DNA of 63,469 nucleotides. Source: Ectocarpus siliculosus. Its lineage: Eukaryota; Sar; Phaeophyceae; Ectocarpales; Ectocarpaceae. How positions within the stretch are numbered: the first letter of the stretch is position 1; every line of letters begins with the position of its first letter. Shown here piece after piece: positions 1-63,469 of the stretch. Position numbers and translations under genes: made by a program. The notes under the pieces are model-generated. The model was not told where the DNA came from, made no database searches, and saw only the letters and a list, made by a program, of their open reading frames with translations. The stretch is taken from NCBI GenBank assembly GCA_000310025.1, contig FN649743.1, positions 3,743,707 to 3,807,175 of the forward strand, read 5' to 3'.

Positions 1-290
1 AGGTGTGCCGACCAAGGCTACAACGTACACAACTGCGTACACAACTGCAGCACTACAAGGACCAAGCCCCGCATATGGTACGGCCGCAAGGCTGCTGCAT
101 GTGGTGCGAAATTCACGGTGCTCGGTGACGCTACGTATCAAGCGTCCTCGGTTGTACGTGAGGCGCGGGTGGTACGATTGTCCCTGGAGGAACCGTTGCC
201 GGGGGATTGCAAAGTTGCAGCTCGCTGTGCGTCCCTCATTCCGACCGAAACCTTAAGACTGTGCAGGCGAAACCGCCTACATGGCTCGAA

Positions 291-653
291 AACTTCCCCC
301 CAGTCTCTTGCATGGTCGCCTGGAACTTACATAGTCCTCCTCTTCTACATAGCGGGCGTGGGGAGGCTGACCCCGGGTAGCTAGCCCGAGCCCCACGTAG
401 GGTACCCGTAGTTTACACAGCGGGACCCGGATCTGTGGTGAGGCGTGGGTGATACGGTGGCCCCAGGAGGAACGTTTGTCTGGGGATGAGCACAGATCCG
501 GGTCCCGCTGTGTAAACTACGGGTACCCGACGTCGGGCTGGATGCCCGGGGTCAGCCCCTCACGCCCGCTGTATGTAGAAGAGGAGGACTAAGTTTCAGG
601 CTAAGAATTCAGGCTAAGAAGATAGATGACCATGCAAGAGACTGGGGAAAGTT
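291..653. repeat. Fold-back (long inverted-repeat) element
   Basis: The left arm (about 291-437) and right arm (about 491-653) are inverted copies around a roughly 50-bp spacer. The innermost pairing is CCGGATCTGTG against CACAGATCCGG, and it continues outward through AGTCCTCCTCTTCTACAT and the CAGTCTCTTGCATG stretch. The right arm carries an extra insertion near 591-625. No protein is encoded. It looks like a non-autonomous fold-back or MITE-type element. The outer limits are approximate, because weaker pairing may continue a few tens of bases on both sides. Confidence 0.75.
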
Positions 654-846
654 ACCGAGCTAGGAGGTGTCGCCTACTACCTAATCCACAAGGCCTGGTC
701 CGAGTGAGGAACAACGACAACCGGGAGCAAAGATCAATCCAATTTTTTGGCGACCCCGCGTCAGAACGCACGAAGAGGCCCTCCAAGAGATGGAACTACT
801 GTAGTAAACATGTCTTAATCTCAATTCGACGTTGTCAGCGACCTGT

Positions 847-926
847 GATCTATAGAAGCCGAAATCAAACCAATAGACCGGTCAGCGCTGCCTAGTCTAA
901 TGGTTTGATGTCGGCTTCTGTAGATC
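847..926. repeat. Short hairpin repeat
   Basis: Two inverted arms are visible, 847-874 (GATCTATAGAAGCCG then CAAACCA) and 901-926 (TGGTTTG then CGGCTTCTGTAGATC), separated by about 26 bp. This is probably a small MITE or the decayed core of one. No gene is associated with it. Confidence 0.6.
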
Positions 927-932
927 GTTGGC

Positions 933-1466
933 CGCGATAGCCATCCATGTTCTTCGCAGACGCAACAAAAGATACACAATGAAATCAGGCAGCTGGCATG
1001 TATGTACGGCCGCGGTTTGCCTACACAAAGGGTCCTCTCCAGTTGGACTATCCCCCTGCCCTTGCGCTGTTCTTGGGGGACGCCACCGTCTGCATTCACC
1101 CCGTTCACGACACGCTCTCAGAGAGAGAGAGAGAGAAAGAGAGGGAGGAGAGAGAGGAGAGAGACATTGCCATCGCAGGGATCATGCTCCTCTGTGCATT
1201 TCGTCCGCCTTATGCCCCACCCCCGCGCTCCTCACCAAGATCAATGGGATCCCAGGCGTCCTTCCCCAAACCCCGATGAGGTAAAAAAAAATCGGGTGGA
1301 CGATATTGTTTCCTGCATCTATTCCCTTTGATCCGGGGACGTTTGGCTACCACCCCCGGACTGTACCGAGGGACACTTACCCTTCGCGGGTCTCTCTTAA
1401 CTTCGATAGGAGCATGTAAAGAAAAGGGGGGGGCAGGGTGTCCGGGATTCTGCTTCGCGTGCTCAC
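933..1466. other. Non-coding stretch with GA microsatellite
   Basis: This lies between the hairpin repeat and the last recognised exon of the zinc-finger gene. It holds a GA-rich microsatellite at about 1122-1165. Further 3' exons of the minus-strand zinc-finger gene could lie here, but I cannot identify one. Confidence 0.4.
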
Positions 1467-2782
1467 CTCGATCCCGCCCTCCGCCACCAGCCTGCAAACC
1501 ACCACGGCCTGCCTCCGGTGCTGCTGCTGCTGCTCCCCGGGGGCCGTCCCGGCGGCGCCCTCCGGCAACGCCTCCGCCCTCCGCACCTCCCGCACCGTCA
1601 CGAGGGCGCTCTCCTCGGCTCGACTGGCCAAGCACGGGTATCTGTCCTCAACCTCGCAAACCTCAGCGGCTTCCGCCGCCGCCGCCGCCGTGGCCTGTGG
1701 AGGAGCTCCACCCCCATTGTTCTTCTCGCCGCCCCCCGCCCAGGCCTCGAAAGCCGTCTCCCAGCGCTTCTTGGGGGGAAGGGGTCGCCGCATTACCCCG
1801 ATGATGCCGCCGCCGCCGGCGAGAAGACCTCCCCCCCCGGACCAGCTGCCGGCCCTCCCTAACCCCCCATCGGTACCACCCGGGTCGGAGTCCGAATCAT
1901 CGGAGCCCAGCGCGCGCCCCGCGATAAACGATCCCCCACCGCTGTTGGCGTCTAACAACGGCGGTGGCTGTCGACGATGGTCGAGGAGATTCGACGTTGA
2001 CGAGGTCGTCGATCCGCGCCGCATGACCCCGCTTTGCCCGCTGCCGCTGCTAGCGGCACTGGCGGTGCTGACTCGTCGCTTGAGCCTCGGGGGAGCGCTC
2101 TCTCCGCCGCCGCCGCCGCCTTCGCTCGTGGAAGGGGAAGCTCGCCCACCGCCACCGCCGTTCTGCGGAAACCCGCGGCGTTTGCCGGGGCCGTTGCTGC
2201 TGCCCCCGCCGACTCTCGATCTCGCGGTGGCGCCACCCCCGGCGCCGCCTTTGGGAGGCGCTGCCGCTGCCGGCCCGCTAGCGGTGGACGACGTCAGCGA
2301 CGCCGACCGCGTCAGCTGCTGGGAAGAAGAAGGCACGGCGCCCCCGAGAGTCGGCGCCTGTGCGAGCAGGGGCGGCGGCGGCGACTTTGATGACGATTCG
2401 GAGGGTGTCACGGCAGCGTCTCCGGCGGCAGCGGCGGCGGCGGCTTCATCGTTCGTGATTTTGTCTCGGGGGCGGCAGCGCTTGGAGTGCTGCTGGAGGA
2501 CGTCTGGGACTACGTCCACGACCTCCCCGCAGTTGCGGCACTCCATGGTCGCGCCCGCCCCCCACTGCAGCACGATCTTGCAGTCGCTCCTGGGCGAGTG
2601 CCGTTTGGGTAGATATATAGGGGGAAGCATAACACGGCATCAAAGGGCAGTACAATACCTGGCAGGGAATGGAACGCACTGGTTGATGGACAACGTGACA
2701 ACGTGTTTTCCGATTCTGTCCTGTCGCTTGTGTATCGTGGCGATTAAAAAAAAACAAAAAAACGGCTTGTCTTCCTGCCGCT

Positions 2783-2817
<35 letters not shown>

Positions 2818-3632
2818 AAACGCCCCAAAAAAACTCACATCTGGACGTGTGTCGAAATCCTTCGGAAGGACTTCGTGCAGACCGGACACGGCCACAGGCT
2901 CTCGCTCCTCCTCCGGGAGCCCTTACCCTCGCTCCCTGCCGGCCCCTCCTTCGCGCCTGAATCCCTCACCCCCCCGGCTTTCGGCCGCCGGGACCCCACC
3001 ACCGCGGCGGCTATGCCCCCGACCGGCGGGAAGTCGCCGCGTGCAACAGCGGGTCTGCCGGCCGCAGTCGAGCGTTTCCTCAAGGCCGCGAAGGCCTCGA
3101 GCTGGGCGCGCCCGGCAGGGGTGCTCCCGCACACCTTGTTCCTCGTGAGGTGCGCGGAGAGCCGCTCGAACATGGTGCCGCAGGTGGGGCAGACGCCGGA
3201 GAAGGTCTTCTTGACCCCCTGCTGCTGCTGCTGCTGCTGCTGCTGCGCTGCTGCTGCTACTGCCAATCCACCGCCTTCGTTGTTCGAGGAAACTGTCGAC
3301 CCGCCCCCGCCGCCGTTTACGGAGAAGTAGCTCGAGGCGGTGGAAGACGCGTCCGGGGACGGCGACCGCCGGGACAGCGAGGAAGACACCGGCGAGGACG
3401 TCGACGGCGAGGACGGCCACTGCTGTGGCTGCTGCTGCTGCTGCTGCCGCCGCCGGCTGCTGCTGCTGCCGTTGCCGCCGTTGCCGGGGGCTGACGCCGC
3501 GGAGTTTGTCGTCGTCCTGCGGCCGCCGCCGCCGCCGCCGGTGTCGTCGATGAAGGCCGGGAATCCGGTGGCGCGGCCATGCCTCGTCGGAGACAAGCGG
3601 GATGGCGAGGGCGACGGGCTGTCCACATCCAT
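1467..3632 (-). CDS. C2HC zinc-finger protein, low-complexity (partial at 3' end)
   Basis: Two-exon minus-strand model: exon 1 is 3632-2839 (ATG at 3632, start MDVDSPSPSPS), exon 2 is 2589-1467. The donor GTGAGT follows 2839, and the acceptor CCCAG precedes 2589 and keeps the frame. Three Cys2-His-Cys fingers are visible: CPTCGTMFERLSAHLTRNKVC, CPVCTKSFRRISTHVQ..C (completed across the splice, which supports the intron), and CRNCGEVVDVVPDVLQQHSKRC. Between them are long Ser, Gln, Gly and Ala runs encoded by CAG/GCC microsatellites, typical of disordered regulatory proteins. The intron contains a GA repeat (about 2786-2813). Exon 2 has a GTGAGC donor after 1467; without splicing the frame stays open to 1377. 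A nucleic-acid-binding role is an inference from the fingers; the specific function is unknown. Confidence 0.7.
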
Positions 3633-6600
3633 GGCTGCTATAACTAGTGTGTGCCGACTGTACGTGCCGCCGCCGCCTGCCTCCTCTTGCACCGCGAGAA
3701 CCGGGCGGCTGTTATTTCGCGAGCGGCGCTGAGCCAACGGGCGCCAGAGAAAAAAGGGCGGGGATAGAGTGAAAACGTCTTCTCGTCTTGGCTGCTGTAA
3801 GATCTTTCGTTGCTCGTCGTCGACAAACGAATGCTTCTCTATGGATCCAGGCCGCACGTGTCGTGTGAATGTTACGCTATGCAGCGGACAGGCTTGCGGA
3901 TCTGGAAGTGCATGGTGTACATGGCATCCTGCAGGGATCTCGATTCGGCGAGTTCTCGAAAAGCACAAGGGCGCGACGTTGGGGGGAAGAAGTAGTCTTG
4001 TACGGCACCGCGGCATGTCGGGAACTTACTGGCGTGTCACGCCAGATAAAAGTTGCAGCGATGACCATGTTCACCGGACAACGTGTGGTGCGCCACAGAC
4101 GGAAGCAGGTGTGTTCGGGTACGTATCGTAGGCATTCTTTCGTGGTACACCGTTCTATCGCTCACTCACCAACGTCTTCCTAATGTGTAACGGTTGAGAA
4201 AAGAGAGCGGACGCCGCCTTCCCCGTTTCTGGGCGTCTCGTTGGGGTGTGCCACCACCGCCGCCGCCGCCGCCGCCTATTCTTCTCGAGCGAGCTACAGT
4301 AGCAGTAACTCGTTTCTCCTAGACGGTCTACTGCCAGAGTGTATAACCATCGACGACACGAACAACCTCCATGCCAGATGCAAAAGGGCGTGGAAAGGTT
4401 TTCGTTCTCCGCCTGGCTCCCAGTCCCCCTCGTTCCTTCCTTCTTCCCACGAGAATACTTGGCCAGCACACCTGCTGGTTCCATGCAGCACGAGGGGCAG
4501 CACCACTATTGTTACATTTCGTTGGGGTAGGTTGCGTAAGATATCATACCCCCTGACGTAACCTGGAGTGAACTGTAACAGCCCGGATACTCTGCAGCAT
4601 AAACAGTAGTGACGGCGCCGAAAATGGCGGCGTTGGAATCGTCTCATTGAGAGCTTTCCGAAAACGTACGGTATGATTTTCGACATCCTCTTGGTCGTGG
4701 AGTACCTATTCGAGCTTTGAAAATCAGTCCAGGGGGGGTGGTATCCTACGAAATTTCGGTATATCGATATACCCTTCGAGCGGTACGTGCAACCGCCGGC
4801 ATGAACGACTCCCTGCCACCTGTCTGTTGGTGTGTGAGATGCCTGCCGGCCGGACAAGGGTGGCATTGTTGGGGTGTGTGTGTGTGTTCACCGAACGCGC
4901 AGTTTTGGCCAACCCGCAAGCTGTAAGCAAAGATCATTCCTTGTTTTTCAGCAGCCGTCGCACCCCCCCACCTCTCGACTGTGTGTGAATTAATCAATAG
5001 CACCTTGCAGGCCGTGGATGACCATCCTCCCCCACAGCTTCACAGCAGCAGCGAGCGCGCGCTACGTCAAGCATACAAAAGACGGCCCGGCGTCTACAGC
5101 GGTACGCAAGATTTGGGCGGAGTAGATTCACAAACATTTCAATCTTGCGAGGTGCCCGAGAATGGCTACCGACCACCAGCTCAGCCAACGGCACAGCAGG
5201 ATGATCTTCGCACCTCACCTTCAACTTCTCTTAGTAACGGCAGTGATGTGTGCGAGGTGATGTGAGAGAGGTCAAGACCAAAGACTGTGAGTGGGGGGTC
5301 GCTGGCTGCTGCTCGCGGAGGGGGGTGGGGGCATGCAGGCTACAGAGATCCTGGAAGGCGTTTTTAGGTAGGGGGTGCGAAGATCGCGATCTTTCCGTTA
5401 TGCATATGCAGTGATGATGCGATCTTTCCTTTCCATGTCGGTGTGTTCGCCTTGTGGAAGGCAGGGAGAGAGCGAGGTACGACGTGCTTCGGTCCAGGTA
5501 TGTGGTGCAAGTCACAAGGGGAATCTGGCGTTGACGTGCCCCCGCTGCGTTCAAGAGCACACCCGCGCCCGTCGGTCGGATCCAAAAGCTGTCCGAGGAT
5601 ATGCATACATGAACATTTATCCAAATATCCAAATGCGAACCTCTGACCTGCGTAGACGCAACATGTCGGAGAACGTAGAAGTTGAAAGGGTGATATCTGT
5701 GCCCGCCAACTCATCAGGCACACGGATAGCGTGGTGGCAAGCAGGCCTCTCGCATGGTATGTGTATATCCAACCACACGCCGTGTGTCTCCACACTTTTC
5801 ATCGCTGATGATGTGAATCCCGCGTTCGTGAGGGTGGTGTTGTGTAACTCCAATATAGAGTAAGAGCCAGAATCGACTAGTCAAACCTGGCCATCTACCA
5901 TCTACCGTAGCGGTACAAGCCCTTGCCTTTCGCCAGTGGCAAAGCTGACAGTTGCAAGAGTTGTCGAAGAGAAGCTATGGTACCCGCAGGAGGTGTTCAT
6001 GCACACTACCTAAATACACAGCAGTGCATATATCCGCTACCGCTCACAGGTGTACTAGACTATACGTTCGTTGTGCGGTTCAAGTAGTATGCCGCGCGGA
6101 AGAACATACAGGCTTATAGGCCATTCAGCTTAGAGATTACGCTCTACGACAGACCATCGTCATTATCCCTCAAGCTATGGGACGTGTAGAGCTATAGGGG
6201 AGAGCTGTGCAATGCACCACTGCAAGCGACAGGCGATGGCGGATAGATAAAGCAAAAGCACCTACAGTCTAAAGCCATAGTGTACTATTTTTGGAGCTGG
6301 GATCGTTCAAAATATTATAGGCCACAATGCTTTCGGGTTTTAGGCTTGGCGTCGGATGACCACGCACGATGGGCATGGGCAGTTTGGGATGACTGCGTAG
6401 TCTTCGCGGACTCGAGTGAGAGCATCAGCAGCACAGTAATAATGTGGAGCACGCGTTACGTAAGCGACTTCGAAGTTTCCTCAATTGAGCACCAACCACA
6501 TGACCAACCCGTATTACTTGATTGAATGGAGAGGTAGACCCGATAAGAATGGTCATTTCAACCTGCAATTCCTCCCACAACGTCGAAAATACATCTTGCA

Positions 6601-7221
6601 AAACCTGAAGTACCTGTCTTGCTTTCTGGACACCGCAGCGCCACGCATTGGCTCTACAGAAGGTCCCGAGACGGTGACGAGACATCCTCAGACTCGAGCA
6701 CCAAAGTATATCTCAAGAGGGAACATATATTCAGAACGGGCGGCAAAACTTTTGATCCGAGTTCATTTCGCGGGGGGCAATAACAGGGAGCTGACCGCAG
6801 CCAGCATTCCACCACTGCAGCCGATTCTTGCTGGCGGCGGGGACAAAAGCTGAGGGCGTCTAGATCGCAGGTCCGCGAGAAACGGACACGGAACTCTTTG
6901 GAGCGCCACCTGCTTGCTCAGCTAGAGTACCGCTAGGGGTAGGAGCAAAAGTGGGAGGTTCTTGGGAGGGGGGAATCATCGGACACGGCCGCTACTACCG
7001 TCTGTTTTAAAAGCTGCCGCAGAGATTTGTCGCAGTGAAGGACCGGGGATACGTCTACTCGTCCACCAGGAGAATCGGACGAGCGTGCCGCCGCACCACG
7101 CAAGCTGTAGATCGACTCTCCGTTATTCCAGATGTTTCCTGCTACAGTGACAAGTGACCGGGGCGGGGGGAGACGGCCGGAATTATTCGAGCGAGAACGA
7201 GCCTCTGGCGTGGACGGAGGA
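3633..7221. other. Intergenic region between divergent genes
   Basis: This separates the start of the minus-strand zinc-finger gene from the start of the plus-strand enkurin gene, so both promoters must lie here. It contains a copy of a dispersed repeat at about 4560-4745. Short open frames between 4.3 and 6.9 kb show no recognisable domain, no consistent splice signals and no family resemblance, so none is called. Confidence 0.5.
4560..4745 (+). repeat. Dispersed repeat, copy 1
   Basis: The stretch with GCGCCGAAAATGGCGG, GCTTTCCGAAAACGTA and TCGAGCTTTGAAAATC matches, in reverse complement, the stretch at about 23880-24070. The two copies share block order and spacing, so they belong to one interspersed family. 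A much more diverged relative may lie at about 7700-7820. No coding potential was identified. Confidence 0.65.
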
Positions 7222-9434
7222 ATGGCGGAGAGCATCTACAACCTGCTACCCGAAATAAAGGAGGAAACGGTACGTAGTGCGTTGCTGTCCTCCTATGCGG
7301 GATCTTTCGACTGGATGGAAGGGAGGGATGCCGAGGGGGCACGTGTGTTTCGATAGATACTCTCCGGGTGTGATGATCTGCCCAGCGTGTGTCCAATCAA
7401 ACTTATGTGCAGGTTTAGAATTGTTGACGTCCAACCAGTCAGCACGCCATGGGAGTTGGCCATTGCTCTCGTGTGCTTTGCAAAAAATGAAGCCGGGCAT
7501 CCCCAAGCGTAGGTACCCTTCGCTGATGCAACAGAATAAGGTATCCAGAGTGTTGCTGTTGCCACCCTATGGTATGAGTACTTCCGCGTGTACTCCCTTG
7601 GGGCTTGTTGGGTAGCATACCGGTGATCTCACCTCACCTAGACCGACTCTCATGGCTCGAAAAGCCACACACCTAAGAGGCTGCCAATTTCCGAAAGGGG
7701 TGTGGGGCTGGGAGTATTTTTTCGAGAGCTTTCAATGCACGTATTGGTCGGCGCTCGCCCCCTCTTGACTGTGGAGTAGTCGAAGTTTGAAAGTCGGCGT
7801 AGGGGGTGGGCGATCCCTCGCACGCTACCGCTACCACGTCTCTACTCGTGCATGGGAGATTTGACGCGTCAATGCGCCACCGACAGCGCAGAGTAAGGGC
7901 TTATTTGCACGCGACGCGTAGGTGCGAGCGCGCGTTCTTTGGCTGTAGATTGCAAGCTACTTAGTACGGGTGTTCCTACGGTCAAACAGACGGAATAAAT
8001 CCCGACCATAGGGCATCCAAGGTATACCCCCCGGCAATAGGGCATTGCAAGGTATACCCCTCCGGCTACAGAGCAAGGTATAGCAGACAAGACAGTCCCT
8101 GGGTAGAGGCTCCCGACCCCTCGTCGTGGGGGCTCGGTGCCGGTGCTGCAGCCATGGTGTTGGGCGATCTGTCGATCGAACGAACGACCTCGCAAATAGA
8201 GGCTCAGCCATTGTAGACCACCCTGCCCCCCCTAGCCCCCCTCTCCGAAAGTAACTCCGGGTTTGAAGTCATCCCCGCTCCCTGTGCGCTCATTCCTTTA
8301 TCATTCCTTCGTCTCGGCGTCGGCTGGCGTACCCCGTGCGGCCCACGCTTTTGGGCTAACTGTTCGCTCGCGGCAGGTTAAGCCACCCATGTACAAGGCC
8401 ACCTTCGACCACAGCCGAAAAGTGCCGTACTCGACCTTTGACCAGAGGAAAGCCAAAGGCGGCATGTGTGAGTGGAGTGCTTGGATTTCTATCGTTCGTT
8501 GTAGGAAGAAAACGTGTGCGTTGTATTATTTCTCTTTCACTCGAGCTTCTTTGGCCTCCTTTGGTTCCGTCTTGTTGTCCCATGCGATACTGCGCAGCCA
8601 GCTAGTCAATCAAAGACAAGCTCGAAAACCCGTGGGAGTTAGTCGCGTATCCCCGTGCATGTAAGATACTCCAAACCGATCAATGCGCATCAACACATCC
8701 AACGACATCGGGTATGGGCGTGTAAGAGCAGAGAAAAGGTGCAGTATATGCTCGCCAACTTTCGAGGCAACATGCGAAAAATCTATGCCTACTACTGGGG
8801 CATAGGAAGTGGGTTGAAAAGGCGGGAAGTGATACCGATAGAATATGTACGGTAGGAGCTGCCTTTGGTAAAGTAGGAAGGAACGATTGACCATCGGTGA
8901 TCTGTCCTGTGGGAACAATGCTCCGTCCTCTCGAGAACACCTGGCCTTCCGCTATGGCATGCCAAACACGAGTACGCCCCCCACCCCCACCCCCTGAAGC
9001 ACTTCTTAGACGTACGACGTGGTCCCTCTCCGTACGGTTTCTCGTCACGGGTTTGAAATCGCGTCCAAACGATAACATCTATCAATATCGTATGCACAAG
9101 CGTATCCTACCAAACGTGACGTGTGTCGTCGAAACGATCGTCGAATCTACTGCTGCAGTCGGGATCAAGGAAGGGAAGAGGTCGACGGAGCCGAGACATT
9201 TTCTTCGGGTAGGGGAAGGCACGGAGGCGAGGAGGAGAGCCGGGAAACGGCCGGAATTGCCGAAGATCGTCCACGGGCTTGGAGGTAGCGGCGGGGGCGC
9301 CGCGAGAAGCGGTTCTTCGGCGGGGTGGGCGTCTAGAGGGCCTACGGGAATGAAGCGGGGCTTGCAACTATTGCCGGCGAGGTGAGGAAACTTGTATGTT
9401 CTCCGCCGCGTATGTCGAACTGTGGATGTTGAAC

Positions 9435-9466
<32 letters not shown>

Positions 9467-12400
9467 TGGTTGCTGTCATGGTTATGGCTGTGGTTGTCGC
9501 GGTTGTAGTTTGTGGGCTTGTGGTGTTGGCGACGGTGGGTGAGCTGGGAGTGTAGCCCCGTAGGGGGGTAGATTGGTTTTCGACTGTCGGGGGAAGTAAG
9601 GGTTGTGTGTGTTGTGGGTGCGTGCAATGCTTTCTCCTCACCAGCCGCTGAAAACTCCGGGACACGCGAAAAAACAAACGGGTAGCGGTGGCGGTGGTGG
9701 CAATTGTATGTGGGGAACTTCGCACAGTCTGTAGATGTGCTAACAGCCGTTTAGGCGCGCTGTTTGTTCATATTGGTGTCTGTGTGTTCTGTCTGTCGGT
9801 TCGGCTGCTGATCGGCATCGTTCCTCCGTTCCTCCGTTCCTTCGCCATCATATGCGCCAGTTCCGCAACAATATAGTGGGAATCAAACATGGAGGCTCAA
9901 TCAATCAATATCCACTTGCAAGAAGTTGTACACGTGTGTGGCTCCCGGCTGCCTCTTACAGCCTGCTGTAGCGGGTGGTGTTGTACACAGGGGTTACTCT
10001 CGGGGGGCAATGATTTAGAAGGTTTCCAAGCGGTAGTGCTGCTTGTGAAACGTTCTCCCCCGTGAACTTTCTTTGTCTACGCATCATCCCTGTGCTGTTC
10101 CCAAAAAGGATGAAACCACCAGTCCCCCGGCGGGGGGAGCGGCCGACGATGGGCCTGCACTCCGCCAAGAACTTCGTCACCTCCAACGCGGTGGAGACTA
10201 TCCTCGCCGTGCCCGCCAACCGCCGCCGACCACCGATCGACTACCTCAAGAAGGAGGACTTCGGCAGGGTGCCGGTGAGGATAAGCGTTAGGGTTAGTGT
10301 CCCACCTTGTTCCGAACAGGTGGGGACGGGTGGGTTCAAGCAGAACCGCTCGGTTCGACCAGCCTCACGATCTGTTGCCCACGCCACACAGCGGCTGCTC
10401 GTCAAGCCCCAAGTGAACGGAAAGCTCCGTGTCTTCCTTTTTGGTTGTTGGTTACGCTTTTTGAAAGGAAGAAATGAGTTTCATTCTATGTATTTGGCAA
10501 AGCTTGACAACAAGCCCTCTCTCACGGTCGCGTATGTCGAGGGGTGCGTTTTCGCCATCGCTGATTGGTAAAGTACGCATGATCGAGGCTGAACGTTCGT
10601 GCCCGTCCACCCGTGCGGCCGACGGGGTAGGTGAAGCCACGCTACTCGCGTTGGAGACAGATTGGGGGTGAAACCGAAAACGTACTCCATCCTAGTGCCG
10701 CATGACAAGTGCCGATCAAGCGGTCCTAGTTAAATTCAACTGAATCAACTTATTTTCGTCATACGTGCTCATCTGCCAGTACGCACTCAACTACTTGTTT
10801 CTCTTTCTCGTTCATTTATTTTTTGGTGCTGCTATCGGCTGTGGTAGGACTACTTAGCGCAAGTTCAGGCCGAAGTTCGGGCCGAAAACGAAATGGTGGA
10901 GGAGTTTGTACGGGAACAGATGGGCATCAGCGCAATCGCGAAGGTGAGAACTGCCACCAATCTGCTCGAAAGAGCGCAGAAAAACGTGTTCTTCGGTTGG
11001 TTGACAGGTGTCGAGGGGGGGCGGGGGCTGGTTTCGTGGGCAGGAAAGAGGATATATAGAGGAGATACTATCGCGGTGCTGCGTACCTGGGGAGAGATGG
11101 TACTTTTTTTCTGTCCCTCTGTAAGGGTTGCCTTCGAACCGCGATCCCCCTGGAGGGATGGGCTGGCCCGCGCCCGCGAGGCGGGGGAGGCAATGTTCTT
11201 GTGTAAGGCCTAGTGTGGAGTGTCCCCTCTAAAACAGGATCATAAAACGCCCCCTTACCACCTAACCTCGATGATGATCATCCATCAACCAACCCTTCCT
11301 AGGCCGTCCGTTGGGCTGACAGTTTCGGGATGAATCCAACTTTCACGACATTTGTACGTTTGAACAATTGGAACCATGTACCGCAATATGTTGACAGCGG
11401 TTTGAACTACAAGGTACGATTCCTAGGAGAGTTGATCCCATTACAGTAGGAGAAAAGGACGGCAATCGGTCAGTATTTCGGCGTTGGCGACGTAAACCAC
11501 TTGAATCTGGAGTTTCGGCTGCTTTGTGGATTGATGCAAGGAAGAACGTTGGGAGAACTACCGCTCGCCTGCTGCTGCTATGAGCGTACCACCGCCGCTT
11601 GTTCCAAGAAGAAAACTCAACACGTGACTCTCGTACATGAACAATATACAATTCCGGTATACGACGACACAGGAGGAAATCCCAGAAATGCCGAGCGAGG
11701 AACAGGCGGAGCTGGTGGACAAGCTCAAGGCAAAATGGGACGATGTCAATTGCAGGTATCGATCGGATCGATATTTTCTATTGGTTCAATGGAATTGATG
11801 GATGGCAAACCAGTAGCACACAAGGAGTAACTAGCAATAATTAGGTAGTTTTTGTGTGATAGAACCCACACTTCCCCTTAGTGCCACTTGGAAAGAAGCC
11901 CCCCAACAACTATGGCGATAGCCGGTGTTGAAAGCGGTGGTTTTGCTTTATATATGTATTGGCAATGGGCAACAAATACACCTAGAAACGAGAGTGTGGA
12001 AAATTTCGGGAAAGCGAGACTGGCATGAAAGCCGACATATTTCCACGGGAAGCAGCTTGGGCTAGAATGACGTGGAACACTGCTCAATAATGGGTCAGCA
12101 TTTCGACTCAAGGGTGCTCGAGGCATCTGTGGATTGAGTACCCAAGTCACTCCGGTGTGATCAAAACCTCCAAGTTGGAGCACCCGCCTGTTCACAGGTT
12201 GAGCCGCCGCCCTCGATGGCTTCTCTGCCTCTTGGTACAATCGTCATTTCTCCCGTAACCCGCCTCACCCTCGTTCAGAACATGACTCCTAAAGGCGAAC
12301 TACGGCGAGTACATTCGCTTGGACGTCTAGTCTAAACGCTTGAATGCCTCGGTGTCGCTTGAATTTTTCCTTTGAGAGTTTAGGATATCAGTTCGCCTAA

Positions 12401-12687
12401 ACTTGTTGTATCCAGGGGAACGGCCTACATACATACATTATATGTAAGGATTAATAGACAAGCACCATTTTAGTCGAGGCTTCCCACCACCTTCCCCCTC
12501 ATTATCACGACCAATACAACATCTACCCGTCACCGCCACCGCCACCAACAGATACCAGCTATTGGTCCACCAGACTTTTTTCGACAATGGGCGACTAGTG
12601 GCGAAGGCGCGCTTCGAAAAGGAGCTGGATGAGATAGAGACCGACATAGCGAAGCTCACCAAAGGCCCCGTTGTCGTCGTACCATGA
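7222..12687 (+). CDS. ENKUR: Enkurin (ciliary/flagellar protein), 7 exons
   Basis: Exons: 7222-7269, 8377-8467, 9159-9381, 10109-10274, 10848-10943, 11673-11755, 12552-12687. All introns are GT-AG, phases match throughout, and the product is 280 aa (human enkurin is 256). The start MAESIYNLLPE is the classic enkurin N terminus. Exon 2 gives KPPMYKATF. Exon 4 gives KPPVPRRGERPTMGLHSAKN and NFVTSNAVETILAVP, the conserved proline-rich segment and core, then YLKKEDFGRVP. Exons 5-7 form the charged coiled-coil enkurin domain (SEEQAELVDKLKAKWDDVN, then ELDEIETDIAKLTKG, ending VVVVP). Exon 3 is the least conserved and is placed mainly by phase. Family knowledge: enkurin is an adaptor and microtubule inner protein of motile cilia, with reported TRPC-channel and calmodulin links. 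Here it would serve the flagella of motile spores and gametes. Low-complexity TTG repeats follow exon 3. Confidence 0.9.
9431..9471 (+). repeat. (TTG)n microsatellite in enkurin intron 3
   Basis: An uninterrupted run of TTG/GTT triplets just after exon 3 of the enkurin gene. It lies inside the intron and produces spurious poly-Asn frames on the other strand. Confidence 0.9.
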
Positions 12688-14361
12688 CGACGTGTTCTTG
12701 CTTGCTTGTCGCAACCACGCTTTGATAGCTAAGGCGCAAGGGGGGGCCCTTGATCTCGTTCATATGGTGTAGATATAACGCACGAGACAGCAGTGTTGCT
12801 TCGATGGATGGCACAAAGGTGCTGCAAATGTTCATATCGACGGAGGATGATTTGATATTTCCCCAATCCCCCGTGGTGTATAATCAGGCGACGTGAAGAG
12901 TTTCTACGTATGCCCAGCACTGCTACTTGCTGATGATCACGCTTAGGGAGGAGTTCAATCCGCATTGCGTCTGCGCGAATTACTACAATTGTAAGGCAGG
13001 CGGTCTTATGGAGTCCCTTGCGAGTTTGCGGACATGCTGTGGGTAGTTGTCATGAGACTAAGTACACAATAATACAGCAGCAATGAGTGAGTGTTGTTCC
13101 CTCTGTTTTCAGTATAGGGCACTCGTTGATACTTGTTCAAGACTATTTGGAACTGCTATTGTCAAAGGTTATTTCGTTTTTGTATCGCAGCTTGCCTCGG
13201 GCAACGGTGCTGGTCCTCTAGGAGTTTATTTTTTTGAATTGGTATGAGGTGCAGCAGGTGCGAGAAGGAGGTGGATAATAATGTGGTAAATCCGAATGCA
13301 TAATGTAGTCTATATTGTACCGGAGCTTTCCTCGGGCAACCGTGCTGGTCCTCCACGATTTTCTTTTTTGCAGGTGGTATCTCGTTTCCTCCCGGCTTTG
13401 CAAACGCGGAATTTCAGTTGAACTCAGCGCTAGAGACTAGTCTAGTCTACATTTCATTCTTCTGGGCAACCACCCAACCAAGGAAACACAACTTATTTGT
13501 CCCCCATTGGTATCAACATCTACATACTGTTCTCATTGTCAATCCGCTGTATAAAGATTGACCGCCGAACGCGGTGGAATAAGCACACCACTCCGCGGTG
13601 CAGGTGACAGAGATGTGCCCCTAACCTCTCGTTGGCAGGCTAATCCCTGGCGAATCCCGTTTGTAGAATAGAAATTAATTCAAGATTTACTTGGAAGTGT
13701 CAAAGGTTGTTTCGTTATTTCCAAGCCGCGCGCGATTCTAGACGGTTCGATGCACGACCACCTGGTCTGCATCATATCAACAGCAGTAGTCTAATGTACG
13801 TCGCTCGCAGCATGGCACGTATTCTTGTCGCAACAGCTCCTACCGACGACCGACGACCGACGACTACATAGACTTTTCTTCCCGTTCGCCGTATGTGTGC
13901 GTGTCTCTCCTTTTAGCATCAACCCCGCGTACCTTACTGACAATGGAATTGTGCCAGGTAATGGTGACAGCGGGATACACAAAGCGCGAATGAACACAAC
14001 ACGCATGCAGACTGTCGTAATATTCTCGCTCGGCATTCCTCCGCTCATTCCCCCCCTCCGAATCCACTCTGGGTCTACTGCTGGCAGGTGGGACTACTGT
14101 AGTATTGTTGGCATCGACAAGCGCTGATGTGTGATTGTTCCGCCCGAAATGGATGCACCAACAACAGACCCACGGATTTCGTCGGAAAGACTAAAAGTGC
14201 AAATATGAACTGAAACGGCAAAACAGCCATCCCCGATCCCCTGAGAAAGATAAACATGCGAAATAGAGTAATTTCTAGCGCCCATGGAGCAACACTAGCT
14301 CATTCCACGCCCGCACCAAAACCTCTCCAAGCCGTTGACCCACCACCACTCCTATCAAAAC
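12688..14361. other. Intergenic region, enkurin to light-harvesting gene
   Basis: No gene was recognised. It contains a diverged direct duplication: CCTCGGGCAACGGTGCTGGTCCTC near 13196-13219 recurs with one change near 13331-13354. The promoter of the light-harvesting gene should lie in its last few hundred bases, but no specific site could be assigned. Confidence 0.5.
13186..13360 (+). repeat. Short direct duplication
   Basis: Two copies, about 135 bp apart, of a unit containing CCTCGGGCAACSGTGCTGG, each followed by a T-rich stretch and a GTGGTAT or TTGGTAT motif. It is probably a local duplication and is not coding. Confidence 0.5.
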
Positions 14362-17324
14362 ATGAAGACTGCTGCTTGCATCGCCGCTGCGTGCGCCACT
14401 TCGGCGTCGGCCTTCGTGGCCCCCAGGTGAGGAAGAGTGCCCGCTCCCCAGCGCGTGACGTGTGTGTGGTCTTTCTCATGCACACACCGCCTTTGAGTCT
14501 TTTGGGGGAAAGATTTCAGGTTCATGTTGCGAAAATTGCACCGGCTATCAGCTGGCTCATCAGCTCTCTGGTCGCCGAGCTTGGTCGCGTAACGCGACTT
14601 CCACTCATCAGAGAGGCTTCACGCTTTCTTGGAAGCCGTCCTGTGTGGTCGCACACGCGCTCACCTCCATGGTCCACAGAAAGTAGGCTGGTTGTATGCA
14701 GTGATGCAGTGCGAAATTGGCTGTCTCTCTCTCTTGTGAAAAAGAGGCGAACAGAAAAAGGCAGCCAAAAGAAAAAGGCAGCCAGCCGCATGGGCAGGGC
14801 CGAGAGGGTATATGGTGCTGCACGCCACAGCCAACTGCCACAGCATTCGAGCCTCACCTACCGTCGCCTCCTGTCGTGTAGCCTCTATGCCTCCCTTCCC
14901 TGTAGATTGTTGCCTGTGCAGACGGGAGGGCGCATGCGTCTTCTTTTGGTCCGTGTGGACGCGTGCCCCTCTGTCTCCGCAGGCAGGAGGATGGATCTGT
15001 ACGTTCAACAAGCGATCCCCCATATCGTCTCTCACGAATCACACAGCAGCAGCAGTAGTACCCATCGCCGCATGATATATACCACGGCTGCCCGGCATAC
15101 GTCATAGATGCTGTCTATGAAGAAGGCGCTGTTGGCGCGGCGCAGAGGATGGGGATGGATGGGTAGGTAGCCACGGCGGTTGCTTGCTCCGCAACATCCA
15201 TTGCCATCCGTTCGATGGGAGGGATTTTATCATGCGTTTTGGGTCTGTGGAACGACTCGCTCCATTCTTGACCGAAAGACGAGCCGTAGACCCAAAGCTT
15301 TTTCGCACATGCGACCGCGACACGCGTCCACGTAGACGATAGCCCCACCTGGCGTAGAGGCTCGGTCAGCATTGAAGCATCTGTCCCGTACCGAAGTGCG
15401 CGCATTCGTGCATGCGCGCGTCGTTGTGGGATAGCTCGTGGCTTTCGATCATCAAAGAGCCACGAACACAAAGAGACTCGATCGATCAAAAATATAAATT
15501 ATGTGAAGTTCCGAGTTTGTATGATCACCCCACCAGGGATGCACCGCAGCTGGAATGTCGCTTTCGCTACCGACCTCTGCGACAAGTAAGGTTTTGATCC
15601 CTCCAGGTAGCTCACGCTTTCACCTTCCATGGCGGTTGGCCGCTGAGATAACCGACCGCTGTTCGCGTGCACCATGAATAGATGAAATCTCGGTACCCTT
15701 CTTTTTTCTTGGAGGCGAACGTTTTTTCGGCGAAATTGTTGATGTTGAAAGATACCAAGCGATTTGTCAAGTTGTTGACGTCACCTTCGTACGTATCCTC
15801 TCAGACAGGATACACCAGTGGGATACACTGCTGCTGTCGTGAGGGCACCTCGTCTGCCTCCTCACAGAGTTTTCTTTCTTTCCTTTGCGGTATCGAATGG
15901 CGTGCTTCGCCGTCGCTGCTTGGAGGCAGCCACGGTTATTTGCTGCGTTTACCTTCGTGCCGACGCCGATCACACCAGAGCAGGACACGTGTCGTCGCTC
16001 ACCCCTGCCCGATATTTTTTTTTTAGGTTTTCTTAAATCTTAAAACTCAAAATGTTTAGCTTGTGTACATTTACATTTGCTCGTCGATTATACGACATGT
16101 CGTCCGATGTTTTTCTGTCGTGTACCCTACCCATGATTACGTTGGTGAAGCTCTCGCCGTTGGAGAACGTGTCCTTCCGTCCATGGCTGCTTGCGCTTGA
16201 GTGTATCCCTGGCTCAATACATGCGCCCTGGCTCAATACATGCGCGTACGTACACAGTACAACGTATGCGTCCTACAAACACATGAGCGTTCAGCGTACG
16301 TGTTTTCCGAGCTCACGCAACACAGACCGCAGCAGCATGTTGAATCAACCAAACCATGTTTTTGTCTTCAGCAAAACAATGATGGTACATCATATGCAGA
16401 TTGTCGGTTGTGATACCGCGGGTACTGAGCGGCAGCAGTCCCCGTTGTATGGTAGCTTGACCAGTTGTGTCCGCCCCAGCGGTGTTACTGCATACTGTTT
16501 TTTTTTCACCGCGGATGGCATGTGTACCACTATACAACAATTGCATTGTTTCTTTGCCGGTGTTTTGCATCGCATTTCACGCACGCCATGTACATTTGCT
16601 CCATGGCCCCACCTTGCCTGTTTCGCCAAAGTTAATAGTTTTTCACCAAACGTATGCATACAGCCCCCTCTTTTGCTGACATCATACTCGCCTTCCCTCC
16701 TGCCCACCCCTCCGTTTGAACGAAAACAGCGCCTTCAACGGTGCCGCCCTCACCACCGCGGCCAAGTCCTCCTCGGCCATGAAGATGTCCTTCGAGTCCG
16801 AGATCGGCGCGCAGCCCCCGCTCGGCTTCTGGGACCCGCTCGGCCTCCTCGAGGACGCGGACCAGGAGCGCTTCGAGCGCCTCCGCTACGTGGAGGTGAA
16901 GCACGGCCGCATTGCTATGCTCGCCATCGCTGGCCACCTCACCCAGCAGAACACCCGCCTCCCCGGCATGCTCTCCAACTCGGCCAACCTGTCCTTCGCC
17001 GACATGCCCAACGGTGTGGCCGCCCTCTCCAAGATCCCCCCGGCGGGCCTCGCCCAGATCTTCGCCTTCATCGGCTTCCTCGAGCTGGCCGTGATGAAGA
17101 ACGTGGAGGGCTCCTTCCCCGGTGACTTCACCCTCGGCGGCAACCCCTTCGGCTCCTCGTGGGACGCCATGTCGGAGGAGACCCAGGCCTCCAAGCGCGC
17201 CATCGAGCTCAACAACGGCCGCGCCGCCCAGATGGGCATCCTCGCCCTCATGGTGCACGAGGAGCTCAACAACAAGCCGTACGTCATCAACGACCTCCTC
17301 GGCGCGGGCTACACCTTCAACTAA
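14362..17324 (+). CDS. Fucoxanthin-chlorophyll a/c-binding protein (LHC antenna)
   Basis: Exons 14362-14426 and 16730-17324 make a 219-aa precursor; the split Ser codon (AG|C) joins in frame. Exon 1 encodes the bipartite plastid signal MKTAACIAAACATSASAFVAP, with the heterokont ASAF cleavage motif where the transit peptide begins. The mature protein starts near MSFESEIGAQPPLGFWDPLG. Helix 1 has the chlorophyll-ligand motif YVEVKHGRIAML, the middle helix is IFAFIGFLELAVM, and helix 3 has RAIELNNGRAAQMGILALM. The conserved Glu, Arg and Asn ligands are present. Family knowledge: FCPs bind chlorophyll a, chlorophyll c and fucoxanthin in thylakoids and feed the photosystems. Third positions are strongly C/G-biased, as in highly expressed genes. 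The 2.3-kb intron is unusually long for an antenna gene and shows no recognised element. It may belong to a multigene family, so the exact subfamily is not assigned. Confidence 0.95.
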
Positions 17325-19021
17325 ACCCACCCACACACCTTTTGAACAAAGGAATTTAGAGGGAGGAATGGTTGTTGCCCTGCACTCGTGTTGTCTCGGA
17401 AGATGATGGTTGTTTGCCAGTACTCGATGGATCCGATTTTTTCAGCCCTTTTTACACCGTGAGGTGCGCATTTTTTGAGTCCTCCTTCCGACCGTTTGAC
17501 TTTTGAGCATAACCACGCTTACATGTCCTGTTGGTCAGAAGGTTTTCCGTAGATGGGAGGGACTTGAATTGTAGAATTTCTCGAGTGCCGGTTGCGATAG
17601 ATGAGGCATGGCTTTTGAGTGTAGAGACGGTTGCGTTGAGATTGTTCTTGCAAGAGAACGTCGTGATGCAACCAAATAAGCGGGACTATTTCGACAGCAA
17701 GTCGTAAATCTTCACGCACAATGGTAGTGGGGTGGGAAGGGCAAGATAGGCGTGTTCTTTGCCTTACGCCACCCCCTGCAAACTGAGTTGCATGTTGTTC
17801 GTTGCAGAATTCATGTGCTGTGTCATGCAGCGACCGTGCAGAGCATTAGTCGACGTTTGGCTTGAGCGGGGTACGTGGAATATTGCATTCCGTCAACTCA
17901 GCAGGAGGGTGGTGCCGTTCCCGCCCCCTCCGATTCGTTTTTGTGGTGTTTTCTGTTTTGCGATGGATATTGATGGCGACTTGGAAAAAAGACGAAAACG
18001 AAACCCAAAAAAATGTGTCTTCTGAACGCACCTCGGTGCTACCAGCGGCGATGCCGTCTGCAGTGTGCGTGGAATTATTTCACGTGCACTTGCACCATTT
18101 TTGGCTGTCTGAACTGCTGTTTGGTGGATGGATTGTCTCCCCCGTCAGCATGCACACCTTTTTGCTGTCTATATGTATGATGCGCTCTGCGATTGATTTT
18201 GGATCACATTGCTTAGCTCACCCGTGGGCTATCTAAATGGTTGCTCCCGACAGTTCAGGCTTGTGTGGCGCAAGTGCGTTGCCTTTTTCCGAATGTGCAA
18301 GAAGTGCTAAGTTGATCCTGTGCCTCAGTTAACAAAAACTTTTTGTGTGGTGCACAAGAAATAGTGCAGGCGTGGAAGTTTTTCCTTGAACATGTGTTGC
18401 GAGGTGTATCGTTCATGTGCGTGCGTGCATACAAACCCGATCGTACACATAATATTTTGTAGTGCGAAGGACCCGACATGAAGGGAGTTACCGCATGCGC
18501 CGTCGACTCCAGTCAGTGTCGAACCAACCTGCCTGGTGTCGCCGAAAAATAACACCTGGCAACACATTTTCATTTTGGAAATTTACGAGAACTTTCTTAC
18601 AGCTAACAGCTACCCATGGTCGTTCGTGCTACAACTACAACTATCGGCTCGAACTACAATCACAATCACCAAACATTTCGACTGCTGTGGGTATATCTCG
18701 AATGTGGTAGTCTTTCTGTACGTGTATTTATTTTTCCTTAAATGAAACATTGCTGCGGCCTTGCGCACTGCCACAAAAGCACGCACGGCAGCAGTATTTA
18801 AGTGATGAAAGACGTGTTTGTGTTGGTGTGTTCATTTTTTCAAATGACGACATTCTCGCGGGGGAGACGCAAGACGTCACAAAGACCGATAATCCAAGAG
18901 GGTATCGGTGGGGTCCCCGTCAAATCATGCCCTGCTCGTGCTGCATGTGGTATTATTAGATACCTTTGTCATCACGTGTCCGCCTCTCTCCCTCTGTTGC
19001 TGTTTCTCTCCCGGCTGAAGC
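17325..19021. other. Intergenic region, FCP gene to PPR gene
   Basis: This holds the 3' untranslated region of the light-harvesting gene and the presumed promoter of the PPR gene. Short open frames here show no family resemblance or consistent splicing. No repeats of note. Confidence 0.5.
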
Positions 19022-20563
19022 ATGCCCTCCCCGACCGGTATGTCGTTTGTCTCTCCCCCCAACACCGGTGCTCAGCTTGGTGCAGTGCTCCACGTTGGCG
19101 CCGTGCCGCCGCCCCGCGGCCGTCAAGTGCTCATGTGTGCAACAACGGCGACCACTGCAACAAGGAGCAATGAGGAGGCAGTGCGCGAAGCAGCAACCAC
19201 GGGTGATGACGCCGCGAGCCCAGGGCTGACGCCAGCGGCCGCACCTCTGGCCGGCGGTCGGATGGCGGGGTTGAGTCGCGCTCGCGAAGCGGCCGCCGCA
19301 GCGCGAGATGTCGGAGCAATGGCGGACGGGCCTGGCAACAATGGGAGCGTGCTTGAACAACAAGTTGTTCCTGCTGCAACGACGCGCCGGGTACGACAAC
19401 GACCCCGAAGCGATGACCAAGCAGCACCAAGCACAGCGGCAGCGAGAGAAGCGAGAGGCTCGCCAGCAGAGCAACGGTTTTATGGCTCGCACGAGGAGGT
19501 GGAGGCTAGCGCGAACAAGGAGGGGGTTTCCGTACGGGCGCTGAGGAGGTATTGTTTGCACCGATGTTGTCCTATTTACTGCACAAGTGTTCCAATGATC
19601 GACGTAGCGTGCTTAGTCAGCAGATGCATGCAGTACATGACCACAGCAGTACTAGTGTGGAGTATCGGCACCGAGTAGGCACGAAAACGACGCTCATGGT
19701 ACACCGACTCCCTTGCATGTAATATGTTGTATCTACATAGGTCTCGCGCTCTGGTGAGGAGAATCAAGAGGATACCCAAGACAGAGAGCAGCTGGGAGGC
19801 GGCGCTCCGCGAGCTGGACAGGGCAGAACGGGAGGAAGCGCGACACAGACGGTGGGAGCAAGACCAGCAAAACAACAACGACGACGCTGGGCAGGACGGC
19901 GAACCTTTAGATCTGATGTGAGTTGGTTCAAGGTAGGCGGGGCAGCTGAACCCATCCTTCCCGCTGGCATTCCAAACAAATAAGTACTGTATACTGCTGT
20001 ACACGAGCTTGTGTGGGCAATTGGGCAATAATTGCGCGAAACTGATGTGGGTCCAGCCCATGTTCAACCCCATTCGTGTGTATGAATACTTGTACAAGCC
20101 AATTTTGCTGCAACCGCAGGCAGCAGCGCGTGCGATGACTTCCCTTTTCGACGTTACGTTGATAAATCAATCCAGCAGCAACCTCGTCTTTGAAAGCGTA
20201 CATGTAGTGAAGAAATGCGTCATTTTCCCGTGGCATGACTCACGAGTCGCGATTCGTTCCCGTCGTTGTCGTATGCCGCAGCAGCAGTGGCACGCGCGCT
20301 CATGTACATAGCGCTCTTCGATACTGGTTTTCACTCCGCCACCAACCCATTCACTGAAAAGACTTCAACCCATCTTCTTCCACTACTCTTGTGGTGTTTC
20401 TCCAACGGGTAGCCTCTCTCTCATTGTATGTATATTTTCGACCACAGCAGCAACAGCATCACCCACCTGCTGTAGCCAACCACGTCGCCTGCGCTCTCAT
20501 CTCACGCGTTTGTTGTGCCCTCTGCGATTCTCGCTTTCCACCCGCCAACAACAAAATCAGCAA

Positions 20564-20613
<50 letters not shown>

Positions 20614-23600
20614 GCAGCAGCACCGGGAAGGCGGCGCGGGTGGGCATGGTGGACGCGTCGTACGAAACGTGCCTCGTCCACTTGACGCACTCGCTGAGGT
20701 GGAGAGAGGCGCTGGGACTCCTCTACCACATCAGGGCCCTCGGGATCACGCCCAACGTCAAGAGCGTGTCTGCGGCGTTGAACGCCTGCGGCCAGGCAGG
20801 GCAGTGGCAGAGGTAGGTGTGCGCGTTCCTGTGACTTCCTGACCCTGGCTAGCCTCGCCAGAGGATGTGAGGGTTTTAACGTTAACCCCGTTACTGCGAT
20901 GTCGGTTTCGAGAGAACAACCGGCTTGAAAAATTGCCATCACAGCAGTCCGTTGTGTCTCGCGTGGTGGGCAAGTATCTTCTGCTCAATTTTCGAACTGG
21001 TGAATAGGTCTATGCATCCCGCCGCACCCGCGTATTGTGTCATGTATGCATGACAAATAACAACTGGACCAAACGTCTTATTCTACTCTTTGCGATTTTT
21101 TCTTTCTCCCGTCATGCATGCATGTCATGCCTGGCGCCGCCAGGTGCCTGGAGCTGCTCGGCGAGGCCCGGGAGTGGGGCACCGAGCTAAACGAGGTGAG
21201 CTACAACACGGCCATCTCCGCCTGCGCTCGGCGCGACCGCTTCGAGGAGGCGCTGCGCCTGCTGCGGGACATGCCCTCGGTCGGCCTCGTGCCCGACGGC
21301 TGGAGCTACGGCGCTACCCTCGGCGCGTGCGCCGGCACCGGGCAGGCCTCCACGGCGCTGCGGCTCCTGCGCGAGATGGAGGAGCGCGGCATCGAGGCGA
21401 CGGCGTCGAACTACAAGCACGCCCTGTACGCCTGCTGCGACTCCAAGACCGGGGAGAACTGGGAGGCGGCCGCGGCGCTCCTGCGGCGGTCGGAGACCCT
21501 GCGGAACAACTTCTTCTACGGGAGGGTGATCATGGCTTGTAGGCGGGCTGGGCAGTGGCAGAAGGCCCTGGTGAGAGGCGGTTCGGTTCGATCGGTCGCC
21601 GTTGTGTTTTTTCACGCTTCTTGTTGGACGTTCTTGTTGTTGGTTGTGTTGACGTTGCAAGCCGTTCCGATCTCTCTACCTTACAGCCGTTCCGCCCTCT
21701 GTCCGTGCTGATCTAGCACTTGACGCGGTCGATTCTCGCTGTTACCAGGCTGAAGTACCCTAAAAAGGTACTCAATTACTTGTTTGTACCCGAATTTTGT
21801 TTCCGTTCTTGCTAGGGTGGGCAGTTTTTGGTCTGTCCTGGGGGAAGGAAAGGGGTTCGTTTCGGGATCGCGCAACGCGGACAGAGGGCTAGTGTCTGAC
21901 TTAAGCCGCATGGACATTATGTTACTGTGCATAGCTGTGTTTATGAGCGCTTTCCACCCGCCTGGCCAAATGCGGTCTCCAATAAAATCGAACCGAACCA
22001 ACCCAGGAAGTGCTGAGGGAAATGTCCCGGGTGGGCTTAGCTCCGGACATCTTCTGCTACGACACCGTCATCTCCGTCGCCTGCATGAGCAGTGTCGGCG
22101 CTCAGTGGAAGATCGCTAGGGACCTCCTGAGAGAGCAGGTCGGGACTGGTGTTGGCGTTGTTGATGATTTGTTGGTGCTTGCTGTCGTTGTTGTCGTTGT
22201 AGTTGCCGTTTGTTTGTTACGTGTTTGTTCTCGTGACATCGGATACATCGTCGCTGCCGGTTCTGCTGGTCTGGTTGGACCCCATTTCCCTCTCACGCAG
22301 GACCGAGCCAATTAACCGATTTAGAGAAATCGAGAACATATTTTCATCGTAAACGGTACTCACATTGGACCAATCCAACCGTCACCAACCCATCCCTTTG
22401 CTTGCGATGCAACTCGATGCGACTCGATGCGATGCGGTGGAACGTGGTGCGGTGCAATGCGGTGCGATGCGGTGCAATGCGGCACACGTGGGCGGGCAGG
22501 CCAAGACGGGCGTCCCGTGCAGCCTTATCTCTTACAACCTCGTGCTCTCCGCCTGCAAGAAGGCCGGCAGGCCAAGGCAGGCGGTCTCCCTGCTCCGCGC
22601 GATGAGGGGGCACGGCTGCAGCCCGGACGTGATCAGCTACAACACCGCCATCTCCGCCTGCGTCAAGCGCCGCGAGTGGGAGTTGGCGCTGTTCGTCCTG
22701 AGGGATATGCAGCGGCCGGACAGCCGCTTGGAACCCAACACGTACAGGTGCGGCGGAATGACGACGACGTTGGTTGGCGCTCTCTGACTTTTGTTCGGTA
22801 GTCTACGCAGGTTTTTCTACGTGAGCAAACATACTGGATAGGGTATAGAATCGGCTAAATTGGGGTTAGGGTTAGGTTTAGGGTCTGCGTGCCCCCTGCC
22901 TGGTTCTTTTCTCGTCAAAACTTACTTTCTTTGCGTAGGCAGTCCGTTTTTTTGGGGGGGGTATCCCTCTGTATGTATCTGCGCCTGGAATGACAAATGT
23001 TGCTGAGACGGCACGATCAGCGAGCCCGGTGAGGATAAGGGTCGAGGTCGTCTTTTTCCTCTAGGTGGCACAGATTAGGAACGCTCTTTGAGGAACGTTC
23101 TTGGATCTCTTCTCGAACCCTAGTCCTCCTCAATAAAGGACGAAATAAACGAGCGAGAATATAGCCTTACACCTAAAGTAGTGCGTTAAATACCGACTGG
23201 CTGCTGTCGAGCCGTGAGAGGTCTTTGTGGCGACACGCATGCACATCTCTCTTTAGTGAAGGGCATTACTTTCGGCAGAGCACATACTGCAGACAATGCT
23301 TATTCCGCGAAATAAGTCCATTTTTCAAACTCACGATATCGGGACTGCTGAGTGGGTAGAGAAGTGGTGGTCGCGTGCGTCTTGTAAAGATGAACGAAAC
23401 CCTCATATGGTTTTTCATCCGTGAGCGTGAGCATTTTTCTTCGTAAATACGTAGCTGCTGGGACGTCATGCAAGGCTCTGTGCTGTATCACGCGAGTTGT
23501 AGATACTCTGCCTAGGCTTTTCCTAGCCGGCGTCGCGAGAGTTAAGCATTGTACGCGAAAGTCACAGACACGGCGAGTTCGAGTTTTGTATTTCATTTTT

Positions 23601-25931
23601 CCGAAGGATGACGTCACGAACATGGGTGACGTCATCGGTCGACCATGGAGTTTTCAACCAAATGAAATCTCCTTTAAGAAATATTGGCCAATCAGAAAAC
23701 TGCGGCGCCTTTTTTCTCTCTCTCCGCCCTATCCGAACCCCTGAGCCATATCTACCACCGGCGCGTTTGCGGCCGTCGCTCGTAAGGATGACTGACCCGT
23801 CAACGCCGGTGCCGGCCGTCAACACACCGGACACTCCGCTTTATAGCGCAGACAGCCGCGCCTACCATGGGTTGCATGAAATGTCGCACCCCCTGGAACG
23901 GTTTTCGAAGCTCGATTACTCCGCGACGAATAGGATGCCGAAATTGAAGTATACGTTTTCGGAAAGCACGAGACGAGACCGTTCCAACGCCTCCCGCCAT
24001 TTTCGGCACCGTCACCGCCTTTCCTGCCGAGATATCGAGCTTCGAAAATCGTTCCAGGGGCTGTGATGTCTTGTGTTATGCAGCCTACGGTACGGGTGTC
24101 GGGAGGCGTCGCGTGATACGAGCGGTGCTTTTGTTGCTTTCTCGACAGAGTTTGCTTTTGTAAAAAATGGATTTTACACCACCCCGTGCCCGGCCTTCCC
24201 AATTTGTGTATTTGTCGTCAGTGGTCAATGGTCTAACCGCTCAAAAGGCACGCAAAATATAAGAGTACGCCGTTCCTTACCCGACCTTTCCAAAAATATG
24301 TATTTATCGTCAGCTACGGGAGCGTCATCACTGTGTGCGCGACTTGCGGGGAGGTGGATCAAGCGGTGGGGCTCTTCGACGAGATGCCCGAGGCCGGGGT
24401 GAAGGTCGACGCCTTCACGTACAACTCCGTAGCCATGGCCTACGCGAGGGACGGCCGGTGGCGGCAGGCCATCTCCACGCTCTCGGACATGTCCGAGCTG
24501 GGCCACGTGGGCGACGTTGTCAGCTACACTGCAGGTGTGGTGAACTGTATACCTTGGAACGTCGGTCCCCAGTCAGTGCCGTTATGTGCCCGAAAAACAA
24601 GATAGTCTACGCAGCAAAAATGATTAATCAAACACATGGGATGAAATTCTCAACCCGTGCCTTGGGGTTAGGGTTAGGGTGAGGGTTAGGGTTAGGGCTA
24701 GGGTTAGGGTTAGGGATAGGGTCTACGTGCCCCCTCCCTATATATATTTTTTTAGACAATCTTAAAATCCTGCGTAGGCGGTCCCCGAAATTCCACCGGC
24801 ACTATATACGGAACCGGTACTATATACCGAACCGGCACCATTCAAGAGTGACTTTGGAAATTAAGCGTGTGCCCGCCGAAAACACCGGAACTATACCGGG
24901 CATGGGCACGATTCCACCGGCGCTAATCAGGAAACTCTACTGTGCTACAAAAGACGACGACTCGTAGGAAATTCCCCAGCTTCCGACTGGTGCCGGTATG
25001 CGCGGTTTCACGTAGACATGGAGTGCAAGTTAGGCGGGCGGCTGACGAATCCATCCCTCCACGCCCCCCCTCCTCCTCCTCCTCATTTTTGTTTGTATGT
25101 CGTTATCCACCCCGCCTCTTCTTCCTCCCCCCCTCACTACGTTTTCCTCTTTCGTGTCTCCCGCAAACCAGTCTCTCCCGCTGGCCAATCAACCCACCCA
25201 ATTACCCAGCCATATGGCATTAATTTGCTGTATGCGATCGCTTTCCCTGCTCTTCTTCCTCCTCCCCTCACGACGTTTCCCTTTCTCGTGTCTCCTGCAA
25301 GCCAGTCTCCCGTTATCCAATCAACCATCCAACTAAACAACCGTGTGGGCACGAACGGGTCACCGACGACGTTCACACAGCGATTCGCTTTCCCCCCCCC
25401 CGTTTTCTGTTTGCGGTTATTTATCCCGATCTTCCTTTCCCCCCCCCCCACCACATTCCCCCGCTCCCGCTAACCCATCAATCATCCGTCCAACTAAACC
25501 AACCGCTCGCGCCGCGTCGACGACGTGCGCACAGCGATTCGCGCCTGCGGCTGGGCCGGAGAGTGCGACCGCGCCCTGTCCCTCCTCCGCGAGATGCGGG
25601 AGGAGAAGGGGGTGAAGCCCAACGAGAAGACGTTCGCCGCGGCGATCTCGGCCTGCGGCCACGGGGGGAGATGGGAGCGGGGCCTGGAGCTCCTGTCCGA
25701 GATGCCGCGGAGCACCGGCTTCCTCCCTGATGCCGACTGCTACACGAGTGGTGAGAGCGCGCGAACCACGGACGGGTCGAAGGGTTTTGTTTTGGTGGTG
25801 GTGGTGGTGGTGGTGGTGGTGGTGGTGGTGACGGAAAAATTGGCCATATTGTCTTCGTACGTACGTCCGAATCAGTTAGACCAGGTAAATAGAAGGTACT
25901 GAGCGGAGACCGGAACTGTTTTAGTGTAAAG

Positions 25932-25982
<51 letters not shown>

Positions 25983-26339
25983 GCAACGTGCACCATCCAC
26001 ACCGCTGCATGGACCCGAGGGGAATTCCTGTACCAACATATCGTACCATCTCCATGCACTGCCCTGCTAGACCGCCAACAGAATAGCAAGCGTTTCTTGT
26101 CACAGAAAATGTAGCAACGTACGGAGAAAGTGGCACATTCCGCTGATTGGCGGAATCCGGCCTGAAAGATCGCGCGTCGGCGACAAATAACTCCGCCCCC
26201 CCCCCATTTCGTTTGCTCGGCTTTCGGTCGCTGCAAAGCCATAAAGGCGTGCGGGAAGGGAGGGCAATGGGAGCAGGCGTTCACCCTTCTGAGAGAAGCT
26301 GCAGCGGAAGGGACAACGCCGGATGCGAAGACTTACGAG
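19022..26339 (+). CDS. Pentatricopeptide-repeat (PPR) protein, at least 9 exons (3' end unresolved)
   Basis: Exons: 19022-19548, 19741-19917, about 20561-20812, 21144-21570, 22007-22138, 22500-22747, 24314-24534, 25535-25750, 26239-26339. Phases agree at every junction, giving about 767 codons. From exon 3 on, the protein is a chain of roughly 35-residue PPR motifs, e.g. VSYNTAISACARRDRFEEAL, YNLVLSACKKAGRPRQAVSL, VISYNTAISACVKRREWELA and KTFAAAISACGHGGRWERGL. The N-terminal 230 residues are Ala/Arg-rich with a helix-forming RELDRAEREEARHRRWEQ segment, followed by a polySer tract from a CAG repeat. Family knowledge: PPR proteins bind organellar RNA in plastids or mitochondria. A targeting peptide is plausible but not clear. 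Introns fall between or inside repeats, and several carry mobile repeats. No convincing last exon is seen; unspliced read-through after 26339 would add about 43 unrelated codons. Confidence 0.85.
20563..20610 (+). repeat. (CAG)n at PPR exon 3 border
   Basis: A CAG/AGC run that is translated as polySer in the PPR frame. Because every CAG is also a potential AG splice acceptor leaving the same phase, the exact 5' edge of exon 3 is ambiguous by multiples of three. The frame is preserved whichever is used. Confidence 0.8.
22404..22490 (+). repeat. Short tandem repeat of GATGCGGTGCAAT type
   Basis: Degenerate repeats of GATGCGGTGCAATGCGG and CGATGCGACT fill the end of the intron just upstream of PPR exon 6 and its CAG acceptor. 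They are not coding. Confidence 0.7.
22799..22945 (+). repeat. Small element carrying telomere-like TTAGGG, copy 1
   Basis: It starts TAGTCTACGCAG and ends TGCGTAGGCAGTCC, so the ends form short inverted CTACGCA/TGCGTAG termini. The inside holds GGGGTTAGGGTTAGG-type repeats, then GTCTGCGTGCCCCCTGCCT. The same arrangement recurs at 24603-24784. It lies in the intron after PPR exon 6. Confidence 0.65.
23590..23733 (-). repeat. Relic terminal repeat related to the 50-62 kb element
   Basis: This closely resembles the last 100-130 bp of the right TIR at 61850-61972. Shared blocks, in order, are GACGTCATCGGTCGACCATG, a diverged middle, and ATTGGCCAATCAGAAAACTG, followed by a C/T-rich TTTTTTCTCTCTCT end. 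It lies in a PPR intron without an accompanying element body, so it is likely a solo or decayed end or a MITE derivative. Confidence 0.75.
23880..24070 (-). repeat. Dispersed repeat, copy 2
   Basis: Reverse-complement partner of the repeat at 4560-4745. Shared blocks include CGAAAACGTA, GCCGAAAATGGCGG and CGAGCTTCGAAAA. It is bracketed by near-palindromic ends (CACCCCCTGGAACG against CGTTCCAGGGGCTG), which suggests a TIR-type element inserted in a PPR intron. Confidence 0.65.
24603..24784 (+). repeat. Small element carrying telomere-like TTAGGG, copy 2
   Basis: It has the same end motifs as copy 1 (TAGTCTACGCAG at the start, TGCGTAGGCGGTCC at the end) and a longer internal telomere-like array at about 24665-24720: roughly nine TTAGGG units with scattered variants such as GAGGG and TAGGGA. 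It lies in the intron after PPR exon 7. Confidence 0.7.
25793..25830 (+). repeat. (GGT)n microsatellite
   Basis: A GGT/GTG run in the intron directly after PPR exon 8, translated as polyVal when the frame is read through the donor site. Confidence 0.9.
25931..25985 (+). repeat. (CAA)n microsatellite
   Basis: A long perfect CAA/ACA run in the intron between PPR exons 8 and 9. Confidence 0.95.
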
Positions 26340-26899
26340 GTGGGTATACATGGCACATACTGCGCGCACAGGGTGCAGCCGTCTCACAAGAGAGCATATC
26401 CCGCCGTGAACGAGGGGTGTAATGGGGAGTTTCTCCGCCTTGATTGTAACAGTCGTGGGCCCGTGGTGTGACAAAGGCCCTGGACCGTCTTTATGGGAGC
26501 TCCCTCTTGTTCCGGAGTAAAGAAGGCCCAGTTATCGCGGGTTGAGTCCGTGACAACCGATTCCAACCCTCGAATATTGGAGCCCCCCATTGTACGGTAC
26601 CCTCCGAGAGAGGGAAAAGGTGCCCGCAGTTTTCTGTTTTGCCATTTTTTTTTAAAAGGACGTTTGGTTCGATCACCTGTTGGAAAGGATAATCATTTTT
26701 TTAGTTTCACCGGGTGTCCTCGCCGTCGTCGCCGGAGGTAAAGTTGAGACGGGGAGCCTTTTTTGTCGGAGCAATGCCTTATCCTTAACGTCTCGAGGTA
26801 GTTAGTGTTTTTTTGTCGTTTCGCTCGCTATGATGAAGGGCGCAAGAGGCACAGCTGAAGCCACCCCGTGTGTGTAGCGGCCTAAATTTTTTTTGGGTG
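26340..26899. other. Region between last PPR exon and LINE
   Basis: No confident gene. It holds a diverged, left-end-type relative of the large element's TIR at about 26604-26650, and ends in a poly-C stretch (about 26913-26936) at the LINE junction. A further PPR exon may have been here or been displaced. Confidence 0.4.
26604..26650 (+). repeat. Diverged relic of the 50-62 kb element's left end
   Basis: CGAGAGAGGGAAAAGGTGCC then CGCAGTTTTCTGTTTTGCCA parallels the left TIR start (AGAGAGAGAGAAAAGGTCCC then CGCAGTTTTCTGATTGGCCA). Similarity is clear for about 45 bp and then fades into A/T-rich sequence. Confidence 0.6.
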
Positions 26900-26940
26900 T
26901 ATTGGGAGGATTGCCCCCCCCCCCGCCCCCCCGCCCGAAG

Positions 26941-28978
26941 GATGCCGAAGGCCGGGACCAGGCCGGGTCTAGAATCATAGAAGGGTGGGAAGAGCTGGTA
27001 AACACAACAGCAAGCAGAGTTCTAGGTAGAAAGTTGATAGTTTGTAAGAGAGCAGTGAAGTGGTGGGACGAAGAAATCAAGCAAGCAATTCGAGTACGTA
27101 GAGAGTCACACGCAAAATATGCGGCAGGAAAAACAGATGCAGGATGGAAGGAGTATGTTGAAAGTAGAAAGAGGGTGAAGGGGTTGGTCGTGAAGAAGAA
27201 GAAAGGGTTGTGGGAGGAAGTAGTCCAAAAGACTAACGAAGATTTTGAGGGGGGGATGAAGCAAATGTGGGTAGGAATTCAAGGGATAGTGGGCAACAAA
27301 AGAGGGGGAGACACGGAAATAACGACACTAAGATCTGCCGAGGGTAAGATGGTAAGCAGTTCTAAAGGAAAGAGGGAAGTACTAGTAGAGCACTACCGCA
27401 AACTTGGGACACCTACCACCAACGACAACTTCGACTCGGAGTTTGAGAAGGAAATCAACTCGTGGGCAGAGGAAAACGTTGAAAGATCTCAGAGGGAACG
27501 TAGTGATGTAGACGGGTTGCAGGGAAAGTTCACACGAGAAGAGGTAGAGGACTGCGTAGCGAAACTCAAGAATAGAAAAGCGGCAGGGACTGATGGAATT
27601 GTGAACGAGCTTTTGAAACAGGGGGGGGAGGGGATGATTAACATGTTGGTCCGGATATTCAACTGGATATGGAAACACGAGTACGCGCCGAAGAGATGGA
27701 GAGAAGGAGTAGTCGTGAACCTGTTCAAAAAGGGGGATAAAGCTGACCCGGGGAATTATAGAGGGATAACCCTGTTGAGCACAGTGGGGAAACTGTTTGG
27801 CAAGATGATAGACATTAGAATGGGAGACATGTTGGAGGGGAAACAAAAGATCAGCGAAGGACAAGCTGGATTTAGACCAGATCGTAGTTGTGTAGACCAT
27901 GTATATACGTTGAGTAAAATCATCCAAGGTAGGAAAGACGCCGGGCGTACGACATACTGTTTCTTCCTCGATATACAAAAAGCCTACGACACCGTATGGC
28001 GCAATGGATTGTGGAAAAAGATGTGGGACATCGGCATCCGGGGGAAAATGTGGAGGATGTTGAAAAAGATGACAGAATGCACAAGAAGTGCGGTGATGTT
28101 GGATGGGGAAATTTCGAAGTACGTGGATATACTCCAAGGAGTCGCACAGGGCTGTACGATGTCACCCACTCTCTTTAAGATTTACATCAACGATTTGATA
28201 AGGGTGGTTGAAGCAGTAAGACAGGGAGTCCAAGTAGAGGGAAAGAGTGTGTCCGGACTGATGTTTGCAGATGATTTCGTGGGGGTATCCGAAACACCAG
28301 AAGGGTTGCAAGAACAAATAGATGCGGCGGTAGGATACACCCGAAAATGGAGACTGTCGGCGAACGTAGGAAAATGCGCAGTAGTGGTCTGCAACGAAGA
28401 TAAGAAAAATCCCGTAGAATTCAAATGGAAATGGGGGGAGGAAGAACTACCGGTAGTAGACAAGTATACGTACCTGGGAGTAGAGATTTCGAAGGAGTGC
28501 TCATGGGACGCACACATAGCGAAGTTGATTGGGAAGGGTAAAGCTCAGATAGGCAAGATGGATGAGATCCTTACGGACCCACACCTAGACACTAGGATTA
28601 AGAGGTGTATTCTCTTGAAGGTGATTGTACCTAAGCTAGAGTATGCAGGAGAGATATGGGAAGGTAACGAAAAGGCCGTCAAGCAGCTGGAAACGGTGCA
28701 GATGGCAGCGGCCAAGAAAATACTAGGATGTTCAAGCACAACGAGCTACACTGTATTGNNNNNNNNNNNNNNNNNNNNNNNNNNNNNNNNNNNNNNNNNN
28801 NNNNNNNNNNNNNNNNNNNNNNNNNNNNNNNNNNNNNNNNNNNNNNNNNNNNNNNNNNGTTTAATGGGTCATGGTGTTTTGGCGAAGACGAAGCATGAGA
28901 TGGATGGAATGTTAATCACTAAGCCTTGCGTTCAGGTATTTGGTATAAGAGGGTATGCATGTGTAAGGTAGTTAAATG
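26941..28978 (+). mobile_element. Truncated non-LTR (LINE-type) retrotransposon
   Basis: The open frame has the fingers-palm domain of a LINE reverse transcriptase. The order is KNRKAAGTDGIVNELLK, then NYRGITLLSTVGKLF, GQAGFRPDRSCVDH, the first catalytic Asp in FFLDIQKAYDTV (about 27963), GVAQGCTMSPTLFKIYIND, the catalytic pair in LMFADDFVG (about 28260), and YTYLGVEIS. Upstream, AVKWWDEEIKQAI is the usual linker between endonuclease and RT. The endonuclease domain itself is missing, so the copy is 5' truncated, and a poly-C tract marks its left junction. A 100-bp N gap interrupts the 3' part, and the frame ends soon after at a TAG. The copy is probably inactive. It sits about 600 bp downstream of the last recognised PPR exon. 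Confidence 0.9.
28759..28858. other. Assembly gap (100 N)
   Basis: Exactly 100 N, a placeholder length. It lies within the LINE open frame, so real length and sequence are unknown, and the frame on the two sides need not be continuous. Confidence 1.
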
Positions 28979-29237
28979 AGTCCGGGTGTAATCTTGCCAA
29001 TGCAGCGAGTAGGGGGGCTGTTGGATGTACTCACAGCATCAACAGATTATTGCGAGCAAGAATTTCCCGAGCAGATGGAGCGGGGAGTTTGGGGGGTCAA
29101 TGGTTGCTATGGATTAGATTTGGTGGTACCAACTTTATCACATATTGCAGGTTTGAGGGTATGGGTGTCTACAACGGAATTTGTGTGCGTGGCTTGTGGT
29201 TCCTCACTTCCTTTTTCTGTGTATAATCAAGTCCTTT

Positions 29238-29435
29238 TTCCGGCTCTCACGCCAACCCCGGCTTCCACGCCCATACTCCGGCTATCACGCCAACCCGGCT
29301 TCCACGCCTTCAGGACTCCCACGTCCCTAAATATACCTTTACATCAGGGCCACCACGCCACCCGGCTTCCACGCCACAACTATATTATACACGAGCTTCC
29401 ACGCTCCACCACGTAGAAGGGCTTTCACGCCCGCG
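29238..29435 (+). repeat. Degenerate minisatellite of CGGCTTCCACGCC
   Basis: About ten units of the type GGCTTCCACGCC, with variants GGCTATCACGCC, GGCCACCACGCC and GGCTTTCACGCC, are spaced 14-35 bp apart. They lie just downstream of the LINE remnant. They could be the LINE 3' region or an independent minisatellite. Confidence 0.7.
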
Positions 29436-32066
29436 GATAGTTTCTACATTTTGACCGTTGGCAGTACCCAGCTGCTGGCACCTTTTGTTTCCCACTACGG
29501 GACCCCGCGCCGAGGCACCCACGCACAAAGCTACTCAACAGCCAAGATATTTGAAGTGCTGCATTTGTTCTCGATGTACTCCAAGTATATACCAAAGAGA
29601 GAAAATACTACCCTTCTACTAAATAGGCTCTCGAGATGGATTTACAACATATCATTGCTTCGAGGAGACCGTCATCTTTCGTGCGCGCCGTACAAAATCA
29701 TTTCTTTGTGTCGATTTGTGTCATATACCGATAGACTATGTCTACTAGGTATTTTTAATGACGTACCCAAATACCATTGTGACATGCGGAACCCCTCCGG
29801 AGTGCCATCAAGGGTAATGCAAGACGAAAATATATAAGCAGGAATCGGGATCGCCCACATCTGGCTGCCACCAGCCTGTTGCGACTTTCCTAGCTCAACA
29901 CTCCACTTCACACATCTCATACGCATTGACTCGAAGCGCTCAAGGAACCTCAACAGACCTACGCATTATCCTACTTGACGAAAAAAATGCACAGCGTACG
30001 TACTTACAGAAAGTACATTGTAAAGCCGAAAGGTGAAACTCGCAACCAGAACGGATGAACACAAGATTACAGGAAGCGTGTTTTCTTCTTCAAACCGCCA
30101 TGAGACGGAAGTCACTTCATTGGTGGTGCGTTTTTGATCCCTAGCGCCTTTTTGGTCCCGTCCAGCTCAAATATCTGCCAAAGGCTTCCGTCATCATTTG
30201 GTGACTCCGGCAAACGAAATATCTGGGAGGTGTCATGAGGAAGGCTAAGCTACTCTCCGCAATAAAGGCAGAAATGGGAGCATGTGTGTGCGTGCCACTT
30301 TCACATAGCACACCAAACACCCTGTAAACTCTTCCTTCTGTCCAGACGCCAGTGGATTAATTCCAGCATATCAGACGTTTGTCATATCACCCTTGGGTCA
30401 TGGAGGAGGAACTTCGGAGGAGGGGATATATATTCTTCTTCTTTCTAGGCTAGGGCCTACAGTGCTCCACATGTACTTCCGCAGTGCTCGCCTGCAGGTT
30501 TTATCACGAGGCGGGTCCCAACGCCCCTTTTCATCTTCGACATTGACAAGTAGTTCAACGAACGAACTGCACTAGTCTAATAGCAATGCACATCCTAGTA
30601 GTTTTCACTTAATAGATGAGGGTCATATTCATAACCTACGACCTAGTATTACAGGTCGATGAGGTCGAACACGAGACCTCCGGGACGACCATGCAAATTT
30701 CGCATCATTTCATTTTTACAGAACAATATCAGAAAACCACGGGTTCGAGATAGTGCCCCTTTCACTATACCGATAGCCAGCACAACGTGTACAATGAGTG
30801 AATAAACATAGTGCTTATTCCGGATCACACGACCATCCACCAAGTCTACGCAAGGTGAATGGCTGTCTCACAGACCGTTTCACTCCAACGGCCGATACCG
30901 CCATGGAGCGAGATATCTCTTCGAATGAATTTGGCCAGGGCAGGTTGCACCCACGCCGAAATGACTGTGTACGGACGAACGACAGCCTAACGAGTTGGTT
31001 TGGGCCAATCCGCTCCAATTGGTAGAAAAAGATACGGATTGATCGTTCTCTCCAAAATGATTAGCACATTGTGCTGCAGTGTCCAAGGGCAACTACCCTT
31101 AACCACTCGAGTGTGAGAATATTGTTGTCATCTTTCGTCGCAGGACTGATGCATCTTCGGGCATCACGGGGGACGTCGGGTGAATCAGTGGTAAGCCTCT
31201 TGGCGATGGACAAGCTACAATCCAGACCATCTGCAACTTGATCACTGTGCAGTCTATACGGTCGCCCACCAAAATATTGTGCGACACGGTACAGCATACA
31301 TATCGTTTACAATAGCGCTATTTTCTCCCTTAAAACTGACTGGGGGGATGGGCGGTTTGCATAGAAGCCGCTACCAAACTGTTGAAGGCATCGGCCTTGA
31401 AGCAGCTGAAAGCTCGACACGGCGCGGCATAGCCTGAGCAGGAAAATCTCGTCGTTTTCACGTTTGTGTTCTAGCCGGGGCACAGGAGTTCACTTTTTAA
31501 ACCCTTTTCCCGGGATTGCTACTGTAGGTTTCAGGCTTTCTCAGCCACTGCAGACACAAAATGTGTTCCCCTTCATTTCCCGGAAGTTCACATCCAAGAA
31601 CGGAGTGGTATCATTCACAGTCAACGGGCCTCTCGACCCGTCAAATGGAGTGTACTATATTTCACTATCGCCTGCGTCTTGAGGCGAGCGGTTTCGTCGC
31701 CGGTGGCTTTTCCTGGGGGGGAAATAGCTGTCCGCACGCGGTGATCTGCTGTCAGAAAGACAAACGAATGTGGACATGAGAATTACGTCACAGAATACTT
31801 GGCATGCGGGTCGCGTTGAACAGGGTTGCCAAAGTAAATTACGATAACATGTGAGAGCGGTAAACATCGCAGAAAAGAGCGAGGAGTCGTCAAATTTTCG
31901 ACCGACCCATTTAGACGGGAGAAGAAGCTTGCAATTAATTATTGCCTCGCGTTCTCTGCGAATGTGAGGTTTCGGTCAAAACGTGTACCTCATTTTTCTG
32001 TGGATGTGCCACTGGCCGGGCCGTGCACCTTTCTTTCGCTTCGTGAGGTTTTGCTGTGGTCCAGTA
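29436..32066. other. Intergenic region without a supportable gene
   Basis: Only short open frames are present, none with a recognisable motif or coherent splice pattern. It may include the 3' untranslated region or last exon of the minus-strand cyclophilin gene at its right edge. Confidence 0.5.
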
Positions 32067-32228
32067 CTAAAACTGTAGGCGTTTCGTTGCTGCCTTCGTC
32101 GCATCAACTGCATTTTGCGTTCGCAATATTCCGGAAGGATGGACAGTGAGGAGGTGGCAAGCATGGTGGTAGCACGGCAACAAGGCCAAATCATCGGCAC
32201 CAACCGCTGGCAACTTTGTGTAGCTTGC

Positions 32229-34478
32229 CTGAATGTAGACAGAGGGGCGTCCACCTTCAACTCCGCAGGCTTCCAACTTTTCCAGGGCGTCGAAAGATTC
32301 GGCATTGGCGAGGCAACCAAAAGCAACGCTTCGACCGTTCAACCATGGAGCCTGCGTTAGAGCATACCCAGAAATAGAGTAGAGATACGTGCAGAGTCAG
32401 GATGCCGGGATGAAATTGTGGTACGTGGGCACTTCCAGCATGTCGGGTCATAGGCAAGGAAATATGACCTCTACAGAACTCAGCATAATCCGGGCATCTG
32501 CGAGAACGATGTACAGCGAAATCCCTGCAGCTGCTCAGCAACGGGCCGTGCTGAAAGACGAAACACCGAACATATTTTTCATAGTTTTTTACCCACACGT
32601 AGAGCGAACCGGGAGCTGAGTTATGGGAGCCGGTACAAAGATATGAAACACATTTTATTCTCCTATCCACGACCGTAACTAGACTACTCTGTATAGGTCG
32701 GGGGCGAGTTTTACGCGGTGAGCGCAGACGAGCTGTTCCTACGAGGACAACAACCACAGTCAACAGCAACAGCAACGACAACGACAACGGCGAAGACAAC
32801 GGCGACCACAACCAAAACAACAACCAAATGGACAACAATGACGACAGCAAAGCCGAAACAACTGCAGAAACAACAAAACCCCATGACCACGACAACAACG
32901 GGCTGCCTCAACAATGGATCCTTCTACCTTGACAACAACGATCAACATGCATACCTCAACACCCTGCCCCTTTTTCGGTTGAGACCGATCGCGATGGCGA
33001 TGACGACGAGTAAGAAACAAAGACTCTATAGTCAAGAGCGCAACTCGACAAAACCTCGAAGTTCGATCTTCAAGCGATCGGTTGTTCTCTCGTCATTCAG
33101 TACAGCACAGTGTGTATCTTGTTTCAGGAATCGCGCGCGCGGCAGAAAAGGTGAAGAACAAGGCAAAAAATCAAGATAGAAACTGCCACAAACTTTCCCG
33201 ACACCACCGTTCAATAGACACTGGCGCACCTCGACCGTCGTGATCATGAAGGCGGAGGAGTTAGTGTCTGGGCCAGCGTTGCAGCAGGTCAGCACTCCGG
33301 GCCCCGTGTGCCTGAGCACGAAATTTTCGTCTGCGAAATGTCCGCCGTAGATGGACGCTCTCCCTGTGCCGTCGTGCCTCTGTAAGCGCCACGAAAGGAT
33401 ACCGCAGTGGCGTTGCGTTGCCGACAATTTCTTCACATCGTTGCGGGAAACAGAGTTCATCGAGACACGGGGGTGGCCTGTTGCGAACCTGTTGGCAATC
33501 ACGTGGATCTGCGCTCATCCGTGTCCCACCGCTGAGTCTCTGGGTCTCGGCATTGCCTCTGCGTCCTACCGCTATCGACGTGTCCACCATACGGTGGCGG
33601 ACATGGCACTGGCACAAGCTTCGTGGTTTGGGCGCTTGATGTTGGCTACGTTGCTGGCGATGTACTCGGCTGCTAGTCCCTGGTGTCTTCAGACGCGTCG
33701 GCCATTGAGTTACTACTCTGCAAACAAGTGACTCTCCTACCTTTGAACTGCGCCAACGCTCGGCTGTCGATTCCTTTGTTGGCTTGGAGAGAGCAAACGT
33801 TTTTTGCTTATCAGTCGTGTCCGACTGCCGACTAGGTCACCACCCGTTTGAAAGCCGCGTTGAATGCAAGTCGGGCCAACACGGACACGTTCGACAAATT
33901 TCGGGGGGAAAAGGCGAAAAATATTTGAGTTTCAAAGTGCTACTGCCGCACCCCAACCCAATGTATCTAAGCATCCACAACCGTTTCGTTTTCGACGCTT
34001 CGCAACTCCCTGTGGGTGTTCCAAGGTCAAATATCGCATCACTCACGGCAATGTCTCCGCCTATGACAGCGAAATCCTTGATGACCCGGTGAAACACGCA
34101 TCCTTGATAGCTGAGCCGAGTGCCGTCTTGCGTGTCGGCCCTTTGACGCAAAGGTTGAGAGCACGGTGTCAATTAGTTGATGTGATTTTCGATGTCTGCA
34201 ATCGCGTGGTTGGCGTTGAGAATAATTGTTGAACACATGCACCGCTTGTGCCCACCCCTCCTTTGTCACTTGCTTCGCATGGACACCCCTCTCCGAATAC
34301 CTCTACTTGAAATGCCCGTCTCCCTCTTTACTCACGATACCACGTCCTTCGCCGATGCAATCTTACCGATCGCCCGCGCATATCGATCTGAAGTTCTCGG
34401 CCGTGCGAGGTACGATGTCCTTCCGCAGCTCGAAGGTCAGCCTCGCAGGTACGCCGCCGATCGATACGTCCAGAAACA
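32229..34478 (-). CDS. Cyclophilin-type peptidyl-prolyl isomerase (first exon not found)
   Basis: Minus-strand exons 34478-34367, 34140-34047, 33379-33230 and 32352-32229 join in frame to a nearly whole cyclophilin fold. The order is [20 protein letters not shown], then [68 protein letters not shown], and [14 protein letters not shown]. The catalytic Arg (FHRV) and the Trp (PWLNG) are kept. Compared with human cyclophilin A, Gln63 of the MxQGGD motif, Phe113 and His126 are replaced (Ile, Met and Ser by eye), so isomerase activity may be reduced. The first exon must supply one base before TG|TTT and was not located. The 3' end is uncertain: either a GC donor after 32229 (CAG|GCAAGC) or continuation to a stop at 32067. 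The family acts as protein-folding or scaffold factors. Confidence 0.85.
32745..32930 (+). repeat. CAA/ACG-rich low-complexity stretch in cyclophilin intron
   Basis: Imperfect CAA, ACA and ACG triplets (polyThr in one plus-strand frame) inside the intron between the last two cyclophilin exons. I see no evidence of a separate gene. Confidence 0.7.
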
Positions 34479-37474
34479 CTGCACCACATGAGGGAGGAAA
34501 ACCGCTGTGTTCGAGATTGTGTTACTTTGCTGCAGCTGTTCTTGTTCATGTCCTTGTTCTTGTTGGTTTGTTCGGTCGATTTTGGGTGCGCTCGTCTGGC
34601 CAAAGAGTGATAAATATTGAACATTAAACACTACACTTGAGCCTACCCAACACGTTCATGTCTCGCCGTCGTCTAACCCGCAGGTAACGATTGCGACAAT
34701 TCCAAATGCTAGGAGAAATTATGTGGGGCACTGCTGTCGGCGTGTCACAGCGGAACATGTTGCTATTACACTATCTACCGTGAATTCTCTTAACCTTTCC
34801 ATCGATGGTAGTTTTTCTAACACGCAAGCGATTTTGGCGGTGCCTCGCGTTGGTCGTGTTGCCCCAGTTGCCAGGCGGACGGACAGGAAGACTATGCACC
34901 AAAGCGTGTCCAGGATTCACATGCCGGGCAGCAACACCAGCGGCATCAATGAAGGCGCCAACACCCCTGCACCTCTTACCGACGGGGTTTTTCGCTCGAT
35001 TGGCGAGTGTTCCAACTTCCTTGAATTGGAACCCGACAGCGCGATCTCTACCTTCCTTTTCTTCGTTCTCCTCCTGAGGGGAAACAAAGTGGCAACAAAT
35101 CCGTCGGCAAGATCGCAGTCTTGGAATCATAGCAGGAACGAAACCACGTACACAAACTGTAATCGAGCCGTCGCCGATGGGCAGCGTCTGTCTCGAGACT
35201 TCTCCGCGCTCGTAGCCGAGGTGTTTTTAGTGGGAGAAGAACAACGACCGCGTTATAGACAATGCATGTGGCCGACGGGTCATGTCAGCGAAAGCTAAAC
35301 CACGCTAGCACTGCACATGTATGGAGGCGAAAAGAGAGAAAATCAGCACGTTCCGTGCGTGCGTCACCCAATGACGTTCCGGCCACGTCCGAGACGCAGT
35401 CTAGCCAATGCCTGCCCCAGAACTCGAAATCAAGAGAATCATCTCTCATTCGAACAGAGTTTTGTGGCGGTGTAGTAAAGGAGGACGTCTCGCCAGGAAA
35501 ACGATGCGGAAACAACGAAGAATCGTTGCTGCGAATCCACGTTCCGGTGGGAGGACTCTTGATGGCTGTAGGTAGGCTTCAACCTCGGCGCGCTTCCAAA
35601 AGGTCCCCGAGAATACGGGGAAAACGAATGTGCCTCTTGCACCCCTAGCCCGCTGGCACGGCGACCTACTTTGGTCCGAACTAGCGCTCAGTTTCATTTG
35701 CGATGAAACAACGGAGGCCAATCACGCTTGGTTACGTTAGACTCTATCGTGCCGAGCGTGTTCATAGATTGATGCAAACTACAGTGGTGCAGACGAAATG
35801 TCACATATTTTGGGATTCTGAGGGTTATGGTGCCCATGCGGTCGTGAATGGTTTCGCAATCAGCGTACCTCTTTTGTGTCGCGAAGCGTTTTCGCCCCTC
35901 CAACAAGAGAATCCGATGCAGTTGGCTTTGTGTGAAATTGCCGACGGCGGAACATCTCTTCTGTCCTTCCCCCCAGTCGGTCGACAGGTCCTCCGTGGTG
36001 AACTCCTCTCACGCGGCGATTTCCGCAGGCCCTGTATCCCGTAGTTGCCGGAGCCCTCAAAATTTCCAGCCCTCGCGTTCTTCTCAGATACTTCGCATCT
36101 CCCTTGCTTGTGTTGCCTTGCGTAAGTCTCCGCGCCACCAACGGGCCTATGGAACGTGTAGCCACCCCCGCTTGAAATCCTTTCCAGGCTCTGCCGCCTC
36201 TTTTAACGACGGTGGTGGCGAAATGAGAACTTGAGGCTCGGCTCGAAATTGATGCTTCTTGTCTCCTGCCGGGCCCCTACTGTAAAGTCATGAAGCTGCT
36301 GCTGCATACACAACCAACTACGCCGTCCAGGTTTGGGTTTCAGAACAATAAGCCGGTCGGCTTGGGTCCACTCTTGGTGAAAGTAATGGATACACCCAGC
36401 TCGTACGTGGTGACCGAGCAAGTTCGAGGGCTTTTTAAGCACTTCATATGTACACCCCATCGATTACAGCAGCAGTACGGGCAATGGGGTTCACGAAACG
36501 CGCCCTCACTTATGAACTTGAGCACCATTTGTGCGCTCCCTATACGATAAAACCCTGGTATACAGTAGTCTACAGCGACCATCGTAGCAGTGACCCTACA
36601 GTATACTTACCGCAACAACAAAAAAAACAAAAGCAAAAAAAAAAAGCGATAACCTGGTTGCCGAGCTCACGAAGTGATCGGCTTGTTTTACAACATCGCT
36701 GCCAAGCGATGAAAACCCAACCCCGATGGCAAACACCGGGGGCGAGCGGCTTGTTTTACAATCGTACATATACGAAAACTCAATATGAGAACCCCAACCT
36801 AGCCCAAAACTAGAGGTTCTTAAGTGCGAACGCATTCTGTATTCGAGCAAGAGGGCTACGGTATCTGTAGTCTGTTGGTGTCATGCATTGTCACTCAGTT
36901 GCATCCCTTTCTCCCAATCAGTGCTGTACTGTAGATCCGGCACAGCTGCCGCAGATCTAGTGTTAGCCAATCTGTGTAGTCTTCCGCTTCGCATATTGCG
37001 TACCTTTCGGTTCAGTGGGGACTCGCTGGCCCACCGCCGAAACACCTTGTAGCTGGTGATGACTACTGCAATGAGGCACACAATCCGAGAAAAGACAACG
37101 ATGTGTACGGATACGTCTCATCGTCTCATGCACGGGAGGGCAGACAAGAGAGAGAACCGTCTGGCATCCCGAACGTTTCGAAACCCGAGCACAGGTGATT
37201 CATCCCCATTCGCGCGCCCCCCATCTTGTCCCCCCAAGCCCCGCAACGTCCCGCGCTGCATATGCGTACGTCCTGCGTCGTGTGGATTCAAGCCCCCTTG
37301 GCAGCGGTTGTTGGTTGCATCTGCAGCTAGTTTCGGGCATGCTTCCATGCCTGTGACTTGCCCGTTCGAGAAACGGTTTGGAGCGAGGACGTAGACGTAC
37401 ATACCGGCGCGACCACTCTTCACCCTTGGGAGCAGGCACAGAGCACGGCAACCAGGCCAGCTCACGGACCGAGC
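34479..37474. other. Region between divergent cyclophilin and ALG12 genes
   Basis: This should contain the unlocated first exon and promoter of the cyclophilin gene (minus) and the promoter of ALG12 (plus). Open frames near 34.8-36.8 kb lack recognisable domains. An A-rich stretch lies at about 36612-36646. Confidence 0.4.
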
Positions 37475-39602
37475 ATGCGTGCACGAGGCTGGAGAAAGGT
37501 TGCTGAGGTGGTTCTACTTGCGGTAATAGTCACGCATGCGTTGCTATGCCCCTTCACCAAGGTGGAAGAGAGCTTCAACATTCAGGTGCGCGAGTTCGAG
37601 TTTTGAAAAAATTGAACCAACTAGTCTACTGGTGTACTCCGTATACCATATGATATGTAACTGCGCGAGAGCTCGCCACCCGTTGCCCCAGGATACCGCA
37701 CGTTGCCCCAGCGTAAAAATGCACTCTTTGCATATCATGGCAACTGTTCCTGGGATTGGACTGCTACGTCCAGCACCCGATGGTATTGCCACGTTGACTA
37801 ACTTCGATATTAATCACTGCTGAGTCCACCATACATAAACACCAATATCCTTGTCTACTGCTGCAGCCTGCGGTCGGCTGTCTGTAAAGGTTAAGGTTTG
37901 GTGAGATCTGGCTACAACAGCACCGCCAACTATGTCGCATCCGTCTGTAACAAATGCCGACAAGGCAGGAACGGCAAGGAATCGAAATTTAAGGGAAACG
38001 AACCAGCTGTGGGTGTCGCGTGCACTTGAGAGGAGTTTCAGTTGGATCGTCTGCGACGCGCCATCTCAAAGCCGCCTGTATCCCCAACCTGGCTGCCCAC
38101 GCGACTTCCGACCATCCCAGTCGCCCCGTACGCCCGTATTTGACGGTCTTCATGATTATTTAGTTGCCATCCTCCTGTCGCCGTTTCACGCATGATGCTG
38201 TCACTGATGATGTGGGTACTTGGAAAGATCACGACAGCGCCTGTCGGCGTCTTTACACAAGCATCACCAGCTCATGAGCAATTGGTGCTCCTGCTGCCTG
38301 GCTAACACACATGGATGACATATGCGTACGTAGGACCCAACCATTCGTCAGTGCCGCACACATTGGACAAACATGTATGGATGAATGACTTACGCTCGAC
38401 CGCACCAAAACCTATAACGCTCAACATGGATCCTACAGCTGGCCTCACATGCTTGGATAACGTTTGTCGCGAACAAGTTTACCATACACTACTCACACCG
38501 ATCCGTCAGTTGACCTCCAACAAGCACTGCTGTTTTTGAAGTCGTGTTTGGGCAAACAAGCCAACGCGAATGACGAAGGCAGATTGGTATTTGATGCTGA
38601 TTTTTGGTGCTTGACCTTGGTCTCAGTTGTGGAATATACCATGTCCTGGTATTGAGGGATAGTTGTCCACGAGATCGTTTCCGATGGAAGTACCCCTGGA
38701 GCTGCCGTCAGTGACCCCGATGTCGTTTTATTGTCGACTCGGTAGGCTTGGCCGATTCGAAACAAACACCCCTCTCTTTGAACCACCCAGCAAGCTTTCC
38801 TCCGACCTTTGTGCCTTCCATCGCATGGACGCAATCAAACTTGCATCCATCTCACGCTTCTTTTTGTTTTTTGCTGAAGGCAATCCACGACCTGCTGGTG
38901 CACCGCCAAGACCTGGCATCCTACGACCACAACGATTTCCCAGGAGTGGTCCCCAGAACGTTCCTGGGAGCCGCCGTAGTCGCCACCGTTTCATCGCCGT
39001 TTCACATCGCCGTGGAGGCGTTCTTCGCGGACCTTTCCACCAGGCTGGCCTCCCAGGTGTGCCCTCATGGATCTTGTCAATGCTCTTTTGTGCGTGTTAT
39101 CTTTCAATCCAAGGTAGCGGCGGGCAAAACCCGCTCCTAAAGTCAACGAAGGTGTCGATGGCGGTTTGACTTTCGCCTCGGCCGCAACAAACGAACGTGC
39201 AGGTTGCTGCCCGCCTAGCCCTGGGGCTTCTGTGCTGGCTAGCGTTCCGGCGTTTCAACTCCGCGGTGGCATTTCGGTTCGGGGATGCTCCGGCCGGGTG
39301 GGCAGCGGGGGTGTGGGCCCTCCAGTTCCACCTGCCGTTCTACATGAGCCGCACCCTGCCCAACGTGTTCGCGCTGTGCGTCGTCCTGCTAGCGCTGCAG
39401 GTGTGTCTTGCTCCTCGTGTGAGCCTAAATGCAGGTGTTGCTGTTGTTGTTGTTGTCGTTGTCGTTGTTGTCGTCGTCGTCGTCGTCGTCGTTGTTGTTG
39501 TTGTTGTTGTTGTCGTTGTCGTGTTTGTGTTTCTGTTGTTGTTGTTGTTGTTGTCGCAGTTGTTGTTGTTGTTTCCTTCTGCTATTGCTACTGCTAGTGC
39601 TA

Positions 39603-39649
<47 letters not shown>

Positions 39650-42600
39650 ACGGCTGGCATTGCAGTTGCTGGAGTTTTTGCTGTGACGCCCCAGTAAATG
39701 GGCGCAGCCACAGTAGCAACATCTTCCTTGACAGGCAACGATTTCGGGCCTTTGATAAATCACGGTTGGTTGTTTGGTCGTCAACGGCAAGCACGAGCGG
39801 TCACCGTGTTAATTACCCCAAAATACGTAGACGACACAAGATAACACACCCACCTAAGAAACCACACACCCCACAGAATTCGACACCCCGGTGATAATTT
39901 TGGGCGTTTCTTACAAACCATCGATTCATCACCGGGGCTACATAAGATAACACACCTCTCGAGGTTACGCCGCATACATTCACGGGGCTCCTCATTCTAT
40001 CACCGGGGTGATACATCATCTGCCCCGTGGGCATGTGGGCATGTGGGCATCTCTCACACACAACGTCTGCGTAACTCTCTTTTGGTCGTACCCAATAGCA
40101 GGTAGCAGGAGCCTACTTTTTTGTGTGAGGGGGCAGGACGGATGGCGCACTCTGTGGCCACCGAGTCATGTGCTCAGGAGTTCCATCACCTCCGTTGAGC
40201 TCCTTTGTTTTACCACATCCGCAGAACCACAAGTCATGAAGTGTTTTACAGGCACTGCAATCACACCCCCGCAATACCAACCAAGCGTGCGGCAGCAGCG
40301 GTTCAACTCTACAATAAGTGTTACAACACCTCCTTTTTATCACACACCCTCATTGTCACACCCCCAAACACACCCTGTGCGCGTTCGGACGTGCTGTCAC
40401 ACCCCCTGGTTTATTACGCCCCCTTTGGGGGCCCCTGCGAGCTGCACTTTATCACCCGGGGTACATAAGATACCACCCCCCCCCCACAGGATAGATACCA
40501 CACCCGGTGATAATATTTTTTAAGGCCCAAAATGTTATCGCCGGGGTGTTATCTTGTGTCATGTACGGTAGTTGCTTGCGGGCAAATGATTCCGCAATCT
40601 TCTTTTTTTTTTGTTCTTTTCCCGAGCGAACGCCCGGCCTGCTTCTTTCCCCTCCGTAACGCCCGGTATCCTACGTACCACGGCATGCAGGCTTGGCTGC
40701 GAGACAACGTGCCTCGGGCCCTGGGTCTGTTCACCGTGGCCACCTTGGTCTTTCGGTGCGATGTGGTGGTCTTGCTTGGGCCCCTGACGCTGCAGCTCCT
40801 GCTGACGGGGTGAGCGAGCTTGTCCTCGCGTTGGGGCAGAGCTCATGTCGGGTCTTATGAGGCACTTTTTGGTGACAAGTCGGCGAATACATATTTGGAA
40901 TGCTTGTTTAGTCGCCAAACGCCCAGGGCGGGTGCACGAATGCTACCCAAGATGCCTCCGTCTTACAATGTAGCTTCTGGGGGCACCCCCTCGTTCACCG
41001 CCTGATGATTGTTTCTACGCGCGGTACCGCCCCGCTCTCCTCTTGACTTATACGGATGATGACCAGCTTCTGGTTCGTCCTTGTGAAATGTAGCCCGGGC
41101 CGGAGAAGAATCCGGCATATCGCTCCGGTCCGGCATTGTAAGGATGCGAGGTCAACGGTCTATCAACTGAGGCATGCTTTTACTTGAGTACAGCCCCACC
41201 CCTTTCGTATGTCTGTTGCGTCTTCTTTTCTCCGTTCAGGCGGGTGCGCCCCTTGGAAGTGATCACGGCCGGACTCATGTGGGGCATTCCGTCTTTGGTG
41301 GCCTCCTTCCTGCTGGACTCGGCGCTCTGGGGAAGGTGAGACGGGGGTTGGGAGGGGCCTTTCGGCCTGGCTGTAGAATGTGAACCACGTTAGGAGGATG
41401 GCCTTCGAAATTCGAGGAGAAAAATTCCGATTTGCTAACACGGCGCGCTGGTGATGGCAAGGCAGTTCGAAAGTGTTCGGCAGCCATGGGCGTGATACGG
41501 AACAAACAAGCTAGACGTGGCGATTGGTATCTCTAGCAGCCCGGCGGACCCAGAAAAGGCAGTCCTTGGGTCGTTCGGACGGTGTTTTTTCGTTTCGACT
41601 AACGGGCGAATGATGATCGATATCTCGTTTTTTTTTTTTCAGGTGGGTGTGGCCCGAGAGCCAGGTACTGCTCTTCAACACGGTGGCCAACCGGAGTTCG
41701 GAGTGGGGAGAAATGCCGTTCTACTGGTGAGACGGAGAATTCTCCACAAGCACCTTTTTTTTGTCATTGCTCTTCATCTCCCGCTCCTTCTTTCTTTCCG
41801 CAATGCCGCCCCTGTACCTCTTTTTCCCTTACAATCAATAAGTATTCTTTCCCGCACCACCGCCTATTCGTCCTTAGGTACTTTGTTTCCGCGCTACCAC
41901 GAGCACTCTCGGGCACGGCCCTGCTCATACCGATCGGCCTTCTTAGAGACCCTTCGCGGCCCCTCCAGCTGTTGCGCCGACCCGCAGCAGCGGAGGCCAT
42001 TATCGACTCCCAGGCAAGTTTTTTTTTTTCTTCTTCTTTTCTTCTGCGCTCCAAGCAAGCAGGTGGAAGAAGTAGGCATGTAGGCAGAAGGCGGTTGGTT
42101 GTAATCGGGTGTGCCGCTACTTCTAGTGTTTGACGGTTTGTGTCATCAATCAATAGTTTGACCGGTTTTGAGGAGGCGTGTCGCGGTGAACCTATTATGC
42201 TGTTCTGATACAGCAGTTGGAAATTGAACGTGCAGTACTGTAAGAGGACCGGCACTGCTGTTGCGGAATCCCGTACCATATTCCTCCGCCCCGATGCGCC
42301 AGCTCACCCCCTCACTCCGGCATTGCTGCTGTTTCCCGGCGACGCTCATTTTTTTTTCTTGTATCGTCAGAAGCGTTGTTTTTGTGGTCGTGTTCTTACG
42401 TACCTTTATTGCGTCTCTTCTGCGACGTTGTTTTCCTCTCCGCCTGCAGGTCTTTTCGTACTTCCTGCCTGGGGTAGCCATGGTGTCCCTTTATTCGGCG
42501 CTGCCGCACAAGGTAGGCCCCAGTGCTCGCTGTCTACCTCCTGCTGGCTAGCTGCCTACCTCAGCCCCTGTTGATCTGCCTCTGTCTAGTGCAAGAATAT

Positions 42601-45600
42601 CACGACTGGTCGAGCACGTTGGGTTGTCATTGAGTATCGACTCCCCGCTCATTCTTTGCTGAGCGAAATCGATTATGTTGAGCACCAGGTACATTTTTAT
42701 CCTGTAGCTTATGTGGCAGTTCGTCGCGTCGCCGCAGGAGCTGAGGTTCGTATTCCCGGCGCTGCCGCTGTTCAATCTTGCCGCCGGGGTGGGCATGTCC
42801 AAAGCCGTCCGAGGCATACTTTCCGCCAAGGCGAAGGACAAGGACAAGGACAACGACAACGACGGCAATGGCGGTGGCAGGACCAGGAGTAACGCCAGGT
42901 GCCGGTGCTTGCCTTTCCTTCCCCACCGCCTGTTGGGTTGGTGTGTGATCTTGCCCTTCTTGTTGTTGTTCAAGGCTCTCTGATGCAGTCTTGTGATTGT
43001 ACAGCTAGCCCGCATTTGACCGAAAAGCGTGAAATCATGTGGTAAGCAACACATGAACTATTAATAGGTGCGTGTGTAAGTGTGAGGGGCAAGGGGAAAG
43101 TACGCAAAGAGGTGGAAGCCTCAGTTTGTCATTAAGGGCCATGTATGGTGCGTGCTCAACCGCAGTCGGGCATACCTACTTGCTGCTTTCTGCTCGCTGT
43201 TCCTCATTTTGAGACGAATTTGATTGCCCTGTGCTTGTTTCCTTGCTTTGAGAAATGAGTAGGGTGACAAACAACAAACACCTCCTCGTCTCAACACCCT
43301 ATCCCGCTTGGATCAAGAGAAGGCAATGCCACCCATTTCCTGGAGCCTATCCTCGCCCTGCGGTGCTTACCACGCTGAAGCGAGACCGCGGACGTTCTGT
43401 TGCTGCCCTCATTTCTCTCTGTGATTTGACTAACGATGCAGTCCGAACAAACCACGGTGTGTGTTTGTTTTTCGTGCCGGCCTTTGACTCAGATATCAAG
43501 TTACAAGCAGCGGCAACGGCCGGGGCGAGGCAACGGGAAAAGACAGGTACGCGGCGTCTTCCTCTTGAACCATGGAATATCCGTACCATTCAAAAGCCGC
43601 TTGGCTTTCAAGGCCTCCAGTGGCCACCATTTGTTTTTTTTCGGTCGTCCTGGTTTTGTTTTTCCCCTTGAATGTGATTGTATCAGCCTCATTAGATACC
43701 TGGCGGTCAGCTTTGTAGCGGAACATCTCCAAGACTCTTTATTGTCCCCCCGCCCGACGGATTGTGTGCGTGCTTGGATCGATCCGTTTTCATACGGCCG
43801 TCTCACTGCTTGGTTTCAATGAAATGAAACCGTCACCGTTTGCGAAAATCCCCCCCCAATGCTGTGTCCTTTCGAGGACGTTTCGTGGACGGTCTTTTAA
43901 CGTAAGGCATGACATTAGTGCGCCCCCCCCCCCCCCCCCCCCCCCCGGCAGAAACCTCGTGGGGNNNNNNNNNNNNNNNNNNNNNNNNNNNNNNNNNNNN
44001 NNNNNNNNNNNNNNNNNNNNNNNNNNNNNNNNNNNNNNNNNNNNNNNNNNNNNNNNNNNNNNNNCCCCCCCCCCCCCCCCCCCCCTCCGGCAGAACCGTC
44101 ATGGGGCGTTTATTCCTATGCGTGGTAGTGGGCCTGGCCTTGATCGCCACCGCGGGAACAACCGCACTGGCCCTCACCGCCTCGTCGGCCAACTACCCGG
44201 GAGCCCTGGCGTTGGAGGCTTTGCACCGCGTGATTGACGCCGACCACCGGGAATCAGTGAAGGTCGGGGCGCAGATTTCGAGGGCTTGAGGCTTCCACGT
44301 GTGTTGTCTGCTGTATCTCGCTGCGCTGCAAGTTTTAGGGACGATCATCTTGTCCGCCGAACAGCTTGGGCGGGTTTGGAGGCGTGAAGGGCTAAGGGTT
44401 TCCATGGAAACGGTCAACATAGGGATTGCCGTATATCAATTATGTGTTGTTCTCGGGCCGCGCGTTTTGCCACGCCCCCGACCAGTCCCTAAGCCAGCCC
44501 TGGCACAACGCTGCCTGGTATCATGGAACGTTACACGCGGACAGTGAATGACGGGCTGCTACAGCCGTCAAATGTTGATCATCTCCTCCTCCCCTCCTTA
44601 CTTGGCGACTGAAACGTAAGAAGAGCGGATGTCTTTTTGTGGTTCATGTCCAGGGTAGGACTGATGGTCCACTCGATAGACACCGACAAACAATTTAGTC
44701 CCCCCCCGCCCCCACCTATTCGCCGTTCTCTTTACGGACGTCTTCAGCCACCTCCCCCCGCTCGTGTGCTAGCGTCCAACTTTAACTTATCGCTCCGTTT
44801 TGGTGCCGCGCTCGCTACGAAAACGCCGGTGTTGTCGCAGGACGTCTTGGTCCACGTGGATGTACAGGCGGCGATGACGGGGGTGTCGCGGTTCGGACAG
44901 CGCAAAAAGGGGGTGGTGTACTCGAAGCAGGTGTGCCTCGGCCGTTTGTTTTCGGCTGATCGTTCGGTGATGCTCCCCTTGGTGCGTATTCAGTTGGTAT
45001 TGTTTCTTGACCCGTGTTGCATGCTGGGGTCCGGCGGTCCCTCACCGGGTGAGCCGGTTCAGAGACTTTTATTTCTCCTCCGTGACACCAAGCCAAGGCT
45101 GGTCAGCCGACGCTATTGCATGCGCTCGGAAGATTAGACGTGTATGCTCTTTAGCCACTATGCATGGGTCTCACGATCCATCGTTTATTGCATTTGTTTT
45201 TCGTGTGTAGATTTTGTGGTCTCTCATCATCCCAGAACCGTTCGTTCGAGGTCTCACTACCGTTGGCGTTTCATTTTCTTCCACGTGTATGCATGCTTGT
45301 GTCAAAAAATACGCATCCGCATGTTTGGTTCGATTTTCTTACCCTACAATCCAGTGCTGCATATTAGTTCACGGCTCTTCCCCGTTCAATGTTGTGTATT
45401 TCATATGTGTCTCGTTTTTCTATCGCAGGAAGAAGGAGTGGATTTCTCCAAGTTCGACTTTGTCGTCACGAGCGACCCCACCAAACACCGCCTTCTGGAC
45501 CTGTTTGAGGTAAGGCTAGTTTGTGGAGACGAGAATGAATGACGTGCAGATCCAACCAAGTGGGGGAGTTGGTTGTATGAGATAAGAGAAGTTGTCCGCA

Positions 45601-46391
45601 GGGTGGTCCCGTGCTACCACACCCTCAAACGGGGCGCGATCATTCCGATGACCAACCGTGCGGGATTGCCAGCCTGGCCTCACCATCTCGTTGGAACCAT
45701 GCGCCAACAATCGCAGAAACGGGTAAATTCCGACGGTTGTTTTTTGTTTCCACCTCGTAAACAATACTATTTTGGAAACGTGGTCCTCTCTGCATGCACG
45801 ACTTTTACGTTGTGGGACCCGAACCAGTCCGAACCCCGGTTCCGCCGCTTGTCGTTTCTCGGACGCTATTCTTCGTCACACCAGTCGGAGGTTTTCAGCA
45901 GTATGCACCCAACTCCCCCGCATGGACTATGTACATGGCCACGATGCTTGCACTAAGCGCACCCCACGTTACATGAGCCCCCGCTCCCCAGCTCTGGCTA
46001 GTGTCATTGAACACAATGCTCGAACCCAGAGAACAGCGTGTTTTCTCCAGGCCCTACCGACGACAGCCTTGATACCGGATGCTTTAGGCGGGTGCGTGAA
46101 AAAAAAAATCCGTCTGGTGCTGGAGGGTTTTCCATTGTATCGAGCATGGCTGTTTGCGCTCTGTTGCTTGTTTGATAAAATCAGATCCGGGAAACGATCC
46201 AGGGCTTCGAGAGCATAACCCTCAAGCGTTTCTGGCAAGAGCAGGGCGAGGAGAACGACGTGGTTGAAACGGTCGGCAGCCAAGGGGCGATGGATGAGTT
46301 GTTTGGAAGAGTCGTTAGTGTTTCCATGAGGGACAAGATGTACGTGATGGCGCGATGGTTCCCTCCCCCACCGCGCGAGGATCTGGTGTAG
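37475..46391 (+). CDS. ALG12: ALG12: dolichyl-P-Man alpha-1,6-mannosyltransferase, 13 exons
   Basis: Exons: 37475-37585, 38880-39056, 39203-39400, 40691-40809, 41240-41335, 41643-41726, 41878-42013, 42450-42512, 42738-42898, 44094-44262, 44841-44930, 45429-45509, 46185-46391. All phases agree; 563 aa (usual size about 490-550). This is a GT22 multipass ER membrane enzyme that adds the alpha-1,6 mannose to Man7GlcNAc2-PP-dolichol in N-glycan assembly. Diagnostic segments in order are [29 protein letters not shown] (luminal loop of the family), [112 protein letters not shown] and a C-terminal [10 protein letters not shown]. Intron 7 uses a GC donor (CAG|GCAAGT). An in-frame upstream ATG at 37358 would add 39 residues. 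A charged Asp/Lys/Asn insertion ends exon 9. Intron 9 contains an assembly gap. Confidence 0.95.
39431..39655 (+). repeat. GTT/GTC then CTG microsatellite block in ALG12 intron 3
   Basis: Long GTT/GTC triplet runs (about 39434-39573) pass into CTG/GCT runs (about 39598-39651), right after exon 3. All frames through it give homopolymer artefacts. Confidence 0.95.
39824..40570. mobile_element. Non-autonomous TIR element in ALG12 intron 3
   Basis: The left end TACGTAGACGACACAAGATA is inverted at the right end (TATCTTGTGTCATGTACGGTA), continuing as ACAC.CC. Internal CACCGGGG and TACATAAGATA motifs recur in both orientations near 39935 and 40460. It is about 750 bp with no protein coded. The boundaries are set by the inverted ends; a target duplication is not clear. 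Confidence 0.7.
43965..44064. other. Assembly gap (100 N) with duplicated flanks
   Basis: The left flank (poly-C, then CCGGCAGAAACCTCGTGGGG) and right flank (poly-C, then CCGGCAGAACCGTCATGGGG) look like the same locus read twice. The gap is probably spurious or negative in length. It falls in ALG12 intron 9 and abuts the exon 10 acceptor. Confidence 0.9.
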
Positions 46392-47245
46392 AATGCGACA
46401 GTCGAGGTGCACAGCGAAACGCCCCGGCTTTTTTGGTGCGTTCTCCATGTATTAGTGGAGCTGATAATCATCAAGTTGGTATGCCCTTCACACCGGCCAA
46501 TCCTTGATGCTGGCCCTACAGTCAGTCTTCAGTGGGCTGTAGATGCTTGCACTGGAATGCTGACCGTTGGTTTTGAGATAGAAGATGTTTGGATGTTTCT
46601 GGTTTTGCCAACCAATTGTTCAGCTCATTGGATGGAAGCTGCCATGTTGTAATGTTTGCTACGTTGACGGTAGTACTATTGGGTGATTTGAGACGCTATT
46701 ACCGTCGTAGGCCGTGAAATTGACGTTTATTGTGCAAACAGGCTTGCAACAATCGGCTAAATATTGTTGGAAGACCCACAGTCACTCGCGGATCTATTCT
46801 CGTAGCGGGTTCTGCTACCAGGTTTTGGAATTGACATCCTTTAGAAGCAATAAATATCCTACCATTCATGCAGAGGGCACAGTATCAAGCACACACAACA
46901 ACGAGGGGGCAGGACTGCTGACCTTTACTCGCGTGCAGCGTTGAAGGCACGCACCGCGGAGAGAGAGCTGAGAAGAAGGAAAAGTTTCGGTGCCCATTTC
47001 CTCCTGTGTGACCGGGGCTCTTGGGTCAATCGTATTCCGAAACGTGCCGACTGCCTCCCAGAACACATGGAATGTAAAAAAACACACTCTCACAACAGTA
47101 AACTCGTAACATGCAGGTACCACCTGCATACACACACTCGAACTAAGCTTGTAACACCAAGCGACTCTCGCCAACAGGGATGTTAGATCAGTACGAAACA
47201 ACGAGAACCATTTCGCTGTCATTGTCGTGTACCCCAAAGATAGCC
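46392..47245. other. Intergenic region, convergent gene ends
   Basis: This lies between the ALG12 stop and the end of the minus-strand membrane-protein exon. No gene or clear repeat was recognised. Confidence 0.5.
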
Positions 47246-47904
47246 CTAGCGCCAGCAAACCAAGCGCGCAACGCCCGTGAATATTGACGAGTGCTCTAGG
47301 CCCACCACAAGGCGGGTTGGAGGTACCTGCCTCATGAAGTGCAAAACAAGCGGCGACGTTGATGCACACGCGTAAAACATGATTGTCGACTCCATCGATT
47401 TACTGTCTCCAGGCTTATCCATGTAAAAGAGCACCACCGCAGCAATCCCTGCTGAAGCGGCCGCGGCCGTTGCAGCCGCCAGTCGGACCAAAGGATTTAT
47501 CACGATGTCAGAGAGTGCCAAGAATAGATGCATGTTGTTGAGGCCGACAATCCAGACGCCTGCGCCACCGAAACCAAGGGCCAGCGTCTCCAAGTTTTCC
47601 CAATCAAAGCCGGGGAGTCGCGCGACTTCAGCCGCCAAGGTGGATCCACAGTAGCTGGAGGTAAGAAAACGAAGCAGGGCCGGGCTGTCCAAGTGTTTTT
47701 CGATGTCACCGAGCATGAGGTAGACGACGGAAGAACCAGATATCCCGAGAGCGAGCGTCGACCAGTCTAATGGGGTCACGCCGGTCGGGCAATGCAGGCT
47801 GTACACCACCGATACGATGAACACCCAATCGACGACGTTCGCGGCAAGTCTGGCTGTGCGCATGCCCATCTGACCCAGCCTGTTGAGCGCCGATCGTAGG
47901 GCAC
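47246..47904 (-). CDS. Predicted multi-pass membrane protein exon, unknown family
   Basis: A 3' exon on the minus strand that begins after an acceptor (ATCCAG) at 47904 and stays open to a stop at 47246. A GTACCT donor after 47327 would end it earlier. From the in-frame MGMRTARL at 47869 there are about four hydrophobic segments: VVDWVFIVSVVYSL, STLALGISGSSVVYLML, TLALGFGGAGVWIVGLNNMH and a C-terminal Ala-rich segment ending AAVVLFYM, followed by charged DKPGDSKSMES. Upstream candidate exons at about 48.5-48.8 kb have open frames and splice-like ends, but their phases could not be reconciled. I do not recognise the family. An organelle or endomembrane location is possible but unproven. Confidence 0.5.
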
Positions 47905-50024
47905 CTGGATATTTTTATTACATACAAGCAAGAACCGGCTTGGACGTTTCACGGCGGGGGCTCTTGATACTAGCACACAAGGCTCAAGGAGAAATGAATT
48001 GCCTATAATTTGGGTGATGATGCTGTTGAAATAACTGAGGTTTCCTGGGATCCAGTACCTAGTTTTGTTCAACGTCATCACTTTCTTAATTGTGCCGGGT
48101 TTTTTTCGTGCTTAACGTCTAACACTGCATCACTCCGCGCCTTTCATTATGGTCCGCGCCTCGGACTGTAATCCCTTCCGCCAGTTTCTTGAATCTGGCA
48201 ACAGTCTGGACATGGTTTGGGGAACGAATTTCCCTAAATTGCTCGTCCCCCCCCCTTGCAGCCACCTCTCGTTCCATCGTTGGCCTATTGAAATATATGT
48301 TCGCCCGATACGGCGACGAACACAGCTGACCGTACGAACCCTGAAAATAACACTGTTTTCTCTCCTGCCCGAGTAGGTGAGCTTTTTCTCTGGTAGCAGC
48401 CACTTCGTGGGAGCACGCGCTGCCTAGACTAACCCTATCAAGCTGAAGAGAATTCTGAGTGGGGGGGGGGGGGGGGAACGAAAAAATACCTAATGACCAC
48501 ACCCTTCTGGATGGCATCGCTACTGTTGCTGGGCGTATTACGTAGTGGCTGGCCGAAACTCAGTTCGTGGAATTCACGACAAACATGCATCATTTGTTTC
48601 ACTGAAGGGCACGCCATGAGTAACACGCCCCTGGCACCAAAATCAGTTGCAAACGGGATAGAAAAATGAGATGTATGTGCGGCCAGTAGCTCACTCACGT
48701 GGTTCGGGGACTCGAGCCAGAAGGAGCCTCAGGATGAAACGCGAAACCTTCAGTATCATCCACAGGGAAAATATTGTTGTTGCAGCAAATACCAGTATGC
48801 CTCGCGGTGCGTAGCGGGAGTGGTCATTTGGCCAGCTCTGCTTTTTGGAGATTGCCGGATCCAGCTGTGTTTTTTGGTGGAGATTGCCGGGCTGTCCTAG
48901 ACCTTTCATTAAAGGACAATTTGTTCCTTCCGCCAAGCTTTACCAGTTGCGGGTGAATAAGGGGGTACGCACGTAGAGAGGCAGGGAGAAAGACTGGGAC
49001 GTACAGGCAACGCAATCTTTTATGGGTGACGTTTCAGGGCGAGGAACCTTGTGGAACATTCTCTGCCGCGTCACAAACGTCAGCAAGAACATACCCCGCA
49101 AGACTTCACGGGGAAGGCGTAGCTGGCCCGTCACGTCAAGGCCAGTTGGGCGGAAACCGCAACCTTGCGGATTCCCGGGTTTATTGCGTGTGAAGCATAC
49201 GCGCCTGCATATGCTACACGGCGCGGGGCAACTCGGATACTTTTTCTTTCGCAAAGGAAGAAGCAGTGATGCCACATCTCACCAACCGCGGGGGACGCCG
49301 ACGGGTTCGCCCATCGCGATGCGGGAAAAAGTTTCCGCTCAACACTTTCGTTGCGCTGGGGTCATCCTATCGACGGCCGCATTGAAGTCGCGGAGTTTCG
49401 CAAACAGGTTGCTAAACAGCATTTCGATGCATTTGTTGTGCAGCACGTGAACTTCGATTGGGTGTGGCCGCCTCTCTCTGTCGTACCACCTGGGAATGAG
49501 ACGATCGAGCCAGGAGCACGCAGTCGGAGCGTTCGACGACAACACGAAATTTATTCAAAAACAAACTTTATGTACGATGGCAGACTACACAGATATCTCT
49601 GTACTACGCAAACTGCATACTTTATAACACCCGCAGCAGCAACATGGACTTACACCTAATGTTGCGTGGGATGGTCTAGAGATATCCTGTGTTTGTCATG
49701 CGTCCACAGCAGTTCCATAATCGTCCCAACGAGGATGGGGCGATGAATGATTGTGAATGGTTCAAAATAGTGTGGATCTTTTTCAGCGAAGAGGCCGATT
49801 TTCGATATCCGTTACTTAAGATACAGCTTAGATGAGGAGATGCATGCTAAAGATCACCAAGTGTCGCCAACAGCCCCATTTGAGCTAATAACATCCTGTC
49901 TGTAACGTTTCAAAGAGAAAACATTTTCAGAGTACAAATACAGTAGTCGAGACGACAGCTGTTAGGCTGTTACATCTAGAGCACGTCAGGTAAATCGCGC
50001 TCACCAGGATATAAAAAACAAATG
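47905..50024. other. Uncertain region upstream of membrane-protein exon, up to the large element
   Basis: Possible minus-strand exons at about 48490-48660 (open frame with MACPSVKQMMHVCREFHE) and 48700-48815 have donor- or acceptor-like edges but no family match. A poly-G/C run at 48462-48476 is error-prone. Nothing recognisable from 49.0 to 50.0 kb. Confidence 0.35.
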
Positions 50025-50715
50025 AGAGAGAGAGAAAAGGTCCCCGCAGTTTTCTGATTGGCCAATTTTTTTGACAGGAAATTTCCTGTGGACGAAAATT
50101 CCATGGTCGACCGATGACGTCAGCCACGGTTGTGAGGTCGCCTTTTCGGGAAAACTCGAAAAATTCAAATTCCCCGTGATTGACTGATTGGTCTGATTGG
50201 TCTGATTGCTGACGCCCGACTTCCACGGGAAATCGCCGACCACACTTTCTTCTGTCCTGGAGGAACGCATTTCCTACCGGCTGCTCCGATCCACTCTAGG
50301 CTGGATGGTGTTGAACCCACCATCATCCCCGCCCCTTTTCTTGTGATTTTTTTTGTCGCACCCACACGACGGACGGACGGTCATTGAAAACGAAAAGGAG
50401 AGCTGCGACAAATCTTGACGGGAAACAATCGTCTCCAGGAAACACCCACACGCTCACAACTATATCCTTCGCTCACAGGATAAGAGACATTTTCTACAAT
50501 ACAATCGCGTCTTCACCACACGGAATCATCGAGAGACAGATATATTATTGTCATCAGTCAACGGTGCCACCACCGTGGTTGACGCTTCTGGTAGGAAAGG
50601 ATAAAAATTATGTTGGCTCATTTCAAAGAGAGGATGGCGGCACGGGCAACCACGGCAGCTGTATCATCATCACACACCACCAGCTACCGGTGGTGCTACG
50701 TGGAGCAGGTAGACC
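50025..50715 (+). repeat. Left terminal inverted repeat (about 690 bp)
   Basis: It matches the reverse complement of 61279-61972. By eye the outer roughly 350 bp is identical. The inner half has scattered substitutions and short indels, then the two sides diverge right after GTGGAGCAGGTAGACC. The repeat includes the presumed promoter and the first 35 codons of the polymerase-helicase gene. It contains three tandem CTGATTGGT-type units near 50184-50208. Confidence 0.95.
50057..50122 (+). promoter_or_regulatory. Cluster of palindromes in TIR tip
   Basis: Within 66 bp are four perfect palindromes: ATTGGCCAAT (50057-50066), ACAGGAAATTTCCTGT (50074-50089), GGTCGACC (50105-50112) and TGACGTCA (50115-50122). 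They are mirrored in the right TIR. CCAAT and CRE-like motifs could act in transcription. The 16-bp palindrome is a candidate recombinase or resolvase site. Function is inferred only. Confidence 0.45.
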
Positions 50716-53700
50716 AGGCCGCTCCCGTCGCAGGCAGGAGCAACGGGTGGCGGTACAAGGGGCCTGGAGGGATCACCTATAGGCGCCAGGCCGTCTTCGG
50801 CACGGGGTTTAGGGTTCGTATCTCCTTCCCTTCCTCGCCGGGGCCGGGATACAGGTGGTTCAACTCGCACCCCCTCGGAGGAGATCCCAACCTGTACAAC
50901 TTTCAAATTTGGGCGAGGACGGTGCTGCAGAGAGGCATGGTCCACCCGCGTGACGCCGAGGCTTGGCGCACGGCGTTTGTAGATGTAGAGGGTGGTGGCC
51001 TTGGACAGCTGGTTGTGTCAGCGGCCGACGAGAGCTGGCGAGTAATCTTCTGCTGGGCATCAGCTGGCAGGGAGATCGAAGTCGACACCCAGGGCATCCC
51101 GATCTCTCTTGTGAACCTCCAGGTCCGATCTGGTCTCGACTCACAGAGCCCTTTTTTCAGACAGCTTAACATAGCGACCTTCGGGCACAGAGTTGTGAGA
51201 TATGCCCCCGTCACCGCATTCGGCAAAAAATGGCAGAAACAGCTTCCCGGAGCCTGTCTCGCTGTCCTCGTCGCCGACGTTTGGCGCGATAGTCAAATCT
51301 ACCTGCTAAAAAAACCAAAGGAGAGGAGAAGGTTTGGATTCCGCGATGTAGATCCCACGGGTGCGTTTATGATCTCATCTCGTGGTGGTCGACCAAAAAA
51401 GGGCGCGCCTGTACACAACAAGAACGCTCTTGACGGTGGGAACTACTTCCGCAACCTGTATTCGATTCTACTGGAGCGAGACATCGGGGAAGTAGAGTTC
51501 GACACATGGGTTTCGGGAGATGCAGAACCACCCGCCTTGACATTACTGCATCTCGAAAAGTGGCTCCATATGACCAACGCCAGCGTGGTGGTGTGGTCAC
51601 ATCGGGGCACTGGTGCCAACATTCTTGGACCATCCGACGGGAAAACGAACCTCCAACCACCCACACTACACGTTGGGGTTCGTGAGGGACACGTGTACCG
51701 GCTTGTGCTCGAGGGGCCCTGGGGAGAAAGATTTGGATCGTCTCTCGACGTGGCAATCGATCACAGCGTACGAACTCACCGTAAATTCCGTCGAATTTCT
51801 GAGATGACCGTGGAAGAACAGGAACCAGACACGACTGGGTTTGGCACCAAGACCTTCTCGTGTGTCGCTGACATTGTGAGTGATATCATGGCCATCAACC
51901 AAACAGGGGGGGACCACAACCGACAGACGTGGTACGCGCCTCCAGGAACGGCCCTTGACGAACTCATGCTCCACCTACACCTCGCTGGGGTCTCTTGCGA
52001 AGGTAAACTCACAAACTACAGTCGCTGGGATTCACTGTCCTTACCAGCGCACGGCGTAATCATCCGAACCTGGTGCAGCGCGAGCATGGGTGGGCTCGAT
52101 CCCGATGACTACGAGCCCGACCAGGCAACACGATTGATCGAGCTGCATAATGCCCTGGGTCTGAAGTTCCACCGCGGGGTATTGGATTTTCGAGTATCGA
52201 GCCAGTACAGCCAGTCTCTGCTCGCCCTCCTTGAGGTGTGCTGGCGGGGGCCGATCGTCGGGGCAGAGGACGCGTCCGGGAGTTCCTACGGAAGGGAAGA
52301 CTGGCAATGTGACATAAACGGGGCCCACACGGCCGCCCTAATGAACATGGAGACGGTGCCCGTTTTCGGCCACATGGATGAGGTGGAGAAGTTCGATGGC
52401 CACAACATCGAGGATTGGACGCTTTACATCATCAAGCTGGACGCGCTCGGTGAGCCAGACGTATTCCTTAATGCGGATGTGACGCCGGTCTTCGGTCGAA
52501 ACTACAAGCGTTACCTCGACCTCATCGACAACGCGCCTCGCCATAGAGTCACCCACTTCGTGCGACCATCCAGAACGGTCAGCAGGTGCCACATACCCAA
52601 ACTTGTAAGAGACCTGCTCGCGCATGAGCTGGGTGATCCCCTCCTCGAGGATGCCGACTGTGCACGCCGATTTAAAAAAGGAATATTCGTGCGGGCCAGC
52701 GGTATGTTGCAGCAGAGATATGCGGACAGGATAGATGCCGTCATGGTTACGAGCAGTGACGAGGCTTCGGCTGTGGGTGGAAAAATTGTCCCTGTCCTGT
52801 GCGAAGTCGATCGCGTCAAGGCCGAGCTTCGTACGGGACAAGGGGACCTTGGCATCGACTCACTTCACACCGGTGATGCATACCTTTGTTTCGACGCAGA
52901 ACGGACCTGGTACAGAGATGGCTTCTGGGCGTTAGGTGCGCTCATTCTCGACGAAACTCGATTACGAGTGTTGGAGGCGAGGAACGCTCTCGAACTATGC
53001 GGCGCGTCCGACTTTAGCTTCCAGTGTGACGCGGTGTTCTTCAGGGGATCTTCTTCGGTGCAAGAAAAGATGAGACTCCGCTTCAACCAGTTGTTTAGCG
53101 GCAACGACAAAACCCCCGGGACTCTCAAGTTTGAACCGGCATTGAAGAACCCGCTGTGTGGAGAGAGGAGGGTGTTCGAAGGCATCGTGGTCAAGCTATC
53201 GCTGGATGCGTTACCTCCGGCAATGAGGAAAATTCCTTGCCCGTTAAAACCCCGGCTTTTAGTGATCCCTCTGTGGGATGGCGTCGGCACCGGCTTCAGT
53301 TCGATGGAAGAAGCTCACAGCGCCTGGCGTCGTCTCGGCAAGAACACCAAGCGCAATATGTGGCCGGAAATATGCGAGGCCGAGTCACCATCAAAACTAG
53401 AAAATTTACTCCGCGGCTCGTTGTCTCGACAAGGTTCAAGGATTGTTTGTGCGGTGACCGGAGAACATGGAGGGGCGGGGAAGAGTTATTGTGCCTTCAA
53501 CGCTGCCAAGAATATCTTCAAAACGGGGTTGGTCGTTACCCCTACCAATAGTCTGAGAACGTCCTTCACAAACCTGCCATCCGGTTGGAATGTAAAGACC
53601 GCTGACCACCAGCTCGGATTCTACCTGGGCGATGATTCTCATGTGAAGAAGACGGCGGGGTCGATACGTACACTTAAGGTCGACGTGATCATCATAGAGG

Positions 53701-54833
53701 AAGCTGCTTATATGCCTCTCCGGACCCTAAGCATGGTCCTGGCTGCCGCCCATAGCAGCGGTACCCACGTGATCGGGACGTACGACACGCACCAACTCCA
53801 GCCCGTTTGCGAGAGCAGCGGCATGTCGATTAGCAGGGACAACGTCAACAGAAAGTTCATCCTCGAAAAAGCCTTCCCCACATGCTTTCATGTCTTCGCA
53901 CGCAAGCGGGATAAAACTGTCGACGAACAGGTGGAGATGGACGACGGCCTCTTGCACATTCTGGCCGCAGGAAACGACAGTCACGAGGCGCAGACTCGAG
54001 CCATCGAGAGATTTGGTGGTGATTGTCTGGACGACCCAAGCCCTTCAGACTTTCATCTCACTTACACTAGAGACTGTGCTCGTTTCTATGCGTTTCGAGG
54101 CTTGCTGGGGTGCAACGAGTCTGGAGGCTGGGACGTGCTGGGGCATAAAACAGTTGTTGGTGCACAATATCGGGACCTTGGGAACCTGGGCAGGGTTCAC
54201 AAGAATCACAACTACAACATCATCCGGTCCTCAGGAGATACCGTTGTTGTCGCGAGCGCATTCGACGGTGCTGCTAGCCTTCAGGAGACTTCACTCTGTC
54301 GAGCGGAGGCGGAAAACTTGTTTGACCCCTCGGGAGCGTGCACGGTACACGCCGTCCAGGGCCGTACGGTAGAAGGGAGACTGGTCATACACCAGGCCCG
54401 ACACCCTTACGCCGATGTGTACTGGATATACACGGCCATAAGTCGGGCGACCGGACCGTCGAACGTCAGGGTCATCGACGATATTCACCGAAGCAAGAGC
54501 GACATGTCAGACCGAGAGAGGGCATCGTGGATTTCTGGGAAGGTTTCAAGTTATATCTACGCCGACGTTGCGGCCGAGCGTCTCGGATCTGATGAGGGGG
54601 GACAGCACAGAGAAGCTCTCGTCCAAGAACTCCACCGCTCCTACGGGGGGAGGTGCAACTTGTGCAACCATGACTTGGTCTGGGCCGTCTATAGTGAACG
54701 CCAACCGACTCTCGATCGTCTTGACTGCGCTTTGCCGCACACGATCGATAATGTAGATGTGAAATGCTTAAAGTGCAACAGAGCCAGAGGAAGCCTAGGG
54801 AGAGGGAAGTCGAAAAAGAGGAAGACGAGTTGA
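50610..54833 (+). CDS. Multidomain replication protein: PolB-like palm, SF1 helicase, HNH nuclease (1407 aa)
   Basis: A single uninterrupted frame from ATG 50610 to TGA 54831-54833. Residues 1-540 are unassigned. At about 567-590, CDINGAHTAALMNMETVPVF matches PolB motif A (catalytic Asp568). At 770-812, WALGALILDETRLRVLEARN followed by FQCDAVFF matches the helix before motif C, with Asp807 at the essential second Asp of DTD. The first Asp is replaced, and motif B (K-N-YG) is not evident. Residues 951-1290 are an SF1 helicase of the PIF1/RecD kind: Walker A GEHGGAGKS, Walker B DVIIIEEA, motif III GTYDTHQLQPV, and C-terminal motifs CTVHAVQGRTVEG and YWIYTAISRAT. Residues 1349-1393 form an HNH/endonuclease VII-like site: CNLC, then TLDRLD, PHTIDN and CLKCNRARG. 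The C terminus is basic (a possible nuclear signal). The first 35 codons lie in the left TIR. Helicase and HNH calls are firm; polymerase is probable. Confidence 0.8.
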   Translation: MLAHFKERMAARATTAAVSSSHTTSYRWCYVEQVDQAAPVAGRSNGWRYKGPGGITYRRQAVFGTGFRVRISFPSSPGPGYRWFNSHPLGGDPNLYNFQIWARTVLQRGMVHPRDAEAWRTAFVDVEGGGLGQLVVSAADESWRVIFCWASAGREIEVDTQGIPISLVNLQVRSGLDSQSPFFRQLNIATFGHRVVRYAPVTAFGKKWQKQLPGACLAVLVADVWRDSQIYLLKKPKERRRFGFRDVDPTGAFMISSRGGRPKKGAPVHNKNALDGGNYFRNLYSILLERDIGEVEFDTWVSGDAEPPALTLLHLEKWLHMTNASVVVWSHRGTGANILGPSDGKTNLQPPTLHVGVREGHVYRLVLEGPWGERFGSSLDVAIDHSVRTHRKFRRISEMTVEEQEPDTTGFGTKTFSCVADIVSDIMAINQTGGDHNRQTWYAPPGTALDELMLHLHLAGVSCEGKLTNYSRWDSLSLPAHGVIIRTWCSASMGGLDPDDYEPDQATRLIELHNALGLKFHRGVLDFRVSSQYSQSLLALLEVCWRGPIVGAEDASGSSYGREDWQCDINGAHTAALMNMETVPVFGHMDEVEKFDGHNIEDWTLYIIKLDALGEPDVFLNADVTPVFGRNYKRYLDLIDNAPRHRVTHFVRPSRTVSRCHIPKLVRDLLAHELGDPLLEDADCARRFKKGIFVRASGMLQQRYADRIDAVMVTSSDEASAVGGKIVPVLCEVDRVKAELRTGQGDLGIDSLHTGDAYLCFDAERTWYRDGFWALGALILDETRLRVLEARNALELCGASDFSFQCDAVFFRGSSSVQEKMRLRFNQLFSGNDKTPGTLKFEPALKNPLCGERRVFEGIVVKLSLDALPPAMRKIPCPLKPRLLVIPLWDGVGTGFSSMEEAHSAWRRLGKNTKRNMWPEICEAESPSKLENLLRGSLSRQGSRIVCAVTGEHGGAGKSYCAFNAAKNIFKTGLVVTPTNSLRTSFTNLPSGWNVKTADHQLGFYLGDDSHVKKTAGSIRTLKVDVIIIEEAAYMPLRTLSMVLAAAHSSGTHVIGTYDTHQLQPVCESSGMSISRDNVNRKFILEKAFPTCFHVFARKRDKTVDEQVEMDDGLLHILAAGNDSHEAQTRAIERFGGDCLDDPSPSDFHLTYTRDCARFYAFRGLLGCNESGGWDVLGHKTVVGAQYRDLGNLGRVHKNHNYNIIRSSGDTVVVASAFDGAASLQETSLCRAEAENLFDPSGACTVHAVQGRTVEGRLVIHQARHPYADVYWIYTAISRATGPSNVRVIDDIHRSKSDMSDRERASWISGKVSSYIYADVAAERLGSDEGGQHREALVQELHRSYGGRCNLCNHDLVWAVYSERQPTLDRLDCALPHTIDNVDVKCLKCNRARGSLGRGKSKKRKTS

Positions 54834-54860
54834 TTGTACCGTGGTCGACCGCTAGCTTTT

Positions 54861-55985
54861 ATGCCAAGAAACTCAGGAAATAATATGTATTGTGTGTATA
54901 CAGATAATTCAATCATGAACGATCTCATTCCCCAGTGTGCCCGTTGGTTGGAGGATAATAAAGACCCGGTCCATGTTCTTGAGGTCTTGAGGACTCTGCA
55001 TCCAGGCTCTCTCAACAAAAATGTTCGGCGAGTCAGGCGAGAATGGATGCAAGTATACGGTCCCGGCCGAAACGATGGCACCATCAGGAAGGAGCTTAAG
55101 CGCATACTCAAAGTCCTACAGAGGAAGGCGTCGTCGCTGGCCAAGAAAACCTCAAGTGATTCAAGGAAGAAATACAGCTTGAAGCAGCTCAAAATAGCCG
55201 AGAGCCGTATCATTTCGTTTTTCAAGTTGGATTTATTCGGCAAATGGGCAGCGCGCAATACCATTCATTCCCACAAGGAGTCCTTCACTGGGCTTGTTGA
55301 TATCGACGCTCTCGTACGGAAGGTAAACATACTTCCGCCGCACGTCTCTCAGCTGGAACTCACGCCGGAAGAAAAAAGTATTCCAAGGAAACGACGTCGA
55401 GAAGCCTTGGCAGCGAAGTGCGAAAAGAGCATCACAGTGAACGCAAGCGACCTTGTCGATCTCATGGGAGCAATTATCACATACCCCCGAGCAAATTACT
55501 TTGAATTGGCGTGCGCGTTATCGTTTGTTTCTGGGAGGGCGCTACCTGAGCTTGTTCGTAGTGCTGTCCAATTTTCGCCCAGTAGTCACGGCAATCACGA
55601 GGTACATATCAAGGTTGGTGGAGGAACCTACCGGATACCACTAATATGCGAATACGAACACTTTATAGGGGGTGTCAATCGGTTGCGCGGAATGAAAGAT
55701 ACATCCCGCCTAACGCCCGCCGAGGTAAACCATCGATTTAGTAAATCAGTAAATTTGTACGCCAGAAAACTGCTTCCTGAAGAAGTCGGATTGCGTGTAT
55801 TCAGCGATTTGAAGACGCTCCACGTCGTGATTAGTCACAGAAAGTTCACAGGGCACGAGTTTGATTTGGGTGAATGGTTAAAAATTGCACGCGGTGGTCC
55901 GAGTTCACCGGCTTTAAACCGTAAGTGCTCGGTTGTCAAAGTAGAAGGGATCAAGGAAGAGGATCACAGGCAGTGGACGGTGTGA
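54861..55985 (+). CDS. Telomere-resolvase (protelomerase)/tyrosine-recombinase-like protein, catalytic positions degraded
   Basis: The frame is open from codon 54834, directly after the TGA of the upstream gene and in the same phase. The first ATG is at 54861 (374 aa). The N-terminal half is basic and helical, like the core-binding part of telomere resolvases (RRVRREWMQVYGPG, RKELKRILKVLQRKASSLAK). The catalytic-like part has LACALSFVSGRALPELVRSA (first Arg at residue 235 of the open frame, the TGRR position), HEVHIKV (Lys260), TYRIPLICEYEHFIGGVNRL, and FSDLKTLHVVISHRKF, where the usual L-R is L-K. The expected GH is GG at 354-355, and the nucleophilic Tyr has no candidate: no Tyr occurs after residue 309. 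A GTAAGT at 55922-55927 could be a splice donor leading to another C terminus. Homology is judged from pattern and order only. Confidence 0.55.
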   Translation: MPRNSGNNMYCVYTDNSIMNDLIPQCARWLEDNKDPVHVLEVLRTLHPGSLNKNVRRVRREWMQVYGPGRNDGTIRKELKRILKVLQRKASSLAKKTSSDSRKKYSLKQLKIAESRIISFFKLDLFGKWAARNTIHSHKESFTGLVDIDALVRKVNILPPHVSQLELTPEEKSIPRKRRREALAAKCEKSITVNASDLVDLMGAIITYPRANYFELACALSFVSGRALPELVRSAVQFSPSSHGNHEVHIKVGGGTYRIPLICEYEHFIGGVNRLRGMKDTSRLTPAEVNHRFSKSVNLYARKLLPEEVGLRVFSDLKTLHVVISHRKFTGHEFDLGEWLKIARGGPSSPALNRKCSVVKVEGIKEEDHRQWTV

Positions 55986-56156
55986 CTTCAATCCACTAGC
56001 ATCTTCGTCGTCGATGTCCTTCCTTTCTCAGTGACCGTGCAAAAGACTGTGACTCGTTGGATTTGTGTTGTGCGCGCACACACACACGCACACACTAAAT
56101 TTTCACGCAATGTTCACCGAATTTCCTTTTCACACAGTTTTCACGCAATGTTCACC

Positions 56157-56281
56157 GATATCTTGTGTATGAAACAAAACGTTCAAACACGTCCTATTGA
56201 CCGAGACTACCACCCCGGGAGAAACACCTTTCTTTTTTCTACTTTGATCGGGGCTGTGTGTTGCACAAACACACAGTTTTC

Positions 56282-56317
<36 letters not shown>

Positions 56318-56460
56318 AATTTTTACACCACCACCACCACCACCGATATCTTGTGTATGAAACAAAATTTTCAAACACGTCCTATTGACTGAGACTACCA
56401 CCCCGGGAGAAACATCTTCTTTTCTCTACTTTGATCGGGGCGTTGTGTTGCACAAAAACT
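56157..56460 (+). repeat. Tandem duplication with CA microsatellite inside the element
   Basis: A unit beginning GATATCTTGTGTATGAAACA, and including CCGAGACTACCACCCCGGGA or a one-base variant, occurs at about 56157-56275 and again at about 56345-56460. A (CA)n run (about 56284-56314) and (CAC)n lie between the copies. A shorter duplication of CACGCAATGTTCACCGA precedes it at 56105-56158. It lies between the recombinase-like gene and the 3' end of the minus-strand gene. Confidence 0.85.
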
Positions 56461-56643
56461 ACGCACATGTCAACGCAAGGATATATGCACATAATAAAAG
56501 GATGATTCTCACAACCATAGCAACAGCATTTTGAGGCTTCTATCCCTGAAGACCCCGTGCATGTGGCCTCCGGCACTAACAGCCGACAGGCATGGATCTC
56601 ATATTTGGTAAGACGCCCGTTCGCCCTTGTTTCGAGTACCCGC

Positions 56644-57702
56644 CTACCCCTGCGCATTTTGGTGCCACTCCCTGGCCTTCTGCATCAGGTAAAGGTTGCC
56701 TCTCTCTAACTTGGGCGCCTTCTTGATCCTGGCACCGTCCTTCGTGCACGGGTAGGATGCTCTCGTGTTGTCGCCATGGCCGTTGAAGGGATGGGTGCCC
56801 AACGTCCCCTCCCCGTTGTTCACGCTGGGGACGCTCCACTCGAAGAACTCCGACGGGTTTTCCGAGATGATAATGTCGCCCGTCTTCTTGTTCTTCTGAG
56901 CACGGAGGTGCTTGCCGAGGGAGATAGCGTACGGGCCGTAGTCAAACTCGATACGACCGGCGCCGCCGGGGCCTCGCGGGTTGCTGTTGGGTTTCTGTTG
57001 TATTCCCGATGGTTTCTTTTTCGCCCCTGAAAATTCGTTTCATTGGAACATTCATTCGGAGGCGGCAAGTGGCCGAGTTTGAGCGTCTTTTTCGCAAGAC
57101 AAAACACGGGAAGCCCCAGGCTACACCATAGCGCCGGATGGAGCGGTACATTGTGGATGTAACCAGGGCTGTAGTAGCGAACATCAAGAGTGAAGGATAT
57201 TTCATTCGGGTCACACGCACGCATAGCATCGGGTGAACTATCATATCATGAAAAGCGGAGAAAGGTCGGAATGGAACTGTAGCAAAGGATGTGACAACAA
57301 CAACAACACAAACAGAAACTCCTGCATCGAACAGAACGGGCGCTCAATCCAACCATGCACCAGTTGCTCGCTCTTAAGGCATCGCGTTCTGTTCGGTTGC
57401 AAAGGATGTAACAAGTCCCGAATCGTCTTACCTCCGGTCCTCCCTGGAGTGCCCGAGATCCGTAGGACGACGAATGAAAGTCGGGATGGATGTAATAGCA
57501 CCAAGCACGGGGAGAGGAGAAGGTTAGTTTCAGGAAGAAAATTTCCACGCAATACAACAACACAAACAAGCGAACACGACGGGCGGGGGGGATAGGCTTA
57601 ATCCCAACCATGCACCAGTTGCTCCCTCTTAAGGCATCGCGTTCTGTTCGATCGACTGTCAAATTTTCATTCCAAAAGTAAAATGCACGCTTTGGCGGCA
57701 AC

Positions 57703-57773
<71 letters not shown>

Positions 57774-59545
57774 CGACACCGGCCTTTCATTCAACGAACC
57801 AGTTGCACGCCTTGGTAACATCAGAAAGAGAGAGCGGTGATTAGATGGTTTGTGTCCGGTGAATGGCACACCGGCAAAGTGGGAGTGGAAATTACTCGTC
57901 GACCGCCAGGCAACAAAACACATAGACGTCTTCGATGATTGGGCATCGACCTTAAACGAACCAAATTCAACAACAGTTCGACCAAAGGGGGCGGTTGTAG
58001 CAGGGATTACACTCACTGAGGGGCACACCGGGAAGGTCGATGCACATGGGACGAATGGGAAATAAGACATGCCAACGCACAAGCACAAAATTCATTCATT
58101 CATTCATTCATTCATCGTTCAATTCATTCAAACAAGACACAACCCCAACAACAACAGCCCGTTCGCTTAATACAACGATATCACCGCCCATGCTCCTGCT
58201 CTTTGACCCCGAGGCCACAACGTTTCATTCAAAGGGTCAAATCGCACGCCTTCCTTCAAGGACAGCATTGTGTCTTCGTAATTGGCCGTCGCTTCGTCAC
58301 TCTACTCTAGTAAAATCAAAGAACAACCATACCTCCGTTCGGGCTCCTCATCTTGCCGAGTCGGTGGTAGGCGGACGCCTGCTCCTCGGGGGGTGCTCGG
58401 AACAGCGAAACGCCGTCGGTGAAGTCCCCCGACTGCCGGATCCGTGACTTGATCGTCTTCGGCGGTACACGGTCCGTAGTCGTCACCTTGAACGCTTCCT
58501 CGCCGTCGACGGCCTTCACTCCACAGAGCGAGGGGAAGCTCTCGGCCAGCGGGTGGGACTGACTCCGCCAGGGATTGAAGGCGCCACGTCCCGGAGACCA
58601 AGTGCAGACTACCGAGAGGCTTGCTTGGTCCGGAGGGCTGATTCCGTGGAAGAAGGGGTCGTGAAGGACCTTCGGGGTGGCGATGTACGCGTCTCTGCTC
58701 CGCATCGGCATGATAAGGGGCTGCGGCAGGTCGCCGCCGCTGAGGATGAAGTCCCCGGTGGACCCCGCGGGGTCTACTTGCCCGTCGAGGAGGACGTCCG
58801 CGCCAAGGTGAACCGTGCCGCGCAAATCGAACTTCATCTTGTCTGAATGAGACGTGTGAAGTTGCCCTCTCTCCCGTGTAGTCAGGTGCGCGCAGTCCGG
58901 TCGCACGCCAACCAGGTCGGTCATCGTGGCGATCGCGCCAGCGACGACAGGCGCCAGGGCAAGGTCTACCCCACCGTCGACGGGCTTGCCGTTGGACAGG
59001 ATGTCCACGCTGTCGTACGCTCGCTGGAACGTCAGGTGGGACTCGATGTGCTGACGCTCCCCCTCGGTGAACGTCGGCACGCTCACCGCCCCACGGTAGA
59101 AAGCCAGGCTGTTCTTGACCCTGGTCGGCACTCCTGTTGGTGCCCGCGCCTGTAGGAAACGTGTGGTAGGTACGTAGACGCGGCCATGGGTGAATAACAC
59201 AAAACTGCCAGAGTTCAACCAGACAAGACAGGCAGATAACCTTGTGTATCGTGGAGAATACACGCAACACACGCACACTCTACAGGTGGGCCGACTGTCC
59301 CCCTTACCTTCGGGTCGCCTACTCCTTCGCTGCTGCTGTTGCCGCCGAAGCTGGGCTCTCTCCTCCTCTTTCCAGACGATGTCGGGGGTGTACTTTCGAC
59401 AGCGTTCTCCTAATCATGGATGGAAGAGCGGGATAGATCAGACGACAAATAGGTGGATGACAAGCGTGCACTGAGATACACGCTTTAGTCTATAGCAACA
59501 TGTACTGACCTCCAATGCAAATTTGAAGCTGTAAGCGATGTTCAT
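56644..59545 (-). CDS. Unknown protein (445 aa), 4 exons, inside the element
   Basis: Minus-strand exons: 59545-59510 (MNIAYSFKFALE, donor GTCAGT), 59409-59308, 59149-58333 and 57026-56644 (stop TAG). All phases agree and three donors are near consensus, so the model is credible. The protein starts with a short hydrophobic stretch, then a Ser/Gly/Lys-rich linker, then a long region with many small beta-type segments (GTVHLGADVLLDGQVDPAG, GDFILSGGDLPQPLIMPM, SLSVVCTWSPGRGAFNPW). It ends with a basic segment (GAKKKPSGIQQKPNSNPRG) and a C-terminal domain (GRIEFDYGPYAISLGKHLRA, then KKTGDIIISENPSEFFEWS). I do not recognise a family. A structural or virion role, a captured host gene, or an unrelated host gene trapped between the TIRs are all possible. 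The 1.3-kb last intron holds several repeats. Confidence 0.65.
57348..57655 (+). repeat. Direct repeat pair in intron of the 445-aa gene
   Basis: CCAACCATGCACCAGTTGCT and CTCTTAAGGCATCGCGTTCT, continuous over about 50 bp, occur at about 57350-57402 and again at about 57606-57657, nearly identical. Each is preceded by CAACAACACAAAC-type sequence and followed by GTTCG. Confidence 0.8.
57710..57776 (+). repeat. (CAA)n microsatellite inside the element
   Basis: CAC then a long CAA/ACA run, within the last intron of the minus-strand gene. A shorter ATTC/TTCA tetranucleotide run lies at about 58090-58134. Confidence 0.95.
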
Positions 59546-61246
59546 GGTAGGATCGTGTCAGACGGGAGGGCCTTTGTGTGTGAGTGAAACAGGGGGGCGG
59601 GGGGGACTTGCGTGCCCGCGTTCACCGGGTGAAAATCGAGAGCATTGGAGGCGTTACTGCTCGTAGCAGCGAATTCGTTCATCGATGCTTGGTACTACTG
59701 CTGTATTCTCTGGAACAACTTCCTCGGGAACAGGGTCTCTGTCAAGAGCCTAAAACTGTCTGCGTGGAAATCAGTACCAGTATGGTTGCGGAAAGCGGTG
59801 GTGGATTCACACGTGTTACCTCTCGAGGTGAACGGGGGGGTGCCGGGCTGTTGAGCGGTTGCGGGGTAAGAACCCGCTGGCCTGACGCCGATGTGCCACG
59901 TGCCCGAGGAGGTGTGACCGGGCAGCTCTGGAAAATATACAGAAAATACACAATGACACAGTGGAGAGGGAACAGAATCAGCGGATGTACCGCTTGTCAC
60001 GTCCGGTTAGATCTGTTGAGCTACAAACGAGAGGTGGCAAGTGGCCTGTGCTTGGTGCTAAAAGCAAGCCGTTGAGCCTCTCGGGCATATTCTGCTGGCG
60101 GTGTCTCTTACCATCTGCGAGAGTGAAAGGAAGCAGCAGTAAGTAAGTGTGAAAACATTCGGAGTGAAATGCGGCATACATAGCGGAAAGCTTACCTCCA
60201 TCGCTCTCGTAGAAGCTTGTGGGCCGGAATAGGGTAGAAGTAGTGACAACCTGCTGACGAATGAATAGATAGGTAGCACCCGATGAGGGTGGAATGGATC
60301 TCAGTTCACCGATTTCGGTCGTACATGGATGCGGTGTTCACTTTGTTTGACCGGAGTGCTTTGACAGTAGTAGGCGCACCGACGAGAATAAGGCATCTCC
60401 TGGCGATTCCGTGAATAGTATCGTTGCGCGTTCTGCCGCAGCAGAGAGAGCAACAAGTCAGCTAGTAGAGAGATAATCACATGTCAGGTAATAGGATACG
60501 TGACAAGGTTTGGGGTTACAGCACATCCAGGATGGGTATGTGTGGACGTACTGAACCCCCGTGGTGTATTGTGGGAAGGACGACACGGATAATTCAAGCA
60601 ATTGAAACGACTCCGCCTCAGACACTGGCCCGCCGTAACGAACACAATGCACCGCAGTACTGCTGCCTGAGGCTAAGTACAGCGACGAAGTGAGAGCTCG
60701 TGGTGTTGTTTTTGTATCGCCTATCGGCAGGGACATCGAGAGACGCAAATCAGGGAACCTGGCAGAGAGCTACGTGGACAGCTGGACAAACCTTAGTGAT
60801 CTGCTGCTGGTGATGACTATAGGCAGTATCCTGGTTCTTGGATGCTCGTCGACTCTGCCACAGCGGGACGTCTGGGGTGTGTGGGCCGAGCACTGCAAGG
60901 GGGTTCCATGTAGTCTGTCTGCTGGATGGGTGTCTCTGATTTTGAAACGGGGCCCCCGATCGCCACGAAAAATGGGAGGAGGCGTTTGCCCCAGAAAAAG
61001 TGTACTGAAATTAGACAGAAAGCTCCCTGCTTGGCTGTCTACCAGCCTTCCTACCACGAAACTCGAGATAAGACGCTAGGAAGAGATCATTTTGCGATTT
61101 TCAACCCACCCCAAGTGGTATGTAGCTGGACGCTTTGAAACTATTTGTTCGGGTCACCTCCCGTCTAGCACACAGCTGTAGAGCAATTGCTGCTAGAGTC
61201 AAGAAGAGAGGATTCCAATATAATAATGTTTGCAGCAGACTGGTTA
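59546..61246. other. Right interior of the element without a supportable gene
   Basis: No recognisable domain or coherent exon chain. A 129-codon plus-strand frame (60690-61079) and others show no motif. A spliced continuation of the small TIR-encoded frame on the minus strand is possible but was not identified. Confidence 0.4.
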
Positions 61247-61381
61247 TTATGCTACCCTCGGTGACGTACCTTCTTGAGGGTCTACCTGCTCCACGTAGCA
61301 CCACCGGTAGCTGGTGGCATGTGGTGATGATACAGCTGCCGTGGATGCCCGTGCCATTCTCCCTTTGAAATGAGCCAACAT
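61247..61381 (-). CDS. TIR-encoded 44-aa frame, copy of the polymerase-helicase N terminus
   Basis: On the minus strand the right TIR carries ATG 61381 and a frame MLAHFKGRMARAST...YRWCYVEQVD, 33-34 residues matching the start of the 1407-aa protein. It then runs into unique sequence and stops at TAA (61249-61247). Differences from the left copy are mostly substitutions plus one whole-codon indel, so the frame is kept. An AAG|GTACGT donor-like site lies just after the TIR end, so it might be the first exon of a spliced transcript. It may equally be a passive consequence of TIR homogenisation. Confidence 0.4.
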   Translation of the reverse strand: MLAHFKGRMARASTAAVSSPHATSYRWCYVEQVDPQEGTSPRVA

Positions 61382-61972
61382 AATGTTTCTCTTTTTTTAC
61401 CCGAAGCGTCAACCACGGTGGTGGCACCGTTGACTGATGACAATACTATATATCTGTCTCTCGATTACTCCGTGTGGTGAAGACGCGATTGTATTGTAGA
61501 AAATGTCTCTTCTCCTGTGAGGGCAGGATGCAGTTGTGAGCGTGTGGGTGTTTCCTGGCGACGATTGTTTCCCGTCAAGATTTGTACATAACAGCTCTCC
61601 TTTTCGTTTTCAAAGACCGTCCGTCCGTCGTGTGGGTGCGACAAAAAAAATCACAAGAAAAGGGGCGGGGATGATGGTGGGTTCAACACCATCCAGCCTA
61701 GAGTGGATCGGAGCAGCCGGTAGGAAATGCGTTCCTCCAGGACAGAAGAAAGTGTGGTCGGCGATTTCCCGTGGAAGTCGGGCGTCAGCAATCAGACCAA
61801 TCAGACCAATCAGTCAATCACGGGGAATTTGAATTTTTCGAGTTTTCCCGAAAAGGCGACCTCACAACCGTGGCTGACGTCATCGGTCGACCATGGAATT
61901 TTCGTCCACAGGAAATTTCCTGTCAAAAAAATTGGCCAATCAGAAAACTGCGGGGACCTTTTCTCTCTCTCT
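61279..61972 (-). repeat. Right terminal inverted repeat (about 690 bp)
   Basis: Inverted counterpart of 50025-50715. The outer end reads CCTTTTCTCTCTCTCT on the plus strand and is followed by ATG. Inner differences from the left copy include CTTTG for CATTG near 61612 and a few small indels around 61390-61530. Confidence 0.95.
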
Positions 61973-63390
61973 ATGTTTTCTGTTTGAGCACAATTTGTGA
62001 GTCGGGGTAAGAACATCCAACACTAGCACCTATGAAGCGACCAGTTGTATTCCGCGAGAGGAACTATTACAAGAACCTCAGCCTCGGCCGAAACTAGAAG
62101 TTCTCACGTGCGAGCGCGATCTTTGGACTACAGTAGAAGCAACCTCGCCGCAAACATACAGGAGTCAATCGAGAGTTCTACGCACATCACAAACGGCTTT
62201 CATCACCACCCTTCCATCACAAACAGCTCCCTTTCATCAGACACCTACCTCAGCCGACCTAGTAACTTACTCGGGCAAGCGCCTTGAACAGCAATGCACG
62301 TGGATGCCACAGAGCACCCACTGGCACTGTGGCACAGATGGGTCCGAGCAAATAGATATTTTAGTATCCGCTAACTATGTAGACTGGAGGGGGGACTTAA
62401 CGCAATTCGCGTACCCCCTTGTTGAGCGGCGCAAAGCTGCGTTGCAGCGGCGCAATTGAGAAGCGGCTCACACAGCAGTCATATCCATGATCACCCGATC
62501 GCCGTCCAAAGTGCCGATCCCTGCAGCACGGCATATGCCCCCAGCGTCTGTGAAGCCACCTCCGAAAACCTTCAGCAGTGATTCCTCACGGCGCGCGTCA
62601 ACCCTTCTAGTAGGAGGCTGGTGTCGATCAGGATCCATATGGTGTGGTCCCCTCTACAGTGTATTGTTGCTCGTCTGCTCTCCTGCAATAGGGTCTCGTT
62701 CCCTCAGCCATTCTCTGCCGGGCGCTGGCGTCGCCGATTTTCTGTGGATGACGAGTTCTGGGGACGGATTTCGATTTGTCTCGATGAAGAATCAGTCGAT
62801 GTATTACCCTCGTTATCACCTCTCTCTCGGTTGCTGTTATCATGTCGGATCCTCATTCATTCATTATCTGCGCGTGCGTGCAAATTGGCCCCCAAACTCG
62901 TTCCCTCAACCCCGCCTGGTGCACCGCCATGCACCGCCAAAAAGGGGATAGACAGAAGTAGATATTGCTGTAGATTCGAGCACGAATGCCCTCTCTTCTT
63001 CCTCTTAGTGAGAAGAGACCCAGTTTGAAAACCATTGACTAGCCCATGCGGCCCTCCACGACCTCTACCGCACTACACACGCACGCATCACCACGCAATC
63101 TCCCACACTAATAGACTACTGGCAGTTTGCTAAACCGCCCATGGGACACCCATGGGGTACCCACTTCATGGGCCACCCATAGGCAGCACATGGCCAGACC
63201 ATGGCGAGACCTAATCGGTAAAATTAGACCATCCGACTAGTCAGCGGCTTGCGTAAAATTACCATTGCAAGACAGCAACGTATGGCGAGGGGTACGCCCC
63301 GGAGATCCCTACTCTCAATCCCAGTGATTAAGCCACAAAAAGCCTCAAGCCCATGTGATCCGGCCGGGTGCTAACGAGCTCAGAGCATAT
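61973..63390. other. Right flank, no gene recognised
   Basis: The sequence after the element lacks a supportable gene. It includes clustered CCCATGGG and CCATGG-type motifs at about 63138-63201 and a single arm of the terminal palindrome at 63212-63249. Confidence 0.45.
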
Positions 63391-63467
63391 CTTTTAATCG
63401 GTAAAATTAGACCATCCGACTAGTCAGCGGCTGACTAGTCGGATGGTCTAATTTTACCGATTAAAAG
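63391..63467. repeat. Near-perfect 37-bp palindrome at window end
   Basis: The left arm 63391-63427 (CTTTTAATCGGTAAAATTAG to TAGTCAG) is exactly inverted at 63431-63467 around a CGG spacer. A single copy of the arm also occurs at 63212-63249. This could be a fold-back element or an end-of-contig fold-back artefact. Confidence 0.85.
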
Positions 63468-63469
63468 CG

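Follow-up and report, generated by a model that had tools for sequence, protein, structure and literature searches.

A multicopy element of Ectocarpus siliculosus with long terminal inverted repeats, a predicted polymerase-helicase-nuclease and a catalytically degraded telomere-resolvase homologue

What kind of mobile DNA carries a putative replication protein and a relative of the telomere resolvases between long inverted repeats? The question is raised by a locus of Ectocarpus siliculosus (GCA_000310025.1, contig FN649743.1, positions 3,743,707-3,807,175 of the forward strand), a stretch of 63,469 nt that we call the window. Inverted repeats bound a unit of 11,948 bp at 50025-61972. A preliminary description made from the sequence had delimited this discrete unit by its long inverted repeats and identical tips, and its outline is confirmed: the outer arms (50025-50405 and 61592-61972) are 100% complementary over 381 nt. 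Further inward the repeat continues at 89-95% identity up to 50715/61279, so that the whole terminal inverted repeat (TIR) measures 691 nt at 95.6% identity.

50025..50715, plus strand: left terminal inverted repeat, tip AGAGAGAGAGAAAAGG
61279..61972, minus strand: right terminal inverted repeat
56000..61278, no strand assigned: poorly conserved interior between ORF2 and the right TIR; no Pfam match at E<=0.05 in 12 of the 14 listed frames of at least 100 aa

Copies of the element and their ends

Both tips of the window copy read AGAGAGAGAGAAAAGG, and in the tip consensus (AG)n precedes AAAAGGT(G/C)CCCGCAGTTTTCTGATTGG or a similar sequence. A 32-nt tip pattern, with at most two mismatches, has 65 occurrences in the genome (189 Mb) and none in a reversed control. 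Eight pairs of tips converge at spacings of 0.2-16 kb, including the window copy, C54, C6, C3 and C17, and another converging pair lies 13 kb apart on C9. Relatives reach 16 kb from tip to tip, perhaps 20 kb at C457. The two TIRs of the window, which might have come from separate insertions, belong together: their tips are the same, and other copies have the same layout. The close copy C54 has most of its interior in common with the window, and the other copies have little. A pattern scan of IMG/VR viral contigs returned no relatives. The flanks differ among copies, and therefore this multicopy element has moved within the genome.

Identity between the ends is uneven. In the window copy it falls sharply past TIR nucleotide 381, and in two further copies the TIR identity is mosaic. 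Because of this sharp drop and these mosaic patterns, we suggest that the element ends are copied piecewise from one another.

ORF1 and the gene content of the element

The first long gene has its start in the inner left TIR and encodes a multidomain protein.

50610..54833, plus strand: ORF1, 1407 aa, putative PolB + SF1 helicase + HNH replication protein, start within the inner left TIR
51432..51704, plus strand: OTU-protease-like stretch (DGGNYFR ... REGHVYRL), residues 275-365, tentative, assigned by eye
51753..53186, plus strand: region whose model is superposed on phi29 DNA polymerase residues 17-498, ORF1 residues 382-859
52299..52328, plus strand: PolB motif A, DWQCDINGAH, with Asp568, 23 residues past WRGP, as after phi29 YRGG
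52674..52718, plus strand: candidate PolB motif B, KKGIFVRASGMLQQR, with Lys690, assigned by eye
53022..53030, plus strand: PolB motif C, QCD for DTD, residues 805-807, Asp807 kept
53445..54512, plus strand: SF1 (Dda/RecD-like) helicase, residues 946-1301, from Pfam and PHROG
54627..54797, plus strand: HNH nuclease, residues 1340-1396, from PHROG

The helicase and the nuclease were found by profiles. ORF1 matches a PHROG Dda-like helicase at 1.4e-10 and Pfam AAA_30 at E 4e-4 (20.6 bits, under the family cut-off of 27), and an NCBIfam scan gave weak relaxase/RecD helicase matches alone. The HNH region matches PHROG at 3.5e-4 in the window protein and endonuclease VII at 4.8e-7 in the best homologue. 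The PolB identity of the preceding region rests on motifs assigned by eye, with the candidate motif B stretch containing KKGIFVRASG, and on a predicted phi29-like fold. For the ORF1 model (mean pLDDT 58, residues 711-770 of the polymerase region poorly modelled), phi29 DNA polymerase was the best match, at a TM-score of ~0.40 by target and 11% identity. No PolB match appeared in profile searches of ORF1 (Pfam and a further profile scan), nor did an ORF1 profile match the phi29 polymerase sequence (E 0.27); a direct pairwise alignment of the two was discarded as not meaningful. The helicase motifs, the HNH-type cluster and the PolB-like motif A with a remnant of motif C, all noted in the preliminary description, are retained, the last of these as an assignment from motifs and a predicted model.

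Two further regions of ORF1 are more tentative. The N-terminal side of phi29 polymerase is its exonuclease side; model residues 382-545 superpose on this part with modest pLDDT, and a degenerate exonuclease region may be left there. Residues 275-365 are tentatively OTU-like by the protease motif, and by eye a Tyr occupies the position where OTU proteases have Cys; profile scans gave no match for this stretch.

Open frames of 1412-1485 aa contain six of the 30 ORF1 match rows. Among seven sequences, four of them C-terminal parts, dN/dS is 0.05-0.34 in 20 of 21 pairs, several with saturated dS. We conclude that ORF1 is under purifying selection.

The replicase class to which ORF1 belongs is already known. 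In PMC11071308, Tlr1-like helicases, found in polinton-like viruses and transpovirons, comprise N-terminal domains, an OTU-like domain, a palm, an SF1 helicase and a C-terminal GIY-YIG or HNH domain. According to the same source, their palm keeps motifs A and B but not the first Asp of DTD, the exonuclease domain is said to be lost, and the vOTU Cys and His are conserved. PMC12721341 describes Tlr1 of Tetrahymena with this domain order, and an Oxyrrhis virus with the order reversed. Set beside Tlr1 and transpoviron proteins by these published layouts only, ORF1 is alike in its N-terminal region, palm, SF1 helicase and terminal nuclease. The combination that marks this family (pPolB-S1H), a protein-primed-type palm N-terminal to an SF1 helicase, is predicted for ORF1 from its model, its motifs and the helicase profiles, and by eye the first Asp of DTD is missing with motifs A and B kept. 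ORF1 differs from the proteins as published in an OTU-like domain apparently without the Cys and in a model that superposes on phi29 from residue 17, whereas the others are without exonuclease. The earlier impression that no named class would fit is not upheld, because ORF1 fits the Tlr1-like helicase layout given in PMC11071308.

We think that the unit is probably a mobile element of the polinton-like virus/transpoviron lineage that is integrated, replicates itself and has no capsid. The broader proposal of the preliminary description, a linear-plasmid or virus-like TIR element with its own replication protein and a resolvase-related gene, is supported. Transpovirons, described in PMC7031253 as 7-kb linear episomes of Mimiviridae with TIRs of 380-520 nt, are alike in TIR size class (~690 nt here), in the kind of replicase and in that no capsid gene was found. 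The algal element differs from them in its size of ~12-16 kb, its many integrated copies and its resolvase homologue; it is known here only in integrated form, and no tie to a mimivirid is shown. Unlike Tlr1 and the polinton-like viruses, it has a telomere-resolvase homologue, and no capsid genes were found. Polintons/Mavericks resemble it in long TIRs and a PolB of the predicted protein-primed type, but integrase, protease and capsid were not found in the scanned frames of the algal element.

An integrated polinton-like virus or phaeovirus of larger size could instead have left the genes just compared as a decaying two-gene remnant that spreads passively, but we consider this unlikely. Viruses are known to carry this type of replicase as well as the resolvase, relatives are as long as noted above, and in one related copy, at C9:177 kb, ORF1 is broken into pieces and ORF2 has no match. 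Yet ORF1 lies directly upstream of ORF2 in 8/8 copies with a near-full ORF2, six of 30 ORF1 rows keep frames of >1400 aa, dN/dS is low, and Pfam found no capsid, ATPase or integrase in the scanned frames of the window and its relatives. The long genes that the families share are ORF1 and ORF2. Uniform contents among copies, a check set by the preliminary description, hold for the order of ORF1 and ORF2 in eight copies but not for most of the remaining interior, which varies between families. A few short frames are common to subsets of copies, for example 3' of ORF2 in C271, C3 and C6, and one minus-strand frame is weakly similar between C455 and C9 (E ~1e-7 within a small set). Four longer frames of other copies had no Pfam match at E<=1; spliced or diverged genes may escape the interior frame scan. 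No Rfam RNA reached the gathering threshold.

ORF2 as a telomere-resolvase homologue

The second gene follows directly.

54834..55985, plus strand: ORF2, 383-aa frame, telomere-resolvase homologue with degraded catalytic residues

ORF2 likely starts at Met28 (54915). In the window and in C455, ORF1 and ORF2 are in one frame across a single TGA (window 54831-54836); in C457 they are in different frames. A predicted Ectocarpus protein (P0020) fuses parts of both.

The preliminary description had seen a recombinase-like frame here, likened to telomere resolvases, and profiles bear this out. ORF2 matches PF16684 at E 9e-5 (22.5 bits, under the Pfam cut-off of 27), as do 11 of 13 ORF2 family rows at E<=1. 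PHROG 5272, to which N15 TelN matches at 3e-293, was hit by all nine rows tried (eight ORF2 rows and a resolvase gene on C16), with the window ORF2 at 8.5e-8. Profile comparison of the ORF2 family gave E 3.9e-17 over 296 columns with the C16 resolvase and E 6.4e-8 over 202 columns with TelN. At the level of sequence, homology of ORF2 to the ResT/TelK-type catalytic domain is firmly supported. It covers most of the catalytic domain of TelN/TelK/ResT and, with the phaeovirus-like resolvase, extends into the N-terminal part also.

The C16 resolvase, from the same genome, reaches 59 bits against PF16684, and its neighbours include a hybrid histidine kinase and a VWA protein; in C16:4525000-4534900 its frame is intact with all five catalytic residues. 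By analogy with PMC13236599, this insertion is apparently phaeovirus-like. That paper describes the telomere resolvase as conserved in Ectocarpus proviruses, and PMC2373305 mentions a putative protelomerase of phaeovirus EsV-1. The remark in the preliminary description that resolvase-like genes have been noted in brown-algal viruses agrees with these two sources.

We aligned 26 ORF2-family rows with five references (N15, phiHAP-1, PY54, VP882 and C16). The references all keep Arg, Lys, Arg, His and Tyr (5/5). Among ORF2 rows with data, the first Arg is present in 17/21, the second Arg in 5/24 (Lys in 19/24) and the His in 5/24, and the catalytic Lys and the Tyr nucleophile in 0/24 each, at positions around which the alignment is gapped. 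These rows include near-identical copies, so the losses are not independent; the C-terminal ends align on either side of the missing stretch, and therefore ORF2 is not truncated. Unlike the telomere resolvases, most rows are without four of the five catalytic positions. As judged from the aligned residues, ORF2 is shown to be a telomere-resolvase homologue without an active site.

Eight near-full, stop-free ORF2 frames occur among 30 match rows. Values of dN/dS are 0.17-0.37 in 11 of 28 pairs; one further pair, whose dS is saturated, gives 0.06, and the remaining 16 were not computable. ORF2 is under purifying selection despite the loss of catalytic residues. Its predicted model was poor (pLDDT 54) and was left out of the argument; a fold search with it gave nothing at E 0.001.

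If ORF2 resolved head-to-head TIR junctions, the unit would be a linear plasmid or virus-like element whose ends are closed covalently as hairpins. True homology to TelN and to the phaeovirus-like resolvase speaks for this, as does the linearisation site proposed for phaeoviruses in PMC13236599. So does one exact head-to-head tip pair, at C26:2582167-2582207, the only one within 30 nt in an exact pattern search. However, this junction is not perfectly palindromic at its centre, and comparison by eye assigns its second tip to a separate small element, also at C10, with the same 59-bp tip. As a single case of this kind, the pair was rejected as proof of hairpin replication. Together with the residue counts, set against five references that keep every residue, this makes hairpin ends improbable. 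Processing of palindromic ends by ORF2, as suggested earlier, is not supported, because the catalytic Lys and Tyr are missing in every row with data.

Tip arrays, insertion sites and a possible mechanism

In the relative at C9:177 kb, 21 exact tips form a nested head-to-tail array at C9:174887-177625, the last being the relative's own left tip. Its repeat units include 18, 28, 54 and 76 bp, with an AG tip in each. One copy ends on the right in TIR-tip-TIR, and two or three tips stand in tandem at C483, C10 and C11. Such reiteration fits re-initiation at the terminus by a polymerase that starts at the tip; slippage in the host, unequal exchange or insertion of one element into the tip of another could also produce it.

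Paired ends of nine copies share at best 2-4 bp of flank, with at least 3 bp in 5/9; mismatched end pairs share at least 3 bp in 20/72. Target-site duplication was rejected, since sharing in paired ends is similar to that in these controls. The flanking ATG of the preliminary description is present at both ends, but it does not stand as a target duplication. Polintons/Mavericks duplicate 6 bp of target, and the algal element differs in having no such duplication, the longest shared flank in the nine pairs being 4 bp. The left flank of the window copy matches itself alone; the right flank has, besides its own locus, 30 weaker matches to a dispersed repeat, most of them starting 11 bp inside the flank. 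Flank matching within the genome found no empty site among paralogues. An ordinary TIR DNA transposon, with a transposase in trans and ORF1 and ORF2 as passengers, would suit a short derivative at C23 that has both tips with 193 bp between the tip patterns, but is very unlikely given that the scanned frames held no transposase, that both ORFs are long genes common to the families and under selection, and that no consistent target-site duplication appeared.

A self-replicating, capsid-less element of the polinton-like virus/transpoviron lineage would replicate as linear DNA, its polymerase-helicase starting at the TIR tips, perhaps with protein priming. The short AG repeats would let the polymerase slide back or re-initiate. 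The HNH nuclease may open DNA of the chromosome or of the element so that integration or copying can take place, and ORF2 may bind ends or palindromic junctions in a recognition or architectural role, without cutting and sealing. We offer a fuller scenario tentatively, as a possibility: a brown-algal lineage of capsid-less, polinton-derived linear elements would have acquired a resolvase gene from the pool of phaeoviruses, and its product would have become a non-cutting protein that binds the ends, possibly protecting or priming them; the AG-repeat tips would grow by re-initiation at the terminus, and the elements may parasitise latent phaeoviruses of the same host genome.

In the open literature, a scope that leaves subscription papers and Repbase aside, we found no capsid-less brown-algal two-gene form with a selected, catalytically degraded resolvase. 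If our reading is correct, the transpoviron/Tlr1 replicase type extends to capsid-less brown-algal elements, with relatives in yellow-green algae, ORF1 homologues being present in Tribonema and Heterococcus, and ORF2 would be a natural case of a telomere resolvase without catalysis that is still under selection. The many copies with reiterated or mosaic ends would allow a comparative test of tip-initiated replication in such linear elements, and likewise of integration without a recognised integrase.

The window holds further remnants of the same TIR tip at 23610-23723 (minus strand) and 26606-26652 (plus strand). The stretch 63212-63467 contains an almost perfect palindrome; its arms are 38 nt long, and the arm sequence occurs a third time 176 nt away.
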